64,000 bases of DNA from Cupriavidus nantongensis (lineage in GTDB: Bacteria; Pseudomonadota; Gammaproteobacteria; Burkholderiales; Burkholderiaceae): positions 3,189,642 to 3,253,641 of the forward strand of contig NZ_CP014844.1 in NCBI RefSeq assembly GCF_001598055.1, read 5' to 3'. Positions 1-64,000 of the stretch are shown here, in pieces. The notes under the pieces were generated by a model that saw only the letters and a program-made list of their open reading frames with translations, did no database searches and was not told where the DNA came from. The position numbers were made by a program, and so were the translations under genes. How positions within the stretch are numbered: the stretch's first letter is position 1; every line of letters starts with the position of its first letter.

Positions 1-195
1 ATCGAGCGCGGTCTGCAGGCCCTGCACGTTGGCGCCGGCGCGCGCCAGCAGCGCCTTGGCAGCGCCGTCGTCCTGCGCCAGCAGGGCGCGCAGCACGTGC
101 TGCGGATCGATGTACTGGTTGTCGTTGGCCAGCGCCAGGCTTTGCGCATCAGCCAGCGCTTCCTGGAACCGGGTGGTCAGCTTGTCAAGACGCAT
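1..195 (-). CDS. clpB: ClpB protein disaggregase, N-terminal part only
   Basis: ClpB is the cytoplasmic AAA+ disaggregase that works with DnaK/DnaJ to rescue aggregated proteins after heat stress. Only the first 65 codons lie in the window; the gene continues past its left edge. The visible residues open with MRLDKLTTRFQEALADAQ and include NDNQYIDPQHVLRALL, the first helical repeat of the Clp N-domain. The ATG has GAGGG seven bases upstream. A sigma-32-like promoter lies about 110 bases upstream, which fits a heat-shock gene. The AAA+ modules are outside the window, so integrity of the gene cannot be judged. Confidence 0.95.
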   Translation of the reverse strand, partial: MRLDKLTTRFQEALADAQSLALANDNQYIDPQHVLRALLAQDDGAAKALLARAGANVQGLQTALD

Positions 196-303
196 AAGGA
201 TTCCCTCTCTCGGATAGGTCGTGTCCTGATGCGCGGGCGCTGGCGCCGGCGTTGCTTGCCGGCGCGCCCGTATGCCCTGCCGGACACTCGATGTCATACC
301 GAA

Positions 304-331
304 AGATAAGGCTTTGCCGTGACATTTCAAG
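304..331 (-). promoter_or_regulatory. Sigma-32 (heat-shock) promoter for clpB
   Basis: On the minus strand CTTGAAA (331-325) is followed after 13 bases by CCTTATCT (311-304). The sigma-32 consensus is CTTGAAA and CCCCATNT with an 11-16 base spacer, so the -35 is perfect and the -10 keeps C, C, A, T and T. The predicted start is near 296, giving a leader of about 100 bases before clpB. Confidence 0.75.
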
Positions 332-422
332 GCCGCATTCCGCGCGGAATCGCGCGCTCCAGCGTTGCCCGGCGCAGGCGCGCTGTCGAGGCGGGATGTG
401 ATGCCAGCGATACGCGCGCCGG

Positions 423-1304
423 CTACGCGGCGCGGTCTGCAGCCTTGTCGGCGAGGTTGCGCACCAGCACCAGCGACTCGCCCTGCACCACCGCCCGGCC
501 GTCGGCGCCGATGACAACGCTGGCGAGATTGACCAGGTCCTTGTCCGCGCGCAGCCGCACGATGCGCACGCGGGCCGTCAGCGGCTCGTCCAGACGGGCC
601 GGCGCCGCCAGCCGCAGCGACTGCTTCATCCAGCCGGTGCCGCGGCCGGGCAGCCGGGTTCCGAGCAGGTCCGAGAACATGCCGGCCAGCAGCGGCAGCG
701 GCACCACCGGGCCGGCGAAACCGCGCGTGCGGGCAAAGCCCGCATCGGCATGGAACGGGTTGGCATCGCCGGTCAGCGCGATGTACTCGTCCAGGTCCGC
801 CGCGGTGAAGGCCCGCACCGCGCTCGCCTGCTGGCCCGGACGCAGGCCGTACAGGGCCGCGTCGCCGTCCTGCGCAACCGGGTCCGCTGCGACTGACTGG
901 CCGGCCAGTGCGGCAGGACTCGCGTCCGCCAGCCAGCACGACTCGCCGACGGCCGTTACCCGCGGCGCGTGGCCGGGGCCGCCTGCACAGGTCACCGTGG
1001 TGGCGTAGGCGGCAAGCCCGGCGGGCGCCGGCTGTGCGGACAGCGCAAACTGCACCGCATCGCCAACGAACGCCGGCGCCGGGAACATCAGCGTCTGCGC
1101 GACCGGCAAGGCCGGCTGCGGCAGTTGCCGCGCGCTGTGCGCGCACAGCAGCGAGAACAGCAACATGCCGTGCGCCACCGTGGCACCGAAATGCGTGCCG
1201 CGGGCAAAGGCCGGATCGCAGTGGATCGGGTTGTCGTCGCGCGACAGCGCGGCGAAGCGGTCGAAATCGCGCTGCGACAGCACGCGCGGCAGGTCGTCGT
1301 GCAT
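423..1304 (-). CDS. Double-hotdog MaoC-type (R)-enoyl-CoA hydratase-like protein
   Basis: This 293-residue protein has two MaoC-like hotdog halves. The first carries a hydratase-2 type motif at residues 21-47 (SRDDNPIHCDP, then AHGM), with the Asp and His expected for (R)-specific hydration of 2-enoyl-CoA. The second half repeats the pattern at about 174-187 (ALTGDANPFHAD) but lacks the following AHGM. The family interconverts enoyl-CoA and (R)-3-hydroxyacyl-CoA in the cytoplasm; some members act on mesaconyl- or methylmalyl-type substrates. Its start overlaps the stop of the oligomer hydrolase by one base (ATGA), so the two are translationally coupled. Family confidence is high; the substrate is unknown, with 3-hydroxyacyl-CoA a reasonable guess from the neighbour. 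Confidence 0.8.
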   Translation of the reverse strand: MHDDLPRVLSQRDFDRFAALSRDDNPIHCDPAFARGTHFGATVAHGMLLFSLLCAHSARQLPQPALPVAQTLMFPAPAFVGDAVQFALSAQPAPAGLAAYATTVTCAGGPGHAPRVTAVGESCWLADASPAALAGQSVAADPVAQDGDAALYGLRPGQQASAVRAFTAADLDEYIALTGDANPFHADAGFARTRGFAGPVVPLPLLAGMFSDLLGTRLPGRGTGWMKQSLRLAAPARLDEPLTARVRIVRLRADKDLVNLASVVIGADGRAVVQGESLVLVRNLADKAADRAA

Positions 1305-3460
1305 CAGTCGGGCACCTGTACGGTATTGGCGGTGACGGTGATGGCGTTGCCGGGCGCAGGCGTGGCGGCGAACGGCGGCACATTGGACGGCAGCAGCGCC
1401 GGCGCCGGGGTGTTGAGGGTGCCGCCGCGCGGCGTGGTCCGCACCACCTGCGACGGCGGCAGCGCCTTGCCGCTGGTCAGGTTGTCGTAGACCGCGTCCA
1501 AAGCCCGGTTCAGGTAGACATGCAGCGGCACATAGCGGTTGCTATAGCCCGGCACCACGCCGATGAAGGCATCGAAATGCTGCGCATTCTCGACCTCGAC
1601 GTAGGACAGCTTGCTGGTCACGCCCTCCTGCTGGCGGTTCAGGCCCAGGTAGGGGCGCGAGGTATGGTTGACCGGCAGCAGCGCGTCGCTGCGCCCATGC
1701 ACGATCAGCGCCGGCTTGCCGCGCAGGTTGCCGTTGCGCAGCGTCAGCGCCTGGCCGGCCTGCAGCGCGAGTGCCGCCGCATCGGAGCCGGTCAGCAGGT
1801 TGCGCAGGCAGCTGGCGCCGTCGTAGTTGAGGTCGGCGCGCTGGGTCGACGCGGACACGGATGGCAGGTTCAGGTAGGGCCCGTGCTGCGGATCGCGGTC
1901 GTTGATCAGCTGGACCGGTGCCTGCGGCGGAATGCCGTTGCCGGTGGCGTACATCGACGCCAGCGCGGCCGGTGCAACGGCGGCGGGCTTCAGGTCGGTC
2001 AGCGTGGCGGCAAAGCTGTAGCCGCACAGCCGGTCGGTCACGCTGGCCTGCGCGTAGGCATTGGCGTAGGTGACCGCGATCGCGGCGGCCACGTCGAACG
2101 CGGCCAGCGACGGATGCAGGTCATCCGATTCCGCTTCCCAGCCGGCGGCACGCAGCGCCTGCAGCGCGCTGGCGCTCTGCTGGTCGGTGTTGGCGCCGGT
2201 GACCAGCCCTTTCTCGGCCAGCGTCTGGCAGCGCGCGGCGAAGAACGGCGCCATCGTGGGATTGGTGTAGAACGGCGCCTGGGTCAGCGCGGTGGCGCGC
2301 CCGGCGCAGTGCTGCAGCAGGTTGGCGGTGGTGGTGTAGTCGTACAGCGTCAGGCCGGATGCCGCCACCTGCGCCGCACCGCGACGCACCACGATGCCGG
2401 TGTTGGGCGGCATGTTCAGGTTGGGCTCGGCCACCGCCACGCCGTCGATCAGGCCGCCGGCATCCTGCTCGGCGGCCGCCACGGCAGCGCCGCCGCCATT
2501 GGACACGCTCGATGCGATCACAAGGACCTTGTCCTGGTCCAGCGTGCGCTGGCGCGTGCCGTTGGCCGACACGGCGCCGAAGCGGTCATTGATGGCCCAC
2601 AGCGCAAACTCCACCGCCTGCAGCGTGAACTTGCCCCAGTCCTTCTCCGGGTTGCGCTGCGAATGCGCGTGCTTGAACGCCAGCCGGTGCGGGTTGGCGG
2701 CGGTGAATTCGGCCAGCGAGGTAGCGCCGGCCGGCGCGGCGAAGTGCGCGTTCTTGCCGGCGGCCGCGCGCGTGGTGCGGGTGCCGTCGATCAGCGGCAC
2801 CGTGTCGGTATCCAGGTCATGCGGCGCGGCGCCGGTGCCCTTGTCGGTATAGGCCACCGCGCAGCCGCGCTTCAGGCCCCATTCGCCGGTGCCGATGGCG
2901 CCATACACGCCGCGCGAGCCGGACGAGGTCGCGGTGATCAGGCACGGCCTGGCGGGGTTGAACGTGGTCGGTATCTGCACCAGCATGGTCACGTTCTGCT
3001 GGCCCGAGCCGTCGTCGGAATAGGCCAGGTACTCGACGCCCGCGACCTTGCCTTCCGACGCGGTGACATTGCCCTGCGCATCGACGTTGGGCCCATAGAG
3101 CGAGCCGTAGCCGCCGCCGGCACTGGTATCGACAATGGCGCGATAGTTGGTATAGATCGCATAGCGCCGCAGTTCCGCCGCGGTGGGCGCGGCCGGATTG
3201 AGCGGCAGCGGCGCCGTGCTGCTGGCCAGGCCGTCCTTGCCCAGGCCGCCGGTCAGCAAGTCGTCGCTGGCGCCGTCGTAGCTGTTGATGGTGACCGCGC
3301 CGATATAGGCCGGCTTGGTATTGGGGTTGCCGCCGTTGCCGTTGCCGTTGCCGTTGTCGATGTCGTCGCTGGAGCCGCATGCGGCCAGCATCGATGTGGC
3401 CGCCGCCAGCGCCGTGAGCCTGAGGCCGCGGTACCGCGGCGAATGCTGCGTGGATTGCAT
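1304..3460 (-). CDS. D-(-)-3-hydroxybutyrate oligomer hydrolase, lipoprotein-like
   Basis: This enzyme hydrolyses soluble oligomers of (R)-3-hydroxybutyrate, the products of PHB depolymerisation, to monomers. The protein has 718 residues, the length I recall for the C. necator enzyme (called PhaZ2 or PhaY1). Residues 1-28 form a signal sequence ending in a lipobox (LAAC, Cys28). A Gly/Asn-rich linker follows (about 36-44), encoded by a hexanucleotide repeat. The probable nucleophile is Ser320 in ASSVSNGG, a variant of the serine hydrolase box. The ATG has a perfect AAGGAGG site. It lies between the acyl-CoA synthetase (137 bases upstream) and the coupled MaoC gene. Both intracellular and extracellular locations have been discussed for homologues; the lipobox argues for export. 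Confidence 0.88.
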   Translation of the reverse strand: MQSTQHSPRYRGLRLTALAAATSMLAACGSSDDIDNGNGNGNGGNPNTKPAYIGAVTINSYDGASDDLLTGGLGKDGLASSTAPLPLNPAAPTAAELRRYAIYTNYRAIVDTSAGGGYGSLYGPNVDAQGNVTASEGKVAGVEYLAYSDDGSGQQNVTMLVQIPTTFNPARPCLITATSSGSRGVYGAIGTGEWGLKRGCAVAYTDKGTGAAPHDLDTDTVPLIDGTRTTRAAAGKNAHFAAPAGATSLAEFTAANPHRLAFKHAHSQRNPEKDWGKFTLQAVEFALWAINDRFGAVSANGTRQRTLDQDKVLVIASSVSNGGGAAVAAAEQDAGGLIDGVAVAEPNLNMPPNTGIVVRRGAAQVAASGLTLYDYTTTANLLQHCAGRATALTQAPFYTNPTMAPFFAARCQTLAEKGLVTGANTDQQSASALQALRAAGWEAESDDLHPSLAAFDVAAAIAVTYANAYAQASVTDRLCGYSFAATLTDLKPAAVAPAALASMYATGNGIPPQAPVQLINDRDPQHGPYLNLPSVSASTQRADLNYDGASCLRNLLTGSDAAALALQAGQALTLRNGNLRGKPALIVHGRSDALLPVNHTSRPYLGLNRQQEGVTSKLSYVEVENAQHFDAFIGVVPGYSNRYVPLHVYLNRALDAVYDNLTSGKALPPSQVVRTTPRGGTLNTPAPALLPSNVPPFAATPAPGNAITVTANTVQVPD

Positions 3461-3511
3461 GTCAACCTCCTTCTGTCGCCCGCCCCGCGGGCCGTCGAGA
3501 CATACGTCGAT

Positions 3512-3547
3512 GGAAGACTGCGGAAACTGCGAAGACTGCGAAGACTT
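3512..3547 (+). repeat. Four 9-bp tandem repeats upstream of the oligomer hydrolase
   Basis: Four consecutive 9-base units read GGAAGACTG, CGGAAACTG, CGAAGACTG and CGAAGACTT. They end about 50 bases upstream of the hydrolase ATG, inside the 137-base gap after the synthetase gene. They could be spaced binding sites in the leader or simple slippage; no hairpin is evident. Confidence 0.6.
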
Positions 3548-3597
3548 CGACCGCGAACAACGGGAACGACATCAAGCCACGGCAACTGGTGCGCGCT

Positions 3598-5151
3598 TCA
3601 GCCGCTGTTTCCGGCCAGGCCCGCACGCAGCTTGTGCTTTTCCACCTTGCCGGACGGCGTGCGCGGCAGCGCGTCGAGAAAGCGCACCTGGCGCGGCACC
3701 TTGTAGCCGGCCAGGTGCGCCTTGCAATGAGCGATCACGGCATCGGCGTCAAGCGCGGCACCCGGGCGCAGCACCACCAGCGCCATGCCTACCTCGCCCC
3801 AGCGCGGATCCGGCGTGCCGATCACCGCGGCCTCGGCCACGCCTGGCAGCTGGAACAGCACGTTCTCGACCTCGGCCGGATAGACGTTCTCGCCGCCCGA
3901 GATAAACATGTCCTTGGCGCGGTCGACGATGTAGTAGTCGCCGTCTTCGTCGCAATAGGCGATGTCGCCGGAATGCAGCCAGCCGTCGCGCAGCGCCTGC
4001 GCGGTGGCCTCGGGCAGGTTCCAGTAGCCCGGTGTCACGCCCGGCCCCTTGATCAGCAGTTCGCCGCGCTCGCCAGGGCCTACGTCGACGCCGAGCGGAT
4101 CGACGATGCGGGTCAGCATCGATCCCACCGGCTTGCCGATGCTGCCGAGCTTGCGGCGCGCGGTGTCCTCGTCGCACACGAAGACCGTCGGGCCGGTCTC
4201 CGTCATGCCGAAGCCGAAGCGGATGGTCACGCCCTTGGCCAGGTAGGCTTCCAGCAGTGGCCGCGGCACCGGCGAGCCGCCCGCCGCCATATTGCGCACG
4301 CCGGACAGGTCCGCCTGCGCGAAGCCCGGATGCTGGCTCAGGAACAGGTACACCGACGGCACCGCGAAGAACATGGTGATGCCCGTGCCGCTGCCGCGGT
4401 CGAGCCGGGCCAGCACGGCCTGCGGCTCGAACTGCCGCATGATGTGCACCGTGCCGCCGGCGTGCAGCACCGGGTTGGCATACAGGTTCAGGCCGCCGGT
4501 ATGGAAGAACGGCAGCACGTTGAGCAAGACGTCGTCGCGCGTGATCTGGTTGGCCAGCATCGCGTTGACGGCGTTGAAGAACACCATGCCGTAGGTCTGG
4601 ATCACTCCCTTGGGCTTGCCGGTGGTGCCGGAGGTGTAGAGCAGGTGCCAGATTTCGTTCTCGTCGCGGCACGGCATCTCGATGATGCGGCCGGACGCGG
4701 CGTCGAGCACGGCCTCATATTCGGTCCAGCCGCCGGGCACGTCGGCGGCTTCGTCATCGGCCAGGTGCAGCACCGCGCGCAGCGGCACCGCACGCGCCAG
4801 CTCCGCCGCCACGCCCAGGAAGCCGTCGCCCGCCACCAGCACTTGCGGCGTGCAGTCGTGCAGGATCGGCAGCAGCTCGGCCGCGGGCAGGCGCCAGTTC
4901 AGGCACACCATCACCATGCCGGCCTTGGCGCAGCCATAAAGCATCTCGAGATAGTCGGAGCTGTTGTGCGCCAGCACCGCCACGCGCGTGCCCGGCGCCA
5001 GCCGCAGATGGTCGCGCAGGTATTCGGCAAAGCGGCTGGCGCGCTCGTCGACGTGGCGATAGGTCACGTGGCGGCCGCTCTCCACGTCCACCAGCGCGAC
5101 CTTGTCGGGGAAATGCTGCGCGTTCCGGTGCAGCCAGTCGATCACGTACAT
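3598..5151 (-). CDS. AMP-dependent acyl-CoA synthetase (class I adenylate-forming)
   Basis: The 517-residue protein activates a carboxylic acid to its CoA thioester through an acyl-adenylate. Residues 172-182 carry the P-loop YTSGTTGKPKG. Further on come FGMTETGP (adenine-binding region), SGDIAY with the conserved Asp, DRAKDMFISGGENVYP at the hinge, and PRTPSGKVEK with the catalytic Lys near the C terminus. The start is set by GCGGAGG upstream of ATG; an open frame extends further upstream but overlaps livM. Eleven to fifteen bases separate it from livM, so it is co-transcribed with the transporter. This pairing of a Liv-type importer with an acyl-CoA ligase usually handles an aromatic, branched or hydroxy acid. 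The substrate cannot be read from sequence. Confidence 0.88.
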   Translation of the reverse strand: MYVIDWLHRNAQHFPDKVALVDVESGRHVTYRHVDERASRFAEYLRDHLRLAPGTRVAVLAHNSSDYLEMLYGCAKAGMVMVCLNWRLPAAELLPILHDCTPQVLVAGDGFLGVAAELARAVPLRAVLHLADDEAADVPGGWTEYEAVLDAASGRIIEMPCRDENEIWHLLYTSGTTGKPKGVIQTYGMVFFNAVNAMLANQITRDDVLLNVLPFFHTGGLNLYANPVLHAGGTVHIMRQFEPQAVLARLDRGSGTGITMFFAVPSVYLFLSQHPGFAQADLSGVRNMAAGGSPVPRPLLEAYLAKGVTIRFGFGMTETGPTVFVCDEDTARRKLGSIGKPVGSMLTRIVDPLGVDVGPGERGELLIKGPGVTPGYWNLPEATAQALRDGWLHSGDIAYCDEDGDYYIVDRAKDMFISGGENVYPAEVENVLFQLPGVAEAAVIGTPDPRWGEVGMALVVLRPGAALDADAVIAHCKAHLAGYKVPRQVRFLDALPRTPSGKVEKHKLRAGLAGNSG

Positions 5152-5165
5152 GGGCTGGCCTCCGC

Positions 5166-6242
5166 TCAGCTGGCGATGTCCTGGACCGGCCCGCTGCGGC
5201 GCAGCCGCCCCACCACGCCTTGCGGGAAATAATAGACGCTGAGCACGAACAGCAGGCCCAGCCACAGCAGCCAGCGGTCGGGATGCAGCAGCGCCGACAG
5301 CAGCGGCAGCGCGGCGGTGCCGTCGCTGGCGAGCTTCATCACATCCTGCAGGTAGGTCTGCGCCAGCAGGAACAGCACGGTGCCGATCACCGCGCCGTAG
5401 AGCGTGCCCATGCCGCCGATCACCACGATCAGCAGGATGTCGACCATGATCTCGAACGACAGCGAGGTGTCGGGGCCGTTGTAGCGCAGCCAGATGGCCA
5501 TCAGCACGCCCGCCAGCGTCGCGAACATCGCCGACAGCACCGTCGACACCGTACGGTAGACCACGGTGCGGTAGCCGATCGCCTCGGCGCGGAAGTCGTT
5601 CTCGCGGATCGCCTGCAGCACCCGGCCGAACGGCGAGTTGACGATGCGCAGCAGCGCCAGGAACAGCACCAGCGCGCCGCCGAATACCAGGTAGTAGCTC
5701 AGCAGCTTGCCGCTTAGCGGCACGCCCAGCCATTCGGCGTCGCCCAGCGTAAAGCCGGGACGCAGCACCTCCGGCACCTTGAAGGTCAATCCATCCTCGC
5801 CGCCGGTCCACTCCGACAGCTGCGACACCAGCGTGGCGAAGGCGGTGGCCACCGCCAGCGTGATCATGGCAAAGAAGATCGCCCGCACCCGCAGCGAGAA
5901 CAAGCCGATCAGCAAGGCCAGCAGCGCCGACACCGCCAGCGCGCCGGCCGTGCCCGCCAGCAAGGCGCCCCAGCCCGGCTCCATGCGCGACATGGCGATG
6001 GCCACGCCATAGCCGCCGATGCCGAAGAACATGGTGTGGGCAAACGAGACGATGCCGGTATAGCCCAGCAGCAAATCGTAGCTGGCCACCAGCACCACGA
6101 AGATGCAGATCTTGGCCGCCATGTTGAGCGCACGCGCGCCGGGGAACGCGAACGGCGCGCACGCCAGCGCAATCAGGATCAGCAGCAGCAACGCCGCCAG
6201 CACGCGGCTGCGCGGCAGGTCGCCGGAGAGAAGTCGGATCAT
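5166..6242 (-). CDS. livM: Liv-type ABC importer permease LivM
   Basis: This is a 358-residue inner-membrane permease of the branched-chain amino acid type (HAAT) ABC importer family. It begins MIRLLSGDLPRSR and has about nine hydrophobic segments; GYTGIVSFAHTMFFGIGGYG is the typical LivM segment, and ENDFRAEAIGYR is the cytoplasmic loop that contacts the ATPases. TGAGGGCAACGACC before the ATG supplies a ribosome site that uses the stop codon region of livH, 11 bases upstream. With livH it forms the translocation pore. The genetic partner acyl-CoA synthetase suggests that the true substrate may be a carboxylic acid rather than an amino acid. Confidence 0.88.
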   Translation of the reverse strand: MIRLLSGDLPRSRVLAALLLLILIALACAPFAFPGARALNMAAKICIFVVLVASYDLLLGYTGIVSFAHTMFFGIGGYGVAIAMSRMEPGWGALLAGTAGALAVSALLALLIGLFSLRVRAIFFAMITLAVATAFATLVSQLSEWTGGEDGLTFKVPEVLRPGFTLGDAEWLGVPLSGKLLSYYLVFGGALVLFLALLRIVNSPFGRVLQAIRENDFRAEAIGYRTVVYRTVSTVLSAMFATLAGVLMAIWLRYNGPDTSLSFEIMVDILLIVVIGGMGTLYGAVIGTVLFLLAQTYLQDVMKLASDGTAALPLLSALLHPDRWLLWLGLLFVLSVYYFPQGVVGRLRRSGPVQDIAS

Positions 6243-6253
6243 GGTCGTTGCCC

Positions 6254-7279
6254 TCAGCGCCGCGCCACCGGGAACAGCCCTTGCGGGCGCCACAGCAGGA
6301 TCAGCATCATCAGCAGGATGTTGGAGAACAGAGCCACCTTGGGGAACAGGAAACCGGTGTAGTTGGCCACCAGCCCTACCAGCAGCGCGCCGACAAAGCA
6401 GCCCGTGGTCGAACCAAGCCCGCCGATGATGATCACGATGAAGATCAGCACATTGACCTGTGCCCCGATCGCCGCGGTGATGTTCTGCTGGTACAGGCCC
6501 CACAGCACGCCGCCCAGACCTGCCAGCCCTGCGCCCGCGACGAACACGCCGACGAACAGCCGGCGCACGCGGTAGCCCAGCGCCTCGACCATCTCGCGGT
6601 TCTCCACCCCGGCGCGGATCAGCAGGCCGATGCGGGTGCGGTTGAGCAGCAGCAGCATGGCGATAAAGATCACCAGCCCCAGCGCCATCGCGATCAGCCG
6701 GTATTTCTCGATCGCCGCGTCGCCGAGCAGCACTGCGCCGCGGAAGGTGGTGGGCACCTGCAGCGCGATCGTCTCCGGGCCCCAGATCGCCTTGATCAGC
6801 TGCTCGGCCACGATCATGCCGCCCATCGTGATCAGGATCTGCTTCAGGTGCTGGCCGTAGACCGGACGCACCACCACGCGCTCGAAGAACAGCCCGACCG
6901 CGCCGGCGGCCACCATCGCCGCGGCGATCGCCAGCGCGAACACCGACAGGTTCAGCGCCAGGCTGTGGGCCTCGACCCAGCCCGCCAGCGGCAGCAGCAC
7001 CGACGCCGCGACATAGGCGCCCAGCGCGATGAACGCGCCATGGCCGAAGTTGAGCACGTCCATCAGGCCGAACACCAGCGTCAGCCCGGACGACACCACG
7101 AAGATGATCATCCCCATCGCCAGGCCGGCAATGGTCAGCGTGAGCCAGGTCGACGGGCTGCCGACCAGCGGAAAGGCCAGCAGCATCAGCAGCGGCGCGA
7201 GCGCGAGCGGGGTCCAGTCGAGGCGGACGCCGGGTGGTGCGGCCGGGGTTGCGGCCGGCAAGGTGGTTGAAGTTGTCAT
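6254..7279 (-). CDS. livH: Liv-type ABC importer permease LivH
   Basis: This 341-residue permease pairs with LivM in the inner membrane. Characteristic parts are FVVSSGLTLVFGLMDVLNFGHGAF in its first third and RTRIGLLIRAGVENREM plus ALGYRV in the coupling loop. The N terminus has a short Ala/Pro-rich cytoplasmic tail before the first membrane segment. The chosen ATG (MTTSTTLPAA) has only a weak ribosome site; nearby upstream starts would add few residues. The 76-base gap to livF holds a REP-like palindrome that may tune mRNA levels between the two halves of the operon. Confidence 0.87.
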   Translation of the reverse strand: MTTSTTLPAATPAAPPGVRLDWTPLALAPLLMLLAFPLVGSPSTWLTLTIAGLAMGMIIFVVSSGLTLVFGLMDVLNFGHGAFIALGAYVAASVLLPLAGWVEAHSLALNLSVFALAIAAAMVAAGAVGLFFERVVVRPVYGQHLKQILITMGGMIVAEQLIKAIWGPETIALQVPTTFRGAVLLGDAAIEKYRLIAMALGLVIFIAMLLLLNRTRIGLLIRAGVENREMVEALGYRVRRLFVGVFVAGAGLAGLGGVLWGLYQQNITAAIGAQVNVLIFIVIIIGGLGSTTGCFVGALLVGLVANYTGFLFPKVALFSNILLMMLILLWRPQGLFPVARR

Positions 7280-7305
7280 GTGTCTGTTCGTGCTGATTGT
7301 GTGCT

Positions 7306-7329
7306 CCCTCTCCCGCTTGCGGGAGAGGG
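7306..7329. repeat. REP-like palindrome between livF and livH
   Basis: CCCTCTCCCGC, a two-base TT loop, then GCGGGAGAGGG form a perfect 11-bp stem. The sequence is of the short palindromic kind that is scattered between genes in Cupriavidus and related genera (general recollection). It sits inside an operon and has no U-tract, so it is better seen as a mobile palindrome or mRNA-stability element than as a full terminator. Confidence 0.7.
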
Positions 7330-7355
7330 CAGTCAACCTGCGCAACTGCAAAGGC

Positions 7356-8096
7356 CTACTGATGCGCCGCCAGCGACAGCCCCAGCAGCTTCTGCTGCAA
7401 TCCTTCATCCTGCGCCAGCGCCGCCATCGTGCCGCTATGCACCGTGCGGCCATCGTCCATCACCGCCACCGTATCGCCCACCGACTTCGCCATATGGAAG
7501 TTCTGCTCCACCAGCAGGATCGACACCTCGGTCTGCTTCAGCTCGCGGAACACATGGATCATGTTCTGGATGATCGCCGGCGCCAGCCCCTTGGTCGGCT
7601 CGTCGACGATCAGCAGCTGGCGCGGCTCGATGATGGCGCGTGCCACCGACAGCATCTGCTTCTGCCCGCCCGACAGCACGCCGGCGCGCTGGTGCCAGAA
7701 GGTCTTCAGCGCCGGGAACATGCGGAATACCCAGTCCAGCCGGCGTTCGTCGATGGCACCGGTGCGGGCGGCCAGGCGCATGTTCTCGGCCACGGTCAGG
7801 TCGGAGAACACGCTCATGTTCTCGGGCACGTAGGCAATGCCGGCCTGCGCGATCGCCGGCGTGCTGAGGCGCGTGATGTCTGCACCATTGAAGCTGACAC
7901 TGCCGGCGCTGGCCTGCCACAGGCCCATGATGGTGCGCAGCGTGGTGGTCTTGCCGGCGCCGTTGCGCCCCAGCAGCATGGTCACGCCGCCGCGCGGCAC
8001 CGTGAAGCTGACGCCGTGCAGGATGTGGTACGGGCCGATATGGGTCTGCACGTCCCGCAGTTGCAGGATCGGCTGCGCCGTGGTCGCCTCAGCCAT
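7356..8096 (-). CDS. livF: Liv-type ABC importer ATP-binding protein LivF
   Basis: This 246-residue ATPase powers the importer. The Walker A motif is GRNGAGKT (43-50), the signature is LSGGQKQ, and the Walker B is LLIVDEPTKGLAP, with the LivF-specific VEQN loop near the end. It lacks the C-terminal extension of LivG, as expected. Its start overlaps the end of livG by eight bases, so translation is coupled. It forms a heterodimer with LivG beneath the LivH-LivM pore. Confidence 0.9.
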   Translation of the reverse strand: MAEATTAQPILQLRDVQTHIGPYHILHGVSFTVPRGGVTMLLGRNGAGKTTTLRTIMGLWQASAGSVSFNGADITRLSTPAIAQAGIAYVPENMSVFSDLTVAENMRLAARTGAIDERRLDWVFRMFPALKTFWHQRAGVLSGGQKQMLSVARAIIEPRQLLIVDEPTKGLAPAIIQNMIHVFRELKQTEVSILLVEQNFHMAKSVGDTVAVMDDGRTVHSGTMAALAQDEGLQQKLLGLSLAAHQ

Positions 8097-8943
8097 GGCT
8101 GCCCTCCTCTTCCGGCAGGCCCAGGTAGGCTTGCTGCACCACCGGCGATGCGATTACCTCGGCCGGGTCGCCATCGGCCACCAGCGTGCCGTTGTGCAGC
8201 ACGATGATGCGGTCGGCCAGCGAGCGCACCACGTCCATCTTGTGTTCGACCAGCAGCACGGTCTTGCTGCGGTCCTGGCGGATCTCGCGGATCAGGTCCA
8301 GGATCACCGGCACTTCGTCGACGCTCATGCCCGCGGTGGGCTCGTCGAACATGAACACGCGCGGCTGCAGCGCCAGCAAGATGCCGACCTCCAGCTTGCG
8401 CTGGTCGCCGTGCGGCAGCGACGCCACCGTCAGCTGGCGCTTGCCGGCCAGCGCCACGCGCTCCAGGATCGCCATGGCCTGCGCCTGCAGGTCGCGGTGG
8501 GCCGACCACATCGAGAACAAATCGATGCCGCGCTGCTGCCGCGCCTGCACCGCCAGGCGCACGTTCTCCAGCACCGACAGCTGCGGGAACAGGCTGGTCA
8601 GCTGGAACGCGCGGCCGATGCCGCGCCGGGTCTTGTGCGACACCGGCAGGCGCCTCACGTCCTCGCCGTCGAGCAGGATCTGCCCTGCAGTGGGCGGCAG
8701 CTGTCCCGAGATCAGGTTGAAATACGTGGTCTTGCCGGCGCCGTTGGGGCCGACGATGCAGGTCAGCTCGCCGGGCCGGAACGCGCACGACACCGCATTG
8801 ACGGCGACGTGGCCGCCAAAGCGGATGGTGAGCCCGCGCGTTTCCAGCAGCGGCCGTGCCGCGGACGCCGCCGCGCCCGCGGGCTGGCCCGCAGGCTGGG
8901 GCCGCACCGGGGCAGGCCTGGCGAAGGAGGCTGGCGCGTCCAT
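8089..8943 (-). CDS. livG: Liv-type ABC importer ATP-binding protein LivG
   Basis: This 284-residue ATPase has Walker A GPNGAGKT (65-72), a long LivG insert (SVLENVRLAVQAR, then the MWSAHRDL region), Walker B VFMFDEPTAGMS and the switch His in LLVEHKMDVV. The signature is degenerate: the expected LSGGxQR is LPHGDQRK, which is the normal form for LivG. The first 30 residues are an Ala/Pro-rich extension not found in E. coli LivG; an internal start is possible but the ATG overlaps the stop of the binding-protein gene by one base (ATGA), which supports it. Confidence 0.9.
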   Translation of the reverse strand: MDAPASFARPAPVRPQPAGQPAGAAASAARPLLETRGLTIRFGGHVAVNAVSCAFRPGELTCIVGPNGAGKTTYFNLISGQLPPTAGQILLDGEDVRRLPVSHKTRRGIGRAFQLTSLFPQLSVLENVRLAVQARQQRGIDLFSMWSAHRDLQAQAMAILERVALAGKRQLTVASLPHGDQRKLEVGILLALQPRVFMFDEPTAGMSVDEVPVILDLIREIRQDRSKTVLLVEHKMDVVRSLADRIIVLHNGTLVADGDPAEVIASPVVQQAYLGLPEEEGSHG

Positions 8944-10130
8944 CAGCGGTGGTTGCGCACGGGCACGTTCATTTCCTCGGGCCTGATCTCGCGCACGAGT
9001 TCAGGCACGCCCCAGGCAAAGGCCGGGTCCACCTTGATCTTGAAGTGGTACATCGATTGCATCGCCTGGTGGTCTTCCTTGCGGAAGGTCATCCGGCCCT
9101 TGGGCGTGTCGAACGACATGCCTTCCATCGCCGCGATCAGCTTCTCGGAGCCGGTTTCGCCATGAGTCTTCTTCAGCGCTTCGACCAGCGCGATGCCCGC
9201 GCTCATGCCGCCGGCGGTAAAGAAATCAGGCGGCGCCTTGAACTTGCTGTAGTGGTTGGACACCAGCCACTCGTTGGCCTTGTTCTTGGGGATGCCGAAG
9301 TAGTAGTACGTGGCCCCTTCCATGCCCGGGAAATTCTTGTAGCTGGCCATCGCGGGCAGGATATTGCCGCCGGTGGCGATCTCGATGCCGTAGCGCTTGG
9401 GATCCAGGTCGGCGATCTTGAACGGGTTGCCGGCGCCGGCCCAGATGATGAAGATCACCTTGCGGCCCGGCTTGTCCTTGAGCGAATCGAACAGCCGCTG
9501 CGCGCCCGCGGTGAAGTCGGTGGTATTGGTCGGCAGGTATTCCTCATGCACGATCTTGGCGTTCTTCAGCGCGCCCTTGAACGCCTTCACGCCATCGCGG
9601 CCGAAGGCGTAGTCCTGCGCCAGCGTGGCGATGGTCACGCCCGGCTTGTCCAGCGCCACCGCATTCGAAATCGCGTCCTGCGACGAATTGCGGCCGGTGC
9701 GGAAGATATAGCGGTTCCACTTGTCGCCGGTGATGGAGTCGGCCACGGCGGGCTCGACCAGCAGCACCTTCTTGTATTCCTCGGCCACCGGCAGCATCGC
9801 CAGCGCCGTGCCCGATGACGTCGGGCCCACCGCGATGTCGGCGCGGTCGTCGCTGTAGGCCGCGGCCAGCTGCGCCTTGGCCACGTCCGGCTTGCCCTGG
9901 GTGTCCTTCTCGATCACCACCAGCTTGTTGCCGTTGACGGTCATGGTGCCGTTGGTGGCGTACTCCAGGCCCATCATCAGGCCGGTCTGGGTCTGCTTGG
10001 CATAGGCCTCGAGCGCGCCGGTCTTGTCGTAGACGTGGGCGATGCGGATGTCCTTGGCCAGCGCGGCGCCGGTGCCGAGCAGCGCGGCGGCCAGGGCCAG
10101 GGCGCGTAGGGCGTGGGGGTTGCAATGCAT
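8943..10130 (-). CDS. Periplasmic substrate-binding protein of the Liv-type importer
   Basis: This 395-residue protein captures the ligand in the periplasm and delivers it to LivHM. Residues 1-25 are a Sec signal peptide ending ALA before KDIRIAHVYDKTG. Two lobes of the periplasmic-binding-protein type I fold follow; GPTSSGTALAMLP lies where LivK-like proteins bind the ligand carboxylate. The ATG is preceded by CAGGAGACCGCA, a good ribosome site. It is the first transporter gene behind the TetR gene. The ligand is not readable from sequence, and the family covers amino acids, amides, aromatic acids and short carboxylates. Confidence 0.87.
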   Translation of the reverse strand: MHCNPHALRALALAAALLGTGAALAKDIRIAHVYDKTGALEAYAKQTQTGLMMGLEYATNGTMTVNGNKLVVIEKDTQGKPDVAKAQLAAAYSDDRADIAVGPTSSGTALAMLPVAEEYKKVLLVEPAVADSITGDKWNRYIFRTGRNSSQDAISNAVALDKPGVTIATLAQDYAFGRDGVKAFKGALKNAKIVHEEYLPTNTTDFTAGAQRLFDSLKDKPGRKVIFIIWAGAGNPFKIADLDPKRYGIEIATGGNILPAMASYKNFPGMEGATYYYFGIPKNKANEWLVSNHYSKFKAPPDFFTAGGMSAGIALVEALKKTHGETGSEKLIAAMEGMSFDTPKGRMTFRKEDHQAMQSMYHFKIKVDPAFAWGVPELVREIRPEEMNVPVRNHR

Positions 10131-10246
10131 TGCGGTCTCCTGGTTCGGTCTCGTTTGTGTTTGTAGGGATGAAACCTGCTGCAACTGCGTGGCATGCCGG
10201 CTGGCGGCGCATGCGGGCCGGTACGGCGCAATCGGGCCTGTCGCGC

Positions 10247-10906
10247 CTATCGCGTCTGGCGCGGCTGCAAGCCGTGCGCGATCAGGTCGAACGCGGTGTC
10301 GACCACCTTCTCCATCGATGGCGGACGCTTCCAGCGCGCATAGCGCATGCCGAGGAAATTGCTGATGCCGATCAGGCACCAGGCGCGCACCTCGGCATCG
10401 CCCGGCACGATCTCGCCCTGCTCTTCGGCGCGGGTCAGGCGCCGGCTGTAGAGCTCGGCGAACACCTGGAAATAGCTGCTGTAGATGGTCTCGTCGACCG
10501 AGTAGGAATCCAGCACGATCCGGTACAGGTTCTTGTGGCGCGAAACGAAGGACAGGAACGCCTTCAGGCCCAGGCGCTCGGCCTCCATCTGGGTTTCGGC
10601 GGCGGCCACGTGCTTGCGCAGGTGCGCGCGCACCAGTTCCAGCATGTGCCCGACCAGCGCGCGGAAGATGTCTTCCTTGTCCTTGAAGTACAGGTAGAAG
10701 GTGCCCATCGCCACCTTGGCTTCCTGCGTGATCTCGGAGATCGACGCGGCGTAGTAGCCCTTCTCGCCGAACACCTTCTCGGCGGCGCGCAGCAGCGCTT
10801 CGCGCGTTTTCTGCCCGCGCGCGGTCTTGGGCGGGCCCATGCCGCCGGCCGGGCCGGTGGCGTCGACGTCGGCTATGCCGGTGTCGCCAGTCTGGGTGGT
10901 GGACAT
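10247..10906 (-). CDS. TetR/AcrR-family transcriptional regulator
   Basis: This 219-residue protein has a TetR N-terminal helix-turn-helix at about residues 30-75 (REALLRAAEKVFGEKGYYAASISEI, then MGTFYLYFKDKEDIF). The remainder is the helical ligand-binding domain, which in this class often binds acyl-CoA esters. The start was placed at MSTTQTG because CGGAGACAAG precedes it; an in-frame start about 36 codons upstream lacks such a site. It lies 116 bases upstream of the binding-protein gene in the same direction and divergent from the alpha/beta hydrolase gene, so it probably controls both. A ligand derived from the acyl-CoA synthetase product would make sense. Confidence 0.85.
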   Translation of the reverse strand: MSTTQTGDTGIADVDATGPAGGMGPPKTARGQKTREALLRAAEKVFGEKGYYAASISEITQEAKVAMGTFYLYFKDKEDIFRALVGHMLELVRAHLRKHVAAAETQMEAERLGLKAFLSFVSRHKNLYRIVLDSYSVDETIYSSYFQVFAELYSRRLTRAEEQGEIVPGDAEVRAWCLIGISNFLGMRYARWKRPPSMEKVVDTAFDLIAHGLQPRQTR

Positions 10907-11157
10907 CTTGTCTCCGGTGGCGCTGCGCGCCTTGTCATGGAAATGCCGACCGCTGCCTGTAATGACGGCGCCTACAGCTGCCTCCTCGCCCCTGCCGTCG
11001 CCTGGAACCGACATTCAGGCAAAACCTGATATCTGATTCATGTTTCATCGTATAAATTGCCCGGCGTGGATGTCAATAGAGGGGCACCCTCACCCGGGCA
11101 GCATCCGGGACATCCTTTGGGACATTCCTTTCCCCTTCCACCAGCCGAGACACGCCG

Positions 11158-12033
11158 TTGGACGCTTCCGATCCGGTACCCGCCAGCCCCGCCGCGCCGC
11201 CCTATGCGCTCCATCCGGCGCGCGGCGCGCTGCCCGGCTGGCGCGAGGCTGGCCATGGACGGCCCCTGCTGCTGCTGCACGGCTGGTCGGTCAACGGCGC
11301 GGCCTTTGACGGACAGCGCGCGCTGGCACTGGCCGGCTTCCGTGTGATCGCGCCCGACCATGCCGGGCATGGGCTGTCGCGGCAGCGCGCGGGCGCGACC
11401 ATCGCGGCGCTGGCGCGCGATGTGGCCGCGCTGGTCGCGCACCTGGGGCTGGCTGACGTGGTGGTGGCGGGCTGGTCGATGGGCGCGATGGTGGCATGGG
11501 CGCTGCTGCGCGACCAGCCGCAACTATCAATCGCGGCGGTGGGCAGCATCGACATGACGCCCCGCATGGTCACCGACCCGGGCTGGCCGCATGGGCTGCA
11601 CGGCCATTACGACCTCGCCCATGCCCGCCAGATGGCGGAGCGCGTCCGCGCCGACTGGCTGCGGCTGGCGCCGTCAGTGGCTTCAGGCCTGTGGGCGGCA
11701 GGACGGCGACCGCAGGCAGCGGCGACGCAGCGCGTCGCGCACATGGCGCAGCTGTGCGATGCCGCGACGCTGGCCAGCTTGTGGGAAGACATGGCGCGGC
11801 AGGATTTTCGCGACACGCTGCGCACGGCGCGCCTGCCGCTGTTTCATCTGTACGGAGAGTCCAGCCGGCTGTATGCGCCGGCAGTGGGCATGGCCACGCG
11901 GGCCTTGCATCCCGCGGCGGGGTTCAGCGTGGTGGCCGGTGCCGGCCACAGCCCGCATATGGAGCAGGCACAGGCCTTCAATGCCGCGCTGCTGGCGCTG
12001 ATCCGGGACGCCGATCAGGCCAGCATGCGGTAG
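11158..12033 (+). CDS. Alpha/beta-fold hydrolase
   Basis: The 291-residue protein is a cytoplasmic serine hydrolase of the alpha/beta fold. HGW at 41-43 is the oxyanion-hole strand end, Ser107 sits in the nucleophile elbow GWSMGA, and the late GAGHSPHME segment supplies the catalytic His. An acidic residue follows the LFHLYGESS strand. The start is an unusual TTG at 11158 giving MDASDPVPAS, with GAGACACG upstream; no in-frame ATG fits better. It is divergent from the TetR gene and could belong to the same regulon, perhaps releasing an acid from an ester or thioester. Its last 19 bases overlap the 3-prime end of crcB on the other strand. Substrate unknown. Confidence 0.78.
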   Translation: MDASDPVPASPAAPPYALHPARGALPGWREAGHGRPLLLLHGWSVNGAAFDGQRALALAGFRVIAPDHAGHGLSRQRAGATIAALARDVAALVAHLGLADVVVAGWSMGAMVAWALLRDQPQLSIAAVGSIDMTPRMVTDPGWPHGLHGHYDLAHARQMAERVRADWLRLAPSVASGLWAAGRRPQAAATQRVAHMAQLCDAATLASLWEDMARQDFRDTLRTARLPLFHLYGESSRLYAPAVGMATRALHPAAGFSVVAGAGHSPHMEQAQAFNAALLALIRDADQASMR

Positions 12034-12395
12034 GTCCAGAGCCCCAGCGCGGTCAGCAGTAGTGAGCCGCCGAGATGCAGCAGCAGGTGCATCGCCGCCC
12101 AGCCATAGTCGCCGGCAATCAGGTTGGCGACGACTTCGCTCGAAAACGTCGAGAACGTGGTCAGCCCGCCAAGGAAACCGGTGATGGCCAGCAGGCGCCA
12201 TTCCGGCGGCAGGCCGGCATGGGTATCGAAGAAGCCGACCGCCAGCCCGACCAGGTAGCCGCCCAGCAGGTTGGCCGCGAGCGTGCCGTACGGCATTGCC
12301 GGGTTGACGGCATTCCACAGCACCGAGAATCCCCAGCGCAGCCATGCCCCCGCCGCGGCGCCGACACCGACCGCGACAAACCCCAACGCCCCCAT
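12015..12395 (-). CDS. crcB: Fluoride exporter CrcB/Fluc
   Basis: This 126-residue inner-membrane protein is a single-domain Fluc channel, which works as an antiparallel dimer to expel fluoride. It has four membrane segments and the family motif GFLGGLTTFSTFSSE, whose TTFST segment provides polar-track residues, plus NLLGGYLVG carrying the conserved Asn. Its start overlaps the moaE stop by one base, so it is read from the moa mRNA. No room exists for a fluoride riboswitch directly upstream. The tail overlaps the convergent alpha/beta hydrolase gene by 19 bases. Confidence 0.93.
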   Translation of the reverse strand: MGALGFVAVGVGAAAGAWLRWGFSVLWNAVNPAMPYGTLAANLLGGYLVGLAVGFFDTHAGLPPEWRLLAITGFLGGLTTFSTFSSEVVANLIAGDYGWAAMHLLLHLGGSLLLTALGLWTYRMLA

Positions 12396-12880
12396 CAGGG
12401 CTGGTCCTCGCCGCTGGCGTTGATCGACTGGATGCCCCAGCGCTTCAGCGCGTCTTCATCGGTCACCCGTGCATCGACCCAGCGCGCGCCCTCCGGCGTT
12501 TCTTCCTTCTTCCAGAACGGCGCTTCGGACTTGAGGTAGTCCATGATGAATTCGCACGCGGCGAAGGCATTGCCGCGATGCTTCGATGCCACCGCGACCA
12601 GCACGATCTGGTCCAGCGGCAGCAGCGGGCCGACGCGATGGATGATGGTGACGCCCAGCAGTTCCCAGCGCGCGCACGCCGCCGCCTCGATCTGCGCCAG
12701 CGCCTTCTCGGTCATGCCCGGGTAGTGCTCCAGCTCCATCGCGCTGACGGCGCTGCCCTCGCTGACATCGCGCACGGTGCCGATAAAGCTGGCCACGGCG
12801 CCGACCTGCGGGTTATCGGCGCGCAGTGCCGCGACTTCCGCGCCGAGATCGAAATCCTCACGCTGCACCCTGACGCTCAT
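12395..12880 (-). CDS. moaE: Molybdopterin synthase catalytic subunit MoaE
   Basis: MoaE transfers sulfur from the MoaD thiocarboxylate to precursor Z, forming molybdopterin. The 161-residue protein has the family signatures GAVASFIGTVRD, HYPGMTEK, IHRVGPLLPLD, SKHRGNAFAA and DYLKSEAPFWKKE; the last two carry the lysines of the active site. Its ATG follows the moaD stop by one base. Together with moaD and moeA it forms a molybdenum cofactor block, which would serve nitrate reductase, formate dehydrogenase and other molybdoenzymes. Confidence 0.95.
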   Translation of the reverse strand: MSVRVQREDFDLGAEVAALRADNPQVGAVASFIGTVRDVSEGSAVSAMELEHYPGMTEKALAQIEAAACARWELLGVTIIHRVGPLLPLDQIVLVAVASKHRGNAFAACEFIMDYLKSEAPFWKKEETPEGARWVDARVTDEDALKRWGIQSINASGEDQP

Positions 12881-12881
12881 C

Positions 12882-13139
12882 TCAGCCTCCGGTCACGGGC
12901 GGGAAAAACGCGACTTCGCAGCCGTCGGCAAGCACGGTATCGGCGCGGGCGACGGCATGGTCGACCGCCATGCGCAGCGCGCGGCCCTCGGCCAGGGTCT
13001 CGGCCCAGGCACCGCCGCGCTGGCGCAGCCACTGGCGCAGCGCGCCGACGGTACGCACCTCGGGCGGCACCTCGGCGCGCTCGGCGGATACGCCGAGCTG
13101 CTCGCGCACGCTGGCAAAGAATCGGAGTTCGATGATCAT
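12882..13139 (-). CDS. moaD: Molybdopterin synthase sulfur-carrier subunit MoaD
   Basis: MoaD is a ubiquitin-like 85-residue sulfur carrier. It ends in Gly-Gly (PPVTGG), the site of adenylation and thiocarboxylation by MoeB. The body has IIELRFFASVREQLG at the start and CEVAFFPPVTGG at the end, matching the family. The start at MIIELRFF was chosen because GAAGGCAGCA precedes it; an upstream ATG would add eight residues. It is followed almost directly by moaE and preceded by moeA with a 32-base gap. Confidence 0.93.
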   Translation of the reverse strand: MIIELRFFASVREQLGVSAERAEVPPEVRTVGALRQWLRQRGGAWAETLAEGRALRMAVDHAVARADTVLADGCEVAFFPPVTGG

Positions 13140-13171
13140 TGCTGCCTTCTGCATCCTGGTCATGCCGGCCG

Positions 13172-14410
13172 CTACGCGAGCAGGCCGTCAAACGGAATGA
13201 ACTGCACGGTGTCGCCGCGCGCGATCGCCTGGTTGGGCGGATTGTCGATCAGGCCGTCGCCCCACACGGTGGAGGTCAGCACGCCCGAGCTCTGGTTGGG
13301 GAACAGATCGAGCCCACCCTCAGGGTTGATTCGCGCGCGCAGGAACTCGTTGCGGCGGTCGCCCTTGTTCAGCTCGAAATCGGCGCGCAGCGGCAGGCGC
13401 CGCGGCGTCACCTCGGCCACGCCCTGCAGGCGCAGGATGAACGGGCGCACGAACAGCAGGAAGGTCACGAAGCTGGACACCGGATTGCCCGGCAGCCCCA
13501 CGAAAAACGCCGGCGCGCTGCCGCTGTCGACCTGCCCGAACGCCAGCGGCTTGCCCGGCTTGATCGCGATCTGCCACATATCGAGCCGCCCTTCGGCTTC
13601 GACCGCGGGCTTGATATGGTCTTCCTCGCCGACCGAGACGCCGCCCGAGGTAATGATCAGGTCATGGCCCTGCGCCGCGCGGCGCAGCGTCTCGCGCGTG
13701 GCCGCCAGCGTATCGGGCACGATGCCGAAGTCGCTGACCTCGCAGCCCAGGTTTTCCAGCAGGCCGCGCAGCGTGAAGCGGTTGGAGTTGTAGATCGCAC
13801 CCGGCTTGAGCGGCTCGCCCGGCATCGCCAGTTCGTCGCCGGTGAAGAACACCGCGACGCGCACGCGGCGCACCACCTCCAGCTGCGCCTGGCCGACCGA
13901 TGCGGCCAGCCCCAGCGCCTGCGGCGTCAGCCGCGTGCCGGCCGGCAGGATCACGCTGCCGGCTTCGATGTCCTCGCCGGCGCGCCGCACCCATTCGCCC
14001 GACTGCGGCACGTGGTTGACGATCACGTCGTCACCGTCGGCCGTGCATTGCTCCTGCATCACCACGGCATCGGCGCCGGGAGGAATCAGCCCGCCGGTGA
14101 AGATGCGCGCCGCGGTGCCCGGCTCCAGCGCGGTGCCGACATGGCCGGCGGGAATCCGTTGCGACACGCGCAGCCGCGTGCCCGCGGCCGGCACGTCAGC
14201 GGCGCGCACGGCGTAGCCATCCATCGAGGTATTGTCGGCCGGCGGCACGCGCAGCGTGCTCGTCACCGGCGCGGCCAGCACGCGGCCGTTGGCGGCCAGC
14301 GTGTCGATCGGCTCGGCCTGCGCCAGCGGCCGGGCGGCGGCAAGCAGCGCGTCGAGCGCCTGGGCCATGGTCAGCATCGGGGGACGGGAAGGTGCTGCGG
14401 CTTGAGTCAT
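13172..14410 (-). CDS. moeA: Molybdopterin molybdenumtransferase MoeA
   Basis: MoeA inserts molybdate into adenylated molybdopterin. The protein has 412 residues with the four-domain layout of the family. Visible signatures are NTSMDGYAVRA (domain I), GRVLAAPV, IFTGGLIPPGADAVVMQE, IYNSNRF and the nucleotide-type motif TSGGVSVGEEDH; LPGNPVSS follows. The start MTQAAAPSRPP has no strong ribosome site, and an internal ATG about 13 codons on is possible. It leads the moeA-moaD-moaE run, 177 bases after thrC. Confidence 0.93.
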   Translation of the reverse strand: MTQAAAPSRPPMLTMAQALDALLAAARPLAQAEPIDTLAANGRVLAAPVTSTLRVPPADNTSMDGYAVRAADVPAAGTRLRVSQRIPAGHVGTALEPGTAARIFTGGLIPPGADAVVMQEQCTADGDDVIVNHVPQSGEWVRRAGEDIEAGSVILPAGTRLTPQALGLAASVGQAQLEVVRRVRVAVFFTGDELAMPGEPLKPGAIYNSNRFTLRGLLENLGCEVSDFGIVPDTLAATRETLRRAAQGHDLIITSGGVSVGEEDHIKPAVEAEGRLDMWQIAIKPGKPLAFGQVDSGSAPAFFVGLPGNPVSSFVTFLLFVRPFILRLQGVAEVTPRRLPLRADFELNKGDRRNEFLRARINPEGGLDLFPNQSSGVLTSTVWGDGLIDNPPNQAIARGDTVQFIPFDGLLA

Positions 14411-14587
14411 GGTGCGATGTGGGAAAGGGTTGGCCCATGAAAAACGGCCCGCGCATTGCCGGCACCCGCGCGCGGGGCTGGCAATCCGGGGACCGTGGAT
14501 CGGGCCCGCAGCCTGATTGTAGCGAGTTGGACCGGACCCGGCACGCGGCGGCGCCGCAGCCACGTCCGCGTCCGTACCTTCCCGCGC

Positions 14588-16033
14588 TTACAGGCCGGTG
14601 TGGCGGGCGATATAGGCCTTCACCTGCGCGGCGTCGGCGGGCATCACCTCGAAGCGCTGCGGCAGGCTCTCGATACCCTCGAACTTCGCCGGGCGCTCCG
14701 GCTCGTGGCCGAGCGCTTCGCGGATGGTGTCGGCAAATTTTGCGGGCAGCGCGGTTTCCAGCACCACCATCGGCACGCCGGCGCTGAGATGCTCGCGCGC
14801 CACCTTGATGCCGTCGGCGGTATGCGTGTCGATGGTGATGCCATAGCGCGACGACAGGTCGCGGATGGTCGCCAGCCGGTCCTGGTGCATGCTGCGTCCC
14901 GAGACGAAGCCGAACTGGCGGATGCGGTCGAATTCCGGCGTGCCCGCCAGGTCGAAGCCGCCCTTCTCTTCCACGTCGCGGAACAGCGCCGCCAGCTTGC
15001 CGGCATCCTGGCCCAGCAGGTCGAACACGAAGCGCTCGAAGTTCGAGGCCTTGGAGATGTCCATGCTGGGGCTGGAGGTGTGGTAGGTCTCGGCCGACTT
15101 GCGCACGCGGTAGGCGCCGGTGCGGAAGAACTCGTCGAGCACGTCGTTCTCGTTGGTGGCGACCACCAGCTTGTCGATCGGCAGGCCCATCATGCGCGCG
15201 ATATGGCCGGCGCAGACGTTGCCGAAGTTGCCCGAGGGCACGCAGAACGAGACCTTCTGGCCGGGACCGTCGGTCGCCAGCAGCCAGCCCTTGAAGTAAT
15301 ACACCACCTGGGCCACCACGCGCGCCCAGTTGATCGAGTTGACCGTGCCGATCTTCTGGCGCGCCTTGAAGGCGTGGTCGTTCGAGACCGCCTTGACGAT
15401 GTCCTGGGCGTCGTCGAACACGCCGTCGATGGCGATGTTGAAGATGTTCGGGTCCTGCAGGCTGAACATCTGCGCGGTCTGGAACGCGCTCATCTTGCGG
15501 TGCGGGCTCAGCATGAACACGCGGATGCCGCGCTTGCCGCGCATCGCGTATTCGGCCGCGCTGCCGGTGTCGCCGGAAGTGGCGCCGAGGATGTTCAGCT
15601 CCTGCCCGGCGCGCGCCAGCGCGTACTCGAACAGGTTGCCGAGCAGCTGCATCGCCATGTCCTTGAACGCCAGCGTCGGGCCGTTGGACAGGCCCAGCAG
15701 CTGCAGCTTCGTGCCGCCTTCCTCGCCCAGCGTGCGCAGCGGCGTGATGTCGGCGGTGTTGTCGCCGGCGCGCGCGTTGCAGTACACCTCGGCGGTGTAG
15801 GTCTTGCGCGTCAGCGCGCGCAGGTCTTCGGCGGGAATGTCGTCGCAGAACTTGCGCAGGATCTCGTAGGCCAGGTCGGCGTACGGCAGCTTGCGCCACG
15901 CTTCCAGCTCATCGGCCGTGACCTGCGGATACTGTGCGGGCAGGTACAGCCCGCCGTCCGGCGCCAGGCCGCCCAGCAAAATCTCGGAAAACGATTGCGG
16001 CATCTCGTGGCCGCGGGTCGACTGGTATTTCAT
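14588..16033 (-). CDS. thrC: Threonine synthase
   Basis: ThrC converts O-phosphohomoserine to threonine with pyridoxal phosphate. The 481-residue protein is of the long (E. coli/fungal) class. Lys124 in LAFKDMAMQ is the PLP-binding lysine, GATSGDTGSAA binds the cofactor phosphate, and VPSGNFGN is also conserved. It starts MKYQSTRGHE, as is usual for the family. It lies 21 bases downstream of hom, forming the homoserine-to-threonine branch in one transcript. Homoserine kinase (thrB), needed between the two steps, is not in the window. Confidence 0.96.
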   Translation of the reverse strand: MKYQSTRGHEMPQSFSEILLGGLAPDGGLYLPAQYPQVTADELEAWRKLPYADLAYEILRKFCDDIPAEDLRALTRKTYTAEVYCNARAGDNTADITPLRTLGEEGGTKLQLLGLSNGPTLAFKDMAMQLLGNLFEYALARAGQELNILGATSGDTGSAAEYAMRGKRGIRVFMLSPHRKMSAFQTAQMFSLQDPNIFNIAIDGVFDDAQDIVKAVSNDHAFKARQKIGTVNSINWARVVAQVVYYFKGWLLATDGPGQKVSFCVPSGNFGNVCAGHIARMMGLPIDKLVVATNENDVLDEFFRTGAYRVRKSAETYHTSSPSMDISKASNFERFVFDLLGQDAGKLAALFRDVEEKGGFDLAGTPEFDRIRQFGFVSGRSMHQDRLATIRDLSSRYGITIDTHTADGIKVAREHLSAGVPMVVLETALPAKFADTIREALGHEPERPAKFEGIESLPQRFEVMPADAAQVKAYIARHTGL

Positions 16034-16054
16034 GACAATGGTCCGGTCCGGCCC

Positions 16055-17365
16055 TTAGTTCAGTTCTTCCATGCGCAGGCGCGTCACCGCGGACAGCACG
16101 GTGGGCAGTGCCTCGATCCTGGCGATGGCGGCGTTGACGTGCTTCTCGCGCGTGATGTGGGTCAGGATGATGATGTCGGTCTGCGGCTCGCCTTCGCGCG
16201 ATTCCTTCTGCAGCATGGCGTCGATCGAGATCCCGCCCTCGGCCAGGATGCGCGTGATCTCGGCCAGCACGCCGGTCTCGTCGGACACGCGCATGCGCAG
16301 GTAGTACGAGCTGTTGATCTCTTCGATCGGCAGCACCGGCACGCTCGACAGCTCGTCAGGCTGGAACGCCAGGTGCGGCACGCGGTGCTCGGGATCGGCG
16401 GTGTGCAGGCGGGTCACATCGACCAGGTCGGCGATCACCGCCGAGGCGGTCGGCTCGGCGCCGGCGCCCTTGCCGTAGTAGAGCGTGGCGCCGACGGCGT
16501 CGCCCTGCACCAGCACCGCGTTCATCGCGCCTTCCACATTGGCGATCAGGCGCGTGGCCGGCACCAGCGTCGGATGCACGCGCAGCTCGACGCCGTCTTC
16601 GCGGCGGCGGGTGATGCCGAGCAGCTTGATACGGTAGCCCAGTTCTTCGGCGTACTTGATGTCGATGGCCGACAGCTTCGTGATGCCTTCCACGTGGGCC
16701 TTGTCGAACTGCACCGGCATGCCGAAGGCGATCGCGCTCATCAGCGTGACCTTGTGCGCGGCGTCGACGCCCTCGATGTCGAAGGTCGGGTCGGCCTCGG
16801 CGTAGCCCAGCTGCTGCGCTTCCTTCAGGACCGCGTCGAAATCCAGGCCCTTGTCGCGCATCTCGGACAGGATGAAGTTGGTGGTGCCGTTGATGATGCC
16901 GGCGATCCACTGGATGCGGTTGGCGGTCAGGCCTTCGCGCAGCGCCTTGATGATGGGGATGCCGCCGGCCACCGCGGCCTCGAAGGCGACGATCACGCCC
17001 TTCTTGCGCGCGGCCTCGAAGATCTCGTTGCCATGCACGGCCAGCAGCGCCTTGTTGGCGGTGACCACGTGCTTGCCGTTTTCGATCGCCTTGAGCACCA
17101 GCTCGCGCGCAATGCCGTAGCCGCCGATCAGTTCGATGACGATGTCGATGTCGGGGCGGTTGACCACCGCGTTGGCGTCGCTGACGACTTCCACTTCCCC
17201 GTTGGTCAGCTCGCGCGCGCGTTCGGTGTTGAGATCGGCCACCACGGCAATCTCGATGCCGCGGCCGGCGCGGCGACGAATTTCTTCCTGGTTGCGCTTG
17301 AGCACGTTGAACGTGCCGCTACCGACGGTACCGATGCCGAGCAGGCCAACTTTGATGGGGTTCAT
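16055..17365 (-). CDS. hom: Homoserine dehydrogenase
   Basis: This 436-residue enzyme reduces aspartate semialdehyde to homoserine with NAD(P)H. It shows the N-terminal Rossmann motif GLLGIGTVGSG (7-17), a catalytic-domain stretch AAVAGGIPIIK and GIINGTTNFIL, and a C-terminal ACT domain (about 350-430) that normally binds threonine for feedback inhibition. ATG at 17365 (MNPIKV) was preferred to a TTG two codons upstream; AGAAG lies upstream. It is a stand-alone enzyme, not fused to aspartokinase. The gene is 53 bases after alaT and 21 bases before thrC. Confidence 0.96.
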   Translation of the reverse strand: MNPIKVGLLGIGTVGSGTFNVLKRNQEEIRRRAGRGIEIAVVADLNTERARELTNGEVEVVSDANAVVNRPDIDIVIELIGGYGIARELVLKAIENGKHVVTANKALLAVHGNEIFEAARKKGVIVAFEAAVAGGIPIIKALREGLTANRIQWIAGIINGTTNFILSEMRDKGLDFDAVLKEAQQLGYAEADPTFDIEGVDAAHKVTLMSAIAFGMPVQFDKAHVEGITKLSAIDIKYAEELGYRIKLLGITRRREDGVELRVHPTLVPATRLIANVEGAMNAVLVQGDAVGATLYYGKGAGAEPTASAVIADLVDVTRLHTADPEHRVPHLAFQPDELSSVPVLPIEEINSSYYLRMRVSDETGVLAEITRILAEGGISIDAMLQKESREGEPQTDIIILTHITREKHVNAAIARIEALPTVLSAVTRLRMEELN

Positions 17366-17418
17366 GGACAATCTTCTGAGTTGCTAAGGATGGGTTGCGG
17401 CGCGGCCGGCGAAAATAA

Positions 17419-18654
17419 TCAGGCCGCGGCCTTGCCGTGGCGTTTTCGGTAGGCCTCGAGGAAGCGCGCGATGCGGCCGATGGCCTCGCGCAGGTCTTCC
17501 TCGTGCGGCAGGAACACGATGCGGAAATGGTCCGGACGGGCCCAGTTGAAGCCGGAGCCCTGCACCAGCAGCACCTTGGACTCCTGCAGCAGTTCATAGA
17601 TGAACTCCTGGTCGTCCTGCACCGGGTACATCGACAGGTCCAGCTTCGGGAACAGGTACAGCGCCGCCTTGGGCTTGACGCAGGTCACGCCCGGGATCGC
17701 GGTGATCAGTTCGTAGGCCAGGTCGCGCTGGCGGCGCAGGCGCCCGCCTTCGGCGACCAGGTCGTTGATGCTCTGGTAGCCGCCCAGCGCGGTCTGGATC
17801 GCCCACTGGCCCGGCACGTTGGCGCACAGGCGCATCGACGACAGCATGTTCAGGCCTTCGATGTAGTCGATGGCCGGGCGCTTGTCGCCCGACACCACCA
17901 TCCAGCCGGCGCGGTAGCCGCACGAGCGGTAGTTCTTCGACAGGCCGTTGAAAGTCACCGTCAGCACGTCGGTCGACAGCGAGGCGATCGAGGTATGGGT
18001 ATTGCCGTCGTACAGGACCTTGTCGTAGATCTCGTCGGCGAAGATGATCAGCCCATGCTCGCGCGCGATCGCGACGATCTCGAGCAGCAGTTCGTCCGAG
18101 TACAGTGCCCCGGTGGGGTTGTTCGGGTTGATGATGACGATGGCCTTGGTATGCGGCGTGATGCGCGCGCGGATATCGGCCGGGTCGGGCATCCACTCGT
18201 TGGACTCGTCGCAGATATAGTGCACCGGCGTGCCGCCCGACAGGCTGACCGCGGCGGTCCACAGCGGGTAGTCCGGCGCCGGCACCAGCACTTCGTCGCC
18301 GGTATTGAGCAGCGCGTTGACCGCCATCACGATCAGCTCGGAGGCGCCGTTGCCCACATAGATATCGTCCAGGCCGACGCCTTCGATATTTTTTTGCTGG
18401 GTATAGTGCATGATCGCCTTGCGCGCGGCGAAAATGCCCTTGGAATCAGAATAACCTGCCGAATTCGGCAGGTTTCGCATCATGTCCTGCTGAATTTCCT
18501 CCGGCGCATCGAAGCCGAACACGGCCAGGTTGCCGATATTCAGCTTGATGATCTTGTGCCCTTCTTCCTCCATCTGCTTGGCCTTTTCCAGCACCGGCCC
18601 GCGGATGTCGTAGCAAACGTTATTGAGTTTGTTGGATTTCTGGATGGGTTTCAC
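17419..18654 (-). CDS. alaT: Alanine-synthesising aminotransferase AlaT/AlaA
   Basis: This class I PLP aminotransferase makes alanine from pyruvate and glutamate. It aligns by eye with E. coli AlaA over its whole length (411 residues from GTG): NNVCYDIRGPV near the start, PAPDYPLWTAAVSLSGG, IINPNNPTGA, FADEIYDKVLYD and the PLP lysine Lys240 in FNGLSKNYRS. A GTG start at MKPIQKSNK was chosen because homology begins there; the ribosome site is weak and further upstream starts are possible. It heads the alaT-hom-thrC group, an arrangement common in Burkholderiales. Confidence 0.9.
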   Translation of the reverse strand: MKPIQKSNKLNNVCYDIRGPVLEKAKQMEEEGHKIIKLNIGNLAVFGFDAPEEIQQDMMRNLPNSAGYSDSKGIFAARKAIMHYTQQKNIEGVGLDDIYVGNGASELIVMAVNALLNTGDEVLVPAPDYPLWTAAVSLSGGTPVHYICDESNEWMPDPADIRARITPHTKAIVIINPNNPTGALYSDELLLEIVAIAREHGLIIFADEIYDKVLYDGNTHTSIASLSTDVLTVTFNGLSKNYRSCGYRAGWMVVSGDKRPAIDYIEGLNMLSSMRLCANVPGQWAIQTALGGYQSINDLVAEGGRLRRQRDLAYELITAIPGVTCVKPKAALYLFPKLDLSMYPVQDDQEFIYELLQESKVLLVQGSGFNWARPDHFRIVFLPHEEDLREAIGRIARFLEAYRKRHGKAAA

Positions 18655-18969
18655 GGCGATGTCGGGCAAGCGTGGCGTGCCGCGTCGGCGGCACCGGACT
18701 GGGAATCGGGGCGATCTGACAGAATCTGAAAGAATGCGGAGGCGCCGTCCGCTGCGATGCAACGCAAACGTGGCAGACAGGGAGGCAAAAGCTATAATTT
18801 ATCGGATTATGACAGACTTCGGCAGGGATTCTTGCATTGCAGCGTGCGCTGTCCGCGCGCACCGCGGCCGCCTGCCCGCTGTCGTCCATCCATGGCCCGC
18901 CAGGCCCGCCGGCCCGCCGCTCTGCGGACCCGCCCGCCAGCCCGCGCCCGCCACCGCCGAGATCCCCAA
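18655..18969. other. Divergent intergenic region between alaT and the Mth938-like gene
   Basis: This 315-base gap holds the start regions of two divergent genes. A good plus-strand promoter is visible (18770-18798). The rightward part is the untranslated leader of the Mth938-like gene and is very rich in GCCCGCC-type runs. I see no clear minus-strand promoter for alaT, no riboswitch and no small gene. Confidence 0.5.
18770..18798 (+). promoter_or_regulatory. Sigma-70 promoter for the Mth938-like gene
   Basis: GTGGCA (18770-18775, four of six matches to TTGACA) and a perfect TATAAT (18793-18798) are separated by 17 bases. The expected start is near 18805, giving a leader of about 165 bases before the GTG start. 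Confidence 0.7.
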
Positions 18970-19353
18970 GTGAAACTCCACGCCGACCAGCCCCAGTCGC
19001 TCAATACCGTCACGGCCTACGGGCCCGGTTATATCGAAATCAACCTCGTGCGCCACACCAACTCGGTGCTGGTCATGCCGGAGGGCGAAGTCCGGCCCTG
19101 GCCGGTCGACCGCTTCGAAGACCTGGAGCCCGCGCATTTCGAGCAGCTGTCCGAACTGGGACCCGAAGTGGTGCTGCTCGGCACGGGCTCGCGGCTGCGC
19201 TTTCCGCACCCGCGCCTGACCGCGTCGCTGGCGCGCCGCCATGTCGGCGTCGATGCCATGGACATGCAGGCGGCGTGCCGCACCTACAACATCCTGATGG
19301 CCGAGGGCCGCAAGGTGGCGGCGGTGCTGCTGCTCGAGCCCGAGGCCGCCTGA
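18970..19353 (+). CDS. Mth938/NDUFAF3-like domain protein (DUF498)
   Basis: This 127-residue cytoplasmic protein is one compact Mth938-type domain: YGPGYIEINLVRHTNSVLVMPEGEVRPW at the start, then PEVVLLGTGSRLRFPHP and VDAMDMQAACRTYNILMAEGRKVAAVLL. The bacterial family has no fixed biochemical role; the human relative NDUFAF3 assists complex I assembly. The GTG start gives MKLHADQPQS, where homology begins, with GAGA upstream. It is followed 142 bases later by bcp. Function unknown. Confidence 0.82.
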   Translation: MKLHADQPQSLNTVTAYGPGYIEINLVRHTNSVLVMPEGEVRPWPVDRFEDLEPAHFEQLSELGPEVVLLGTGSRLRFPHPRLTASLARRHVGVDAMDMQAACRTYNILMAEGRKVAAVLLLEPEAA

Positions 19354-19495
19354 CGCGGCCACGGCGAAAGTTGAGCAGCCGCCACGCTTGAAGTCCGCGT
19401 GAGGCGCCCCAATCTGCTCGCGCTGAGGCGGCAGCCCCTGTCCCGATTCCAACGATCTCACCGATCCCCTGCCCCTCCCCCAAGGAGCCACAAGC

Positions 19496-19960
19496 ATGAC
19501 CGTCAGTCTCAACAAGGCCATCCCCGACTTCAGCGCGCCGATGACCGGCGACGCCACCTTCCGCCTGGCCGACTACCGCGGCAAGACGGTGGTGCTGTAC
19601 TTCTACCCGAAGGACAACACGCCGGGCTGCACCACCGAGGCAATGAACTTCCGCGACCAGTACGAGGATTTCGAGAAGGCCGGCGTGCACGTGTTCGGCA
19701 TCTCGCGCGACAGCCTGCGCTCGCATGAAAACTTCAAGGCCAAGCTGGAACTGCCGTTCGAACTGATCTCCGATGCCGACGAAAATGTGTGCACATTGTT
19801 CGATGTCATCAAGATGAAAAAGCTGTATGGCAAGGAGCACCGCGGCATCGAGCGCAGCACCTTTGTCATCGACGGCAAGGGCATCCTGCGACACGAGCTG
19901 CGCGGCATCAAGGTGCCCAACCACGTCGACGAAGTGCTGGAGATCGTGCGCGGCCTCTGA
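19496..19960 (+). CDS. bcp: Thioredoxin-dependent peroxiredoxin Bcp/PrxQ
   Basis: Bcp reduces hydrogen peroxide and organic hydroperoxides, with thioredoxin as donor. The 154-residue protein has the peroxidatic Cys45 in DNTPGCTTEA; the CxxxxC resolving cysteine found in many PrxQ proteins is absent (E/A/M occupy the next positions), so it is of the one-Cys or intermolecular type. A second cysteine occurs in DENVCTLFD. CCAAGGAGCCAC gives a strong ribosome site. The protein lacks a signal peptide and acts in the cytoplasm. Confidence 0.93.
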   Translation: MTVSLNKAIPDFSAPMTGDATFRLADYRGKTVVLYFYPKDNTPGCTTEAMNFRDQYEDFEKAGVHVFGISRDSLRSHENFKAKLELPFELISDADENVCTLFDVIKMKKLYGKEHRGIERSTFVIDGKGILRHELRGIKVPNHVDEVLEIVRGL

Positions 19961-20027
19961 CGCAATGCCCGCGTGCCGTTGACCGTAATGGCTTCGATCC
20001 GGACGTGGCAAACGTTGGCAAACCCAA

Positions 20028-20056
20028 TTGCCAAACCCAAAGCCTTCAGATACATT
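20028..20056 (+). promoter_or_regulatory. Sigma-70 promoter of a candidate small RNA
   Basis: TTGCCA (20028-20033, five of six consensus bases) and TACATT (20051-20056, four of six) are separated by exactly 17 bases. The predicted transcription start is near 20063. The terminator at 20166-20203 closes the unit about 140 bases downstream. Confidence 0.6.
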
Positions 20057-20062
20057 GGCCCG

Positions 20063-20203
20063 TAATGAGTTCAGATTCCGGATGCCACGCTGTTTCGACT
20101 CCCCGGCCCAGGCGCTTTGCGCCACAGGCCGGTAGCGGACCTGCCATGTCGGCAGTCCGCCCAAGAGCCGCCACCCCTGTTCCGCAGGCATGGCGGCTTT
20201 TTT
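20063..20203 (+). ncRNA. Candidate structured small RNA, family not recognised
   Basis: About 140 bases between a good promoter and an intrinsic terminator fold into consecutive stems. Stem 1: CCGGCC and GGCGC (20103-20115) pair with GCGCC and GGCCGG (20119-20132) around a TTT loop. Stem 2: GCGGACCTGCC pairs with GGCAGTCCGC (about 20135-20160) with one bulged C. Stem 3: AGCCGCCA (20166-20173) pairs with TGGCGGCT (20191-20198), followed by a T-run to 20203. No open frame is seen. It could be an independent sRNA, or a premature-termination leader of the PIN-PhoH gene that starts 74 bases later. I could not match it to 6S, RsmY/Z or another known family. Confidence 0.5.
20166..20203 (+). terminator. 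Intrinsic terminator before the PIN-PhoH gene
   Basis: An 8-bp stem AGCCGCCA/TGGCGGCT with a 17-base loop is followed directly by six Ts. It would end transcripts from the upstream promoter, or from bcp, before the PIN-PhoH gene. Confidence 0.8.
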
Positions 20204-20276
20204 GTTTGCAGCCACGTCTGTCCTCATCCGCGGACATCCCCGCCCCCTTCTTGTCCCCCTGAAAGGAAAGCCAAGC

Positions 20277-21980
20277 ATGCCGCTGCCTACCATGCCCGCC
20301 AAGCCTGCCCAATTGCTGGATCCGAGCGAGTTTGCTCCGGTCTCCGCGGTGCCTAAGGCCAAAGCCGCCACACAGGGCAAGAAACCTGTGCCGGCGCTCG
20401 AGCGCGTGGCATTGCTGGAAACCGGCGACACGCAGGTGCCTGAAGTCAAGGCCCGCGCCGCCGGCGGCACCCGCGCCCGCAGCACCGAGACACCCGCGGT
20501 ATCGACGCCGGCCGTCAGCGCCGCGCCGGTAAGCCTGGTCAAGCCGTCGACCGGCACCACGCGCCGCGCGCGCAAGGCCGAAGGCCCGAGCAAGCTGTTC
20601 GTGCTCGACACCAACGTGCTGATGCACGACCCGGCCTCGCTGTTCCGCTTCGAAGAGCACGACATCTACCTGCCGATGATGACGCTCGAAGAGCTGGACA
20701 ACCACAAGAAGGGCATGAGCGAAGTCGCGCGCAACGCGCGCATGGTCAGCCGCACGCTCGATTCTCTGGTGGGCGGCACCGACGGCGTGCTCGACGAAGG
20801 CCTGTCGCTGGCCAGCCTGGGCAACCGCGACGCGCAGGGCAAGCTGTTCTTCCAGACGCGCCTGAACGACATCAAGCTGCCCGAAGGCCTGCCGCAGGGC
20901 AAGGCGGACAACCAGATCCTGGGCGTGGTCAGCGCGCTGCAGCAGCAGTATCCCGAGCGCCAGGTGGTGCTGGTGTCGAAAGACATCAACATGCGGATCA
21001 AGGCGCGCGCCCTGGGCCTGCCCGCCGAAGACTACTTCAACGACCAGGTCCTCGAGGACAAGGACCTGCTCTACGCGGGCGTGATGCAGTTGCCCGGCGA
21101 CTTCTGGGCCAGGCACGGCAAGGGCGTCGAAAGCTGGCAGGACCCCAAGTCCGGTGCCATGTTCTACCGCCTCACCGGCCCGCTGGTGCCGTCGTTCCTG
21201 GTCAACCAGTTCGTCTACCTCGAGCCCGTCGACGGCAGCCTGCCGCTCTATGCGCAAGTCAAGGAGATCAACGGCAAGACCGCGCTGCTGCAGACCCTGA
21301 AGGACTACACGCACCACAAGAACAACGTGTGGAGCGTGACCGCGCGCAACCGCGAGCAGAACTTCGCGCTCAACCTGCTGATGAACCCGGACATCGACTT
21401 CGTCACGCTGCTGGGCCAGGCCGGTACCGGCAAGACGCTGCTGGCACTGGCGGCCGGGCTGGAGCAGGTGCTGGACCAGAAGCTCTACAACGAGATCATC
21501 GTCACCCGCGCCACCGTGCCGGTGGGCGAGGACATCGGCTTCCTGCCCGGCACCGAGGAAGAGAAGATGCAGCCGTGGATGGGCGCGTTCGACGACAACC
21601 TCGAAGTGCTGCAGAAGAGCGACGACAGCGCCGGCGACTGGGGCCGCGCCGCGACCCAGGAGCTGATCCGCTCGCGCATCAAGGTCAAGAGCATGAACTT
21701 CATGCGCGGCCGCACCTTCGTCAACAAGTTCGTCATCATCGACGAGGCGCAGAACCTGACGCCCAAGCAGATGAAGACGCTGGTGACACGCGCCGGCCCC
21801 GGCACCAAGATCATCTGCCTCGGCAATATCGCGCAGATCGACACGCCCTACCTGACCGAGGGCTCGTCGGGCCTGACCTACGTGGTCGACCGCTTCAAGG
21901 GCTGGAGCCACAGCGGCCATATCACGCTGGCGCGCGGCGAGCGCTCGCGCCTGGCCGACCACGCCGGCGACGTGCTCTGA
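20277..21980 (+). CDS. PIN-PhoH (PhoH2-type) RNase/ATPase
   Basis: This 567-residue cytoplasmic protein fuses an N-terminal PIN nuclease domain to a C-terminal PhoH ATPase. After a 100-residue Ala/Pro-rich tail, the PIN domain opens with KLFVLDTNVLMHDP (Asp111 as first metal ligand) and keeps acidic residues at EELDNHKKG and SKDINMRIKA. The PhoH domain has Walker A GQAGTGKT near residue 380 and Walker B FVIIDEAQNL near 485. Relatives (mycobacterial PhoH2, Bacillus YlaK) are ATP-dependent, sequence-selective RNA helicase/ribonucleases. Mycobacterial PhoH2 has an antitoxin gene upstream; none is seen here, but a structured RNA candidate occupies that place. GAAAGGA precedes the ATG. Confidence 0.88.
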   Translation: MPLPTMPAKPAQLLDPSEFAPVSAVPKAKAATQGKKPVPALERVALLETGDTQVPEVKARAAGGTRARSTETPAVSTPAVSAAPVSLVKPSTGTTRRARKAEGPSKLFVLDTNVLMHDPASLFRFEEHDIYLPMMTLEELDNHKKGMSEVARNARMVSRTLDSLVGGTDGVLDEGLSLASLGNRDAQGKLFFQTRLNDIKLPEGLPQGKADNQILGVVSALQQQYPERQVVLVSKDINMRIKARALGLPAEDYFNDQVLEDKDLLYAGVMQLPGDFWARHGKGVESWQDPKSGAMFYRLTGPLVPSFLVNQFVYLEPVDGSLPLYAQVKEINGKTALLQTLKDYTHHKNNVWSVTARNREQNFALNLLMNPDIDFVTLLGQAGTGKTLLALAAGLEQVLDQKLYNEIIVTRATVPVGEDIGFLPGTEEEKMQPWMGAFDDNLEVLQKSDDSAGDWGRAATQELIRSRIKVKSMNFMRGRTFVNKFVIIDEAQNLTPKQMKTLVTRAGPGTKIICLGNIAQIDTPYLTEGSSGLTYVVDRFKGWSHSGHITLARGERSRLADHAGDVL

Positions 21981-21984
21981 CGCT

Positions 21985-22035
21985 GACAGCGGGCCCGGGC
22001 ACCCTTCCCCGCGGAAGGGGCCCGGGCCCGCTGTC
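21985..22035. terminator. Very strong palindromic terminator-like hairpin
   Basis: GACAGCGGGCCCGGG (21985-21999) pairs perfectly over 15 bp with its reverse complement at 22021-22035. The enclosed bases form a second stem (CCCTTCC with GGAAGGG around CCGC). The hairpin starts five bases after the PIN-PhoH stop. It lacks a T-run, so it may stop transcription inefficiently or protect the mRNA end. Confidence 0.65.
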
Positions 22036-22110
22036 GTGAGCGGCAAGCGCAATGCGGCTATGATGTCCGCACGTCCGCTTGTTGTCCCGCATCCCCAACT
22101 GGAGGCGTCG

Positions 22111-22518
22111 ATGAACCCACAGCATCTCCGCCGGGCCGCGCTGATCGGCGCCGCCATGGTCCTGGCCGGACCGCTTCAGGCGCGCGCCGCGGCTGACGAA
22201 CTGGTGATCCGCACCATGGGCCCGGTCAGCTATGTCTGCGGCGGTGTCGCCGAAGACGAGCGCCAGGCGCTGGCCGCGCGCGAGAAGGATTTCAATATCG
22301 GCGTCCTGTTCACGCAGGGCGCCGCGGGCGAGTTCCTGTCCGATGTCGCGGTCAGGCTGGTGCGCGACGAGCAGGAGGTCGCAAGCTTCCGCGCCGCCGG
22401 CCCCCGCTGCCTGATACGTGCGCCTGAAGGCAGCTACAATATCGAGGCCAGTTACAAGGGCCAGGCCAAGTCGATCAAGGTCAGCACCGGTACGCGCAAC
22501 GCCCAGCTACGCTGGTAG
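22111..22518 (+). CDS. Secreted small protein of unknown function
   Basis: This 135-residue protein has a Sec signal peptide (MNPQHLRRAALIGAAMVLAG, cleavage after QARA near residue 30). The mature part of about 105 residues is predicted to be mostly beta-strand, ending KSIKVSTGTRNAQLRW; it contains two cysteines (YVCGG and PRCLIRAP), which could form a disulfide in the periplasm. GGAGG precedes the ATG by five bases. The fold may resemble carboxypeptidase-regulatory or Ig-like domains, but that is a guess. Function unknown. Confidence 0.75.
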   Translation: MNPQHLRRAALIGAAMVLAGPLQARAAADELVIRTMGPVSYVCGGVAEDERQALAAREKDFNIGVLFTQGAAGEFLSDVAVRLVRDEQEVASFRAAGPRCLIRAPEGSYNIEASYKGQAKSIKVSTGTRNAQLRW

Positions 22519-22565
22519 CGGCAAGGCTTCCGGTGCGCCGGCAGGCCGGCGACCGGAATCCAGCG

Positions 22566-23246
22566 ATGCCATTGCGCCGTACCCGTAGTTCTTCCAGTCC
22601 TTCCGCACTGCCCGGCCCGCTCACCCGGGCCGGGCTGCCGCTGCTGTGTGCCGCCGCGCTGCTGCTGGCGGCGTGTGCCAGCTCCCCGCCCTCCCGCCAT
22701 GGCAGCTTGCCGCGTGCGCCCGGCAAGCCCATGACCGATCCCAGCGCCGGGTTGGAGGAAATCTCGATCCAGGCGATGTCGCTGGTCGGCACCCCCTACC
22801 GCTACGGCGGCAACACGCCCGATGCCGGCTTCGACTGCAGCGGCCTGGTGCGCTATGTGGTCGCGCGCGCCGCCAATGTGAACTTGCCGCGCACCACCGA
22901 GGCCATGGGCACGCGCGGCAGCTCGCTCGACCGCAGCGAAGTCGCTTCCGGCGACCTGGTGTTCTTCAACACCACCGGCCGCGCCAACTCGCATGTCGGC
23001 ATCTACGTCGGCCAGAACCGCTTTGTCCATGCGCCATCGTCCGGCGGCACCGTGCGCCTGGAGGACATGGGCAAGCCCTACTGGGCCTCGCGCTACAACG
23101 GCGCGCGGCGGGTGGTGGCCGGTGCGGTCAACCTGCCGCCGGCGCCGGCGACACCGGTGCCCGCGCCCGTTCCGGCGCCCCTCGTGCCGGAACCCGCCCC
23201 GCTGCCCGACGACGACGATCCCATCGCCGCCTTCGCCAACCGCTGA
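22566..23246 (+). CDS. NlpC/P60 (C40) cell-wall peptidase lipoprotein
   Basis: This 226-residue protein is a probable murein endopeptidase of the C40 family that cuts peptide cross-links or stems in the periplasm. A hydrophobic segment ends in the lipobox LAAC (about residue 37), predicting an outer-membrane lipoprotein. The catalytic Cys91 lies in GFDCSGLVRYV, His143 in SHVGIYVG, and the third polar residue in HAPSSGG. A Pro-rich tail with PVPAP repeats and an acidic DDDD ends the protein. It resembles E. coli Spr/MepS and NlpC. It is followed by a bidirectional terminator. Confidence 0.88.
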   Translation: MPLRRTRSSSSPSALPGPLTRAGLPLLCAAALLLAACASSPPSRHGSLPRAPGKPMTDPSAGLEEISIQAMSLVGTPYRYGGNTPDAGFDCSGLVRYVVARAANVNLPRTTEAMGTRGSSLDRSEVASGDLVFFNTTGRANSHVGIYVGQNRFVHAPSSGGTVRLEDMGKPYWASRYNGARRVVAGAVNLPPAPATPVPAPVPAPLVPEPAPLPDDDDPIAAFANR

Positions 23247-23265
23247 GCAACCAGCGCGGACAAAC

Positions 23266-23294
23266 AAAAAGCCAGGCATTTGCCTGGCTTTTTG
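23266..23294. terminator. Bidirectional terminator between the C40 peptidase and pit
   Basis: AAAAAGCCAGGCA, TT loop, TGCCTGGCTTTTT form a 13-bp palindrome with A- and T-runs on both flanks. It serves the convergent C40 peptidase and pit genes. Confidence 0.9.
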
Positions 23295-23314
23295 CATCAG
23301 CGGCTAATGCCGCG

Positions 23315-24322
23315 TTACAGGATATGGCGCCCGATCCACCATGCGATCGCCGCCATGAAGGCCGAAGCCGGAATCGTCAGCACCCAGGCCCAGACGATAT
23401 TGCCGGCCACGCCCCAGCGCACCGCCGACATCTTCTGCGACGAGCCAACCCCGACGATGGCGCCGGTGATCGTGTGCGTGGTCGACACCGGCACGCCCAG
23501 CGCCGAGGCAAAGAACAGCGTCAGCGCACCGCCGGTCTCGGCGCAGAAGCCGCCCACCGGCTTGAGCTTGGTGATCTTCTGGCCCATGGTGCGCACGATG
23601 CGCCAGCCGCCGAACAGCGTGCCCATGCCGATGGCCACGTAGCAGCTGACGATCACCCAGGTCGGCGGCGGATCGCCGGCGAGCACGTGGCCGCTGGCGA
23701 TCAGCAGCATCCAGATGATGCCGATGGTCTTCTGCGCATCATTGCCGCCATGGCCCAGGCTGTACAGCGAGGCCGAGACCAGCTGCAGCCGCCGGAACCA
23801 GCGGTCGACGCGCGATGGCGGCGTGCGGAAGAAGGTCCAGCCGACCATCACCATCATCAGCGAACCCAGCAGGAAGCCGAGGAACGGCGACACCAGGATG
23901 AACGCCACGGTCTTCAGCAGGCCGCTGGCCACCAGCGCGCCGGTGCCGGCCTTGGCCACCGCGGCACCGACCAGCCCGCCGATCAGCGCATGCGACGACG
24001 ACGACGGAATGCCGTAGTACCAGGTGATGACGTTCCACGCGATCGCCCCGACCAGCGCGCCGAAGATGACATAGTGGTCGACCACCCCGCCCTGGATGGT
24101 GCCGGTGCCGACCGTGGCCGCCACCTTCAGGTGGAACACAAAGATCGCGACGACGTTGCACATCGCCGCCATCGCCACCGCATGGTGCGGCTTGAGCACG
24201 CCCGTGGACACCACCGTCGCGATCGAGTTGGCCGCGTCGTGGAAGCCGTTCATGAAGTCGAACAGCAAGGCCAGTGCCACCAGCAAGGCGATCACCCACA
24301 GGCTCATTTGTATGGTCTGCAT
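23315..24322 (-). CDS. pit: Low-affinity inorganic phosphate transporter, PiT family
   Basis: This 335-residue inner-membrane protein is a metal-phosphate/proton symporter of the PiT family. It has the duplicated signature of the family: FDFMNGFHDAANSIAT near the N terminus and GVPVSTTHTITGAIVGVG in the second half, with IPSSSSHALIGGLVGA and SLGHGGNDAQKTIG in between. About ten membrane segments are seen. It is 13 bases downstream of the DUF47 gene, the usual order for a PhoU-like partner and Pit. Confidence 0.94.
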   Translation of the reverse strand: MQTIQMSLWVIALLVALALLFDFMNGFHDAANSIATVVSTGVLKPHHAVAMAAMCNVVAIFVFHLKVAATVGTGTIQGGVVDHYVIFGALVGAIAWNVITWYYGIPSSSSHALIGGLVGAAVAKAGTGALVASGLLKTVAFILVSPFLGFLLGSLMMVMVGWTFFRTPPSRVDRWFRRLQLVSASLYSLGHGGNDAQKTIGIIWMLLIASGHVLAGDPPPTWVIVSCYVAIGMGTLFGGWRIVRTMGQKITKLKPVGGFCAETGGALTLFFASALGVPVSTTHTITGAIVGVGSSQKMSAVRWGVAGNIVWAWVLTIPASAFMAAIAWWIGRHIL

Positions 24323-24335
24323 GCCGATTGCCGCC

Positions 24336-24962
24336 TCAGGCGTTTTCCAGGACGATGCCTTCGATGATGTTGGCGACGTCCTCGCACTTGTCGGTGATCG
24401 TCTCGAGTTGCTCGTAGATGGCCTTCAGCTTGATCAGGCGCTTGACGTCGGTCTCGTCGCGGAACAGCTTGGACATCGCCGAGCGCATCACGCGGTCGGC
24501 CTCGGATTCGAGCTGGTCGATCTGCTGCGCGGTCTTCAGGATCGTGCTGGCGTTGCCCATGTCCTCGAGCAGGCCCACGGCGATCTTGACCTGGTCGCAG
24601 CACTGCACGCAGATCGCGGCCAGGCGCAGCGCCTCGTCGGTCAGGTTGGTCACGTCATACAGCGAGATGGTCTCGGCCACGTCCTCCATCAGGTCGAGGA
24701 TGTCGTCCATGGTCGTGATCAGCTTGTGGATCTCGTCGCGGTCCAGCGGCGTGATGAAGGTCTTGTGCAGCAGGTCGATGGTGTCGTGCGTGATCCGGTC
24801 GGCCTTCTTTTCGGTGGCCTGGACGCGCCGGGCATGGGCCTCGGCGTTGGGCAGGTCGTTGACCAGGGCCTGCAGTTCATGGGCGGCGGTCACCGCGCAG
24901 TCGGCGTGCTGGTTGAAATATTCGAAGAACTTGCCCTCGGTGGGCATGAATCGGCCGAACAT
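24336..24962 (-). CDS. DUF47 family PhoU-like Pit accessory protein
   Basis: This 208-residue soluble protein is predicted all-helical, like PhoU. DUF47 proteins are encoded next to Pit transporters and are thought to control their activity or metal binding. Acidic helix motifs ATEKKADRITHD and LESEADRVMRS, plus DKCEDVANIIEGIV near the end, are the metal-binding type E(x)3D motifs of PhoU proteins. The start MFGRFMPTEG has AAGGAACATTCC upstream. The N terminus with GRFMPTEGKFFEYF is typical of the family. Confidence 0.9.
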   Translation of the reverse strand: MFGRFMPTEGKFFEYFNQHADCAVTAAHELQALVNDLPNAEAHARRVQATEKKADRITHDTIDLLHKTFITPLDRDEIHKLITTMDDILDLMEDVAETISLYDVTNLTDEALRLAAICVQCCDQVKIAVGLLEDMGNASTILKTAQQIDQLESEADRVMRSAMSKLFRDETDVKRLIKLKAIYEQLETITDKCEDVANIIEGIVLENA

Positions 24963-25152
24963 GGAATGTTCCTTGTGGCAGCGTGGTATCGCTGCGGATG
25001 GTGTTGCGGGATTAAGCGGACGCGAGCATGACCGCCGCGGATGGCGACTGTCATCAAAGCGCAATATTTTACAGGGTTAGCGGGACATTGCCCGCGTATT
25101 TGGCACAAACGAGACGGGCAGGCACGCCGGAGGGCCGACCCGCTTGACTTCG

Positions 25153-26544
25153 TCAGGTGTCGTTGTCGAAGAAAGCCGGGCCGCCGCTGAAGTTGTCGAA
25201 CTTCGTGAACTGGCCGAGGAAGGTCAGGCGCACCGTGCCGATCGGGCCGTTACGCTGCTTGCCGATGATGATTTCGGCGGTGCCCTTGTCCTGCGAATCG
25301 GCGTTATAGACTTCGTCGCGGTAGATAAACAGGATCACGTCGGCATCCTGTTCGATAGCGCCCGATTCGCGCAGGTCGGACATCACCGGGCGCTTGTTGG
25401 GGCGCTGTTCCAGGCTGCGGTTCAGCTGCGACAGCGCGATCACCGGGCAATTCAGTTCCTTCGCCAGGCCCTTCAGGGAACGAGAGATTTCTGAAATTTC
25501 GGTGGCGCGGTTCTCGCCGCCGCCGGAGCCCGACATCAGCTGCAGGTAGTCGATGATGATCAGGCCCAGCTGCCCGCACTGGCGCGCCAGGCGCCGCGAG
25601 CGCGCGCGCAGTTCCATCGGGTTCAGCGCCGGGGTTTCGTCGATGAACAGCTGGGTGTCGTTCATGCGCTGGATCGCATGCGTCAGCCGCGGCCAGTCCT
25701 CGTCGAGCAGGCGCCCGGTACGCAGCCGGTGCTGGTCGAGGCGCCCGACCGAGCCCAGCATACGCATGGCCAGCTGCGTGCCCGCCATTTCCATCGAGAA
25801 CACCGCCACCGGCAGGCCCTGCTCCACCGCCACGTGCTCGCCGATGTTCAGCGAGAACGCGGTCTTGCCCATCGACGGACGGCCGGCGACGATGATCAGG
25901 TCGCCCGGCTGCATGCCGCTGGTCATCTTGTCCAGGTCGATAAAGCCGGTCGGCACGCCGGTGACGTCGGTGGTCGAATCGCGGTGATACAGCTCGTCGA
26001 TGCGCTCCACCACCTGGGTCAGCAGCGGCTGGATTTCCTGGAAGCCCTTCTGCCCGCGCGAGCCTTCTTCGGCAATCGCGAAGACCTTGGATTCGGCCTC
26101 GTCGAGCAGCTCGCGCACCTCGCGCCCCTTGGGCGCGAACGCGGCCGAGGCGATATCGTCGGCCACCGTCACCAGCTTGCGCAACACCGAGCGCTCGCGC
26201 ACGATTTCCGCGTAGCGGCGGATATTGGCCGCGCTGGGGGTGTTCTGCGCCAGCGAATTCAGGTACGCCAGCCCGCCCACCTCTTCGGCCTTGCCGGCCA
26301 CCTGCAGCATCTCGTAGACCGTGATCACGTCGGCGGGCTTGGTCGCCGAGATCAGCCGGGCGATGCTCTGGAAGATCATCCGGTGGTCGAAACGGTAGAA
26401 GTCCGCCTCGGACAGGAAGTCCGCGATGCGGTCCCAGGCGGCATTGTCCAGCAGCAGGCCACCGAGCACCGATTGCTCGGCTTCGATGGAGTGCGGCGGA
26501 ACCTTGAGGTTATCGAGTTGGGGGTCGGCGACGGGCGCGTTCAT
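25153..26544 (-). CDS. dnaB: Replicative DNA helicase DnaB
   Basis: DnaB is the hexameric 5-prime to 3-prime helicase at the replication fork. The 463-residue protein has the N-terminal primase-interacting domain (PHSIEAEQSVLGGLLLD) and the RecA-like ATPase domain with Walker A GRPSMGKT, VAVFSMEM, Walker B GLIIIDYLQLMSGSG and the late SDLRESGAIEQDADV and GTAEIIIGKQRNGP motifs. No intein or insertion is seen. It lies after rplI in the same direction, separated by a strong terminator, so it has its own promoter. Confidence 0.97.
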   Translation of the reverse strand: MNAPVADPQLDNLKVPPHSIEAEQSVLGGLLLDNAAWDRIADFLSEADFYRFDHRMIFQSIARLISATKPADVITVYEMLQVAGKAEEVGGLAYLNSLAQNTPSAANIRRYAEIVRERSVLRKLVTVADDIASAAFAPKGREVRELLDEAESKVFAIAEEGSRGQKGFQEIQPLLTQVVERIDELYHRDSTTDVTGVPTGFIDLDKMTSGMQPGDLIIVAGRPSMGKTAFSLNIGEHVAVEQGLPVAVFSMEMAGTQLAMRMLGSVGRLDQHRLRTGRLLDEDWPRLTHAIQRMNDTQLFIDETPALNPMELRARSRRLARQCGQLGLIIIDYLQLMSGSGGGENRATEISEISRSLKGLAKELNCPVIALSQLNRSLEQRPNKRPVMSDLRESGAIEQDADVILFIYRDEVYNADSQDKGTAEIIIGKQRNGPIGTVRLTFLGQFTKFDNFSGGPAFFDNDT

Positions 26545-26636
26545 GGGGAGGGATTATAACGGCGGGTGGACACACTTCGCCGGACATTTGGCGACAGCGC
26601 CGTCCAGCGCAGCCGGTCAAGCCGGCGGCCGGGCAA

Positions 26637-26665
26637 CAAAAAAGGCAGGAGCCGGGGCTCCTGCC
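26637..26665 (-). terminator. Intrinsic terminator of the rpsF-priB-rpsR-rplI operon
   Basis: On the minus strand the 10-bp stem GGCAGGAGCC/GGCTCCTGCC with a two-base loop is followed by TTTTTTG. It lies 60 bases after the rplI stop. Confidence 0.92.
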
Positions 26666-26724
26666 TTCTTTCAATGCTTGCGGGGCTTTGGCCGGCGCCG
26701 TGCGCCGGCCAAGGCGGCGCGTCC

Positions 26725-27177
26725 TTAGACGCTCTCGCCCACCACCGACACGGTCACGTCGACCACGACGTCGGTGTGCAGCGCAACGCTGACCGGGTGA
26801 TCGCCAACCGTCTTCAGCGGACCGTTCGGCAGGCGAACCTGCGCCTTTTCCAGCTTGTAGCCTTGGCCAGCCAGGGCTTCAGCGATGTCGGCGTTGGTCA
26901 CCGAACCGAACAGGCGGCCGTCCACACCCGACTTCTGGGTGATCTGGACGTTCAGGCCGTTCAGCTTCTCGCCTTCGGCTTGCGCGGCGGCCAGCTTCTC
27001 GGCAGCGGCCTTTTCCAGCTCGGCGCGCTTGACTTCGAATTCAGCGATGGCGCTTTGCGTGGCACGGCGGGCCTTCTTGCCCGGGATCAGGAAGTTACGG
27101 GCGTAACCGTCCTTCACCTTGACGATGTCACCCAGGTTGCCCAGGTTGACGACTTTTTCCAGCAGAATGATTTGCAT
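26725..27177 (-). CDS. rplI: 50S ribosomal protein L9
   Basis: L9 binds 23S rRNA and has two globular ends joined by a long helix. The 150-residue sequence starts [21 protein letters not shown] and contains [14 protein letters not shown], the hallmark N-terminal RNA-binding part. The C-terminal domain includes [12 protein letters not shown]. It is the last gene of the rpsF-priB-rpsR-rplI operon, with a terminator directly downstream. Confidence 0.98.
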
Positions 27178-27208
27178 CGTGTTCTCTCCTTACGGACCTA
27201 GGGCCTGA

Positions 27209-27487
27209 TCAGTTCTTGTGCAGGTCGGTGTACGGCATCAGCGCGAGGAAACGCGCGCGCTTGATGGCCGTATCGAGCTGACGCTGATAGTGAGCCTTGG
27301 TACCGGTCAGGCGGGCCGGCGTGATCTTGCCGTTGTCGCCGATGAAGTCCTTCAGGGTGTCCAGATCCTTGTAGTCGATCTGTTCGACGCCAGCCACGGT
27401 GAAGCGGCAGAAGCGCTTGCGCTTGAACAGCGGGTTCTGTTGCTGGAAGCGCTTCTTGTTCTTGTTGTCACGTTTGACGAATGCCAT
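27209..27487 (-). CDS. rpsR: 30S ribosomal protein S18
   Basis: This 92-residue basic protein binds with S6 to the platform of the 30S subunit. It has the conserved core [20 protein letters not shown] and [15 protein letters not shown], then [12 protein letters not shown]. It starts with an Arg/Lys-rich stretch ([12 protein letters not shown]). It follows priB by three bases and precedes rplI by 31 bases. Confidence 0.98.
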
Positions 27488-27490
27488 GAT

Positions 27491-27790
27491 TCAATCCTTT
27501 TCGAATGCTTTACATCCAGTGATGTGAAAGACGAGAGCCTTGCTGTTGCGGTGCTTGCGGGCCAGGAATCCTTCGCAGTCGAGCAGCGTGCCGAGCGGTA
27601 GCCGCTCCAGACGCTGGCCAACCTGGCCGATTCCCATCGCAGCGATTGCAAACTCGACCTGTCGCGGCGTCTGCGCCTCGACGGCCTCGCCGCTGTACTG
27701 CAGGATGCAGTTCACGACGGGGACCCCGGCCGGGGTATAGCGCAGGGCATCGCGTTCCGCCAGGGTGGCGGCAAGCCGAAGCTGGTTCAA
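27491..27790 (-). CDS. priB: Primosomal replication protein PriB
   Basis: PriB is a single-stranded-DNA-binding OB-fold dimer that helps PriA restart stalled forks. The 99-residue sequence has NQLRLAATLAERDALRYTPAG at the start and the OB-fold strands VPVVNCILQYSG and RQVEFAIAAM. A TTG start at 27790 was chosen: it has AAGAGG seven bases upstream and gives the family start MNQLRLAATL. A more distant TTG at 27814 lacks a ribosome site. The position between rpsF and rpsR is conserved. Confidence 0.92.
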   Translation of the reverse strand: MNQLRLAATLAERDALRYTPAGVPVVNCILQYSGEAVEAQTPRQVEFAIAAMGIGQVGQRLERLPLGTLLDCEGFLARKHRNSKALVFHITGCKAFEKD

Positions 27791-27879
27791 CGCGGGGCCT
27801 CTTGCCGGTTGCAATCGTTGCGGTTTCCGCTGGTGCCTCGGCCGACGCTGTCAGCCACGGCGCGCACCGCAGTCCGCAC

Positions 27880-28254
27880 TTAGGCGGCCTGGCCTTCGGT
27901 GGTCGTTTGCGCGGCCTTGCGGGCTTCTTCGCGCTGCACTTCCTTCATCATCGGCGAAGGTGCGGTCTCGGCCTTCTTGGTCTGCACGATCAGGTGGCGC
28001 AGGACGGCGTCGTTGAACTTGAATGCGTGTTCCAGTTCAGCCAGGGTTTCCTTGCCGCATTCGATGTTGAGGCAAACGTAGTGGGCCTTGGCCAGCTTCT
28101 GGATCATGTAAGCCATCTGGCGACGGCCCCAGTCTTCCACGCGGTGAACGTTGCCGTTCTGCGAGGTCACGAGCTGCTTGTAGCGCTCGATCATGGCCGG
28201 CACTTGTTCGCTCTGGTCCGGGTGGACGATGAAGACGATTTCGTAATGACGCAT
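27880..28254 (-). CDS. rpsF: 30S ribosomal protein S6
   Basis: S6 is the partner of S18 on the 30S platform. The 124-residue protein starts [18 protein letters not shown] and contains [20 protein letters not shown], the core of the family. A tail rich in Lys, Glu and Ala follows, comparable with the glutamylated tail of other S6 proteins but without the poly-Glu end. AAAAGGAG precedes the ATG. It is the first gene of the operon, behind a clear promoter. Confidence 0.97.
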
Positions 28255-28322
28255 TGACGCTCCTTTTGGGATTAGCCACCCGGGCGTCACGAGTCCGGTG
28301 TGGCAAGGTTGAATAGCCTTAA

Positions 28323-28352
28323 ATTATAGCCCGCCGCGCCGCAACAACGCAA
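28323..28352 (-). promoter_or_regulatory. Sigma-70 promoter of the rpsF operon
   Basis: On the minus strand TTGCGT (28352-28347) and a perfect TATAAT (28328-28323) are 18 bases apart. The leader before rpsF is about 60 bases. Confidence 0.8.
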
Positions 28353-28373
28353 GCCGCTGATTTCACGGACAAA

Positions 28374-29366
28374 TCAGGCGCTGGCGAAGACTGCCTGCAA
28401 CCGCGCCGGAGCGCGCGCCAGCCCCGCATCCGCCGCCAGGGCGAGCGCCAGCAAGACGCGCGCCTTGTAAGGGTTGAGGTCCGCGGCAGACACGAACACA
28501 CCATCGGCAGGACTGGGCTGCGGCGGGATCGCCACATGCCCGGCACCGGTACGCGAACTGCGCACGACCGCCACTCCGGCGGCCGCGGCGTCGGCAAGGG
28601 CCGCCGCCAGCACCTCGTGGACCGAGCCATTGCCGGCCGCGGCGACGACCAGCCCGGCGACTCCTGCCTGCACCAGCGCATCCACCGCCACCCTGCCCGG
28701 CTGGGCGTAGCTGGCTACGATCTCCACCAGCGGCCACGCCGCCGGCATCGGCCCGATCGGCGTTGCCGCCCGGGGCGCACGGGCGAAGCGCACGTAGTCG
28801 TCCTGCACGAACCCCAGCGGCCCGCACGGCGAGACAAAGGCATCGACCGCCGACGTATGCGCCTTGGCCACGTCCCGCGCCGCGTGGATCTGCTGGTTCA
28901 GTACCACCAGCACACCCTTGCCGCGCGCATCCGGATGGGCGGCGACCCGCACCGCATCGAGCAGGTTCAGCGGCCCGTCCGCCGACAGCGACGTCGACGG
29001 ACGCATCGCCGCGGTCATCACCACCGGCACCGGGCACGCTTGCGTCAGGTGCAGCGCCATCGCGGTTTCTTCCAGCGTGTCGGTGCCGTGCGTGATCACG
29101 ATGCCAGCCACGCCGGGCTGCGCCGACCAGTGCCCGACCCGCGCCGCCAGTGCCTGCCACAGCGCGAAGGTCATGTCCTTGCTGTCGACCTGCGCCACCT
29201 GCTCGGCCTCGATGCGGGCCAGCGACTGCAACGACGGCACCGCCGCCAGCAATGAGGCCACCGGCACGGTCGCCGCCTGGTAGCGGGCACTGCTGGCGGC
29301 GCTGCCGGCCGCACCGGCGATGGTGCCGCCGGTGGCCAATACGACGATGCGAGGCAATTGGGTCAT
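28374..29366 (-). CDS. Asparaginase/glutaminase family protein
   Basis: This 330-residue enzyme hydrolyses L-asparagine (or glutamine) to aspartate and ammonia. ATGGTIAGAAG near the N terminus carries the catalytic Thr, and VITHGTDTLEETA carries the second Thr-Asp pair; MRPSTSLSADGPLNL is also diagnostic. No signal peptide is seen at the chosen start (MTQLPRIVVLATGG), so a cytoplasmic site is likely although the domain is of the type II length. A longer open frame upstream is Arg/Pro-rich and not credible. The gene is divergent from lexA, with the SOS boxes 129 bases upstream of its start. Confidence 0.88.
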   Translation of the reverse strand: MTQLPRIVVLATGGTIAGAAGSAASSARYQAATVPVASLLAAVPSLQSLARIEAEQVAQVDSKDMTFALWQALAARVGHWSAQPGVAGIVITHGTDTLEETAMALHLTQACPVPVVMTAAMRPSTSLSADGPLNLLDAVRVAAHPDARGKGVLVVLNQQIHAARDVAKAHTSAVDAFVSPCGPLGFVQDDYVRFARAPRAATPIGPMPAAWPLVEIVASYAQPGRVAVDALVQAGVAGLVVAAAGNGSVHEVLAAALADAAAAGVAVVRSSRTGAGHVAIPPQPSPADGVFVSAADLNPYKARVLLALALAADAGLARAPARLQAVFASA

Positions 29367-29492
29367 GGGAGCGCGCAAGGATTTTGTTCTGGATAAGGGA
29401 AAGGCGATTGTAGCGGGGGCACGCGCCGGGATCAGGCGCCCTGGCCGGCGTCCATGCGACAAGCCTCAAAATTCTGCTTGCACTGACGCCGA

Positions 29493-29512
29493 TACTGTAT
29501 AAAATCACAGCA
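29493..29512. promoter_or_regulatory. LexA-binding SOS box 1
   Basis: TACTGTATAAAATCACAGCA contains CTGT-N8-ACAG, the SOS box of gamma- and betaproteobacteria. It overlaps a likely -10 element TATAAA of lexA (29498-29503), so LexA bound here would block its own transcription. Confidence 0.88.
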
Positions 29513-29532
29513 TACTGTTTAAACATACAGTG
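29513..29532. promoter_or_regulatory. LexA-binding SOS box 2
   Basis: TACTGTTTAAACATACAGTG is a second CTGT-N8-ACAG box. It is offset from box 1 by exactly 20 bases, two helical turns, which favours cooperative binding on one face. The box lies between the lexA promoter and its ATG. Confidence 0.9.
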
Positions 29533-29610
29533 CCCGGCCCGCCGGATGCTGGATAACGGACCAGAGCCTCCGTCATCCATCCCAGCGGCCCTGCACGGAA
29601 CGGCGATCCC

Positions 29611-30264
29611 ATGGCGACCCTGACACCCCGGCAGCAGCAGATTTTCGATCTGATCCGCAACACGATCCGCCGTACCGGCTTCCCCCCTACCCGCGCCGAG
29701 ATCGCAGCGGAGTTCGGTTTCTCCTCGCCCAACGCCGCCGAAGAACACCTGCGCGCGCTGGCCCGCAAAGGCGTGATCGAACTGACGCCGGGCGCGTCGC
29801 GTGGCATCCGGCTGAAGGTCTCGCGCAGCGATTCGGAGCTGCCGGACCAGTTCTCGTTGCCGATGGCCGGCGTATTGCAGCTGACGCTTCCTTTGGTGGG
29901 CCGCGTTGCAGCGGGCAGTCCCATCCTGGCCGCCGAGCATATCGACCGCCAGTACCAGGTCGATGCCTCGGTCTTCGATGAGCGTCCGGATTATCTGCTG
30001 CGCGTGCGCGGCCTGAGCATGCGCGACGCCGGCATCCTCGACGGCGACCTGCTCGCCGTGCGCCGCGCCAGCGAGGCCGCCAACGGCAAGATCGTGGTGG
30101 CGCGACTGGGCGACGACGTTACCGTCAAGCGCCTGCAGCGGCGCGGTGGCCATATCGAACTGATTGCCGAGAACCCGGACTTCACCAACATCATCGTCGA
30201 GCCCGGTGAAGAGTTCTCGCTGGAAGGCATCGCCGTCGGGCTGATCCGCTCTTCCGGCTTCTAG
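29611..30264 (+). CDS. lexA: SOS response repressor LexA
   Basis: LexA represses DNA-damage genes and self-cleaves when RecA filaments form. The 217-residue protein has a winged helix-turn-helix at 1-70 ([19 protein letters not shown], then [20 protein letters not shown]). The cleavage site is Ala101-Gly102 in RVAAGSP, and the catalytic pair is Ser136 (RGLSMRDAG) and Lys173 (DDVTVKRL). All key residues are intact. Two SOS boxes lie 80-120 bases upstream, so it is autoregulated. Confidence 0.98.
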
Positions 30265-30378
30265 CCGGGCACCATCGCAGGCCCTTCGCCTGCGCGGGCC
30301 CACCCGCTTCCCTTGCTTTGCAGACGCCGCCCGCCTTGCCGGGTGTTGACCCCGCTTTGCCTAAAAAGAGGTGCCACC

Positions 30379-30549
30379 ATGCCGCAAATCCACCACGTCG
30401 CCGCCCGCCGTCCGGTCAAGCCCGTGCCGTTTCGTCAGAGCAAGGGCGTACGCGTCTACCAGGGTACGCAACGCCGCACCATGGTCGGCAGCATGGCGGC
30501 CATCTGCCGCATGCTGGAACTTGAAACCACCGAAAAGCTCGCTGCCTGA
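30379..30549 (+). CDS. Small basic protein of unknown function
   Basis: A 56-residue open frame with a good ribosome site (AAAAGAGGTGCC) starts MPQIHHVAARRPVKPVPF. It is rich in Arg, Lys and Val in the first half (FRQSKGVRVYQGTQRR) and ends in a short amphipathic helix (MAAICRMLELETTEKLAA). No signal peptide or membrane segment. It follows lexA by 114 bases in the same direction, so it might belong to the LexA transcript. No domain recognised. Confidence 0.6.
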   Translation: MPQIHHVAARRPVKPVPFRQSKGVRVYQGTQRRTMVGSMAAICRMLELETTEKLAA

Positions 30550-30594
30550 CTGAGATTCGCGGGCGCTCGCCGCGTCGCCAGGCCTCGGTCCCGC

Positions 30595-30972
30595 TCAGCT
30601 ACGCGCGCACGCCTTGGCTTCGGCCTCGAGTTCCGTCGGCGTCAGCTGGGGAAACCAGGTATCGGTCTTGCGCAATTCCAGCGCCGTGCCGTCGGCCTGT
30701 GCCGTCAGGGAGATCAGGTAGGCGTATTGATATTCACCGCCTGCGGTACTCTGGCCGATACGGATTTCGGTCTGGTTCTTCGCCGGCAGCTGGACCAGCG
30801 TCGCCTCATCGCCGAGATTGTTGCGCAGGCATTTTGCGACCTCGGCCATTTTCACCGGCGTAAATAGCCGCATCGGCGGGCGAGCGCGGACGTCCTTCTC
30901 GGAAGTACCCGTGGCACACCCTGCCACCATGGTTGCCATCGCTGCGCCAATCAGTGCCGTTCGAACCAACAT
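30595..30972 (-). CDS. Small lipoprotein of unknown function
   Basis: This 125-residue protein has a lipoprotein signal (LIGAAMATMVAGC, Cys19). The mature part has short strand-forming stretches (ATLVQLPAKNQTEIRIGQ, YQYAYLISLTAQADGTALEL) and two more cysteines (AKCLRNN and AKACARS). GGGGGCGGT lies upstream of the ATG. It has the look of a cell-envelope lipoprotein with a small beta domain, but no family is recognised. It is convergent with the small basic protein gene and is separated from the next minus-strand gene upstream by 149 bases. Confidence 0.75.
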   Translation of the reverse strand: MLVRTALIGAAMATMVAGCATGTSEKDVRARPPMRLFTPVKMAEVAKCLRNNLGDEATLVQLPAKNQTEIRIGQSTAGGEYQYAYLISLTAQADGTALELRKTDTWFPQLTPTELEAEAKACARS

Positions 30973-31121
30973 ACCGCCCCCGGGGAATGAAAAACGGCGC
31001 CCTTGGACTTGCAGGTATTGTCGGCGCCGGGTGCGGATTTTAACCTGCGCGCGAGCCAGGCGTCATCTCGGTCTTTGCCATTGGCCGGCAACGGCGTCTG
31101 GCATGGCAAGGCGCGTACCAG

Positions 31122-31436
31122 TTACCAGCGCTTGCACTCGATCTTCTCTTCGAATTCCCCGTCGCGCTTCCATTCGCGCTCGATCAGGCAAGGGCCGTCT
31201 CGGTATTTCTGCTTTTGCTCGTAACCGCGCGGCCCACGCTTGCACTTGCGCTCTTCCTTGTATTCGCCATCGCGCTTCTGCTCACGCTCCACCTCGCAGC
31301 CGCCGCTACGGAACTTCTCCTTGTATTCGCCGCCGCCATGGCGATAGCCGCCGGGATAATCGCGATCATCGGCCTGCGCCAGCGATGGCGCCATCAAGCA
31401 CAGTAACAACGAGACAGCGGCGGGCGTGCGAAGCAT
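31122..31436 (-). CDS. Secreted charged protein with internal duplication, unknown function
   Basis: The 104-residue protein has a signal peptide (MLRTPAAVSLLLCLMAPSLAQA). The mature part is highly charged and contains two copies of a 20-residue module: CEVEREQKRDGEYKEERKCK and CLIEREWKRDGEFEEKIECK. Each module has a Cys at both ends, so four cysteines could form disulfides. A Gly/His-rich stretch (GGYRHGGGEYKE) precedes them. The ribosome site is weak and a TTG 13 codons upstream is an alternative start. The pattern suggests a small periplasmic ion- or polymer-binding protein; this is a guess. Confidence 0.7.
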   Translation of the reverse strand: MLRTPAAVSLLLCLMAPSLAQADDRDYPGGYRHGGGEYKEKFRSGGCEVEREQKRDGEYKEERKCKRGPRGYEQKQKYRDGPCLIEREWKRDGEFEEKIECKRW

Positions 31437-31653
31437 GGAGAAACAGCAGGAGCGAAATTGCGGCCAGCATAGCAACCCGCGTCACTGGCCGCTGTATCAA
31501 AGCGTTACGCCGCGGCGATCGGCGCAATTCCGCGGCCAGGAGCCGCGCCATGCTTATATCGTGGCGCAGCAAACCTTGGCGCGGTACCCTATACTCACGT
31601 CTTCGCGCTGGCCCGCCCCGCGCCTGGCCCTGCCAGGGTGCAGTGACCTGCAT

Positions 31654-32736
31654 ATGCTACCGCGCCAGCCTCAGGAGCCTGCCGACGCCGCCGCGTCCGG
31701 CCGCACCCAATTGCCGTATTCCATGAACGTAAATCCCCGCCGCATTTCGGTCGCGCCGATGATGGACTGGACTGACCGTCATTGCCGCATGTTCCATCGC
31801 CAGCTCAGCCGCCATACCTGGCTGTATACCGAGATGGTGACCACCGGCGCGCTGCTGCATGGCGACGTGCCGCGCCACCTTGACTTCGATGCGGCCGAGC
31901 ATCCGGTTGCGCTGCAGCTTGGCGGCAGCGAGCCGGCCGACCTCGCCATGGCGGCGAAGCTGGGCCAGCAGTGGGGCTATGCGGAAATCAACCTGAATTG
32001 CGGCTGCCCGTCCGAGCGCGTGCAGCGCGGCGCCTTCGGTGCCTGCCTGATGGCGGAGCCGGAACTGGTGGCGGACTGCGTGAAGGCGATGCGCGATGCG
32101 GTGGAGATTCCGGTGACCGTGAAGCATCGCATCGGCATCGACAAGATCGAGCACTACGATTTCGTCCGCGATTTTGTCGGCAAGGTGGCGCAGGCGGGTT
32201 GCCGCACGTTTATCGTCCATGCGCGCAATGCGATCCTGAAGGGCCTGAGCCCGAAGGAAAACCGCGAGATTCCGCCGCTGCGCTATGAGGTGGCATACCA
32301 GCTCAAGCGCGAATTCCCGGATCTCGAGATCCTGATCAACGGCGGCATCGTCAGCCATGACGAAATCGCTGCCCATCTGCAGCACGTCGATGGGGTCATG
32401 ATCGGACGCGAGGCGTATCACCAGCCGTACATCCTGGCGCAAATGGACGCGCGCTTTTATGGCGATACCACTGCGCCGGTGCCGTCGCGGCTCGAGGTCG
32501 AACTGGCGATGCAGCGTTATATCGGCGACTTCGTCGAGCAAGGCGGATACATGGGTGCCGTGACACGGCACATGCTCGGCCTGCATCGCGGCATCGCCGG
32601 CGGACGTGGCTGGCGCCGCGTGCTGTCCGATGCGAAGCGCATGCATGCGGCGCGCACCCGGGCCGACGTGGATACGCTGTTCGAAGAAGCCCGCACGCAT
32701 CTGCGCCCGCACGCGCAAGAGCCGCTGGCCGCGTAA
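31654..32736 (+). CDS. dusA: tRNA-dihydrouridine synthase DusA
   Basis: DusA reduces uridine 20/20a in the tRNA D-loop with FMN and NADPH. The sequence RRISVAPMMDWTDRHCR, LQLGGSEPADLA, AEINLNCGCPSERVQRGAFGACLM (catalytic Cys in the CGCPS segment) and HARNAILKGLSPKENREIPPL are diagnostic for DusA rather than DusB or DusC. Starting at 31654 the protein has 360 residues; a start at 31723 (MNVNPRRIS) would give 337, close to the usual length, but neither has a strong ribosome site. C-terminal helices (GGRGWRRVLSDAKR) complete the tRNA-binding domain. Confidence 0.93.
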   Translation: MLPRQPQEPADAAASGRTQLPYSMNVNPRRISVAPMMDWTDRHCRMFHRQLSRHTWLYTEMVTTGALLHGDVPRHLDFDAAEHPVALQLGGSEPADLAMAAKLGQQWGYAEINLNCGCPSERVQRGAFGACLMAEPELVADCVKAMRDAVEIPVTVKHRIGIDKIEHYDFVRDFVGKVAQAGCRTFIVHARNAILKGLSPKENREIPPLRYEVAYQLKREFPDLEILINGGIVSHDEIAAHLQHVDGVMIGREAYHQPYILAQMDARFYGDTTAPVPSRLEVELAMQRYIGDFVEQGGYMGAVTRHMLGLHRGIAGGRGWRRVLSDAKRMHAARTRADVDTLFEEARTHLRPHAQEPLAA

Positions 32737-32947
32737 GCGCGCATGGCCCTGTGCCGTGCCGAGGCTGCGCTCTAACTTCGAATCGTGGAAATATGCATGG
32801 CGGCGCGCGGGTTCCGCGCGCCGCACATGAGATGCCGGATCGCCCGGAAACCGGCGTCCGGAAAGGGATTCCCCTAATTCGCTGAGGCAGGGCACTTTCT
32901 TACACTGTGCCTGCCCTCGAATACAGGGCTTTCTTCAACTGATTATT

Positions 32948-32972
32948 AGCCCGCTCCGGCGGGCTTTTTTTT
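32948..32972 (+). terminator. Intrinsic terminator downstream of dusA
   Basis: AGCCCGC, TCCG loop, GCGGGCT, then an eight-base T-run. It is 212 bases downstream of dusA. Confidence 0.88.
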
Positions 32973-33082
32973 CGTCGGCGGTCTCGCGCATGCGGCATCG
33001 CTCTTCGTTTACCCGAATGGTGCATTGCCCGCACCGCAGTTACAGTGCAACGGCCTTCAGGGCATTTGAGATCGCTAAAGTT

Positions 33083-33110
33083 AAGAGTCCGCGCTGCGGA
33101 CTCTTTTTTT
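33083..33110 (+). terminator. Second intrinsic terminator
   Basis: AAGAGTCCGC, GCT loop, GCGGACTCTT form a 10-bp stem that runs into a seven- to nine-base T-run. The AAGAGT arm makes it partly functional on the other strand as well, where it would close the small lipoprotein transcript (33360-33205). Confidence 0.88.
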
Positions 33111-33204
33111 GCGCGCTCGCCCGGCACCACCTGGACAAACCGGTTTGACCAGGCACCCGGCCAAGCGTTCCATCGGTCACGCAAAATTTCGCTGGGGCCG
33201 TGGG

Positions 33205-33360
33205 CTATCGCGTATGGCTGATACCGATGTCCAGCGTGCCGTAAGTCGTGATGCTTGATTCCCTGCCGTCGGCACCGCCGCCCGCAGCGCATCCGCCCAG
33301 CAAGGCCGCCAGTGCCGCCACCGCAAGAATCCTCGCCGTCCATCTACACTTGCTCTGCAT
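33205..33360 (-). CDS. Tiny lipoprotein with a porin-strand-like tail
   Basis: A 51-residue open frame starts MQSKCRWTARILAVAALAALLGGC, a full lipoprotein signal with lipobox LLGGC (Cys24). The mature part has only about 27 residues: Gly-rich AAGGGADGRE, then SSITTYGTLDIGISHTR, which resembles the first beta-strand of betaproteobacterial trimeric porins (typical SSVTLYGxxDxGI). AGGGAACAGG upstream of the ATG is a good ribosome site. It may be a decayed porin start, or a conserved mini-lipoprotein. A terminator lies 95 bases downstream. Confidence 0.6.
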   Translation of the reverse strand: MQSKCRWTARILAVAALAALLGGCAAGGGADGRESSITTYGTLDIGISHTR

Positions 33361-33704
33361 GGCCTGTTCCCTGCGTCCGATCACGTCGGTTGGGCTCGCG
33401 CGTGGCCGAGAGGTTCCATCGCACCCATGGTGCGGCAAGGAAACGTCAGTGGCCAGGGGAAGAAAAAGAGGCAGGCGGCCAATGGGGCGGGCCGCCTGAC
33501 GGGAAGGTCGAGGGGGGTCAATGTCCCTCGGACTCGAGTATCGCTTCGGGCACGTGCCGCATGAACCCTGCAGAGGTAGGGGCTGTGCGCAGCATATTGC
33601 TGGCGGGCGTAGTCGGAAGTCATCCAATACCCGTGATACGATTTCCGCACGCTTCCCAGGCAAGATCAGGCACGGTATGCGGACCGTGCCGGCAGGGGAG
33701 CAAG
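33361..33704. other. Divergent intergenic region
   Basis: These 344 bases separate the tiny lipoprotein (minus) from the 92-residue protein (plus). The only clear structure is the hairpin GGCACGGT-ATGCGG-ACCGTGCC (33669-33690), which ends a few bases before the ribosome site GGGGAG of the rightward gene. No promoter of good quality was found. Confidence 0.45.
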
Positions 33705-33983
33705 ATGGACAAGGACAACGTGGAAAAAGAAGCGCCGTTCGGCGTCGTCTATGAAGACTTCAGGGTGATCTGGGTGGCCGAGCAACTCCAGGATGGCAAA
33801 TGGACTGCGCGCTACTGCTGGCACCCCGGCACCTCGGAAGCCGCGGGCAAGGCGTTGCAGGAAGCGGTGCTGAATGGCAAGTCACGCCGGCTGCTGGGCC
33901 AGTTCGATACCGAAGCCGAGACCATCGCCGCGATCAAGCAGGCGGTGCTGCTCGAGGCCAAGTGGAGCCCGCCCCGGTCCTGA
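33705..33983 (+). CDS. Hypothetical small protein
   Basis: The 92-residue protein starts MDKDNVEKEAPFGVVYEDFRV after a strong ribosome site (GGGGAGCAAG). It contains VIWVAEQLQDGKWTARYCWHPGTSEAAGKALQEAV and a C-terminal helix (AETIAAIKQAVLLEAKW). No signal peptide or membrane segment; alternating strand-helix character suggests one small soluble domain. A hairpin sits directly upstream of the ribosome site. No family recognised. Confidence 0.65.
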   Translation: MDKDNVEKEAPFGVVYEDFRVIWVAEQLQDGKWTARYCWHPGTSEAAGKALQEAVLNGKSRRLLGQFDTEAETIAAIKQAVLLEAKWSPPRS

Positions 33984-34016
33984 GCGATGCTCCGCAAAAT
34001 TTTTTGTGCGGGATAC

Positions 34017-34045
34017 TAGCCATCTCGAAATTCTGTTTGTATAAT
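34017..34045 (+). promoter_or_regulatory. Promoter of the tRNA-His gene
   Basis: TAGCCA (34017-34022, four of six) and a perfect TATAAT (34040-34045) are 17 bases apart. A small hairpin (ATCAGCG-CTT-CGCTGAT) lies in the short leader before the tRNA. Confidence 0.7.
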
Positions 34046-34086
34046 CTTGTTTTTCGTCGATCAGCGCTTCGCTGATGACCTCTACG

Positions 34087-34162
34087 GTGGCTGTAGCTCA
34101 GTTGGTAGAGTCCAGGATTGTGATTCCTGTCGTCGTGGGTTCGAGTCCCATCAGCCACCCCA
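34087..34162 (+). tRNA. tRNA-His (GTG anticodon)
   Basis: A full cloverleaf is visible. The acceptor stem GTGGCTG pairs with CAGCCAC, the anticodon stem-loop is CAGGA-TTGTGAT-TCCTG with anticodon GTG, and the T-loop is TTCGAGT. A G at 34086 can pair with C73, the G-1 identity element of tRNA-His. The 3-prime CCA is encoded. The gene stands alone with its own promoter and terminator. Confidence 0.97.
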
Positions 34163-34172
34163 AAAATTCCCT

Positions 34173-34205
34173 GCAAAACGGCGCCTGATTCAGGCGCCGT
34201 TTTGC
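34173..34205 (+). terminator. Terminator of the tRNA-His gene
   Basis: GCAAAACGGCGCCTG and CAGGCGCCGTTTTGC form a 15-bp perfect stem with a three-base loop, followed by TTTTG. It is also usable by the convergent FMN reductase gene. Confidence 0.88.
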
Positions 34206-34248
34206 TTTTGTGCTGACGATTTTTCGGAAGCTGACGCTGCACGCCTCC

Positions 34249-34809
34249 TCAGCGCGGCGCAGTGCGCTCGATCCAGCCTGCAAACGTAGTCAAAAACTTG
34301 CCAAGGAACCCCTTGGTCGATTCATTGCCAATCCCGCCCTGCTCGTCGAACAGCTTGTCGACCCCGCTGATATACGCTTCGGGCTGCTGCAGGATGGGGA
34401 TGTTCAGGAACACCAGCGACTGGCGCAGGTGGTGGTTGGCGCCGAAGCCGCCGATAGCGCCCGGCGAAGCGCTGATGATGGCGCCGGGCTTGCCGTCCCA
34501 GACGCTGCTGCCATACGGGCGCGAACCCACGTCGATGGCGTTCTTCAGCGGCGCGGGCACCGAGCGGTTGTATTCCGGCGTGACGAACAGCACGGCGTCG
34601 GCGCGGCGGATGCGGTCGCGGAATGCGGTCCAGGCCTGGGTCGGCTTGTCGTCGAGGTCCTGGTTATACAGCTCCAGGCTGCCGATCTCGACGATTTCCA
34701 GCCTGAGCTGCGCCGGCGCCAGCGCGATCAGCGCCTTGGCCAGCTTGCGGTTGTATGACTCCTTGCGCAGGCTTCCCACCAGTACAACGACATCACGAGG
34801 ATCACTCAT
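34249..34809 (-). CDS. NADPH-dependent FMN reductase (ChrR/YieF-like)
   Basis: This 186-residue flavoprotein reduces quinones, chromate or azo dyes using NAD(P)H. LVGSLRKESYNRKLA binds the FMN phosphate near the N terminus, and PEYNRSVPAPLKNAIDVGSRP is the conserved middle motif. The catalytic region SPGAIGGFGANHHLRQ follows. The fold is flavodoxin-like. AAAGGAG precedes the ATG. It is a stand-alone gene 128 bases from its upstream neighbour. The natural substrate is uncertain; soluble quinone detoxification is the usual interpretation. Confidence 0.9.
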   Translation of the reverse strand: MSDPRDVVVLVGSLRKESYNRKLAKALIALAPAQLRLEIVEIGSLELYNQDLDDKPTQAWTAFRDRIRRADAVLFVTPEYNRSVPAPLKNAIDVGSRPYGSSVWDGKPGAIISASPGAIGGFGANHHLRQSLVFLNIPILQQPEAYISGVDKLFDEQGGIGNESTKGFLGKFLTTFAGWIERTAPR

Positions 34810-34937
34810 TGCGGCTCCTTTGACGGTGTGGACGGATTGGCACAGGCGGCGTCCGCGCGCGGCATCTCCGTGCGCGGGCGCCAGACCCTGTCCGTCACTC
34901 TACCCGAGTCGGCGCTGGCGCGTGCCCTGCAACGATG

Positions 34938-36026
34938 TCAGGCAGGCTTGCCCAGTGCCGCCAGCGGGTGCTCCTGCTGGCGCCACGGGCTGTCGAAGAA
35001 CGACAGCGCCTGCTCGCGGCTGACCTCGTCGAGCCGCGCGTATTGCCAGCGCGGCTTGTGGTCCTTGTCGATCGCCAGCGCGCGGATGCCTTCGACGCCG
35101 TCGCCCTTGCGGAACACGTAGTACATCATGTCCAGCTCCATGCGCAGTTCGTCTTCCAGCGCCATGCTGCGCGCGAGGCGGATCTGCTCGAGCGTCACGC
35201 ACAGCATCAGCGGCGAACGGCTGCGCAGCATCGCGGCAGTCTGAGCGGCCCAGTCGCCGGGGGCATCGCTGACGGCGGCGAGTATGTCCTGCGCGGTATT
35301 GCCGGCGAACAGCTGGTCGATCTGTACCGACAGCCCGGCCAGCGTGCTTTGCGCCGGCGCGCAATCCGCGCGGTGCGGCGCGGTGAAGGTTTCGATATGG
35401 GTCAGCACCGCAGCGCCGCTGGCGAACTGCTGCGCGCGCAGCGAATCGACCAGTTCTGCGAGGCGGTTGCCCGGCAGATAGGCGTCGGCCAGGCCGGCAT
35501 ACAAGGCGTCGGCCGCGTGGATCACGGTGCCGGTCAGCCCCAGGTATTCGCCGATGCGGCCGGGCGTGCGCGCCAGGAACCAGCCGCCGCCCACGTCCGG
35601 GAACAGGCCGATATTGGTTTCGGGCATGGCCATTTTGGTGCGGTCGGTGACCAGACGCAGGCGCGCGCCCTGCGAGATGCCCATGCCGCCGCCCATCACC
35701 ACGCCATCCATCAGCGCGATATAAGGCTTGGCGTAGCGGTGGATCAGGAAATTGAGCGCGTATTCCTCGACGAAGAACTGGTCGAGCAGCGGATCGCCCG
35801 CATGCGCGGCCTGGTGGAAATAGCGGATATCGCCGCCGGCGCAGAACGCCTTGCCGCCGGCGCCGGCCACCACCACGGCGGCGACCTCGGGCGCGGCGGC
35901 CCAGTCCTGCAGCGCCTGCGTGATGGCGCGGATCATGTCCAGCGACAGCGCGTTGAGCGCCTGCGGGCGGTTCAGCGTCAGGTATCCGATGCCACCGCGG
36001 ACCTCGGTCGTGACGAATTCAGTCAT
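34938..36026 (-). CDS. Enoyl-CoA hydratase/isomerase family, 3-hydroxyisobutyryl-CoA hydrolase-like
   Basis: This 362-residue crotonase-fold protein is of the HIBYL-CoA hydrolase branch, which frees 3-hydroxyisobutyrate in valine breakdown. RPQALNALSLDM is the N-terminal crotonase motif, GGKAFCAGGDIRYF and GVVMGGGMGISQGARLRLVTD form the oxyanion holes, and MPETNIGLFPDVGGGWFLAR contains the Glu and Asp typical of the hydrolase. The length matches the hydrolase rather than the 260-residue hydratases. GGAGGAG precedes the ATG. No valine-pathway gene lies next to it, so it could act on another 3-hydroxyacyl-CoA. Confidence 0.85.
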   Translation of the reverse strand: MTEFVTTEVRGGIGYLTLNRPQALNALSLDMIRAITQALQDWAAAPEVAAVVVAGAGGKAFCAGGDIRYFHQAAHAGDPLLDQFFVEEYALNFLIHRYAKPYIALMDGVVMGGGMGISQGARLRLVTDRTKMAMPETNIGLFPDVGGGWFLARTPGRIGEYLGLTGTVIHAADALYAGLADAYLPGNRLAELVDSLRAQQFASGAAVLTHIETFTAPHRADCAPAQSTLAGLSVQIDQLFAGNTAQDILAAVSDAPGDWAAQTAAMLRSRSPLMLCVTLEQIRLARSMALEDELRMELDMMYYVFRKGDGVEGIRALAIDKDHKPRWQYARLDEVSREQALSFFDSPWRQQEHPLAALGKPA

Positions 36027-36134
36027 GTCGTACTCCTCCAATGCAACTGGCGATTTTACGCCAGTCACCTTGGCAAGCGCACGTGCGTGGGCAGCTTGCG
36101 GCGCATGCCGATACACGCATGCGCCCGTGCCCGT

Positions 36135-37715
36135 TCAGGCCAGCCGGAACGTCGCCACCAGCGAGGTGAGCCGCTGCGCCTGCTCTTCCAGCGATGCCGC
36201 GGCGGCGGCGGCCTGCTCGACCAGCGCCGCGTTCTGCTGCGTCATGCTGTCCATCTGCGACACCGCCACGTTGACCTGCTCGATGCCGTTGGACTGCTCG
36301 TCCGACGCCGCGCTGATATCGCCGATGATGGCGCTGACGCGCTGCACCGCGTCGACGATGTCCTGCATCGCGCGCCCGGCCTCGTCGACCAGCCCCGAGC
36401 CCTCGCGCACATTGGCCACCGAGGCGCCGATCAGCGCGCGGATCTCCTTGGACGCGCCGGCGCAGCGCTGCGCCAGGTCGCGCACGTCGCCGGCCACCAC
36501 GGCAAAGCCACGGCCATGCTCGCCGGCACGCGCCGCTTCCACCGCTGCGTTCAGCGCCAGGATATTGGTCTGGAACGCGATCTTCTCGATCACGTCGATG
36601 ATGTCGACGATCTTGCCGGAGCTGGCGTCGATCGACTGCATGGTATTGACCACGCGCAGCACCGCATCGCTGCCGCGCCCGGCCAGGGTTGCGGCGTCGC
36701 TGGCGAGCGCGCGCGCCTCGCGCGCGCTGTCGGCATTCTGGCGCACGGTACTGGTCAGTTCCTCCATGCTCGAAGCGGTTTCCTCCAGCGACGCCGCCTG
36801 CTGCTCGGTGCGCTGCGACAGGTCGGCATTGCCGCTGGCAATCTGCTTGCTGGCCGCGGCGATCGAGTCGGCACCGCCGCGCACATCGCCCACCATCGCC
36901 ACCAGGCTGGCCTGCATCCGGCCCAGCATGCCCAGCATGCGCGCGGTCTCGTTGCGCGCCGCTTCGTCGGCCAGCGCTTCGCCGGCCCCCACTGCGCCGC
37001 TGCTTGCAGCTGCGCTCAGGTCGCCACCGGCAATTTTTTCGAAGCGCGCAATCGCCGTATCCAGCGGCTGCACGATGGAACGGCGCAGGCGCCACGCCAC
37101 CACGGTGCTGAACACCAGTCCCGCGGCCAGCACGCACACGGACAGCGTGAGCAGGTTGCGGTAGCGCTGCTGCGAGGCCTCGTAGACCTGCTTTGCGCTG
37201 GCCACCTGCAGCTTGTTCAGCTCGGTGTTGACGGCGGTGAAGGCGATATCGAGCTGCGGAATGGTTTCCAGCACCGCCTTCATCACGCCGTCGCGATCGC
37301 CGGCATGCAGCGCGGCGATCATGGGCGCGACCCCCTGCCTGAACAACGCATCGCGCTTGGCGGTAACGTCTTCGACCACCTTCGCTTCGTCGGCCGAACG
37401 CGGCAGCGCAAGGTAGGCCTTCCACGCCTTCTCCGATTCGCGCGCAAAGCCCTCCGCGGTCGCGGCGCGCGCCTTGGCGTCGGCCGGGTCGGCGGCAAAG
37501 GTGGCCTGGTCCAGCAGCACGCGCACCAGCAACTGGTTCGAACGCGCCTCGGCCAGGTTGACCGCGGCCGACAGCTGCTGCTCGTAGATCTGGTGCGTCG
37601 CTTCGTTGCTGCGCGACATGCCGAGCCAGCCGACGGCACCGACAATCAGCAACAACAAATTAATGACGACAGTGAGAAACCACAATCTGGCGCCGATGGT
37701 CGTGTTCCTGAACAT
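36135..37715 (-). CDS. Methyl-accepting chemotaxis protein
   Basis: This 526-residue transmembrane receptor has a first membrane segment at about 8-32, a periplasmic four-helix sensor of about 155 residues (Tar type), a second segment at about 188-210, a HAMP linker (SIVQPLDTAIARFEKIAGGDLS) and the cytoplasmic signalling hairpin. The tip sequence EKIAFQTNILALNAAVEAARAG is intact. Methylation helices with EETASSMEELTS are present. No C-terminal pentapeptide for CheR binding is seen (ends TFRLA). The ligand is unknown. No chemotaxis genes are nearby. Confidence 0.92.
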   Translation of the reverse strand: MFRNTTIGARLWFLTVVINLLLLIVGAVGWLGMSRSNEATHQIYEQQLSAAVNLAEARSNQLLVRVLLDQATFAADPADAKARAATAEGFARESEKAWKAYLALPRSADEAKVVEDVTAKRDALFRQGVAPMIAALHAGDRDGVMKAVLETIPQLDIAFTAVNTELNKLQVASAKQVYEASQQRYRNLLTLSVCVLAAGLVFSTVVAWRLRRSIVQPLDTAIARFEKIAGGDLSAAASSGAVGAGEALADEAARNETARMLGMLGRMQASLVAMVGDVRGGADSIAAASKQIASGNADLSQRTEQQAASLEETASSMEELTSTVRQNADSAREARALASDAATLAGRGSDAVLRVVNTMQSIDASSGKIVDIIDVIEKIAFQTNILALNAAVEAARAGEHGRGFAVVAGDVRDLAQRCAGASKEIRALIGASVANVREGSGLVDEAGRAMQDIVDAVQRVSAIIGDISAASDEQSNGIEQVNVAVSQMDSMTQQNAALVEQAAAAAASLEEQAQRLTSLVATFRLA

Positions 37716-37956
37716 GGATGAGGCTCCGGGAGGAATGAAGAAAACTGGATGAAGGCGGCGCGCCGCGCCGCTGCCCTGTCCAACTACGGCGCCGGCGCCG
37801 CATCCTTTACCCGTATTGATGGCCTTCGCACGCGTGACAGAATTGCGTGGCAGTACATCATCGCCATCAAGTGGCGGAAGCGGCCCACCTCACCCCATCC
37901 CACCGTTTGGAGGAAGCCCTCGTGGCAATTTCGCGGCGAACAGGCACACTGGCGGG

Positions 37957-38820
37957 ATGAACACCGCCTCGCTCGATCCCGGACTCGTACTGCTGGCCTT
38001 CGCGCCGGTCTTCGTGCTGACCATCGGCGCCGAAGCGTGGTACTGGGCGCGCCGCGACCCTGCCGTCTACAGCCTGCGCGATACGCTCTCCAACGCCGCG
38101 CTGGCGCTGATGCACCAGGCGTCGGACGCGTTCTTCCTCTGGCTGATGGTCCGCACCGTCTACACGTGGTGCTACCAGCACGGCCTGCAGGCGATGCCGC
38201 AGACGCTGTGGTCGTTCTTGCTGCTGCTGTTGCTGCAGGACTTCCTCTACTACTGGTTCCATCGCGCCAGCCATCGCGTGCGCTGGCTATGGGCTTCGCA
38301 CGTGACGCATCATTCGTCGGAGGGCATAAACTTCTCGACCGCTTTCCGGCAGAGCCTGACCTATCCGCTGTCCGGCATGTGGCTGTTCTGGATTCCGCTG
38401 GCGTATATCGGCTTCACGCCGGACTGGGTGATCCTGGCCGTGGGCCTGAACCTGGGCTTCCAGTTCTTCGTCCATACGCGGCTGGGGCAACGCTGGCCGC
38501 TGGTCGAGCGGCTGCTGAACACGCCTTCGGTCCATCGCGTGCACCACGCCAGGAACCCGCAGTACATCGACCGCAACTATGCCGGCGTGCTGACGCTCTG
38601 GGACCGCCTGTTCGGCACCTTCGTCGCCGAGCACGAGGCACCGGTCTACGGCATTACGCGCCAGTTGCGCAGCCACAATCCGCTGACGCTGACCTTCCAC
38701 GAATGGCGCGACATGTTCGGAGATGCCTGGCGCGACCGCGACCTGCGCTACCTGTGGAAGCCGCCGGAATGGCGCAGCCCGCGTGCCGCGGTGCCGGCGA
38801 CGCTGCCGGGCACGCAATAA
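37957..38820 (+). CDS. Sterol desaturase-family membrane di-iron oxidase
   Basis: The 287-residue inner-membrane protein belongs to the fatty acid hydroxylase/sterol desaturase superfamily. Three His boxes bind the di-iron centre: HRASH (102-106), HVTHH (115-119) and HRVHH near residue 195, with FVHTR before it. Four to five hydrophobic segments surround them. In bacteria such proteins modify lipids or carotenoids, or act on alkylglycerols; the substrate here is unknown. The ATG at 37957 has GGCGGG upstream; a longer frame upstream is Ser/Pro/Gly-rich and unlikely. Confidence 0.85.
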   Translation: MNTASLDPGLVLLAFAPVFVLTIGAEAWYWARRDPAVYSLRDTLSNAALALMHQASDAFFLWLMVRTVYTWCYQHGLQAMPQTLWSFLLLLLLQDFLYYWFHRASHRVRWLWASHVTHHSSEGINFSTAFRQSLTYPLSGMWLFWIPLAYIGFTPDWVILAVGLNLGFQFFVHTRLGQRWPLVERLLNTPSVHRVHHARNPQYIDRNYAGVLTLWDRLFGTFVAEHEAPVYGITRQLRSHNPLTLTFHEWRDMFGDAWRDRDLRYLWKPPEWRSPRAAVPATLPGTQ

Positions 38821-38847
38821 AAAACCGCGCCTGCAGGCGCGGTTTTT
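38820..38847. terminator. Bidirectional terminator between the sterol desaturase gene and typA
   Basis: AAAAACCGCGCCTG and CAGGCGCGGTTTTT form a 14-bp perfect palindrome. A- and T-runs on both sides serve the two convergent genes. Confidence 0.92.
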
Positions 38848-38872
38848 GTGAGCAGCGTCAGCGCGTGGGCGC

Positions 38873-40693
38873 TTATGCGCCTTCGCGGGCGGCACGCTTG
38901 CGCTCGTGCTCCTTCAGATGGCGCTTGCGCAGGCGGATGCTCTTGGGCGTGAGCTCGACCAGTTCGTCGTCGGCGATGAATTCCACCGCGTATTCCAGCG
39001 ACATCTGGATCGGCGGCACCAGGCGCACCGCTTCGTCGGTACCCGAGGCGCGCACGTTGGTCAGCTGCTTGCCCTTGATCGGGTTCACGACCAGGTCGTT
39101 GTCGCGGCTGTGGATGCCGATGATCATGCCTTCATACAGCGCATCGCCCGGCTTGACGAACATGCGGCCGCGGTCCTGCAGCTTCCACAGCGCGTAGGCC
39201 ACGGCGTCGCCGTCGTCCTGCGAGATCAGCACGCCGTTGTGGCGCTCGCCCAGCCCGCCTTCGCGCACCGGCGCGTAGTCGTCGAAGATATGGCTGATCA
39301 GGCCGGTGCCGCGCGTCAGCGTCAGGAACTCGCCCTGGAAGCCGATCAGGCCGCGCGCCGGAATGCGGTACTCGAGGCGGGTGCGGCCCTTGCCGTCCGA
39401 CGCCATGTCGAGCAGTTCGCCCTTGCGGCGGCCCAGCTCTTCCATGATGCCGCCCTGGTGGCTGTCTTCGACGTCGACGGTCAGCAGCTCGTACGGCTCG
39501 CACTTGACGCCGTCGATTTCCTTGAACACCACGCGCGGACGCGACACGGCCAGCTCGTAGCCCTCGCGGCGCATGTTTTCCAGCAGGATGGTCAGGTGCA
39601 GCTCGCCGCGGCCCGACACTTCGAAGATGGTGTCGTCGCCGGTATCGGCCACGCGCAGCGCCACGTTGGACTTCAGTTCGCGGTCCAGGCGCTCGCGCAG
39701 CTGGCGGCTGGTGACGAACTTGCCTTCGCGGCCGGCCAGCGGCGAGGTGTTGACGCAGAAGTTCATGGTCAGCGTCGGCTCGTCCACCTTCAGCATCGGC
39801 AGCGCGTCCTGGGCCTCGGGCGCGCACACGGTGCAGCCGATGCCCAGTTCTTCGATGCCGTTGATCAGCACGATGTCGCCGGCTTCGGCTTCCTGAACGA
39901 TTTCGCGCTCCAGGCCCTGGAACTTCAGCACCTGGTTGATGCGGCCCTTGATCGGGTTGCCTTCCGGACCGAACTTGACCACCACGTCCTGCAGCGGACG
40001 GGCACGGCCGCGCGAGATGCGGCCCACGCCGATCTTGCCGACGTAGCTGGAGTAGTCCAGCGAGATGATCTGCAGCTGCAGCGGGCCGTCGCGGTCGTCG
40101 TCACGCACGGGCACTTTGTCCAGCACGGTCTCGAACAGCGGCTTCATGTCGCCGTCGCGCACGTCTTCGGTCAGGCCGGCGTAGCCGTTCAGGCCCGAGG
40201 CGTAGATCACCGGGAAGTCGAGCTGCTCGTCGGTCGCGCCGAGCTTGTCGAACAGGTCGAAGGTCTGGTTGATGACCCAGTCCGGACGCGCGCCCGGCCG
40301 GTCGATCTTGTTGATCACCACGATCGGCTTCAGGCCCAGCGCCAGCGCCTTGCGCGTGACGAAGCGGGTCTGCGGCATCGGGCCCTCGACCGCGTCGACC
40401 AGCAGCAGCACGCCGTCGACCATCGACAGCACGCGCTCCACTTCACCGCCGAAGTCGGCGTGGCCCGGGGTGTCGACGATATTGATATGGGTGCCGTTGT
40501 ACTCGACGGCACAGTTCTTCGCGAGAATCGTGATCCCGCGCTCCTTTTCCAGGTCGTTCGAGTCCATCACCCGCTCGGCGACTTGCTGGTTGTCGCGGAA
40601 GGTGCCTGCCTGGCGCAGGAGCTGGTCGACCAGGGTGGTCTTGCCATGATCGACGTGGGCGATGATGGCGATATTTCGGATGGCGCGGGTCAT
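38873..40693 (-). CDS. typA: Ribosome-associated GTPase TypA/BipA
   Basis: BipA is an EF-G-like GTPase that aids 50S assembly at low temperature and stress responses. The 606-residue protein has G1 [11 protein letters not shown] (11-21), the switch [14 protein letters not shown]3 [15 protein letters not shown]4 [11 protein letters not shown], then EF-G domains III and V and the unique C-terminal domain ([25 protein letters not shown]-type tail [16 protein letters not shown]). The gene is complete. It is transcribed away from the MarR/Emr operon. Confidence 0.97.
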
Positions 40694-40818
40694 TGCTGCG
40701 TCTCGCTAAGAACGGGGCCCTCGCAAGGAGGGCCGGAGAATCTGAGGTAACCCAACATTCTAGCATGTTGCGGCGCAAGAAGCGTTGACGGGAACCAGCT
40801 CTGACGCAGGGAAAATAT

Positions 40819-40833
40819 TTGCGAATTTCGCAA
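40819..40833. promoter_or_regulatory. Palindromic operator candidate for the MarR regulator
   Basis: TTGCGAATTTCGCAA is a perfect 7+1+7 palindrome, the size and symmetry expected of a MarR dimer site. It lies 74 bases upstream of the MarR ATG. A second inverted repeat TTTGC-CTCA-GCAAA lies at 40877-40890, and GCAAAG is repeated three times just before the start. Confidence 0.6.
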
Positions 40834-40906
40834 TAACCAATTTCCGTTCTTGCGGATCGTTAAACGTGAACATATATTTGCCTCAGCAAAGATTGCAAAG
40901 GCAAAG

Positions 40907-41389
40907 ATGTCACACGCACCCGCTTCCGCTCCGCCAGCCTCCCCGGCCGGCTCGTTCGATCCCGCCCAGTACCAGATGTGCGAAAGCGTCGGCTACCTGA
41001 TGCAACGGGCCAAGAACATGCTGGCGCACGGCGTCGAGCAGGAGGTCGGCAGCCTGGACATCACCCAGGCCCAGGCCAGCTGCCTGATGATGCTGGCCAC
41101 CGGCCGCGCCTCGACCGTCACCGACCTCGGCCGCGAGCTGAACACCGACATGGGATCGGTCACGCGGCTGCTCAGCCGCATGGAAAAGCGCGGCCTGATC
41201 GAGCGCCGCCGTCGCGACGCCGACCGCCGCGTGGTCGACCTGTCGGTGACGCCGCAGGGCCAGGAGCTGGTGCAGCAGCTGCCGGCGATCTTCTGCAAGG
41301 TCCTGGCGCACCACTTTCGCGGTTTTTCCGAGGACGAGATCCAGCTGCTGCGCAGCATGCTGCGCCGGGTCATCGACAACAGTGGGTAG
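40907..41389 (+). CDS. MarR-family transcriptional regulator of the efflux operon
   Basis: This 160-residue protein has a MarR winged helix-turn-helix: LDITQAQASCLMMLATGRASTVTDLGRELNTD, then GSVTRLLSRMEKRGLIERRR and the wing DADRRVVDLSVTPQG. Dimerisation helices occupy both ends. It is the first gene of an operon with an outer-membrane factor and EmrAB genes, so it is likely an EmrR-type repressor that responds to a phenolic or uncoupler ligand. The chosen ATG (MSHAPASAPP) follows AAAGGCAAAG. Palindromic operator candidates lie upstream. Confidence 0.88.
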   Translation: MSHAPASAPPASPAGSFDPAQYQMCESVGYLMQRAKNMLAHGVEQEVGSLDITQAQASCLMMLATGRASTVTDLGRELNTDMGSVTRLLSRMEKRGLIERRRRDADRRVVDLSVTPQGQELVQQLPAIFCKVLAHHFRGFSEDEIQLLRSMLRRVIDNSG

Positions 41390-41498
41390 CCGGCTGCGCG
41401 CCGGACTTCCGGCCCGCCAGATCGTCTGCGCCGGCCAGCCCGCCCGGACACCGTCAGCAGCCCGTAAACACCGTATGGCTCCGCCACGGAGCAAGACC

Positions 41499-43048
41499 AT
41501 GAAACCAGTTCTTTCCTCCCGATTTACCCGGCCGGCGCGCCGTGCCGGCACGCTCGCGCTGACCGCGATCGCGGCCGCGGCGCTGGCCGGGTGTGCGGCA
41601 CTTGGCGATTCGCACAGCACCCGGACCATGGCCGATCCGGCCGCGATGGCGACTTCGCAGACCCTGCCCGGCGAACACGGCCAGTGGCCGTCGCAGGACT
41701 GGGTCAGCCAGTTCCAGGACCCGCAACTGAACGCCCTGGTCGACGAGGCGATCCACGACAGCCCCAACCTGCAGGCCGCGTTTGCCCGCGTCGAGGCCTC
41801 GCGCGCGATGGCCGAGGCCACCCGCAGCGCGCTGTATCCGCACCTGGAGTTCGAAGGCAGCCTGGTGCGCCAGCGCTTTTCCAACAACGACCTGTTCGAA
41901 GGCACGCCGCTGGCGGGCTCGTGGCAGAACCAGTCGCGGCTGCAGGTGGGCCTGTCCTATGACTTCGATTTCTGGGGCAAGAACCGCGATGCGCTCGAAG
42001 CCGCGCTGTCCGACGACCGCGCCGCCGAGGCCGAAAGCCAGGCCGCGCGCCTGATCCTGGCAACGTCGATCTCGCGCAATTACGCCCGCCTGGCCGCGCT
42101 GTATGCGCAGCGCGACGTGGCCGAGCGCGCCATCGCCCAGCGCCGCGACCTGACCGAGCTGTCGCGCCAGCGCCTGGCCGCCGGCCTCGACACGCAGGTC
42201 GAGACCACGCAGGCACGCGGCACCGTGGCCGCATCGCAGACCACCTGCAGCGCGTCGATGAAGAAATCGCGCTGGCGCGCAACCAGCTCGCGGCGCTGCT
42301 CGGCAAGGGCCCGGACCGCGGCCTGCAGATCCAGCGCCCAGTGCTGCTGGCGCAGGCCACGCCGACGCTGCCCGACAACCTGACCATCGGCCTGCTGGGC
42401 CGCCGCCCGGACCTGGTGGCGGCGCGCTGGCGCGTCGAGGCTGCGTCGAAAGACATCAACGTCGCCAGGAAGGAATTCCTGCCCGACGTCAGCCTGAGCG
42501 CTTTTGCCGGCCTGGCCGCGCTGGATCCTTCCAACCTGCTGATGGGCATCAGCCGCACCTTCGGCATCGGTCCGACCGTGCGCCTGCCGATCTTCGAAGG
42601 CGGCAGGCTGCGCGCCAACCTGAAGGGCAAGTACGCCGGCTACGACATTGCCGTGGCCAACTACAACCAGGCGCTGGTCGATGCGCTGCGCGAGACCGCC
42701 GACACCATGACCAGCATCCGCAGCGTCGACCAGCAGATCCAGACCCAGCGCGAAGCGCTGGACCTTGCCGAGCACGCCTACGCGCTGGCGACCACGCGCT
42801 ACAAGGCGGGGCTGGGCACGCAGCTGACCGTACTCAACGCGGAAAGCAACGTGCTGCAGCAGCGCCGCCTGGCGACCGACCTGCAGGCGCGGCGGCTGGA
42901 CCTGCAGATGGGCCTGATGAAGGCGCTCGGCGGCGGCTACCAGGAGCCGGCCGAAGGCCACGAGAGCGTCGCCCATGGGCCGGCGCAGCAGCCGGGCCAC
43001 ACGCAGGGCCACACCCAGGACCACACCCAGGCGGGCGCCCGCGGCTGA
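41499..43048 (+). pseudogene. NodT-family outer-membrane efflux lipoprotein, interrupted by a one-base frameshift
   Basis: The gene encodes a TolC-like channel that links EmrAB to the outer membrane. It starts MKPVLSSRFTRP with lipobox LAGC (Cys32), and the first half of the duplicated OEP domain is in one frame (FDFWGKNRDALEAA, ISRNYARLAALYAQRD). Near 42242 the frame breaks: after VAASQT the protein continues only in the -1 frame as LQRVDEEIALARNQLAALLGKGP, then LLGRRPDLVAARW to the normal end. Inserting one G between 42242 and 42243 restores QTDLQRVDEE, the family sequence. As it stands the product is cut at 294 residues. It may be a real mutation or a sequencing error; see findings. Confidence 0.85.
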
Positions 43049-43092
43049 TCCGCGCACCCGGTGATCGCAGACAAGATTATCCAGAAGACATC

Positions 43093-44361
43093 ATGAGCAA
43101 CAACCAGCAAGCGGCCGGCACCAATACCCCCCAGCAAGCCACGACCACCCCTCCCAACGGCAAGCGCAAGCGCATGCTGCTGTCGCTGACCGCGGCGATC
43201 GTGGTCGCCGGCATCGGCTACGGCGTGTACTGGGGACTGTATGCCCGCCATTTCGAAAGCACCGACGACGCCTATGTCGCCGGCAACGTGGTCCAGGTCA
43301 CGCCGCTGGTGGCTGGCACCGTCGTGTCGATCTCGGCCGACGACACCCAGCTGGTCACCGCCGGCCAGCCGCTGATCCAGCTCGACCGCGCCGACACGCA
43401 GGTGGCGCTGGAACAGGCCGAGGCCCAGCTGGCCCAGGCCGTGCGCGAAGTGCGCACGCTGTACGTCAACAACGGCTCGCTCGCCGCCAACGTGGCGCTG
43501 CGCGAAGCCGACGTGGCCAAGGCGCGCGACGACCTGCGCCGGCGCCAGGCCATCGCCGGCTCGGGCGCGGTCTCGAATGAAGAGATCTCGCACGCGCAAG
43601 CCGCGCTCAAGGGCGCCGAGTCGGCGCTGGTGGCCGCGCGCGAGCAGCTGGCATCGAACCAGGTGCTGACCGACCAGACCACGGTCGAGAACCACCCCAA
43701 CGTGCAGCGCGCCGCCGCCAACCTGCGCTCGGCCTACCTGTCGTTCGCGCGCTCGGCGCTGCCGGCGCCGGTGACCGGCTACGTCGCCAAGCGCTCGGTG
43801 CAGGTCGGCCAGCGCGTGGCCGCCGGCGCGCCGCTGATGGCGGTGGTGCCGCTGGACCAGGTCTGGGTCGACGCCAACTTCAAGGAAGTGCAGATCACGC
43901 ATATGCGCATCGGCCAGCCGGTGACGCTGGAAGCCGACGTCTATGGCTCCAGGGTCGAATACCGCGGCAAGGTCGCCGGCTTCTCGGCCGGCACCGGCTC
44001 GGCGTTCTCGCTGCTGCCGGCGCAGAACGCCACCGGCAACTGGATCAAGGTGGTGCAGCGCCTGCCGGTGCGCATCGCGCTGGATCCGCAGCAACTCAAG
44101 GACCATCCGCTGCGCGTGGGCCTGTCGATGACGGTCAAGGTCGACGTACGCCGCGAGGAAGGCGCCGCCATGGCCGCCGCCGCGCCGGCCAAGCCCATGC
44201 AGACCGACGTCTATGACAAGGTGGCCAAGGATGCCGACCAGCTGATCGCGCGCATCATCGCCGCCAACAACGGCGGGCGCGGCACCGGCCTGTCCCCGGC
44301 CAGCGCCGCCCAAGCGAAGTCGGCCAAGTCGGCCAAGTCGGCCAAGCCTGCCAATACCTGA
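43093..44361 (+). CDS. emrA: EmrA-type periplasmic membrane-fusion protein
   Basis: This 422-residue HlyD-family adaptor joins the EmrB pump to an outer-membrane channel. One membrane anchor lies at about 28-50, after a hydrophilic tail. The biotinyl-lipoyl-like halves are ESTDDAYVAGNVVQVTPLVAGTV and YVAKRSVQVGQRVAAGAPLMAVV, separated by a coiled-coil hairpin (EQAEAQLAQAVREV). DQVWVDANFKE is the family motif. The tail ends in a 9-base DNA repeat giving AKSAKSAKSAKP. It starts 44 bases after the channel gene, and emrB follows two bases after its stop. Confidence 0.92.
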   Translation: MSNNQQAAGTNTPQQATTTPPNGKRKRMLLSLTAAIVVAGIGYGVYWGLYARHFESTDDAYVAGNVVQVTPLVAGTVVSISADDTQLVTAGQPLIQLDRADTQVALEQAEAQLAQAVREVRTLYVNNGSLAANVALREADVAKARDDLRRRQAIAGSGAVSNEEISHAQAALKGAESALVAAREQLASNQVLTDQTTVENHPNVQRAAANLRSAYLSFARSALPAPVTGYVAKRSVQVGQRVAAGAPLMAVVPLDQVWVDANFKEVQITHMRIGQPVTLEADVYGSRVEYRGKVAGFSAGTGSAFSLLPAQNATGNWIKVVQRLPVRIALDPQQLKDHPLRVGLSMTVKVDVRREEGAAMAAAAPAKPMQTDVYDKVAKDADQLIARIIAANNGGRGTGLSPASAAQAKSAKSAKSAKPANT

Positions 44362-44363
44362 TC

Positions 44364-45992
44364 ATGGCCACCTCCCCTTCCGCCGCACCGGCCGCACCGG
44401 CTGCTGCCGGGTCGCAGCCGGGCGCCGGCCCGGCGCCGGCGCGGGCCCTGCCGCAGCAGCCGCAGCCGCTGACCGGCGGCAAGCTGGTGCTCGGCACCAT
44501 CGCGCTGTCGCTGGCGACGTTCATGAACGTGCTGGACTCGTCGATCGCCAACGTGTCGATTCCGGCGATCTCGGGCGACCTGGGCGTGGCCCCCAACCAG
44601 GGCACCTGGGTCATCACCTCGTTCGCGGTCGCCAACGCGATCTCGGTGCCGCTGACCGGCTGGCTGACCACGCGCTTCGGCGCGGTGCGGCTGTTTATCA
44701 CCTCGATCCTGCTGTTCGTGCTGGCGTCGTGGCTGTGCGGCGTCGCGCCCAACCTGGAGACGCTGCTGGCCGCGCGCGTGCTGCAGGGGGCCGTGGCGGG
44801 CCCGATGATCCCGCTGTCGCAGTCGCTGCTGCTGGCGAGCTATCCGCCAGCCAAGAGCACCATGGCGCTGGCGCTATGGGGCATGACCACGCTGGTGGCG
44901 CCGATCATGGGGCCGCTGCTGGGCGGCTGGATCTCCGACAACATGACCTGGCCGTGGATCTTCTACATCAACGTGCCGGTGGGCATCATCACCGCCTACG
45001 CCACCTGGGCCATCTACAAGGACCGCGAGACCCCCACCAAGGTGCTGCCGATCGACCGCATCGGCCTGGCGCTGCTGGTGATCTGGGTCGGCTCGATGCA
45101 GCTGATGCTGGACAAGGGCAAGGAGCTGGACTGGTTCCATTCGACCGAGATCGTGGTGCTGACGCTGGTGGCGATCGTCGGCTTCCTGTTCTTCCTGGCG
45201 TGGGAAACCTATGAGAAGCATCCCATTGTCGACATCAGCCTGTTCAAGGGCCGCAACTTCAGTTCGGGCGTGGTCGCGATCTCGGTCGCGTACGGGCTGT
45301 TCTTCGGCAACCTGGTGATCCTGCCGCTGTGGCTGCAGACCATCGTCGGCTATACCGCGACCGACGCGGGCATCGTGATGGCGCCGGTCGGCATCTTCGC
45401 GATCCTGCTGTCGCCGGTGATCGGGCGCAACCTGCCGAAGATGGATGCGCGCTGGGTCGCCACCGCGGCCTTCATCACCTTCGGCATCGTCAGCCTGATG
45501 CGCGCGGGCTTCACCACGCAGGTCGATACCTGGACCCTGATGGTGCCCACGCTGATCCAGGGCGCGGCCATGGCGATGTTCTTCATCCCGCTGACCTCGA
45601 TCATCCTGTCGGGCCAGCCGCCGGAGAAGATCCCGGCCGCCTCGGGCCTGTCGAACTTCGTGCGGATCACCTTCGGCGGCATCGGCGCATCGGTCTCTAC
45701 CACGGTCTGGGAGAACCGCTCGGCGCTGCACCATGCGCAACTGGTCGAGCAGGTCAACCCGTACAACCCGGTCTACCACGACCAGCTCAACCACCTGATG
45801 CAGATGGGCATGAGCCAGGCGCAGGCGGTCGGCGTGATCGAGCGCAATATCACCCAGCAGGCAGCCATGCTCGGCGCCAACGACATCTTCTGGATCTCGG
45901 GCGTGCTGTTCTTCGTGCTGATCGGCTTTGTCTGGCTGACGCGGCCGGCCAGGGGCGGTGGCGGCTCGGCGGACGCGATGGCGGCGCATTGA
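44364..45992 (+). CDS. emrB: EmrB-type drug efflux transporter (MFS, DHA2 family)
   Basis: This 542-residue inner-membrane pump is a 14-helix proton-drug antiporter of the DHA2 family. After an Ala/Pro/Gln-rich tail of about 35 residues, LATFMNVLDSSIANVSIPAISG is the first-helix motif with the functional Asp, GWLTTRFGAVRLF is the loop 2-3 motif, and GPLLGGWISDNMTWPWIFYINVPVG is the motif C and following region. It works with EmrA and an outer-membrane factor to expel hydrophobic toxins such as uncouplers. The gene is complete and is followed by a strong terminator. Confidence 0.93.
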   Translation: MATSPSAAPAAPAAAGSQPGAGPAPARALPQQPQPLTGGKLVLGTIALSLATFMNVLDSSIANVSIPAISGDLGVAPNQGTWVITSFAVANAISVPLTGWLTTRFGAVRLFITSILLFVLASWLCGVAPNLETLLAARVLQGAVAGPMIPLSQSLLLASYPPAKSTMALALWGMTTLVAPIMGPLLGGWISDNMTWPWIFYINVPVGIITAYATWAIYKDRETPTKVLPIDRIGLALLVIWVGSMQLMLDKGKELDWFHSTEIVVLTLVAIVGFLFFLAWETYEKHPIVDISLFKGRNFSSGVVAISVAYGLFFGNLVILPLWLQTIVGYTATDAGIVMAPVGIFAILLSPVIGRNLPKMDARWVATAAFITFGIVSLMRAGFTTQVDTWTLMVPTLIQGAAMAMFFIPLTSIILSGQPPEKIPAASGLSNFVRITFGGIGASVSTTVWENRSALHHAQLVEQVNPYNPVYHDQLNHLMQMGMSQAQAVGVIERNITQQAAMLGANDIFWISGVLFFVLIGFVWLTRPARGGGGSADAMAAH

Positions 45993-46015
45993 GCACGCGG
46001 TTCTGCAATGCATGG

Positions 46016-46044
46016 AATGGCCCCGGTTCGGGGCCATTTTTTTT
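46016..46044 (+). terminator. Intrinsic terminator of the emr operon
   Basis: AATGGCCCCG, GTT loop, CGGGGCCATT, then an eight-base T-run (46037-46044). Directly after it three copies of TTGCCCAT occur within 30 bases (46043-46072). Confidence 0.92.
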
Positions 46045-46095
46045 GCCCATTTATTGCCCATTTTTTTGCCCATATCGGGCCAGGGAAATTTCCCC

Positions 46096-46124
46096 TTGTG
46101 TTCCGCCACCCATCGCCCTATGAT
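46096..46124 (+). promoter_or_regulatory. Promoter of the iclR-pepE operon
   Basis: A -10 TATGAT (46119-46124, five of six) is preceded after 17 bases by TTGTGT (46096-46101, three of six). The start would be near 46131, just upstream of the palindromic operator, so repressor bound there would block the promoter. Confidence 0.55.
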
Positions 46125-46139
46125 TTGCCAACCGAATTA

Positions 46140-46167
46140 CGGAACCTCGGTTCCGAAAAACGGAACC
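46140..46167. promoter_or_regulatory. Palindromic operator with extra half-site for the IclR regulator
   Basis: CGGAACC-TC-GGTTCCG (46140-46155) is a perfect 7+2+7 palindrome. A third copy, CGGAACC (46161-46167), follows five bases later. It lies 30 bases upstream of the iclR GTG and overlaps the expected transcript start region. IclR proteins often bind such GGAAC-type repeats as a tetramer. Confidence 0.7.
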
Positions 46168-46195
46168 CAAGAACCAACCCAGGCGGAGAGGCGGA

Positions 46196-46984
46196 GTGAG
46201 CATTCTTGAAGGCGTGGAGGGCGTGCTGGACCTGTTCGGGCACGGCCGCCACGAGATCACGTTCAACGATGTGCTGGACGAGCTGGGGCTGGCCAAGAGC
46301 TCGGCATCGCGCCTGCTCGCCCAGATGGTGCGCTACCGGCTGCTGGAGCTGCAGCCGTCGACGCGACGCTATCGACCGGGCGCACTGGTGATCCGCGCGG
46401 CGCAGGCCGCCACGCAGGCGCACCCCTTCGACGACCAGTGCCGCGAGATCCTTGCCGCGTTGTCGGATTCGACCGGCTTCACGGCCTACCTGTCGATGCT
46501 CGACGGCACCGACACCGTGGTGCTGCAGCGCCTGAACGGCAGCAACCCGGTGCAGGTGCTGTCGCCGCCGGGCGCGCGCCGGCCGGCCTTTACCACCGCC
46601 ATGGGCCGCGTGCTGCTGTCGCGCCTGCCCGAGACCGAATTCCGCGCGCGCTACGGCGCCACCGGCACCCGCAAGCTGCCCGACGCACCGGCCGGATGTC
46701 CGGCCACCGTCGCCGAGCTGCGCGAGCGTGTGGCAATGGCTCGCGCCGAGCGCAGCGCCATCGCCGTCAACGAAGGCATGCCAGGCATCGGCGCGGTGGC
46801 CACCACGCTGACCGATCCGCTCTCGGGCGATGTGCGCGGGTTGTGCCTGTCCTTCACCGCGATGCAGGTCAGCCAGGCCCAGGCACGCGCGCTGCGCGAA
46901 ACGCTGGTGCAGGCGGTGGCGCCGCTCGGGCAGCGCCTCGGCGATCCGCTCTGGCTCCATCCCGCCGACATCCCCGCCAACTAG
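46196..46984 (+). CDS. IclR-family transcriptional regulator
   Basis: This 262-residue protein has an N-terminal winged helix-turn-helix (LDLFGHGRHEITFNDVLDELGLAKSSASRLLAQMVRY) and a C-terminal IclR effector domain from about residue 80, with RRPAFTTAMGRVLLS and SAIAVNEGMPGIGAVATTLTDPLSG as family landmarks. The start is GTG at 46196 with GGAGAGGCGGA before it. It heads an operon of pepE, DUF1177, aroM and a Bug receptor gene and sits behind a palindromic operator, so it most likely controls the operon and itself. The effector is unknown; it would be a small molecule handled by the operon. Confidence 0.9.
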   Translation: MSILEGVEGVLDLFGHGRHEITFNDVLDELGLAKSSASRLLAQMVRYRLLELQPSTRRYRPGALVIRAAQAATQAHPFDDQCREILAALSDSTGFTAYLSMLDGTDTVVLQRLNGSNPVQVLSPPGARRPAFTTAMGRVLLSRLPETEFRARYGATGTRKLPDAPAGCPATVAELRERVAMARAERSAIAVNEGMPGIGAVATTLTDPLSGDVRGLCLSFTAMQVSQAQARALRETLVQAVAPLGQRLGDPLWLHPADIPAN

Positions 46985-47006
46985 TCATCCCGGCAGTTCA
47001 AACCCA

Positions 47007-47723
47007 ATGGAACTCCTGTTACTCAGCAACTCCTCCAGCGACGCGGGCTACCTCGTCCATGCCCACGACGCAATCCGCGAACTGGCCGGCGGGCGCACCC
47101 GTGCCTGCTTCCTGCCGTTCGCCGGCGTCACGCGCGACTGGGACAGCTACGAAGCGCTGGTGCGCGACGCACTGGCCCCGGCCGGCATCGCCGCGCAATC
47201 GACGCACCGGCTCGCCGATGCCGACTGCGTGCGGGCGGTGGCAGCGGCCGAACTGATCGTCATCGGCGGCGGCAACACCTTCCGCCTGCTGCAATGCCTG
47301 CGCGAGCGCGGCCTGCTGCCCGTGATCGCGCGCCAGGTGGCCGCGGGCGCCGCCCGCTATATCGGCTGGAGCGCCGGCACCAATGTCGCCTGCCCGACCA
47401 TCCGCACCACCAACGACATGCCGGTTGCGGAACCCGGCGGCCTTGATGCGCTCGGGCTGGTGCCGTTCCAGATCAACCCGCACTACTTCAACCTGGTGGT
47501 GCCGGGCTTCCGCGGCGAAACGCGCGACCAGCGCCTGGCCGAGTTCACGGTGCTGCAGCCGCAGACGCCGGTGCTGGGTTTGCCCGAAGGCAACTGGGTG
47601 CGGGTCTCGGGCGAGCGCATGGAGATGGGCGGCGCGCATCGCGCACGCTGGTTCCTTGGCCAGCAGATCGTCGACATTGCTCCCGGCGCATTGTCCGTGC
47701 CGGCCTGCGCCGCCGCCGTCTGA
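47007..47723 (+). CDS. pepE: Dipeptidase E (alpha-aspartyl dipeptidase)
   Basis: PepE is a cytoplasmic serine peptidase (family S51) that cuts Asp-X dipeptides. The 238-residue protein aligns by eye with E. coli PepE over its full length: MELLLLSNSS at the start, GGGNTFRLL, the nucleophile Ser122 in IGWSAGTNVACPTIRTTNDMP (Asp137 nearby) and INPHYFN with His159, the triad residues. LGLPEGNWVRVSG follows. It is 22 bases downstream of iclR and 39 bases upstream of the DUF1177 gene, so it is the first enzyme of the operon. In this setting it may act on an aspartyl or related amide intermediate. Confidence 0.92.
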   Translation: MELLLLSNSSSDAGYLVHAHDAIRELAGGRTRACFLPFAGVTRDWDSYEALVRDALAPAGIAAQSTHRLADADCVRAVAAAELIVIGGGNTFRLLQCLRERGLLPVIARQVAAGAARYIGWSAGTNVACPTIRTTNDMPVAEPGGLDALGLVPFQINPHYFNLVVPGFRGETRDQRLAEFTVLQPQTPVLGLPEGNWVRVSGERMEMGGAHRARWFLGQQIVDIAPGALSVPACAAAV

Positions 47724-47762
47724 CAAATCGTTATCCAGCAACGCCAAGGAATCCCAAGCAAG

Positions 47763-48686
47763 ATGTCCATCAAGCAGGTCATTGAATCGATCGAGCTGCT
47801 GTCCGCAGCCAACGTCGACGGCGCAGCCGTCGCCACTTTGCTGCGTGCCCGCGGCATCCGCGACGTCACGGTGACGCGCGTGGAAGAGAACGGCCTCTAC
47901 ACCGACTTCCTCGCCTGCACCCTGCCCGGCCGCAACCACGATGCGCCCGCGCTGGGCGTGGTCGGCCGCCTCGGCGGCGTCGGTGCGCGCCCGGCCGTGA
48001 CCGGCCTGGTGTCGGATGCCGACGGCGCCATCGTCGCCGTCGCCACCGCGCTCAAGCTGGCCGACATGGCCGCCGGCGGCGATGTGCTGGCCGGCCCGGT
48101 GCGGATCCATACCCACATCTGCCCGCACGCCGCCACGCGGCCGCACCAGCCGGTGCCGATGATGAAATCGCCGTTCGCGATGCGCACGATGATGTCGCAC
48201 GAAGTGCATCCCGACATGGCGGCGATCCTGTCGGTCGACACCACGCGCGGCAACCGCTTCGTCAACCGCCGCGGCGTGGCGTTGACGCCGGTGGCCAAGC
48301 AAGGCTGGCTGCTGCGCCTGCCGGAGCGGATGCTGGACCTGATGGGCTGGGTCAGCGGCGAGCTGCCGATGGTGCTGCCGCTGACCACGCAGGACATCAC
48401 CCCGTATGAGAATGGCTTGTGGCATGTCAACTCGATCATGCAGCCGGCCATCGTCACCGCCGCGCCGGTGGTGGGCGTGGCGCTGACCGCGCAGACCACC
48501 GTGCCGGGATGCGCCACCGGCGTCACCAACGCCTTCGACATCGATGTGGCAACGCGCTTCTGCATCGAGGTCGCCAAGCAGTTCGGCCAGGGCCAGTGCG
48601 CCTTCTACGATGCCGGGGAATGGGCCGAGCTGCAGCGGCGCTACGGCTCGCTCGCGCACCTGCAGACCGTCGGGACCGAAGCATGA
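47763..48686 (+). CDS. DUF1177 family protein
   Basis: The 307-residue protein matches the DUF1177 family as I recall it. It has no signal peptide. Notable stretches are IRIHTHICPHA-type His/Cys residues (VRIHTHICPHAATRPHQPVP), MRTMMSHEVHPDMAAILSVDTT, FVNRRGVALTPVAKQGW and TTVPGCATGVTNAFDIDVAT. The conserved His, Cys and Asp suggest a metal-dependent or thiol-based enzyme, but no activity is established. It is translationally coupled to aroM (four-base ATGA overlap), so the two proteins probably act together. Confidence 0.82.
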   Translation: MSIKQVIESIELLSAANVDGAAVATLLRARGIRDVTVTRVEENGLYTDFLACTLPGRNHDAPALGVVGRLGGVGARPAVTGLVSDADGAIVAVATALKLADMAAGGDVLAGPVRIHTHICPHAATRPHQPVPMMKSPFAMRTMMSHEVHPDMAAILSVDTTRGNRFVNRRGVALTPVAKQGWLLRLPERMLDLMGWVSGELPMVLPLTTQDITPYENGLWHVNSIMQPAIVTAAPVVGVALTAQTTVPGCATGVTNAFDIDVATRFCIEVAKQFGQGQCAFYDAGEWAELQRRYGSLAHLQTVGTEA

Positions 48687-49390
48687 CCGCGGCCGCCCCA
48701 CGCCTGCCGCGCGTGGCCTTCGTCACCATCGGGCAGTCGCCGCGGACCGACGTGGTGCCGCAGATGATGGCCGACCTGGGCCTGCCGGCCGAGGTCGAAG
48801 AATTCGGCATCCTCGACGCGCTGGGCCCCGACGAGATCGCCGCGCTGGCGCCCGCCGCCGGCGAATACCGCTTCGCCAGCCGCCTGCGCGACGGCACCCA
48901 GGCGGTGATGGGCAAGCCGGTGGCCGAGGCCATGCTGGCGCGGCTGATGGCCTCGCTCGACGACGGCCGCTTCGACGCGCTGGTGCCGCTGTGCACCGGC
49001 ACCGCGCTGCCGCCGATGCAGACGCTGGTGCTGGAGCCGCAGCAGGTGGTCGACCACCTGACGGTGGCGCTGGCGCAGGGCTGCAGGCGGCTCGGCATCG
49101 TGCTGCCGCTGCAGGCGCAGGTGAACGACTTTCACCTGATCCAGCCGGTGCCCTGCGAACTGCGCGTCACGCATGCATCGCCTTACACCGACAGCGCGGA
49201 TACCGACACCGGCGGCTTCGCGCAGGCGGGTGCGGCGCTGCGCGGCTGCGACCTGGTGGTGATGCACTGCATGGGCTACACCGAAGCCATGCGCGCCACG
49301 GTGGCGCGCCATGCGCAGGCGCCGGTACTGCTGTCGAACCGCATGGTGGCACGGCTGCTGGGACAGGTACTGGCTGGTGCGGCGGCCTGA
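48683..49390 (+). CDS. aroM: AroM family protein
   Basis: The 235-residue protein belongs to the AroM family. The E. coli namesake lies near aroL, but its activity is unknown. VAFVTIGQSPRTDVVPQM at the start and LVPLCTGTALPP, LVVMHCMGYTEAMR and VLLSNRMVARLLG further on resemble the two-Cys layout of the Asp/Glu racemase superfamily (CTG and HCMG segments), suggesting a racemase or related isomerase. This link is inference. It overlaps the end of the DUF1177 gene by four bases. Confidence 0.85.
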   Translation: MTAAAPRLPRVAFVTIGQSPRTDVVPQMMADLGLPAEVEEFGILDALGPDEIAALAPAAGEYRFASRLRDGTQAVMGKPVAEAMLARLMASLDDGRFDALVPLCTGTALPPMQTLVLEPQQVVDHLTVALAQGCRRLGIVLPLQAQVNDFHLIQPVPCELRVTHASPYTDSADTDTGGFAQAGAALRGCDLVVMHCMGYTEAMRATVARHAQAPVLLSNRMVARLLGQVLAGAAA

Positions 49391-49471
49391 TGGCGCGCAC
49401 CGAGGGAATGCATTCCGGGTAAGGGCAAGCCCGCTGACAAATTGCCCATGACACTGCTGGAGCTGGAAGGC

Positions 49472-50464
49472 ATGGAAAAGGTAGCAAAGTGGAGGAAGCC
49501 GCTGGCAAGCGGCATGATGTGGATCGGCCTGGCCGCCGCGATGGCCCCGGCCGCGCAGGCGCAGGAATGGAAGCCGGCAAAGCCGGTGCGCCTGCTGGTG
49601 GGCTTTGCCCCGGGCGGTTCGGCCGACCTGCTGGCGCGGCTGGTGCAGGCGCCGCTGTCGGAAAGCCTGGGCGTGCCGGTGGTGGTGGAAAACGTGCCCG
49701 GCGCGGGCGGCAATATCGCCGCCGACAAGCTGGCCAAGGCGCCGGCCGACGGCTACACCATCGGCATGGGCGCCGCCGGCGCGATGGCGGTGACCCACGT
49801 GCTCAATCCCAAGGGCACGCCGTACAAGGCCGATGACTTCACCCCCATCGCCATGCTGGCGACGCAGCCCAATGTCGTGATCGTCAACCCGGCCCTGCCG
49901 GTCAAGACCATGGCCGACTTCGCCGCGTACGTCAAAAAGACGCCGCAAGTCACCTATGGCACTGCCGGCGTCGGCACCTCGAACCACCTGATCGCCGAGA
50001 CCATGCTGCACCGCCTCGGCATCGACATGGTCCACGCGCCGTACAAGGGCGCGACGCCGGTGATCACCGACCTGATGGGCGGCCATATCGCCATGACGGT
50101 CGATAACATCACCACCGCCGCGGCGCTGGCCAAGAGCGGCAAGGTCAAGGCGCTGGCGGTCACCGGCAGCAAGCGCTCGCCGTTGCTGCCCGAGGTGCCG
50201 ACGCTGGCCGAGAGCGGCCTGAAGGACTTCAACATGCCGACCTGGCAAGGCATCTTCGGGCCGAAGGACCTGCCCAAAGCGATCGTGGCCCGCTACAACC
50301 AGGCCCTGGTCAAGGCGCTGGCGAATCCGGAAGTGAAGAAAAAGATGGCGGAGTTCGGCTCGGAACCGGTCGGCGACACGCCCGAGCACTTCGCCGGCTT
50401 CCTGGTGCAGGACCGCAAGATGTGGGCCGAGGTGATCAAGACGGCCAAGGTCACCCTGGAATAA
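49472..50464 (+). CDS. Bug/TctC-type periplasmic substrate-binding protein
   Basis: This 330-residue secreted protein belongs to the Bordetella-uptake-gene (TctC-like) receptors, which are greatly expanded in Burkholderiales. The signal peptide is MEKVAKWRKPLASGMMWIGL, with cleavage near AQAQEW. PVRLLVGFAPGGSADLLAR and VVVENVPGAGGNIAADKLAKAPADGYT are the two diagnostic motifs; a third is VTYGTAGVGTSNHL. Bug proteins bind small carboxylates, amides or nicotinate-like ligands. No TctA/TctB membrane genes are adjacent, as is common for this class. An ATG eight codons upstream is an alternative start. It ends the iclR operon. Confidence 0.87.
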   Translation: MEKVAKWRKPLASGMMWIGLAAAMAPAAQAQEWKPAKPVRLLVGFAPGGSADLLARLVQAPLSESLGVPVVVENVPGAGGNIAADKLAKAPADGYTIGMGAAGAMAVTHVLNPKGTPYKADDFTPIAMLATQPNVVIVNPALPVKTMADFAAYVKKTPQVTYGTAGVGTSNHLIAETMLHRLGIDMVHAPYKGATPVITDLMGGHIAMTVDNITTAAALAKSGKVKALAVTGSKRSPLLPEVPTLAESGLKDFNMPTWQGIFGPKDLPKAIVARYNQALVKALANPEVKKKMAEFGSEPVGDTPEHFAGFLVQDRKMWAEVIKTAKVTLE

Positions 50465-50476
50465 GGGCTTGTCGGT

Positions 50477-50507
50477 CGGCGGGCAGCGGCTACGTCGCCG
50501 CCCGCCG
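50477..50507. terminator. Hairpin between the Bug receptor gene and truB
   Basis: CGGCGGGC (50477-50484) pairs with GCCCGCCG (50500-50507); the inner bases extend the stem with one wobble. It lies in the 45-base gap between the two convergent genes, has no T-run, and is a likely bidirectional stop. Confidence 0.6.
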
Positions 50508-50509
50508 CC

Positions 50510-51457
50510 TCACAGCTTGACCAGCCGCTCCGGCCGCAACGCGCCTTCGCGCATGCGTGCCACGCCCAGCAGCCGCGCGGGCTCGCCGGCATAGACCCGC
50601 GCCAGGCTGTCCTCGGCCAGCACGGTGCCGGCCGGCAGGTCGCGCTGGGCAATGCGCTGGCCCTGCAGGAAGCGCCCCGCCGCCGCCGCATCCAGCTGCA
50701 CCGGCACGCATTTCTGCAGCAGGGCATCGACCGGCGCCAGCATGGCCGGACGCTGCGCATCGTCCTGCGCTTCGATCTGGGCCAGCGTCACCGCGCCGTC
50801 GAGGGTCAGGTCGCCCACGGCAATGCGGCGCAGCCCGGTCAGGTGCGCGCCGCAACCCAGCGCTTCGCCGATATCCTCGGCCAGCGTGCGGATATAGGTG
50901 CCCTTGCTGCAGGTCACCCGCATCGTGAACGACGGGGCCTCGGGCAAGGCGCAGTCCAGCAATGCAATCGAACGGATCGTGACGCGGCGCGCCGCGCGCT
51001 CCACGGTCTGGCCGGCGCGCGCGTATTCGTACAGCGGACGGCCGTCCTTCTTCAGCGCCGAATGCATCGGCGGCACTTGCTCGATCTCGCCGACAAAGCT
51101 TGCCAGCACACGCTCCACCGCGGCGCGGTCGCACGTGACCGCGCGCACGTCGAGCAGCTCGCCTTCGGCATCGCCGGTGCTGGAGCGCGCGCCCAGCCGC
51201 ACTTCGGCGTCATAGGTCTTGTCCGCTTCGAGCAGGTCCTGCGAGAACTTGGTGGCTTCGCCGAAGCACAGCGGCAGCAGCCCGGTGGCGAGCGGATCCA
51301 GCGTGCCGGTATGGCCGGCCTTGGCCGCGCGCAACAGGCGCTTGGCGCGCACCAGCGCGTCGTTGGACGAAAGCCCCAGCGGCTTGTCGAGCAGCAGCAC
51401 ACCATGGACCTCGCGGCGCGGCAGGCGCGGCGGACGGTTGGCGTTGGAATCGGTCAT
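50510..51457 (-). CDS. truB: tRNA pseudouridine-55 synthase TruB
   Basis: TruB makes pseudouridine 55 in the T-loop of all tRNAs. The 315-residue protein has the catalytic Asp54 in AGHTGTLDPLATG, VHGVLLLDKPLGLSSN before it, and VPPMHSALKKDGRPLYEYAR with MRVTCSKGTYIRTLAEDIG further on. A PUA-like C-terminal part completes it. The start at MTDSNANRPP has no clear ribosome site. It follows rbfA and is the last gene of the rimP-nusA-infB-rbfA-truB operon in this window. Confidence 0.96.
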   Translation of the reverse strand: MTDSNANRPPRLPRREVHGVLLLDKPLGLSSNDALVRAKRLLRAAKAGHTGTLDPLATGLLPLCFGEATKFSQDLLEADKTYDAEVRLGARSSTGDAEGELLDVRAVTCDRAAVERVLASFVGEIEQVPPMHSALKKDGRPLYEYARAGQTVERAARRVTIRSIALLDCALPEAPSFTMRVTCSKGTYIRTLAEDIGEALGCGAHLTGLRRIAVGDLTLDGAVTLAQIEAQDDAQRPAMLAPVDALLQKCVPVQLDAAAAGRFLQGQRIAQRDLPAGTVLAEDSLARVYAGEPARLLGVARMREGALRPERLVKL

Positions 51458-51541
51458 CGGGGAAAAAGCAGGAGGCGGCGAGGCGCAACGCGCGGCGACC
51501 GCGCCAGGAAAGCCCATGCCGGCCGGCACGGGCGCCCGGCA

Positions 51542-51913
51542 TCAGTCTTCGTCTTTCGAACGCGTGGCGTTCGCTTCGTTGATCAGCCTGGACATCTCGA
51601 TCGCGTGTTCGACCGAGGTGTCGTGATGGAAATGCAGCGTCGGCACGGTATGGATATGCAGGCGCTTGAACAGCAGCGAGTGCAGGTAGCCGGCCTTCTC
51701 GTTCAGGATCGCGGCGGCTTCGGCCGCGTCGGCGCCCAGCACGGTGAAGTAGACCTTGGCGTGCGCGTAGTCGGGCGTCAGCGTGACCGACTGCAGCGTG
51801 ACCAGGCCGAGGCGCGGGTCGCGCAGTTCGCGCTGGATCATCTCGGCCAGGTCCTTCTGGATCTGGTCGGAGATGCGGAGATTGCGGGAGGAGATATTGC
51901 CTTTCTTGGCCAT
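51542..51913 (-). CDS. rbfA: Ribosome-binding factor A
   Basis: RbfA binds pre-30S subunits and helps 16S 5-prime processing in the cold. The 123-residue KH-type protein contains [48 protein letters not shown], the core of the family, and [24 protein letters not shown]. It lies 60 bases after infB and 84 before truB. Confidence 0.97.
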
Positions 51914-51973
51914 TCAATACAGTCTGCTCGAGATGACAACGGCAGGCCGAAGCCTGCCGTTGCTTGCGACGCC

Positions 51974-54862
51974 TTACAGCGTGCGCGCCACCTCTGTGAT
52001 TTCGTACACCTCGAGCTGGTCGCCTTCCTGAACATCGTTGAAGTTCTTGATCGACAGACCGCACTCGAAGCCTTGCTTGACTTCCTTGACGTCGTCCTTG
52101 AAGCGCTTGAGCGAATCCAACTCGCCGTCGTGGATGACCACGTTGTTGCGCAGCACGCGCACCAGCGAATTGCGCTTGACCACGCCGTCGGTGACCATAC
52201 AGCCGGCCACCGTGCCGACCTTTGGCACGCGGAACACCTGGCGCACCTCGACCGTGCCGGTGGTGGTTTCGCGCTTCTCCGGCGCCAGCATGCCCGACAT
52301 CGCCGCCTTGATCTCGTCTACCGCATCGTAAATGATGTTGTAGTAGCGGATATCGATGCCGTTGTGCTCGGCCAGCTTGCGCGCGCCCGCATCGGCACGC
52401 ACGTTGAAGCCGATGATGACCGCCTTCGAGGCCGTCGCCAGGTTGACGTCGGACTCGGAGATGCCACCCACGCCGCCGTGCACGATCTGCACCCGCACCT
52501 CGGCGGTCGACAGCTTCTGCAGCGACTGCACCAGCGCTTCCTGCGAACCCTGCACGTCGGCCTTGACGATCAGCGGCAACGTCTGGACTTCGCCTTCGGC
52601 CATCTGCTCGAGCATGTTCTCGAGCTTGGCGGCCTGTTGCTTGGCCAGCTTCACGTCGCGGAACTTGCCCTGGCGGAACAGCGCGATTTCGCGCGCCTTG
52701 CGCTCGTCCGGCAGCACCAGCACTTCCTCGCCAGCGGCGGGCACTTCCGACAGGCCCTGGATTTCCACCGGGATCGACGGGCCGGCTTCCTTGGTCGCCT
52801 TGCCGTTCTCGTCCAGCATGGCGCGCACGCGGCCGTAGGCGCTGCCAGCCAGCACCACATCGCCACGCTTGAGCGTGCCGCTGCTGACCAGGATGGTAGC
52901 GATCGGGCCCTTGCCCTTGTCGAGCTGGGCTTCCACCACCAGGCCCTTGGCCGGGGCGTCCACCGGAGCCTTCAGTTCCAGCACTTCGGCCTGCAGCGAC
53001 ACCTGCTCGAGCAGGTCCTCGATACCGGCGCCGGTCTTGGCGGACACCGGCACGAACGGCGAATCGCCGCCGTATTCTTCCGGCACCACCTGCTCGGCCA
53101 CCAGTTCCTGCTTGACGCGGTCCGGGTTGGCTTCGGGCTTGTCGACCTTGTTGATCGCCACCACGATCGGCACGCCGGCAGCCTTGGCGTGCGCGATCGC
53201 CTCCTTGGTCTGCGGCATCACGCCGTCGTCGGCCGCGACCACCAGGATCACGATGTCGGTGGCCTTGGCACCGCGCGCACGCATGGCCGTGAAGGCCTCG
53301 TGGCCCGGGGTGTCCAGGAAGGTGATCACGCCGCGGTCGGTTTCCACATGGTAGGCACCGATATGCTGCGTAATGCCGCCGGCTTCGCCCGCGGCCACCT
53401 TGGTGCGGCGGATGTAGTCCAGCAGCGAGGTCTTGCCGTGGTCGACGTGACCCATCACGGTCACCACCGGCGGACGCGGCAGCAGTTCGGCGTCTTCGTG
53501 CTCTTCGCCGTCGACCACCAGCAGCGCTTCCGGATCGTCCAGCTTGGCGGCGTACGCCTTGTGGCCCATTTCTTCCACCACGATCATGGCGGTTTCCTGG
53601 TCCAGCACCTGGTTGATCGTCACCATCTGGCCGAGCTTCATCATCTGCTTGATGACCTCGGATGCCTTCACCGCCATCTTGTGGGCCAGGTCGGCCACCG
53701 AGATGGTTTCCGGCACGTGCACTTCGCGCACCACCGGTTCGGTCGGCGCCTGGAAGTTGCTGCGGCTGTCGTCATGCTGCTGCTGACGGCCGCCACGACC
53801 GCGCGGACCACCGCGCCAGCCGCCCACGCCGCCCGACGAATCGCCGCGCGTCTTCAGGCCGCTGCCCTTCTTGCGGCTGCCTTCGTCCTGCCACGTCGAC
53901 GAGGTGCCGGCCTTGACGACCTTGCCCTTCTTGTCGGTGGTGGTGGCGGTGGCGGTCACCGGCTTCTTCTCGCCCGGCTTGGCTTCGGTGCCGGCCGGCT
54001 TGACCGGCTTGTGCAGCGTACCGGTCTGCTCGGCCTTCTTTTCCTCGGCCTTGCGCTCGGACGGCGCCTTCAGCACGCGGGCCGGCGCGTTCAGCATCTG
54101 CTGGATCGCACGGGCTTCGGCTTCGGCCGCCTCGCGGCGCTTGCGCGCGGCAACTTCCTGCTCGGCGCGGGCCTTGTCGGCGGCAGCCTTGGCCTCGTCG
54201 GCGGCCTTCTGCGCCTCGGCGCGTTCGGCGGCGACGCGGGCCTTCTCGTCCTCGGCCTTCTTGCGCGAGGTGTCCTCGTTGGCTTCGGTCACGGCGCGCG
54301 ATGCGGCAGCCTCTTCCTCGGCCTTGCGGGCAGCGAGTTCGGCCTGGCGGCGCTGTTCGGCCTCGAGTGCCTCCTGGCGCGCGCGGCGCTCGGCTTCCTC
54401 GCGCTCGGCGGCCTCGCGGGCAGCCTTGGCCTCGGCTTCCTGGCGCGCCAGCTGTTCGGCCTGGCGGCGCTCTTCCGCTTCGCGGCGCGCCTCCTCGGCG
54501 GCGTCGACGACCTGGGCCTGGGCCTCGGCGCCATCGGCCTGGGCTTCCGGCGCAGCGTCGTCGCGCTTGATCAGCACGCGCTTCTTGCGCACTTCCACCT
54601 GGACCGTGCGGGTCTTGCCGGTGGCGTCCGACTGGCGGATCTCGGAGGTTTCGCGCTTGGTCAGTGTGATCTTCTTGCGGGCGCTGTCGTCGGCCTGGCC
54701 GTGCGAGCGCTTCAGATAGTCCAGCAGCCTGGTCTTATCCGATTCCGTGATGATGTCTTCTGGCGTCGCTTTGCCCACCCCAGCCGCCTGCAATTGTTCC
54801 AGCAGGGCAGCTGCGCTGCGACTCAGTTCTGCGGCCAGTTGGGCAACTGTTGTGCTTGCCAT
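51974..54862 (-). CDS. infB: Translation initiation factor IF-2
   Basis: IF-2 is the GTPase that brings fMet-tRNA to the 30S subunit and promotes subunit joining. The 962-residue protein has an N-terminal IF2-associated domain ([19 protein letters not shown]), a second N-domain ([14 protein letters not shown]), a long Ala/Glu/Arg/Lys-rich coiled segment (about 140-280), then the GTPase core near 467 ([54 protein letters not shown]) and the C-terminal domains with the fMet-tRNA-binding end. The charged middle is typical of betaproteobacterial IF-2. Confidence 0.97.
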
Positions 54863-54951
54863 TCAAACCCTTTCAATGCTTGGTTTCTACGTCGGGACAA
54901 ATTGTTGCGGAAAGCGCGCCCTGCCCGGTTTCAGCGGCCAGGGCGTGTCCC

Positions 54952-56427
54952 TCAGTTGAACCAATGTTCCCGTGCTTTCATGATCAGCGACTTGGCTTCT
55001 TCCTCGCTGACACCGGTCATCTCGACCAGCTCGTCCACGGCCAGTTCGGCCAGGTCGTCACGCGTATGGATATCGCCTTCGGCCAGCTTGCCGATCAGTT
55101 CCGGGTTGAGGCCGTCGAGCGAGCGCAGGTCCTGCGACACCTCTTCCACCTTTTCTTCCCGGGCCAGTTCCATCGTCAGGAGCGCATCACGCGCGCGATT
55201 GCGCAGCTCGTTGACGGTGTCTTCGTCAAAGGCCTCGATCTCCATCATTTCACTGATGGGGACATAAGCCACTTCTTCCAGCGTGGAGAAGCCTTCCTCG
55301 ATCAGGATGTCGGCGACTTCCTCGTCCACGTCCAGCTTGGACATGAACAGCTTGCGCACCACATCGCTCTCTTCGGCCTGCTTCTGCGCCGATTCTTCCT
55401 GCGTCATGATGTTGATCTGCCAGCCGGTCAGCTCGGACGCCAGGCGCACGTTCTGACCGCTGCGGCCGATGGCGACGGCGAGGTTTTCCTCGTCGACCAC
55501 CACGTCCATGCTGTGCTTCTCTTCATCGACCACGATCGACTGCACTTGCGCCGGCGCCAGCGCGCCGATCACGAACTGCGCCGGGTCTTCCGACCACAGC
55601 ACGATGTCCACCGCCTCGCCGCCGATCTCGTTGCGCACCGCGGTGACGCGCGTGCCGCGCACGCCCACGCAGGTGCCGATCGGGTCGATGCGCTTGTCGT
55701 GCGCGACCACCGCGATCTTGGCGCGCACGCCCGGGTCGCGGGCAGCCGCCTTGATCTCCAGCAGGCCCTGTTCCATCTCCGGCACTTCGTTCTCGAAGAG
55801 CTTGATCAGGAAGTCAGGCGCGGTGCGCGACAGCTCGATCTGCGGGCCGCGCGCGGCGCGGTCCACATTCAGGATATAGGCGCGCACGCGGTCGCCGGTG
55901 CGCAGGTTTTCCTTGGGGATGATCTGGTCGCGCGCCAGCAGCGCTTCGACGCGGCCGGACTCGACGATCAGGCCCTTCTTGTCGGCGCGCTTGACCGTGC
56001 CGGTCATGATCTTCTCGCCGCGATCGAGGTAGTCGTTCAGGATCTGCTCGCGCTCGGCGTCGCGGATGCGCTGCAGGATCACCTGCTTGGCCGCCTGCGC
56101 GCCGATGCGGCCGAACTCGACCGACTCGATCTGCTGCTCGATATAGTCGCCCAGCTCGATGCTAGGGTTTTCCTCGCGGGCCTCGAACAGCAGGATCTGC
56201 TTGTCCGGCTCCTGCAGGCCCAGTTCGTCGGGAACGACCAGCCAGCGGCGGAAGGTTTCATGCTCGCCCGACTCGCGATCGATCGCGACACGGATATCCA
56301 CGTCTTCCTCGAAACGCTTCTTGGTGGCCGAGGCGAGCGCCGCCTCCAGGGCACCGAATACCACATCCTTGTCGACGTTCTTCTCACGCGCAAGCGCATC
56401 GACGAGCAACAGAACTTCGCGGCTCAT
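54952..56427 (-). CDS. nusA: Transcription termination/antitermination protein NusA
   Basis: NusA binds RNA polymerase and nascent RNA and modulates pausing, termination and antitermination. The 491-residue protein has the N-terminal polymerase-binding domain ([21 protein letters not shown]), an S1 domain ([21 protein letters not shown]), KH domains ([28 protein letters not shown]) and two C-terminal acidic helix-hairpin-helix repeats ([25 protein letters not shown] and the [16 protein letters not shown] region), the E. coli-type layout. Its start overlaps the rimP stop by four bases. Confidence 0.97.
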
Positions 56428-56912
56428 TGCTTGTTCCCTTTTCTTTGATTTCCTTTGAAGTCGATCACCGGCACCAGGCGTGCCTTGTCGACATCGGATA
56501 CGGCAAATTCCAGCAGCGCTGGGCCATCCTTGCCCTCGAACTCCAGGCCGATCTTCTCTTCGCCCGCGGCGCCGGTGGGCTCGCGCAGGATGCCGGTGAA
56601 GTTCTTCTGGCCGTTGACGGGCAGGCGCAGCGTCACGCGCGCCTCCGCGCCGGCAAAGCGGATGAAGTCGGCCAGCTTCTTCAGCGGCCGGTCCAGTCCG
56701 GGCGACGAGACCTCGAGGCGTTCATAGTCGACGTTCTCGACCGTAAACACGTGGGTGAGCTGGCGGCTCACCTTTTCACAATCCTCGATGGCAATGCCGG
56801 TTTCAGGCTGATCGATATAGACACGCAGCAATCCGGCCGGGGCACGCTCGAGCTCGACCAGCTCATATCCCATGCCGCTTAGGGTGGTTTCGATCAAATC
56901 TGCCAGATGCAC
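56424..56912 (-). CDS. rimP: Ribosome maturation factor RimP
   Basis: RimP is needed for 30S maturation. The 162-residue protein starts at GTG ([22 protein letters not shown]) and has the conserved [29 protein letters not shown] and [20 protein letters not shown] motifs. The C-terminal SH3-like domain ends in a Lys-rich tail ([12 protein letters not shown]). It is the first gene of the operon. The ribosome site is weak. Confidence 0.96.
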
Positions 56913-57044
56913 TGTTATCCCGAGTAATGGCCATCAACACCGTGGCAGGCAAACCCGCCGGTGCCGTCCGGGACGACCCTGCTGCAGCGCTGCCTGTCCG
57001 CCACCCCTTCCGCCCACGCGGAAGCACCGAAAAACGGGCGAACC

Positions 57045-57068
57045 AAAAAAAATGGGCGCAATGCCCAT
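57045..57068 (-). terminator. Intrinsic terminator downstream of rluB
   Basis: On the minus strand ATGGGC, a five-base loop, GCCCAT and eight Ts. It lies 146 bases after the rluB stop. Confidence 0.75.
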
Positions 57069-57075
57069 CATTCGC

Positions 57076-57102
57076 CCATCCTCGGACGAGGATGGCTTTT
57101 TG
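57076..57102 (+). terminator. Plus-strand terminator-like hairpin
   Basis: CCATCCTCG-GA-CGAGGATGG (57076-57095) is a 9-bp stem followed by CTTTTTG on the plus strand. No plus-strand gene precedes it. Its 5-prime arm overlaps the segment CGCCCAT, which can alternatively pair with ATGGGCG at 57052-57058. Confidence 0.55.
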
Positions 57103-57213
57103 AATAGACTTGAATTATACGCGGATTATGTCGAAAAGGCAAAAGCCAGACATTACCGCGGACCGCACGCGGCGACGGCAGGCGTTCCGCCCGCCGTGCG
57201 CCGCATACAGCGC

Positions 57214-59070
57214 TTAACGGTTGCCGCCGCGGTTGCCACCGCGATTGCCGCCACCGCCACGCTGCGAACGGTTGCCGCCCGACTTGGCTGCCTTCGGCAT
57301 CACGTTGCCATTGGGCTCGCCGCCGCGGCGGGCCTTGCCCTGCCCCTGGCCAGCCTGGCCCCTGGCACCGCCCATGCCCATGCCGGCGCCACGCCCCTGG
57401 CGCGCACCCGCGCCGCGGCCACCGCCAAGGTTGGCGGCGTGCGAGGTCAGCAGCGTCGGCCCGTGGCTGATATAGCCCATCGACGTCTTCATCGGATCCG
57501 GCTGGCTGCTGCGGCCGCCGCCACCGCTACCGCCACGAGGACCGCCCTGCTCGAAACGCGGCAGGCCGTCCATGCCGGTATGCATCGGCATGCCGGCAAT
57601 CGCCGCCTCGGTGCGCTGCTTGCGCCCGCCCACCTTGGTCGCGCCCTTGGGCGCCTGCTCGCCCTTGCCGGGCACCTTCAGGCCGACGCTGGTCATCAGC
57701 GTCTTGACGTCATTCGGCTCCACTTCCTGCCAGCGGCCGCGCTTGAGGCCGCGCGGCAGCAGGAACTGGCCGTAGCGGGTGCGGATCAGGCGCGACACGG
57801 TCAGGCCGACCGCCTCGAACATGCGGCGCACTTCGCGGTTGCGGCCTTCGGTCAGGGCCACGTGGTACCAATGGTTGGCGCCTTCGCCACCACCATCGGC
57901 GATGCGCAGGAAGTTGGCCTCGCCGTCATCCAGCTTGATGCCGTGCAGCAGGCGCTGGCGGTCGGCCTCGGCCAGCTCGCCCAGCGTGCGCACCGCGTAT
58001 TCGCGCTCGACGCCGTAGCGCGGATGCATGAAGCGGTTGGCAATGTCGCCCGAGGTAGTAAAGATCAGCAGGCCTTCGGTGTTGAAGTCCAGCCGGCCCA
58101 CCGCGACCCATTTGCCGGTCTTGATGCGCGGCAGGTTGTCGAACACGGTCGGACGGCCTTCCGGATCGGACTGGCTGACGATCTCGCCGGCAGGCTTGTG
58201 ATACAGCAGAACGCGCGGCGGCTTGGTCGATACCTTGCGGTGGATCAGCTTGCCGTTCACGCGGACCTGGTCGGCCGGCAGGATGCGCTGGCCGATATGG
58301 GCAGGCAGCCCGTTGACCGAGACCCGGCCCTGCAGGATCAGCTCTTCCATCTCGCGGCGCGAGCCCAGGCCGCCCTCGGCCAGCACCTTGTGCAGCTTGG
58401 GCGCATCGTCATCGGCGGACAGCTCGCGCACCGGCTTGGCCTTGGTGCGCGGGATGACGGTGTCTTCGCTGTCGTACTGCTCGGAAATGACGAAGCGGAA
58501 CAGGTCTTCGCTGCTCGCCGCGGCCTTGTCGGCACCGCCCTGGCCCTTGCGCGCGGCCTGCGGCTTGCCGCCATCCTTGCGCCGGCCCTGCTGGCGCGCA
58601 CCGGCGCCCTGGGTTTCGCCGGTCTGCGCAGGCTTGCCGCCGCGCTGGCCCTGCTTGCGCTTGCGCGCCGGCTGCTCCGGCTTGTCGACGCCTTCGGCGC
58701 GGGCCGCGCGGTCGATCTTGTCTGCCTTGCTGCCGCCCTGCGCAGCCTCACCCTGGCCCGTCTTGCGCTTGCCGCGGCCGCGCTGGCCGCCGCGCCCGGC
58801 ACCGGCGGCGCCCGCGCTGGCGGCGGCAACCGCCTCGCCGGCATCGCCCTGGCCGGCCGCGCCGGCGCCTTCGGCACCCTCGGCGCGGTCCTGCGCGGCC
58901 TGGCGGCGGGATGCCACCAGGTTTCTCAGACCGCGGCGCAGCCCCTTGCGGCGGGGCGCGGCGTCGCTGCCCGTTCCGGGTTCTGCGGCGCCGGTGTCGG
59001 CGGATGCGCCCGCATGGCGGGCGTCTTGCTCAACGGAATCAGACAAGATATTCACTATCGGATGTTGCAT
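57214..59070 (-). CDS. rluB: 23S rRNA pseudouridine synthase RluB, with long tails
   Basis: RluB makes pseudouridine 2605 in 23S rRNA. The catalytic core has an S4 domain at about 225-285 ([30 protein letters not shown]) and the RsuA/RluB/E/F domain with the catalytic Asp near 326 in [19 protein letters not shown], then [15 protein letters not shown]. At 618 residues it is more than twice E. coli RluB: a 220-residue Gly/Gln/Lys/Arg-rich N-terminal tail and a 120-residue Gly/Arg/Asn-rich C-terminal tail ending in [10 protein letters not shown] repeats. Such disordered tails are usual in Burkholderiales. It follows scpB by five bases. Confidence 0.94.
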
Positions 59071-59075
59071 GTTGT

Positions 59076-59885
59076 TCAGTTCGGCACGCGCTCGCTCGGG
59101 TGCGGCGGGGTGCCGTCGTCAGGCAGCTGGTCCCGCGCCCCGTCCGCAGGGGTTGCGGCCGGTTCGGTGGCATCGCCCGCACCGGCCTCGGCATCAGCCG
59201 GCAGCGGCTGCGCGTCAAAGCCATTGGCGCTGTCTTCAGGCGCGGCAGTTTCGCCTTCGCCCACGGGCGCCGGCTCGGCAAAGGCTTCCTCGTCGGCGCT
59301 GGCCGGCTTGTTCGCCGCCAGGTCCTCGAAATTGATCGCCTGCTGCTCCAGCAAGGCGGCCTGTGCCTGTGCCTGGGCGTCTTCCAGCGGCGGCAGCTCG
59401 TCCAGCGTGCGCAGCCCGAGGTCGTCCAGGAAGGCCTTGGTGGTGGCATACAGCGCCGGGCGACCCGGCACGTCGCGATGGCCGATGACCTCGATCCAGC
59501 TGCGGTCCTCGAGCTTCTTGATCACTTCCGTGCTGACCGTCACGCCGCGGATTTCCTCGATATCGCCGCGCGTCACCGGCTGGCGGTAGGCGATGATCGC
59601 CAGGGTCTCCATCACCGCACGCGAGTATTTTGGCGGTTTTTCCGGATTCAGGCGGTCGAGGTATTCCCGCATTTCGGGCCGGCTCTGGAAGCGCCAGCCG
59701 CTTGCCAGCGCCACCAGCTCCACGCCGCGCGGGCGCCAGTCCTGGCGCAGTTCGTCCAGCAGCACGCGGATGGTGTCTGCGCCGACGTCATCGTCGAACA
59801 GGCGGCGCAGATCGTTGACGCGCAACGGTTCCTGCGCGCAGATCAGCGCCGTCTCGAGGACGATCTTCGCCTCTTGGGTATTCAT
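59076..59885 (-). CDS. scpB: Segregation and condensation protein ScpB
   Basis: ScpB is the winged-helix partner of ScpA and SMC in chromosome compaction. The 269-residue protein has [26 protein letters not shown], a first winged helix, then [27 protein letters not shown] and [21 protein letters not shown], the second, followed by [23 protein letters not shown]. An acidic Ala/Glu/Pro-rich tail of about 90 residues is added. ScpA is not encoded next to it; in many bacteria the genes are adjacent. It is followed directly by rluB. Confidence 0.93.
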
Positions 59886-60471
59886 GTTGATGGTGTGCAG
59901 CCTGTCTTTGCACCTGCTCCCGGACGGATCCGGGGCACCGGAGATTTTGGATACAGCGGTGCCAGAGCCACCGCCATCTCATTGCGCAGCGAGCCGGATA
60001 CCTGCCGTACCCAGGCCGTGCACTTCCCTTTCTTTGCATCGAGTTGCCGGGGCTTCCGGCAGGAGATCGTCCGCATGCCGTCATGGATCGGCCAGCGAAC
60101 CTCTTGCGTCGCTCGTCCGCACAAACGGACATCGCGGTCGGCGAACTGAACGCCTCGGACGCAAGAAAATACGGGTATCGGGAGCAAGGCCGGCATCTAC
60201 CACGCCGCAGCGCCAACCGGACTTTTGAACCAGATCTTTTGAACCGGATGGACCGCGGGGACTGGCGCTCATCGAAAGCCTTCCGCTTCCCGCATCCCGA
60301 GCGCGCCTTCTGATAGGAAGGCCGCCAGGCGCTGTTCGCCGCTGCTTACCGCAGCCTGTCTGACTCCGCGCGATACCGCAATGCTGGCGATTGTATGGCA
60401 TTCCCGCCTCCGCCTGCAACCATCATCCGGCTTGCGCGGGGTCCTGGCGCCGCTTGATGCGGCGTGCGGCA
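59886..60471. other. Gene-free region between scpB and the TauE/SafE gene
   Basis: I see no gene that I can support in these 586 bases. Short open frames on both strands are Arg/Pro-rich and lack ribosome sites. There is a direct repeat TTTTGAACC at 60223-60231 and 60237-60245, and a small hairpin GCCGC-TTGAT-GCGGC (60450-60464) just after the TauE/SafE stop, which may end that transcript. GC content seems slightly lower than in the flanking genes around 60120-60250. Confidence 0.45.
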
Positions 60472-61230
60472 TCAAAACACCAGGCAAAAGCCCTGTTCCG
60501 CCAGCGAATGTGGCAGCAGCACCGCTCGCGCGATGCCCAGACCGCCAAACGCCATCACGGCAAGGCCCGCTCCCCAGCGCACGCCCGGTCGCCGCGACCA
60601 CAGCCTCAGGTAACCGGACAGCCCTGACAGCACCAGCAGGTTCGGCAGCGTGCCCAGCCCGAACACGCCCATCACCAGCGCCCCCGAGCCGGCATTGCCT
60701 GCCAGCAGCGCCAGCGTCAGGGCTCCGTAGACCATGCCGCACGGTACCAGCCCCCAGGCCAGGCCCACGCCATAACGCCGGGCCAGCCCGCCGCGCGCCC
60801 GCACGAAGGCCGGCAACGCGCCGGCGAGGCCGCCGAGCCGGCCGGCCAGCGCCGTGCCGGCACGCGCCGCCAGCCGCTCCAGCCAGGCCACGGTAAAGGG
60901 ACTGCCACGCAGCAGGCGCCATCCGGACCACAGCAGCATCAGGCTGCCGGCACCGAACAGCCAGCGCTGCACCGGCAGGTAATCCTGCTTCCAGGCCGTG
61001 GCGCCGGCGGCGCCCAGCGCGGCACCGAGCAGCATATAGGTGCTGATCCGGCCAAAGTGCATCACCAATAACTCGCCAAGCCAGGCAGTCCGGCTGCGCA
61101 CCACCGCAATCGGCGCTGCCTTGCCGCGCCGCTGCTCCACGGCCAGCGCCACCCCGCCGCACATGGCGGCGCAATGCACCCCGCCCAGCAGGGCGAGCAG
61201 GAAAACGCTGATCAATACTCCAAATGTCAA
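60472..61230 (-). CDS. TauE/SafE-like (UreH-type) membrane protein of the cbb3 oxidase cluster
   Basis: The 252-residue inner-membrane protein has about six hydrophobic segments. The N-terminal motif GGVHCAAMCGGVALA, with two cysteines in HCxxMCGG, is typical of the UreH-like members of the TauE/SafE superfamily that sit beside ccoNOP or ccoI genes and are thought to handle copper or nickel. GLVPCGMVYGAL repeats a Pro-Cys-Gly motif in the second half. The start is TTG with GGAGACAGAA before it. It is divergent from the FNR gene, 77 bases apart. Confidence 0.85.
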   Translation of the reverse strand: MTFGVLISVFLLALLGGVHCAAMCGGVALAVEQRRGKAAPIAVVRSRTAWLGELLVMHFGRISTYMLLGAALGAAGATAWKQDYLPVQRWLFGAGSLMLLWSGWRLLRGSPFTVAWLERLAARAGTALAGRLGGLAGALPAFVRARGGLARRYGVGLAWGLVPCGMVYGALTLALLAGNAGSGALVMGVFGLGTLPNLLVLSGLSGYLRLWSRRPGVRWGAGLAVMAFGGLGIARAVLLPHSLAEQGFCLVF

Positions 61231-61307
61231 TTCTGTCTCCCTGCCGGATCACATCGCACGGTAAAATGTCCATATCGTGCCCCGCTGCCATTTCTAGCAG
61301 GTTCCAA

Positions 61308-62033
61308 TTGCTCACTTCCATCCCCATTACCGAGATGTCGCCCCGCTGCTCCACCTGTGCGATGGGACAGCTGTGCCTTCCGGTTGGCATGTCGCAGCAA
61401 GACCTTGCCAAGATCGACACGCTGGTGCAGGAACGCATCCGCGTGCACAAGGGGGAAACCCTTTACCGCATGGGCGACCCGCTCACCGCGGTCTACGCCA
61501 TCCGCTTCGGTACGCTCAAGACGCATGTCACCACCGAAGACGGACGCTCGCAGATTACCGGCTTCCACCTGCCCGGCGAAATCGTCGGCCTCGACGGCCT
61601 GGGCGAGATGCAGCATGCATCCGATGCGACCGCGCTCGAAGACACCGAGGTATGCGTGGTCCGCATGAACGATCTGCAGACGCTGTCGTCCGACCTGCCT
61701 TCGCTGCAGCAGCAGTTCCTGCGCCTGATGGGCAAGGAAATCACGCACGACCAGTTGATGCTGGTCACGCTCGGCTCGATGCGCGCCGAGGAACGCCTCG
61801 CCGCCTTCCTGATCAACCTGTCGGAGCGGCTGTCGGCGCGCGGTTATTCGGCGTCCGAGTTCGTGATGCGCATGAGCCGCGAAGAGATCGGCAGCTACCT
61901 CGGGCTGAAGCTCGAGACCGTCAGCCGGCTGTTCTCGCGCTTTGCCGAGGCCGGGCTGATCCAGATCCGCCAGCGGCATGTCAAGCTGATCGACATCGAC
62001 GGCATCAAGCAACTCTACAGCCGTAGCTGCTGA
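61308..62033 (+). CDS. fnr: FNR-type oxygen-sensing transcriptional regulator
   Basis: FNR is a CRP-family regulator that is active when its 4Fe-4S cluster is intact under low oxygen. The three N-terminal cluster ligands are in RCSTCAMGQLC (CX2CX5C), and the fourth Cys is in EDTEVCVVRM. The cyclic-nucleotide-like fold contains GFHLPGEIVGLDGLGEMQ. The DNA-recognition helix is MSREEIGSYLGLKLETVSRLFSRF, with the Glu and Ser that read TTGAT sites. A TTG at 61308 with AGCAGG upstream gives 241 residues; an ATG nine codons on (MSPRCSTC) or one 14 codons before are alternatives. It lies among cbb3 oxidase assembly genes, its usual targets. Confidence 0.92.
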   Translation: MLTSIPITEMSPRCSTCAMGQLCLPVGMSQQDLAKIDTLVQERIRVHKGETLYRMGDPLTAVYAIRFGTLKTHVTTEDGRSQITGFHLPGEIVGLDGLGEMQHASDATALEDTEVCVVRMNDLQTLSSDLPSLQQQFLRLMGKEITHDQLMLVTLGSMRAEERLAAFLINLSERLSARGYSASEFVMRMSREEIGSYLGLKLETVSRLFSRFAEAGLIQIRQRHVKLIDIDGIKQLYSRSC

Positions 62034-62034
62034 G

Positions 62035-62080
62035 CCACCGCGGCATTGCCGCACCGCCTGCGGCGCCGGCAATGCGGTGG
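62035..62080. terminator. Bidirectional hairpin between fnr and the small membrane-protein gene
   Basis: CCACCG (62035-62040) and CATTGCCG (62044-62051) pair with CGGCAATG and CGGTGG (62067-62080); three bases bulge. The hairpin starts two bases after the fnr stop and has no T-run. Confidence 0.65.
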
Positions 62081-62100
62081 TCCTTCCCGGTGGTCCTTCC

Positions 62101-62346
62101 CTATTCCAGTTCGTCCGTATCCGCCAGCCGCGTCGGCATGGTGTACAGCGTCAGCCCGCTGGACAACGCGCAGAACACCCACGCCAGCAGGAAGCTAACG
62201 GTATAGACCGACTCGCGCGACGATTCGATCGGGTGGCCGAAGAATTTCAGGTCGCCCGGATCGACGACGGAAAAAACCGTCGCCGTCGCCAGGCCCGCCA
62301 TCAGGAAGCCCGGCCACAGCACCCACATTAGCCAGCGCAACCTCAT
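62101..62346 (-). CDS. Small membrane protein in the cbb3 oxidase cluster
   Basis: This 81-residue protein has two membrane segments (about 5-25 and 48-70), with WVLWPGFLMAGLATATVFSVVDP first and VYTVSFLLAWVFCALSSGLTLYTM second. The sequence between them (DLKFFGHPIESSRESVY) is short and polar. Its start overlaps the stop of the FixH-like gene by four bases. Proteins of this type are found in betaproteobacterial cco clusters but have no assigned role; an assembly helper is plausible. Confidence 0.75.
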   Translation of the reverse strand: MRLRWLMWVLWPGFLMAGLATATVFSVVDPGDLKFFGHPIESSRESVYTVSFLLAWVFCALSSGLTLYTMPTRLADTDELE

Positions 62347-62552
62347 GGCTGCCTCGCTGCCGCGGACCTGGGCGCCACTGCTTCCGCCTTCTCGACCACC
62401 AGGCCATGCCGCGTCGCGCCCTGCACCGGCAGGTCAGGGTGCGCCGACGCCAGCCAGATCGTCACGCCGCACGCCACCATGGCCACCAGCGGACCGGCCA
62501 TCAGCAGCCACGGCCACGGTTCCTTCCACCACGGATTGCCTTGCTGACTCAT
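62343..62552 (-). CDS. Short FixH/CcoH-like protein
   Basis: The 69-residue protein starts MSQQGNPWWKEPWPWLLMAGP, the N terminus of FixH/CcoH proteins, and has one membrane segment (LLMAGPLVAMVACGVTIWLA). CcoH assists maturation of the cbb3 oxidase. Full FixH proteins are about 150-200 residues and continue with a periplasmic domain; here only about 35 residues follow the membrane segment (VEKAEAVAPRSAAARQP at the end), so this is a truncated or minimal form. AAGGGGG precedes the ATG. It is 43 bases after ccoG and coupled to the next gene. Confidence 0.75.
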   Translation of the reverse strand: MSQQGNPWWKEPWPWLLMAGPLVAMVACGVTIWLASAHPDLPVQGATRHGLVVEKAEAVAPRSAAARQP

Positions 62553-62595
62553 CTTGCCCCCTTCGTCCTGGCGACTACGCCAGAGTCGTCCAGCT

Positions 62596-64000
62596 TTACA
62601 AATCGCGCGGCACGATAAAACTGGTGGATTGCCGGATTTCGGCATGCCCCTGCTCCGTGCCTTCGCTCGTTACGGTTACGTTGATCTTGTGCGTGCCCTG
62701 CGTGGCTGCCTCGATCGGCACGCGGATGCGGATCGGCAGCAGCCGGTTGGAAGTCGGCGCCAGCGATTCGGCCTGCTTGTCGTATTCGACCGTCAGGCCC
62801 TTCAGTTCATCGCTGTCGGCGCGCACGCGGATCTGCATCGGCGCTTCGGTGGTGTTGATCAGCTGCAGCCGATAGACGTTCTCGATCCAGCGCCCCTCCA
62901 CCTCCCGGCCCAGCGCACCGCGGTCGCGGATGATGTCGACCTTCAGCGGCGTGCGCAGCATGATCGACGCCATGAAACCCGCCAGCAGCGCCACCCAGAT
63001 CACCGAGTAGATGATGACGCGCGGACGCAGCAGGCGCTTGCGCGATGCCGCGGCGGACAGGCCCTTGCGCATCGCGTTCTCCGAGGTGTACCGGATCAGC
63101 CCGCGCGGGTAGTCCATCTTGTCCATGACCTGGTTGCAGGCGTCGATGCAGGCACCGCAGCCGATGCACTCGTACTGCAGGCCATCGCGGATGTCGATGC
63201 CGGTCGGGCACACCTGCACGCAGATGCTGCAGTTGACGCAATCGCCAAGCCCGACCTGGTGATGGTCGGTCTTGCGCGAGCGGCTGCCGCGCGGCTCGCC
63301 GCGGCCAACGTCATAGGTCACGACATAGGTGTCGCGGTCCACCATCACGCTCTGGAAACGCGCGTAGGGACACATGTACTTGCACACCTGCTCGCGCATG
63401 AAGCCTGCGTTGCCCCACGTGGCGAACGCGTAGAACAGCATCCAGAACGCCTGCCAGGGGCCCAGCGTCAGCGCCAGCACCTCGCCGCCCAGCTCGCGGA
63501 TCGGCGCAAAGTAGCCGATGAAGGTGAAACCGGTCCACAGTGCGATCAGCACCCACAGGAAATGCTTGGTCGCCTTGATGCGGAACTTGCGCAGGCTCCA
63601 CGGATCGCCGTCGAGGCGGATGCGGGCGATGCGGTCGCCTTCGACCCGCCGCTCGATCCACATGAAGATCTCGGTATAGACCGTCTGCGGACACGCGTAG
63701 CCGCAGAACAGCCGTCCCGCGATCGCCGTGAACAGGAACAGCGCCAGCGCGGAGATGACCAGCAGCACGGTCAGGTAGATGACATCCTGCGGCCACAGCA
63801 CCAGCCCGAAGATATAGAACTTGCGCTCGCCAAGGTCAAACAGCACGGCCTGGCGTCCGTTCCACTGGAGCCAGGGCGTGCCGTAGTAGATCAGCTGGGT
63901 CAGGATCACCAGCCAGACCCGCCAGCTGGAGAACGCGCCCTTCACCGAGCGCGGATAGATTTTGCGGCGGACCTCGTAAAGGGTTTCTTCCGAGGTCTCG
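62596..64000 (-). CDS. ccoG: CcoG (RdxA/FixG-type) cbb3 oxidase assembly ferredoxin, N terminus missing
   Basis: CcoG is a membrane-anchored 4Fe-4S protein that reduces Cu(II) during assembly of the cbb3 terminal oxidase. The gene enters from the right edge; 467 codons are visible and the first few are outside. It has about five membrane segments (RLFCGYACPQTVYTEIFMWIERRVEGD is the family signature), the ferredoxin clusters CVNCSICVQVCPTGIDI and CIGCGACIDACN, and a C-terminal Ig-like domain (NRLLPIRIRVPIEAAT). The frame continues upstream to the window edge (EETLYEVRRKIYPRS), so the GTG at 63945 is not the true start. Confidence 0.93.
   Translation of the reverse strand, partial: ETSEETLYEVRRKIYPRSVKGAFSSWRVWLVILTQLIYYGTPWLQWNGRQAVLFDLGERKFYIFGLVLWPQDVIYLTVLLVISALALFLFTAIAGRLFCGYACPQTVYTEIFMWIERRVEGDRIARIRLDGDPWSLRKFRIKATKHFLWVLIALWTGFTFIGYFAPIRELGGEVLALTLGPWQAFWMLFYAFATWGNAGFMREQVCKYMCPYARFQSVMVDRDTYVVTYDVGRGEPRGSRSRKTDHHQVGLGDCVNCSICVQVCPTGIDIRDGLQYECIGCGACIDACNQVMDKMDYPRGLIRYTSENAMRKGLSAAASRKRLLRPRVIIYSVIWVALLAGFMASIMLRTPLKVDIIRDRGALGREVEGRWIENVYRLQLINTTEAPMQIRVRADSDELKGLTVEYDKQAESLAPTSNRLLPIRIRVPIEAATQGTHKINVTVTSEGTEQGHAEIRQSTSFIVPRDL

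Follow-up and report, generated by a model that had tools for sequence, protein, structure and literature searches.

Which pathway, if any, joins a regulator of the IclR family, the aspartyl dipeptidase PepE, a DUF1177 protein, AroM and a periplasmic Bug receptor in Cupriavidus nantongensis? The original prediction for the 64,000-nucleotide stretch analyzed here (the window) described five tightly packed genes sharing one operator. All five were confirmed on the plus strand, with gaps of 22 bases (IclR/PepE), 39 bases (PepE/DUF1177) and 57 bases (AroM/Bug), and the predicted four-base coupling is present as an ATGA overlap of 4 bases between DUF1177 and AroM. The Pfam scores are all far over the cut-offs (IclR_C 65.3, S51 188, DUF1177 398, AroM 213 and TctC 227 bits). 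The five genes are probably the local version of a bacterial and archaeal module for the uptake and breakdown of a peptide-like compound. The features of the locus are:

46096–46124, plus strand: possible sigma-70 promoter, TTGTGT-17-TATGAT, read by eye
46141–46167: putative operator, recognized from the sequence, with half-sites GGAACC (46141–46146), GGTTCC (46149–46154) and GGAACC (46162–46167)
46196–46984, plus strand: IclR-family regulator, 262 aa, GTG start
47007–47723, plus strand: PepE, S51 aspartyl dipeptidase, 238 aa (Pfam S51, NCBIfam PRK05282)
47763–48686, plus strand: DUF1177 protein, 307 aa (Pfam DUF1177), predicted clan-MH aminopeptidase fold
48683–49390, plus strand: AroM, 235 aa (PF07302), two-cysteine relative of the Asp/Glu/hydantoin racemases
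49448–50464, plus strand: Bug/TctC periplasmic receptor of the tripartite tricarboxylate transporter (PF03401)

An in-frame TTG is found at 49442, ahead of the 49448 start of the Bug gene.

The putative operator half-sites are spaced as GGAACC-N2-GGTTCC-N7-GGAACC and lie directly downstream of the −10-like box. Support for a shared operator comes from the Burkholderiales-type loci, 24 of 26 of which have at least two half-sites (GGAAC/GTTCC, no more than 110 bases from the IclR start) ahead of IclR; among the loci listed these 24 span four named genera (Cupriavidus, Achromobacter, Verticiella, and Ramlibacter). Achromobacter accounts for 16 of the 26 loci, which are not independent, and L097 is an unclassified betaproteobacterial MAG. 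The IclR start of L091, one of the two loci missed by the scan, does not match the scan's motif. At least two half-sites were also found in 6/6 separately fetched genus-mates, with at least one genome common to both sets.

Within the 7.1 Mb genome the pattern GGTTCCRNNNNNYGGAAC has a single exact site. A wider regulon was considered, but allowing up to one mismatch gave 20 forward and 19 reverse matches, fewer than the 28 and 30 of the reversed control, so further IclR targets cannot be claimed. The tandem near-sites at C1:987447–987516 have no module gene there by profile. A sigma-70 consensus scan of 45950–50560 returned no promoter at the scan threshold. The IclR protein matches HTH_IclR with 37.2 bits, and scores below the cut-off of each of the NCBIfam models for PcaR/PcaU, BhcR, KdgR, and IclR.

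PepE passes the NCBIfam equivalog PRK05282 (300.7 bits; cut-off 156) and is the only S51 match in the genome. It belongs to the same S51 family as the alpha-aspartyl dipeptidase of Salmonella and E. coli, with a near full-length match (222 residues aligned to the aspartyl dipeptidase 1fy2, E 7e-68). Here its gene shares an operon with those of DUF1177 and AroM, whereas enterobacterial pepE is a stand-alone gene. When aligned to 1fy2 and 6a4r it retains GWSAG, NPH, and GLPEG, which hold the residues taken to be catalytic. The assignment of catalytic S51 residues is based in part on sections of PMC9239234, which also give dipeptides with N-terminal L-Asp as the substrate of PepE.

AroM likewise scores well over its models (PF07302, 213 bits, cut-off 23.8; NCBIfam PRK10481, 232, cut-off 198). 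The two-cysteine layout read from its sequence holds among aligned AroM proteins, with C104 of LCTG in 12/13 and C196 of HCMG in 13/13. Its proposed place in the Asp/Glu racemase superfamily is also borne out by profile comparison with PF01177 (hhalign probability 93.5%, E 2.4e-7), which aligns 151 columns and brings C104 and C196 into register. A structural likeness to PF01177 racemases is stated in the relevant section of PMC11055893 as well. AroM nevertheless forms its own family distinct from PF01177, and racemase activity is a candidate function. The AroM of E. coli, encoded in an aroL-yaiA-aroM run with the module absent, is missing the first Cys.

PepE, DUF1177, and AroM had been predicted to form one unit, a view that was to be dropped if DUF1177 or AroM turned up mostly without PepE. 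In the window's family, PepE is found no more than 8 kb from DUF1177 in 27 of the 29 loci (31 DUF1177 places, from which that of the window and a weak match in G148 were left out; the stretches of L055, L058, L059, and L060, 4/29, are below 10 kb), and the unit stands. The suggested survey of AroM-DUF1177 neighbors agrees: of 16 genomes with an AroM match above 60 bits, 15 have AroM no more than 4 kb from DUF1177 (matches of 20–38 bits were excluded from the AroM counts). No AroM was detected by profile in 16 of the 29 family-set loci, where a class V aminotransferase is often present. One of the 16 is L039, scored as AroM-less despite a frameshifted AroM; an AroM-PepE fusion was considered there because of a single 446-aa frame. 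The AroM portion of that frame runs into unrelated sequence partway, and the genome search gives AroM at this locus as two separate stretches, so L039 is a frameshift and no fusion. The Cupriavidus locus L079 has IclR-PepE-DUF1177 without AroM and Bug. AroM genomes in the phylum sample lack DUF1177 in 11 of 14 cases. A second module in the present genome was also looked for: of two OPT matches, the one on C2 has no module neighbor by profile.

DUF1177 is widespread, with 5243 homologs at E ≤0.001 among 7997 scored, and loci were retrieved from Pseudomonadota, Bacillota, Chloroflexota, Synergistota, Actinomycetota, and archaea. The wider sample comprises the best-scoring 80 of 560 confirmed loci and therefore leans towards the window's type; neighbor labels come from profiles of clusters built in this analysis, not from Pfam, and the "porin" label of cluster c4 from inspection only. 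Among the loci listed, AroM lies within 8 kb of DUF1177 in 24/26 Burkholderiales-type loci and 40/60 others, and PepE or an M29 aminopeptidase in 25/26 and 29/60, respectively. Outside the Burkholderiales-type loci listed, PepE was found in only 6/60, M29 in 23/60 and neither in 31/60, so the aspartyl substrate of the original prediction does not follow for the family as a whole. Two enterobacterial plasmids, of Sodalis and Klebsiella, carry IclR-OPT-DUF1177-AroM-PepE-racemase in a single run, and a haloarchaeal plasmid has Dpp ABC-DUF917-DUF1177-AroM-aminopeptidase with a racemase nearby. Among the non-Burkholderiales loci listed, 11/60 have no AroM, PepE, M29, racemase, DUF917, or OPT within 8 kb, some of them at contig ends; with at least 5 kb on either side this still holds for 4/34.

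The Bug receptor is a clear TctC member with 2dvz, the terephthalate-binding protein, BugD, and Bug27 as PDB relatives. A ligand could not be chosen from the PDB ranking, in which 2dvz, the terephthalate-binding protein, and BugD are all alike. The receptor is of the same TctC family as other tripartite tricarboxylate transporter receptors, but TctA is not adjacent: none of the genome's five TctA matches falls in the window. It had been read as a core part of the system, to be abandoned if DUF1177 or AroM mostly lacked it. Only 6 of the 29 family-set loci have it within the operon, and each of these is a genus-mate of the window, while five further loci have Bug genes nearby on the opposite strand; among the loci listed, Achromobacter and a few others also have it within the operon. 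The receptor part of the prediction thus falls, and the core role is corrected here. Outside the Burkholderiales-type loci listed, an OPT or Dpp permease/receptor is found in 27/60 and Bug in 1/60.

We tentatively propose that this operon represents, in Burkholderiales, a widespread catabolic module acting on a peptide-like substrate that resists ordinary peptidases, and we give this reading, including the steps below, slightly less than even weight. The likeliest substrate is a dipeptide that is ring-closed, stereo-inverted or both, e.g., a 2,5-diketopiperazine with Asp. The order of events that we infer begins with IclR, which would bind the operator and keep the operon repressed as long as no inducer is present. 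The Bug receptor would capture the compound in the periplasm and deliver it to a tripartite tricarboxylate transporter whose genes lie elsewhere, and in relatives uptake would instead be by an OPT or Dpp peptide transporter. AroM may then use its two cysteines to invert or labilize an alpha-carbon, DUF1177 with its predicted clan-MH fold may hydrolyze an amide bond, either to open the ring or to make the first cut, and PepE would take the N-terminal Asp off the resulting Asp-X dipeptide.

Alternatively, the module might salvage linear peptides from aged protein whose aspartate is damaged (D-Asp, isoAsp, or aspartimide forms), with racemase-type proteins restoring L-Asp, DUF1177 trimming and PepE clipping off Asp. 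Many hosts are MAGs of groups that have sediment or anaerobic members, which would suit such salvage, as would the OPT/Dpp peptide transporters near DUF1177 and the PF01177 racemase that often joins AroM (22/60 non-Burkholderiales loci listed, within 8 kb). The action of PepE on N-terminal L-Asp dipeptides, as described in part of PMC9239234, fits too. Other neighbors, namely DUF917 (26/60 of the same loci), HyuA/HyuB, and NCS1, suit cyclic amides more than linear peptides, and M29 is commoner than PepE outside Burkholderiales-type loci; we therefore consider damaged-peptide salvage somewhat unlikely.

The NCS1 permease (Pfam: cytosine/purines, allantoin) adjoins upstream in L122, L132, and probably L138, and together with HyuA (6/60, within 8 kb among the loci listed) it points to cyclic amides, in line with the proposed module. 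Hydantoin- or ureide-like compounds (N-carbamoyl or hydantoin derivatives of amino acids or peptides) might instead be the substrates, with AroM as hydantoin racemase, DUF1177 as N-carbamoyl/ureido amidohydrolase and a peptidase to finish. Such a pathway is unlikely here, given that the window operon lacks DUF917 and HyuA, that PepE targets aspartyl peptide bonds, and that the OPT and Dpp transporters suggest a peptide substrate.

DUF1177, to which the proposed module assigns a catalytic part, is predicted to have the zinc aminopeptidase fold of clan MH. The modeled structure falls within the clan-MH aminopeptidase fold, a description that suits DUF1177 better than the epimerase suggested originally. 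It would share the fold and invariant Asp residues with the co-catalytic zinc aminopeptidases M28, M42, M20, and M17, but sequence similarity was absent in the searches run: DUF1177 was the sole Pfam match up to E 10, no PDB match linked it to M17/M20/M28/M42 up to E 10, and hhalign against YpdE and an ArgE/DapE protein gave no residue-level alignment with clan MH. Five residues (D85, D87, T117, H118, and D159) occur in every one of the 115 readable sequences from bacteria and archaea. The conserved His reported earlier is therefore confirmed, while the conserved Cys holds for C120 (104/115) and much less for C250 (only 85/116). A C120/C250 pair tied to AroM was rejected, as nine AroM-bearing loci have Ser, Pro, or Ala in place of C250; all 11 sequences without C120 also lack AroM, but these are related loci of one family. 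Judged by position against the clan-MH metal-site motifs, the invariant Asp residues seem to be placed as metal ligands (D85 and D159 fit by strand position), H118 seems to stand in place of a Glu ligand with other ligand positions altered, and neither the outer His ligands nor a catalytic Glu appear to be present. DUF1177 thus seems to keep just part of the usual metal site.

With such a site DUF1177 might have no catalytic role and serve AroM as a scaffold or activator built on the aminopeptidase fold, leaving the chemistry to AroM and PepE, which would be compatible with any of the other readings. The apparent replacement of two His ligands and the catalytic Glu would agree with this, as would the 4-base overlap with AroM in 40/65 loci listed (10 of these outside the Burkholderiales sets) and the structural matches, which include the transferrin receptor, presumably non-catalytic. 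Five invariant residues are what an active site would show, and DUF1177 is often found without AroM, which makes a pure scaffold doubtful. A role in detoxification or immunity against a microcin C-like peptidyl antibiotic with PepE as resistance enzyme is very improbable, for although S51 peptidases of a different clade give microcin C resistance and the Klebsiella module lies on a conjugative plasmid among transposases, E. coli PepE gives no such protection (both S51 statements from sections of PMC9239234), PADLOC has no match for DUF1177, AroM, or PepE, and transporters plus an IclR-type regulator suit nutrient use.

For the catabolic module that we favor, the earlier statement that no published pathway joins these families needs a qualifier. 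Judged by titles, the open-access papers listed included no on-topic DUF1177 paper and none on AroM together with PepE, and the pathway could be described outside that literature. In the sections of PMC11055893 used here, cyclodipeptide-oxidase clusters without a cyclodipeptide synthase are enriched in AroM (PF07302), DUF917, PF01177 hydantoin-racemase-like proteins, OPT, and Dpp, with peptidases in many; these families also surround DUF1177. Both DUF mentions in its main text, as far as covered, are of DUF917. Those clusters are defined by the oxidase, whereas none was identified in the DUF1177 loci, and OPT and DUF917 are both missing from the window operon. A nitroreductase-like cyclodipeptide oxidase was found neither among the five operon genes nor among the 25 families shown of 85, from 71 selected unlabeled neighbors of 280 candidates.

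DUF1177 and AroM, both of unassigned activity, here gain a shared context and testable chemistry, and DUF1177 also a predicted fold; with thousands of DUF1177 homologs in bacteria and archaea, a single activity assigned biochemically would be informative for thousands of genes. In its most specific form, the proposal would make DUF1177 a long-missing diketopiperazine hydrolase, a clan-MH amidohydrolase with a remodeled metal site paired with the two-cysteine epimerase AroM in a bacterial and archaeal module dedicated to diketopiperazine catabolism that delivers Asp-X to PepE in Burkholderiales; as a whole this is distinctly unlikely. No known diketopiperazine hydrolase was identified beside DUF1177 in the loci studied. 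In favor of the broader proposal, and according to parts of PMC3852281 (2013), Paenibacillus chibensis degrades cyclo(Asp-Phe) and cyclo(Asp-Asp), on which tested peptidases fail, by a proposed route of ring opening followed by a dipeptidase. The ring-opening enzymes are called unclear there, and the present loci offer named candidates. Three Paenibacillus species other than P. chibensis have DUF1177 together with AroM, M29, a racemase, PucR, and Dpp permeases.

DUF1177, AroM and PepE form a real and widespread unit, which the open-access literature searched was not found to describe as such. In the window it is part of a five-gene operon, as claimed in the original prediction, with the PepE start at 47007 and the Bug start at 49448:

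46141–46167: half-sites GGAACC, GGTTCC and GGAACC downstream of a −10-like TATGAT and ahead of the IclR start
46196–46984, + strand: IclR regulator
47007–47723, + strand: PepE, S51 aspartyl dipeptidase
47763–48686, + strand: DUF1177 protein
48683–49390, + strand: AroM
49448–50464, + strand: Bug (TctC) periplasmic receptor

All five proteins score far over their family cut-offs in a profile search. The genome (7.1 Mb, three contigs) has one match each for DUF1177 and AroM, and PepE is its sole S51 match. Among the matches listed, the nearest named relatives of this DUF1177 are from Cupriavidus.

DUF1177 was found in 25 of 200 same-family genomes (24 over the cut-off) and AroM in 19, three by weak matches alone. 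Partners within 8 kb of the 29 DUF1177 loci were PepE (27/29), IclR (27/29), OPT (22/29), AroM (13/29) and Bug (11/29); six of the Bug-containing loci are of the window's operon type, while the Bug genes of the remaining five are different ones, encoded on the other strand. There are at least two sub-types, one with AroM, plus Bug in the window's type or OPT in others, and one without AroM but with OPT, usually a class V aminotransferase, another PepE type and a porin-like gene. The neighbourhoods L042–L045, L051, L053–L057 and L059 are ordered IclR-OPT-class V aminotransferase-PepE-porin-like-DUF1177, most without AroM. Both sub-types occur together in four same-genus genomes (G026, G045, G145, G172), and a Cupriavidus numazuensis locus (L079) retains IclR-PepE-DUF1177, with AroM and Bug absent within 8 kb.

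Species-level genomes were also scanned with a DUF1177 alignment, giving 86 loci (the best 80 of 560 plus six plasmid loci). The 26 Burkholderiales-type loci in this best-80-plus-plasmid set have AroM (24/26), PepE (25/26), IclR (25/26) and Bug (24/26). Its other 60 loci have AroM (40/60), DUF917 (26/60), M29 peptidase (23/60), PF01177 racemase (22/60), OPT (18/60), PucR (13/60), Dpp permease or receptor (9/60), HyuA (6/60), PepE (6/60) and Bug (1/60), and 11/60 lack AroM, PepE, M29, PF01177 racemase, DUF917 and OPT alike. Seven of these 60 loci (L129, 7785–8678; L130, L136, L141, L146, L147, L154) have a conserved ~280 aa protein next to DUF1177 and AroM; the one member tested had no Pfam match. 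On the Klebsiella pneumoniae plasmid NZ_CP057460.1, typed as conjugative, transposase genes flank a whole IclR-OPT-DUF1177-AroM-PepE-racemase module (L159, 6559–11966), which suggests horizontal movement.

For comparison, a phylum-wide sample of 398 genomes has AroM in 14 and DUF1177 in 3. AroM adjoins a DUF1177 copy in 3/3 DUF1177 genomes, but the converse fails, as 11/14 genomes with AroM lack a DUF1177 match. The three of these 11 that were inspected have DUF917 and HyuA next to AroM, with Dpp receptor and permeases in two and a Dpp-type ATPase in one.

Of the 65 loci in which AroM follows DUF1177, 40 have a 4-base overlap between the two genes (sets including the best 80 of 560; Burkholderiales 30/35, elsewhere 10/30); the ten elsewhere include a Thermococcus and a haloarchaeon. 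Start sites were script-picked, so individual values may be off.

The simplest reading of the half-sites is a predicted local repressor operator. At least two half-sites lie just 5' of IclR in 6/6 genus-mates and in 24/26 Burkholderiales-type loci (among the best 80 of 560 plus six plasmid loci); the script required two half-sites, so the count gives their frequency and not the match quality of the whole site. By eye, N4 and N7 spacings recur among the printed upstream sequences, and those of Achromobacter have a TTGACC box 5'. The exact operator core has one site in the genome. A promoter scan of 45950–50560 returned nothing at its threshold.

An alignment of 13 AroM members matched six PF01177 neighbours (hhalign 93.5%, E 2.4e-7). 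Its LCTG and HCMG motifs are in register with both Cys regions of the racemases, which supports the proposed two-Cys layout. AroM is likely to perform chemistry at a carbon acid, which may be racemisation, isomerisation or decarboxylation. In E. coli, where the arrangement is aroL-yaiA-aroM, the first Cys is replaced by Ser (K-12; L180, 3429–4106), and this AroM may therefore be without the activity of operon-borne AroM.

Transporters adjoining DUF1177 are OPT, Dpp ABC and NCS1 permease, with the Bug receptor in the window's type. TctA has five genome matches, all outside the window, and the membrane partner of the Bug receptor must be encoded elsewhere. The accompanying enzymes are DUF917 (Pfam S-Me-THD domains in the one protein checked), HyuA/HyuB, PF01177 racemases and aminopeptidases. 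Together, peptide carriers, cyclic-amide enzymes and aminopeptidases point to a peptide-like substrate that is also ring-closed or stereo-inverted. We tentatively favour breakdown of a dipeptide-like compound that is cyclic or epimerised. According to PMC3852281, cyclo(Asp-Phe) and cyclo(Asp-Asp) can be used by bacteria, ordinary peptidases fail, and it is unclear which enzymes open the diketopiperazine ring. AroM, DUF917, PF01177 and OPT are enriched in cyclodipeptide-oxidase clusters, according to PMC11055893; no such oxidase was identified beside DUF1177 in the part of the neighbours scanned. Action on linear damaged aspartyl peptides is rather unlikely and action on hydantoin or ureide compounds a little less likely still; antibiotic detoxification is very improbable. 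Separately from the substrate, it is doubtful that DUF1177 is non-catalytic. The operon would belong with known peptide and amide catabolic operons, and DUF1177 is newly given a predicted fold.

Elsewhere in the window, the gene directly upstream of membrane-fusion and transporter genes (41628–43048) looks on inspection like that of an outer-membrane efflux protein and is broken into frames of 251 and 235 aa. The split is read as a frameshift, either natural or from sequencing, because six genus-mates keep a single frame of 514–518 aa.
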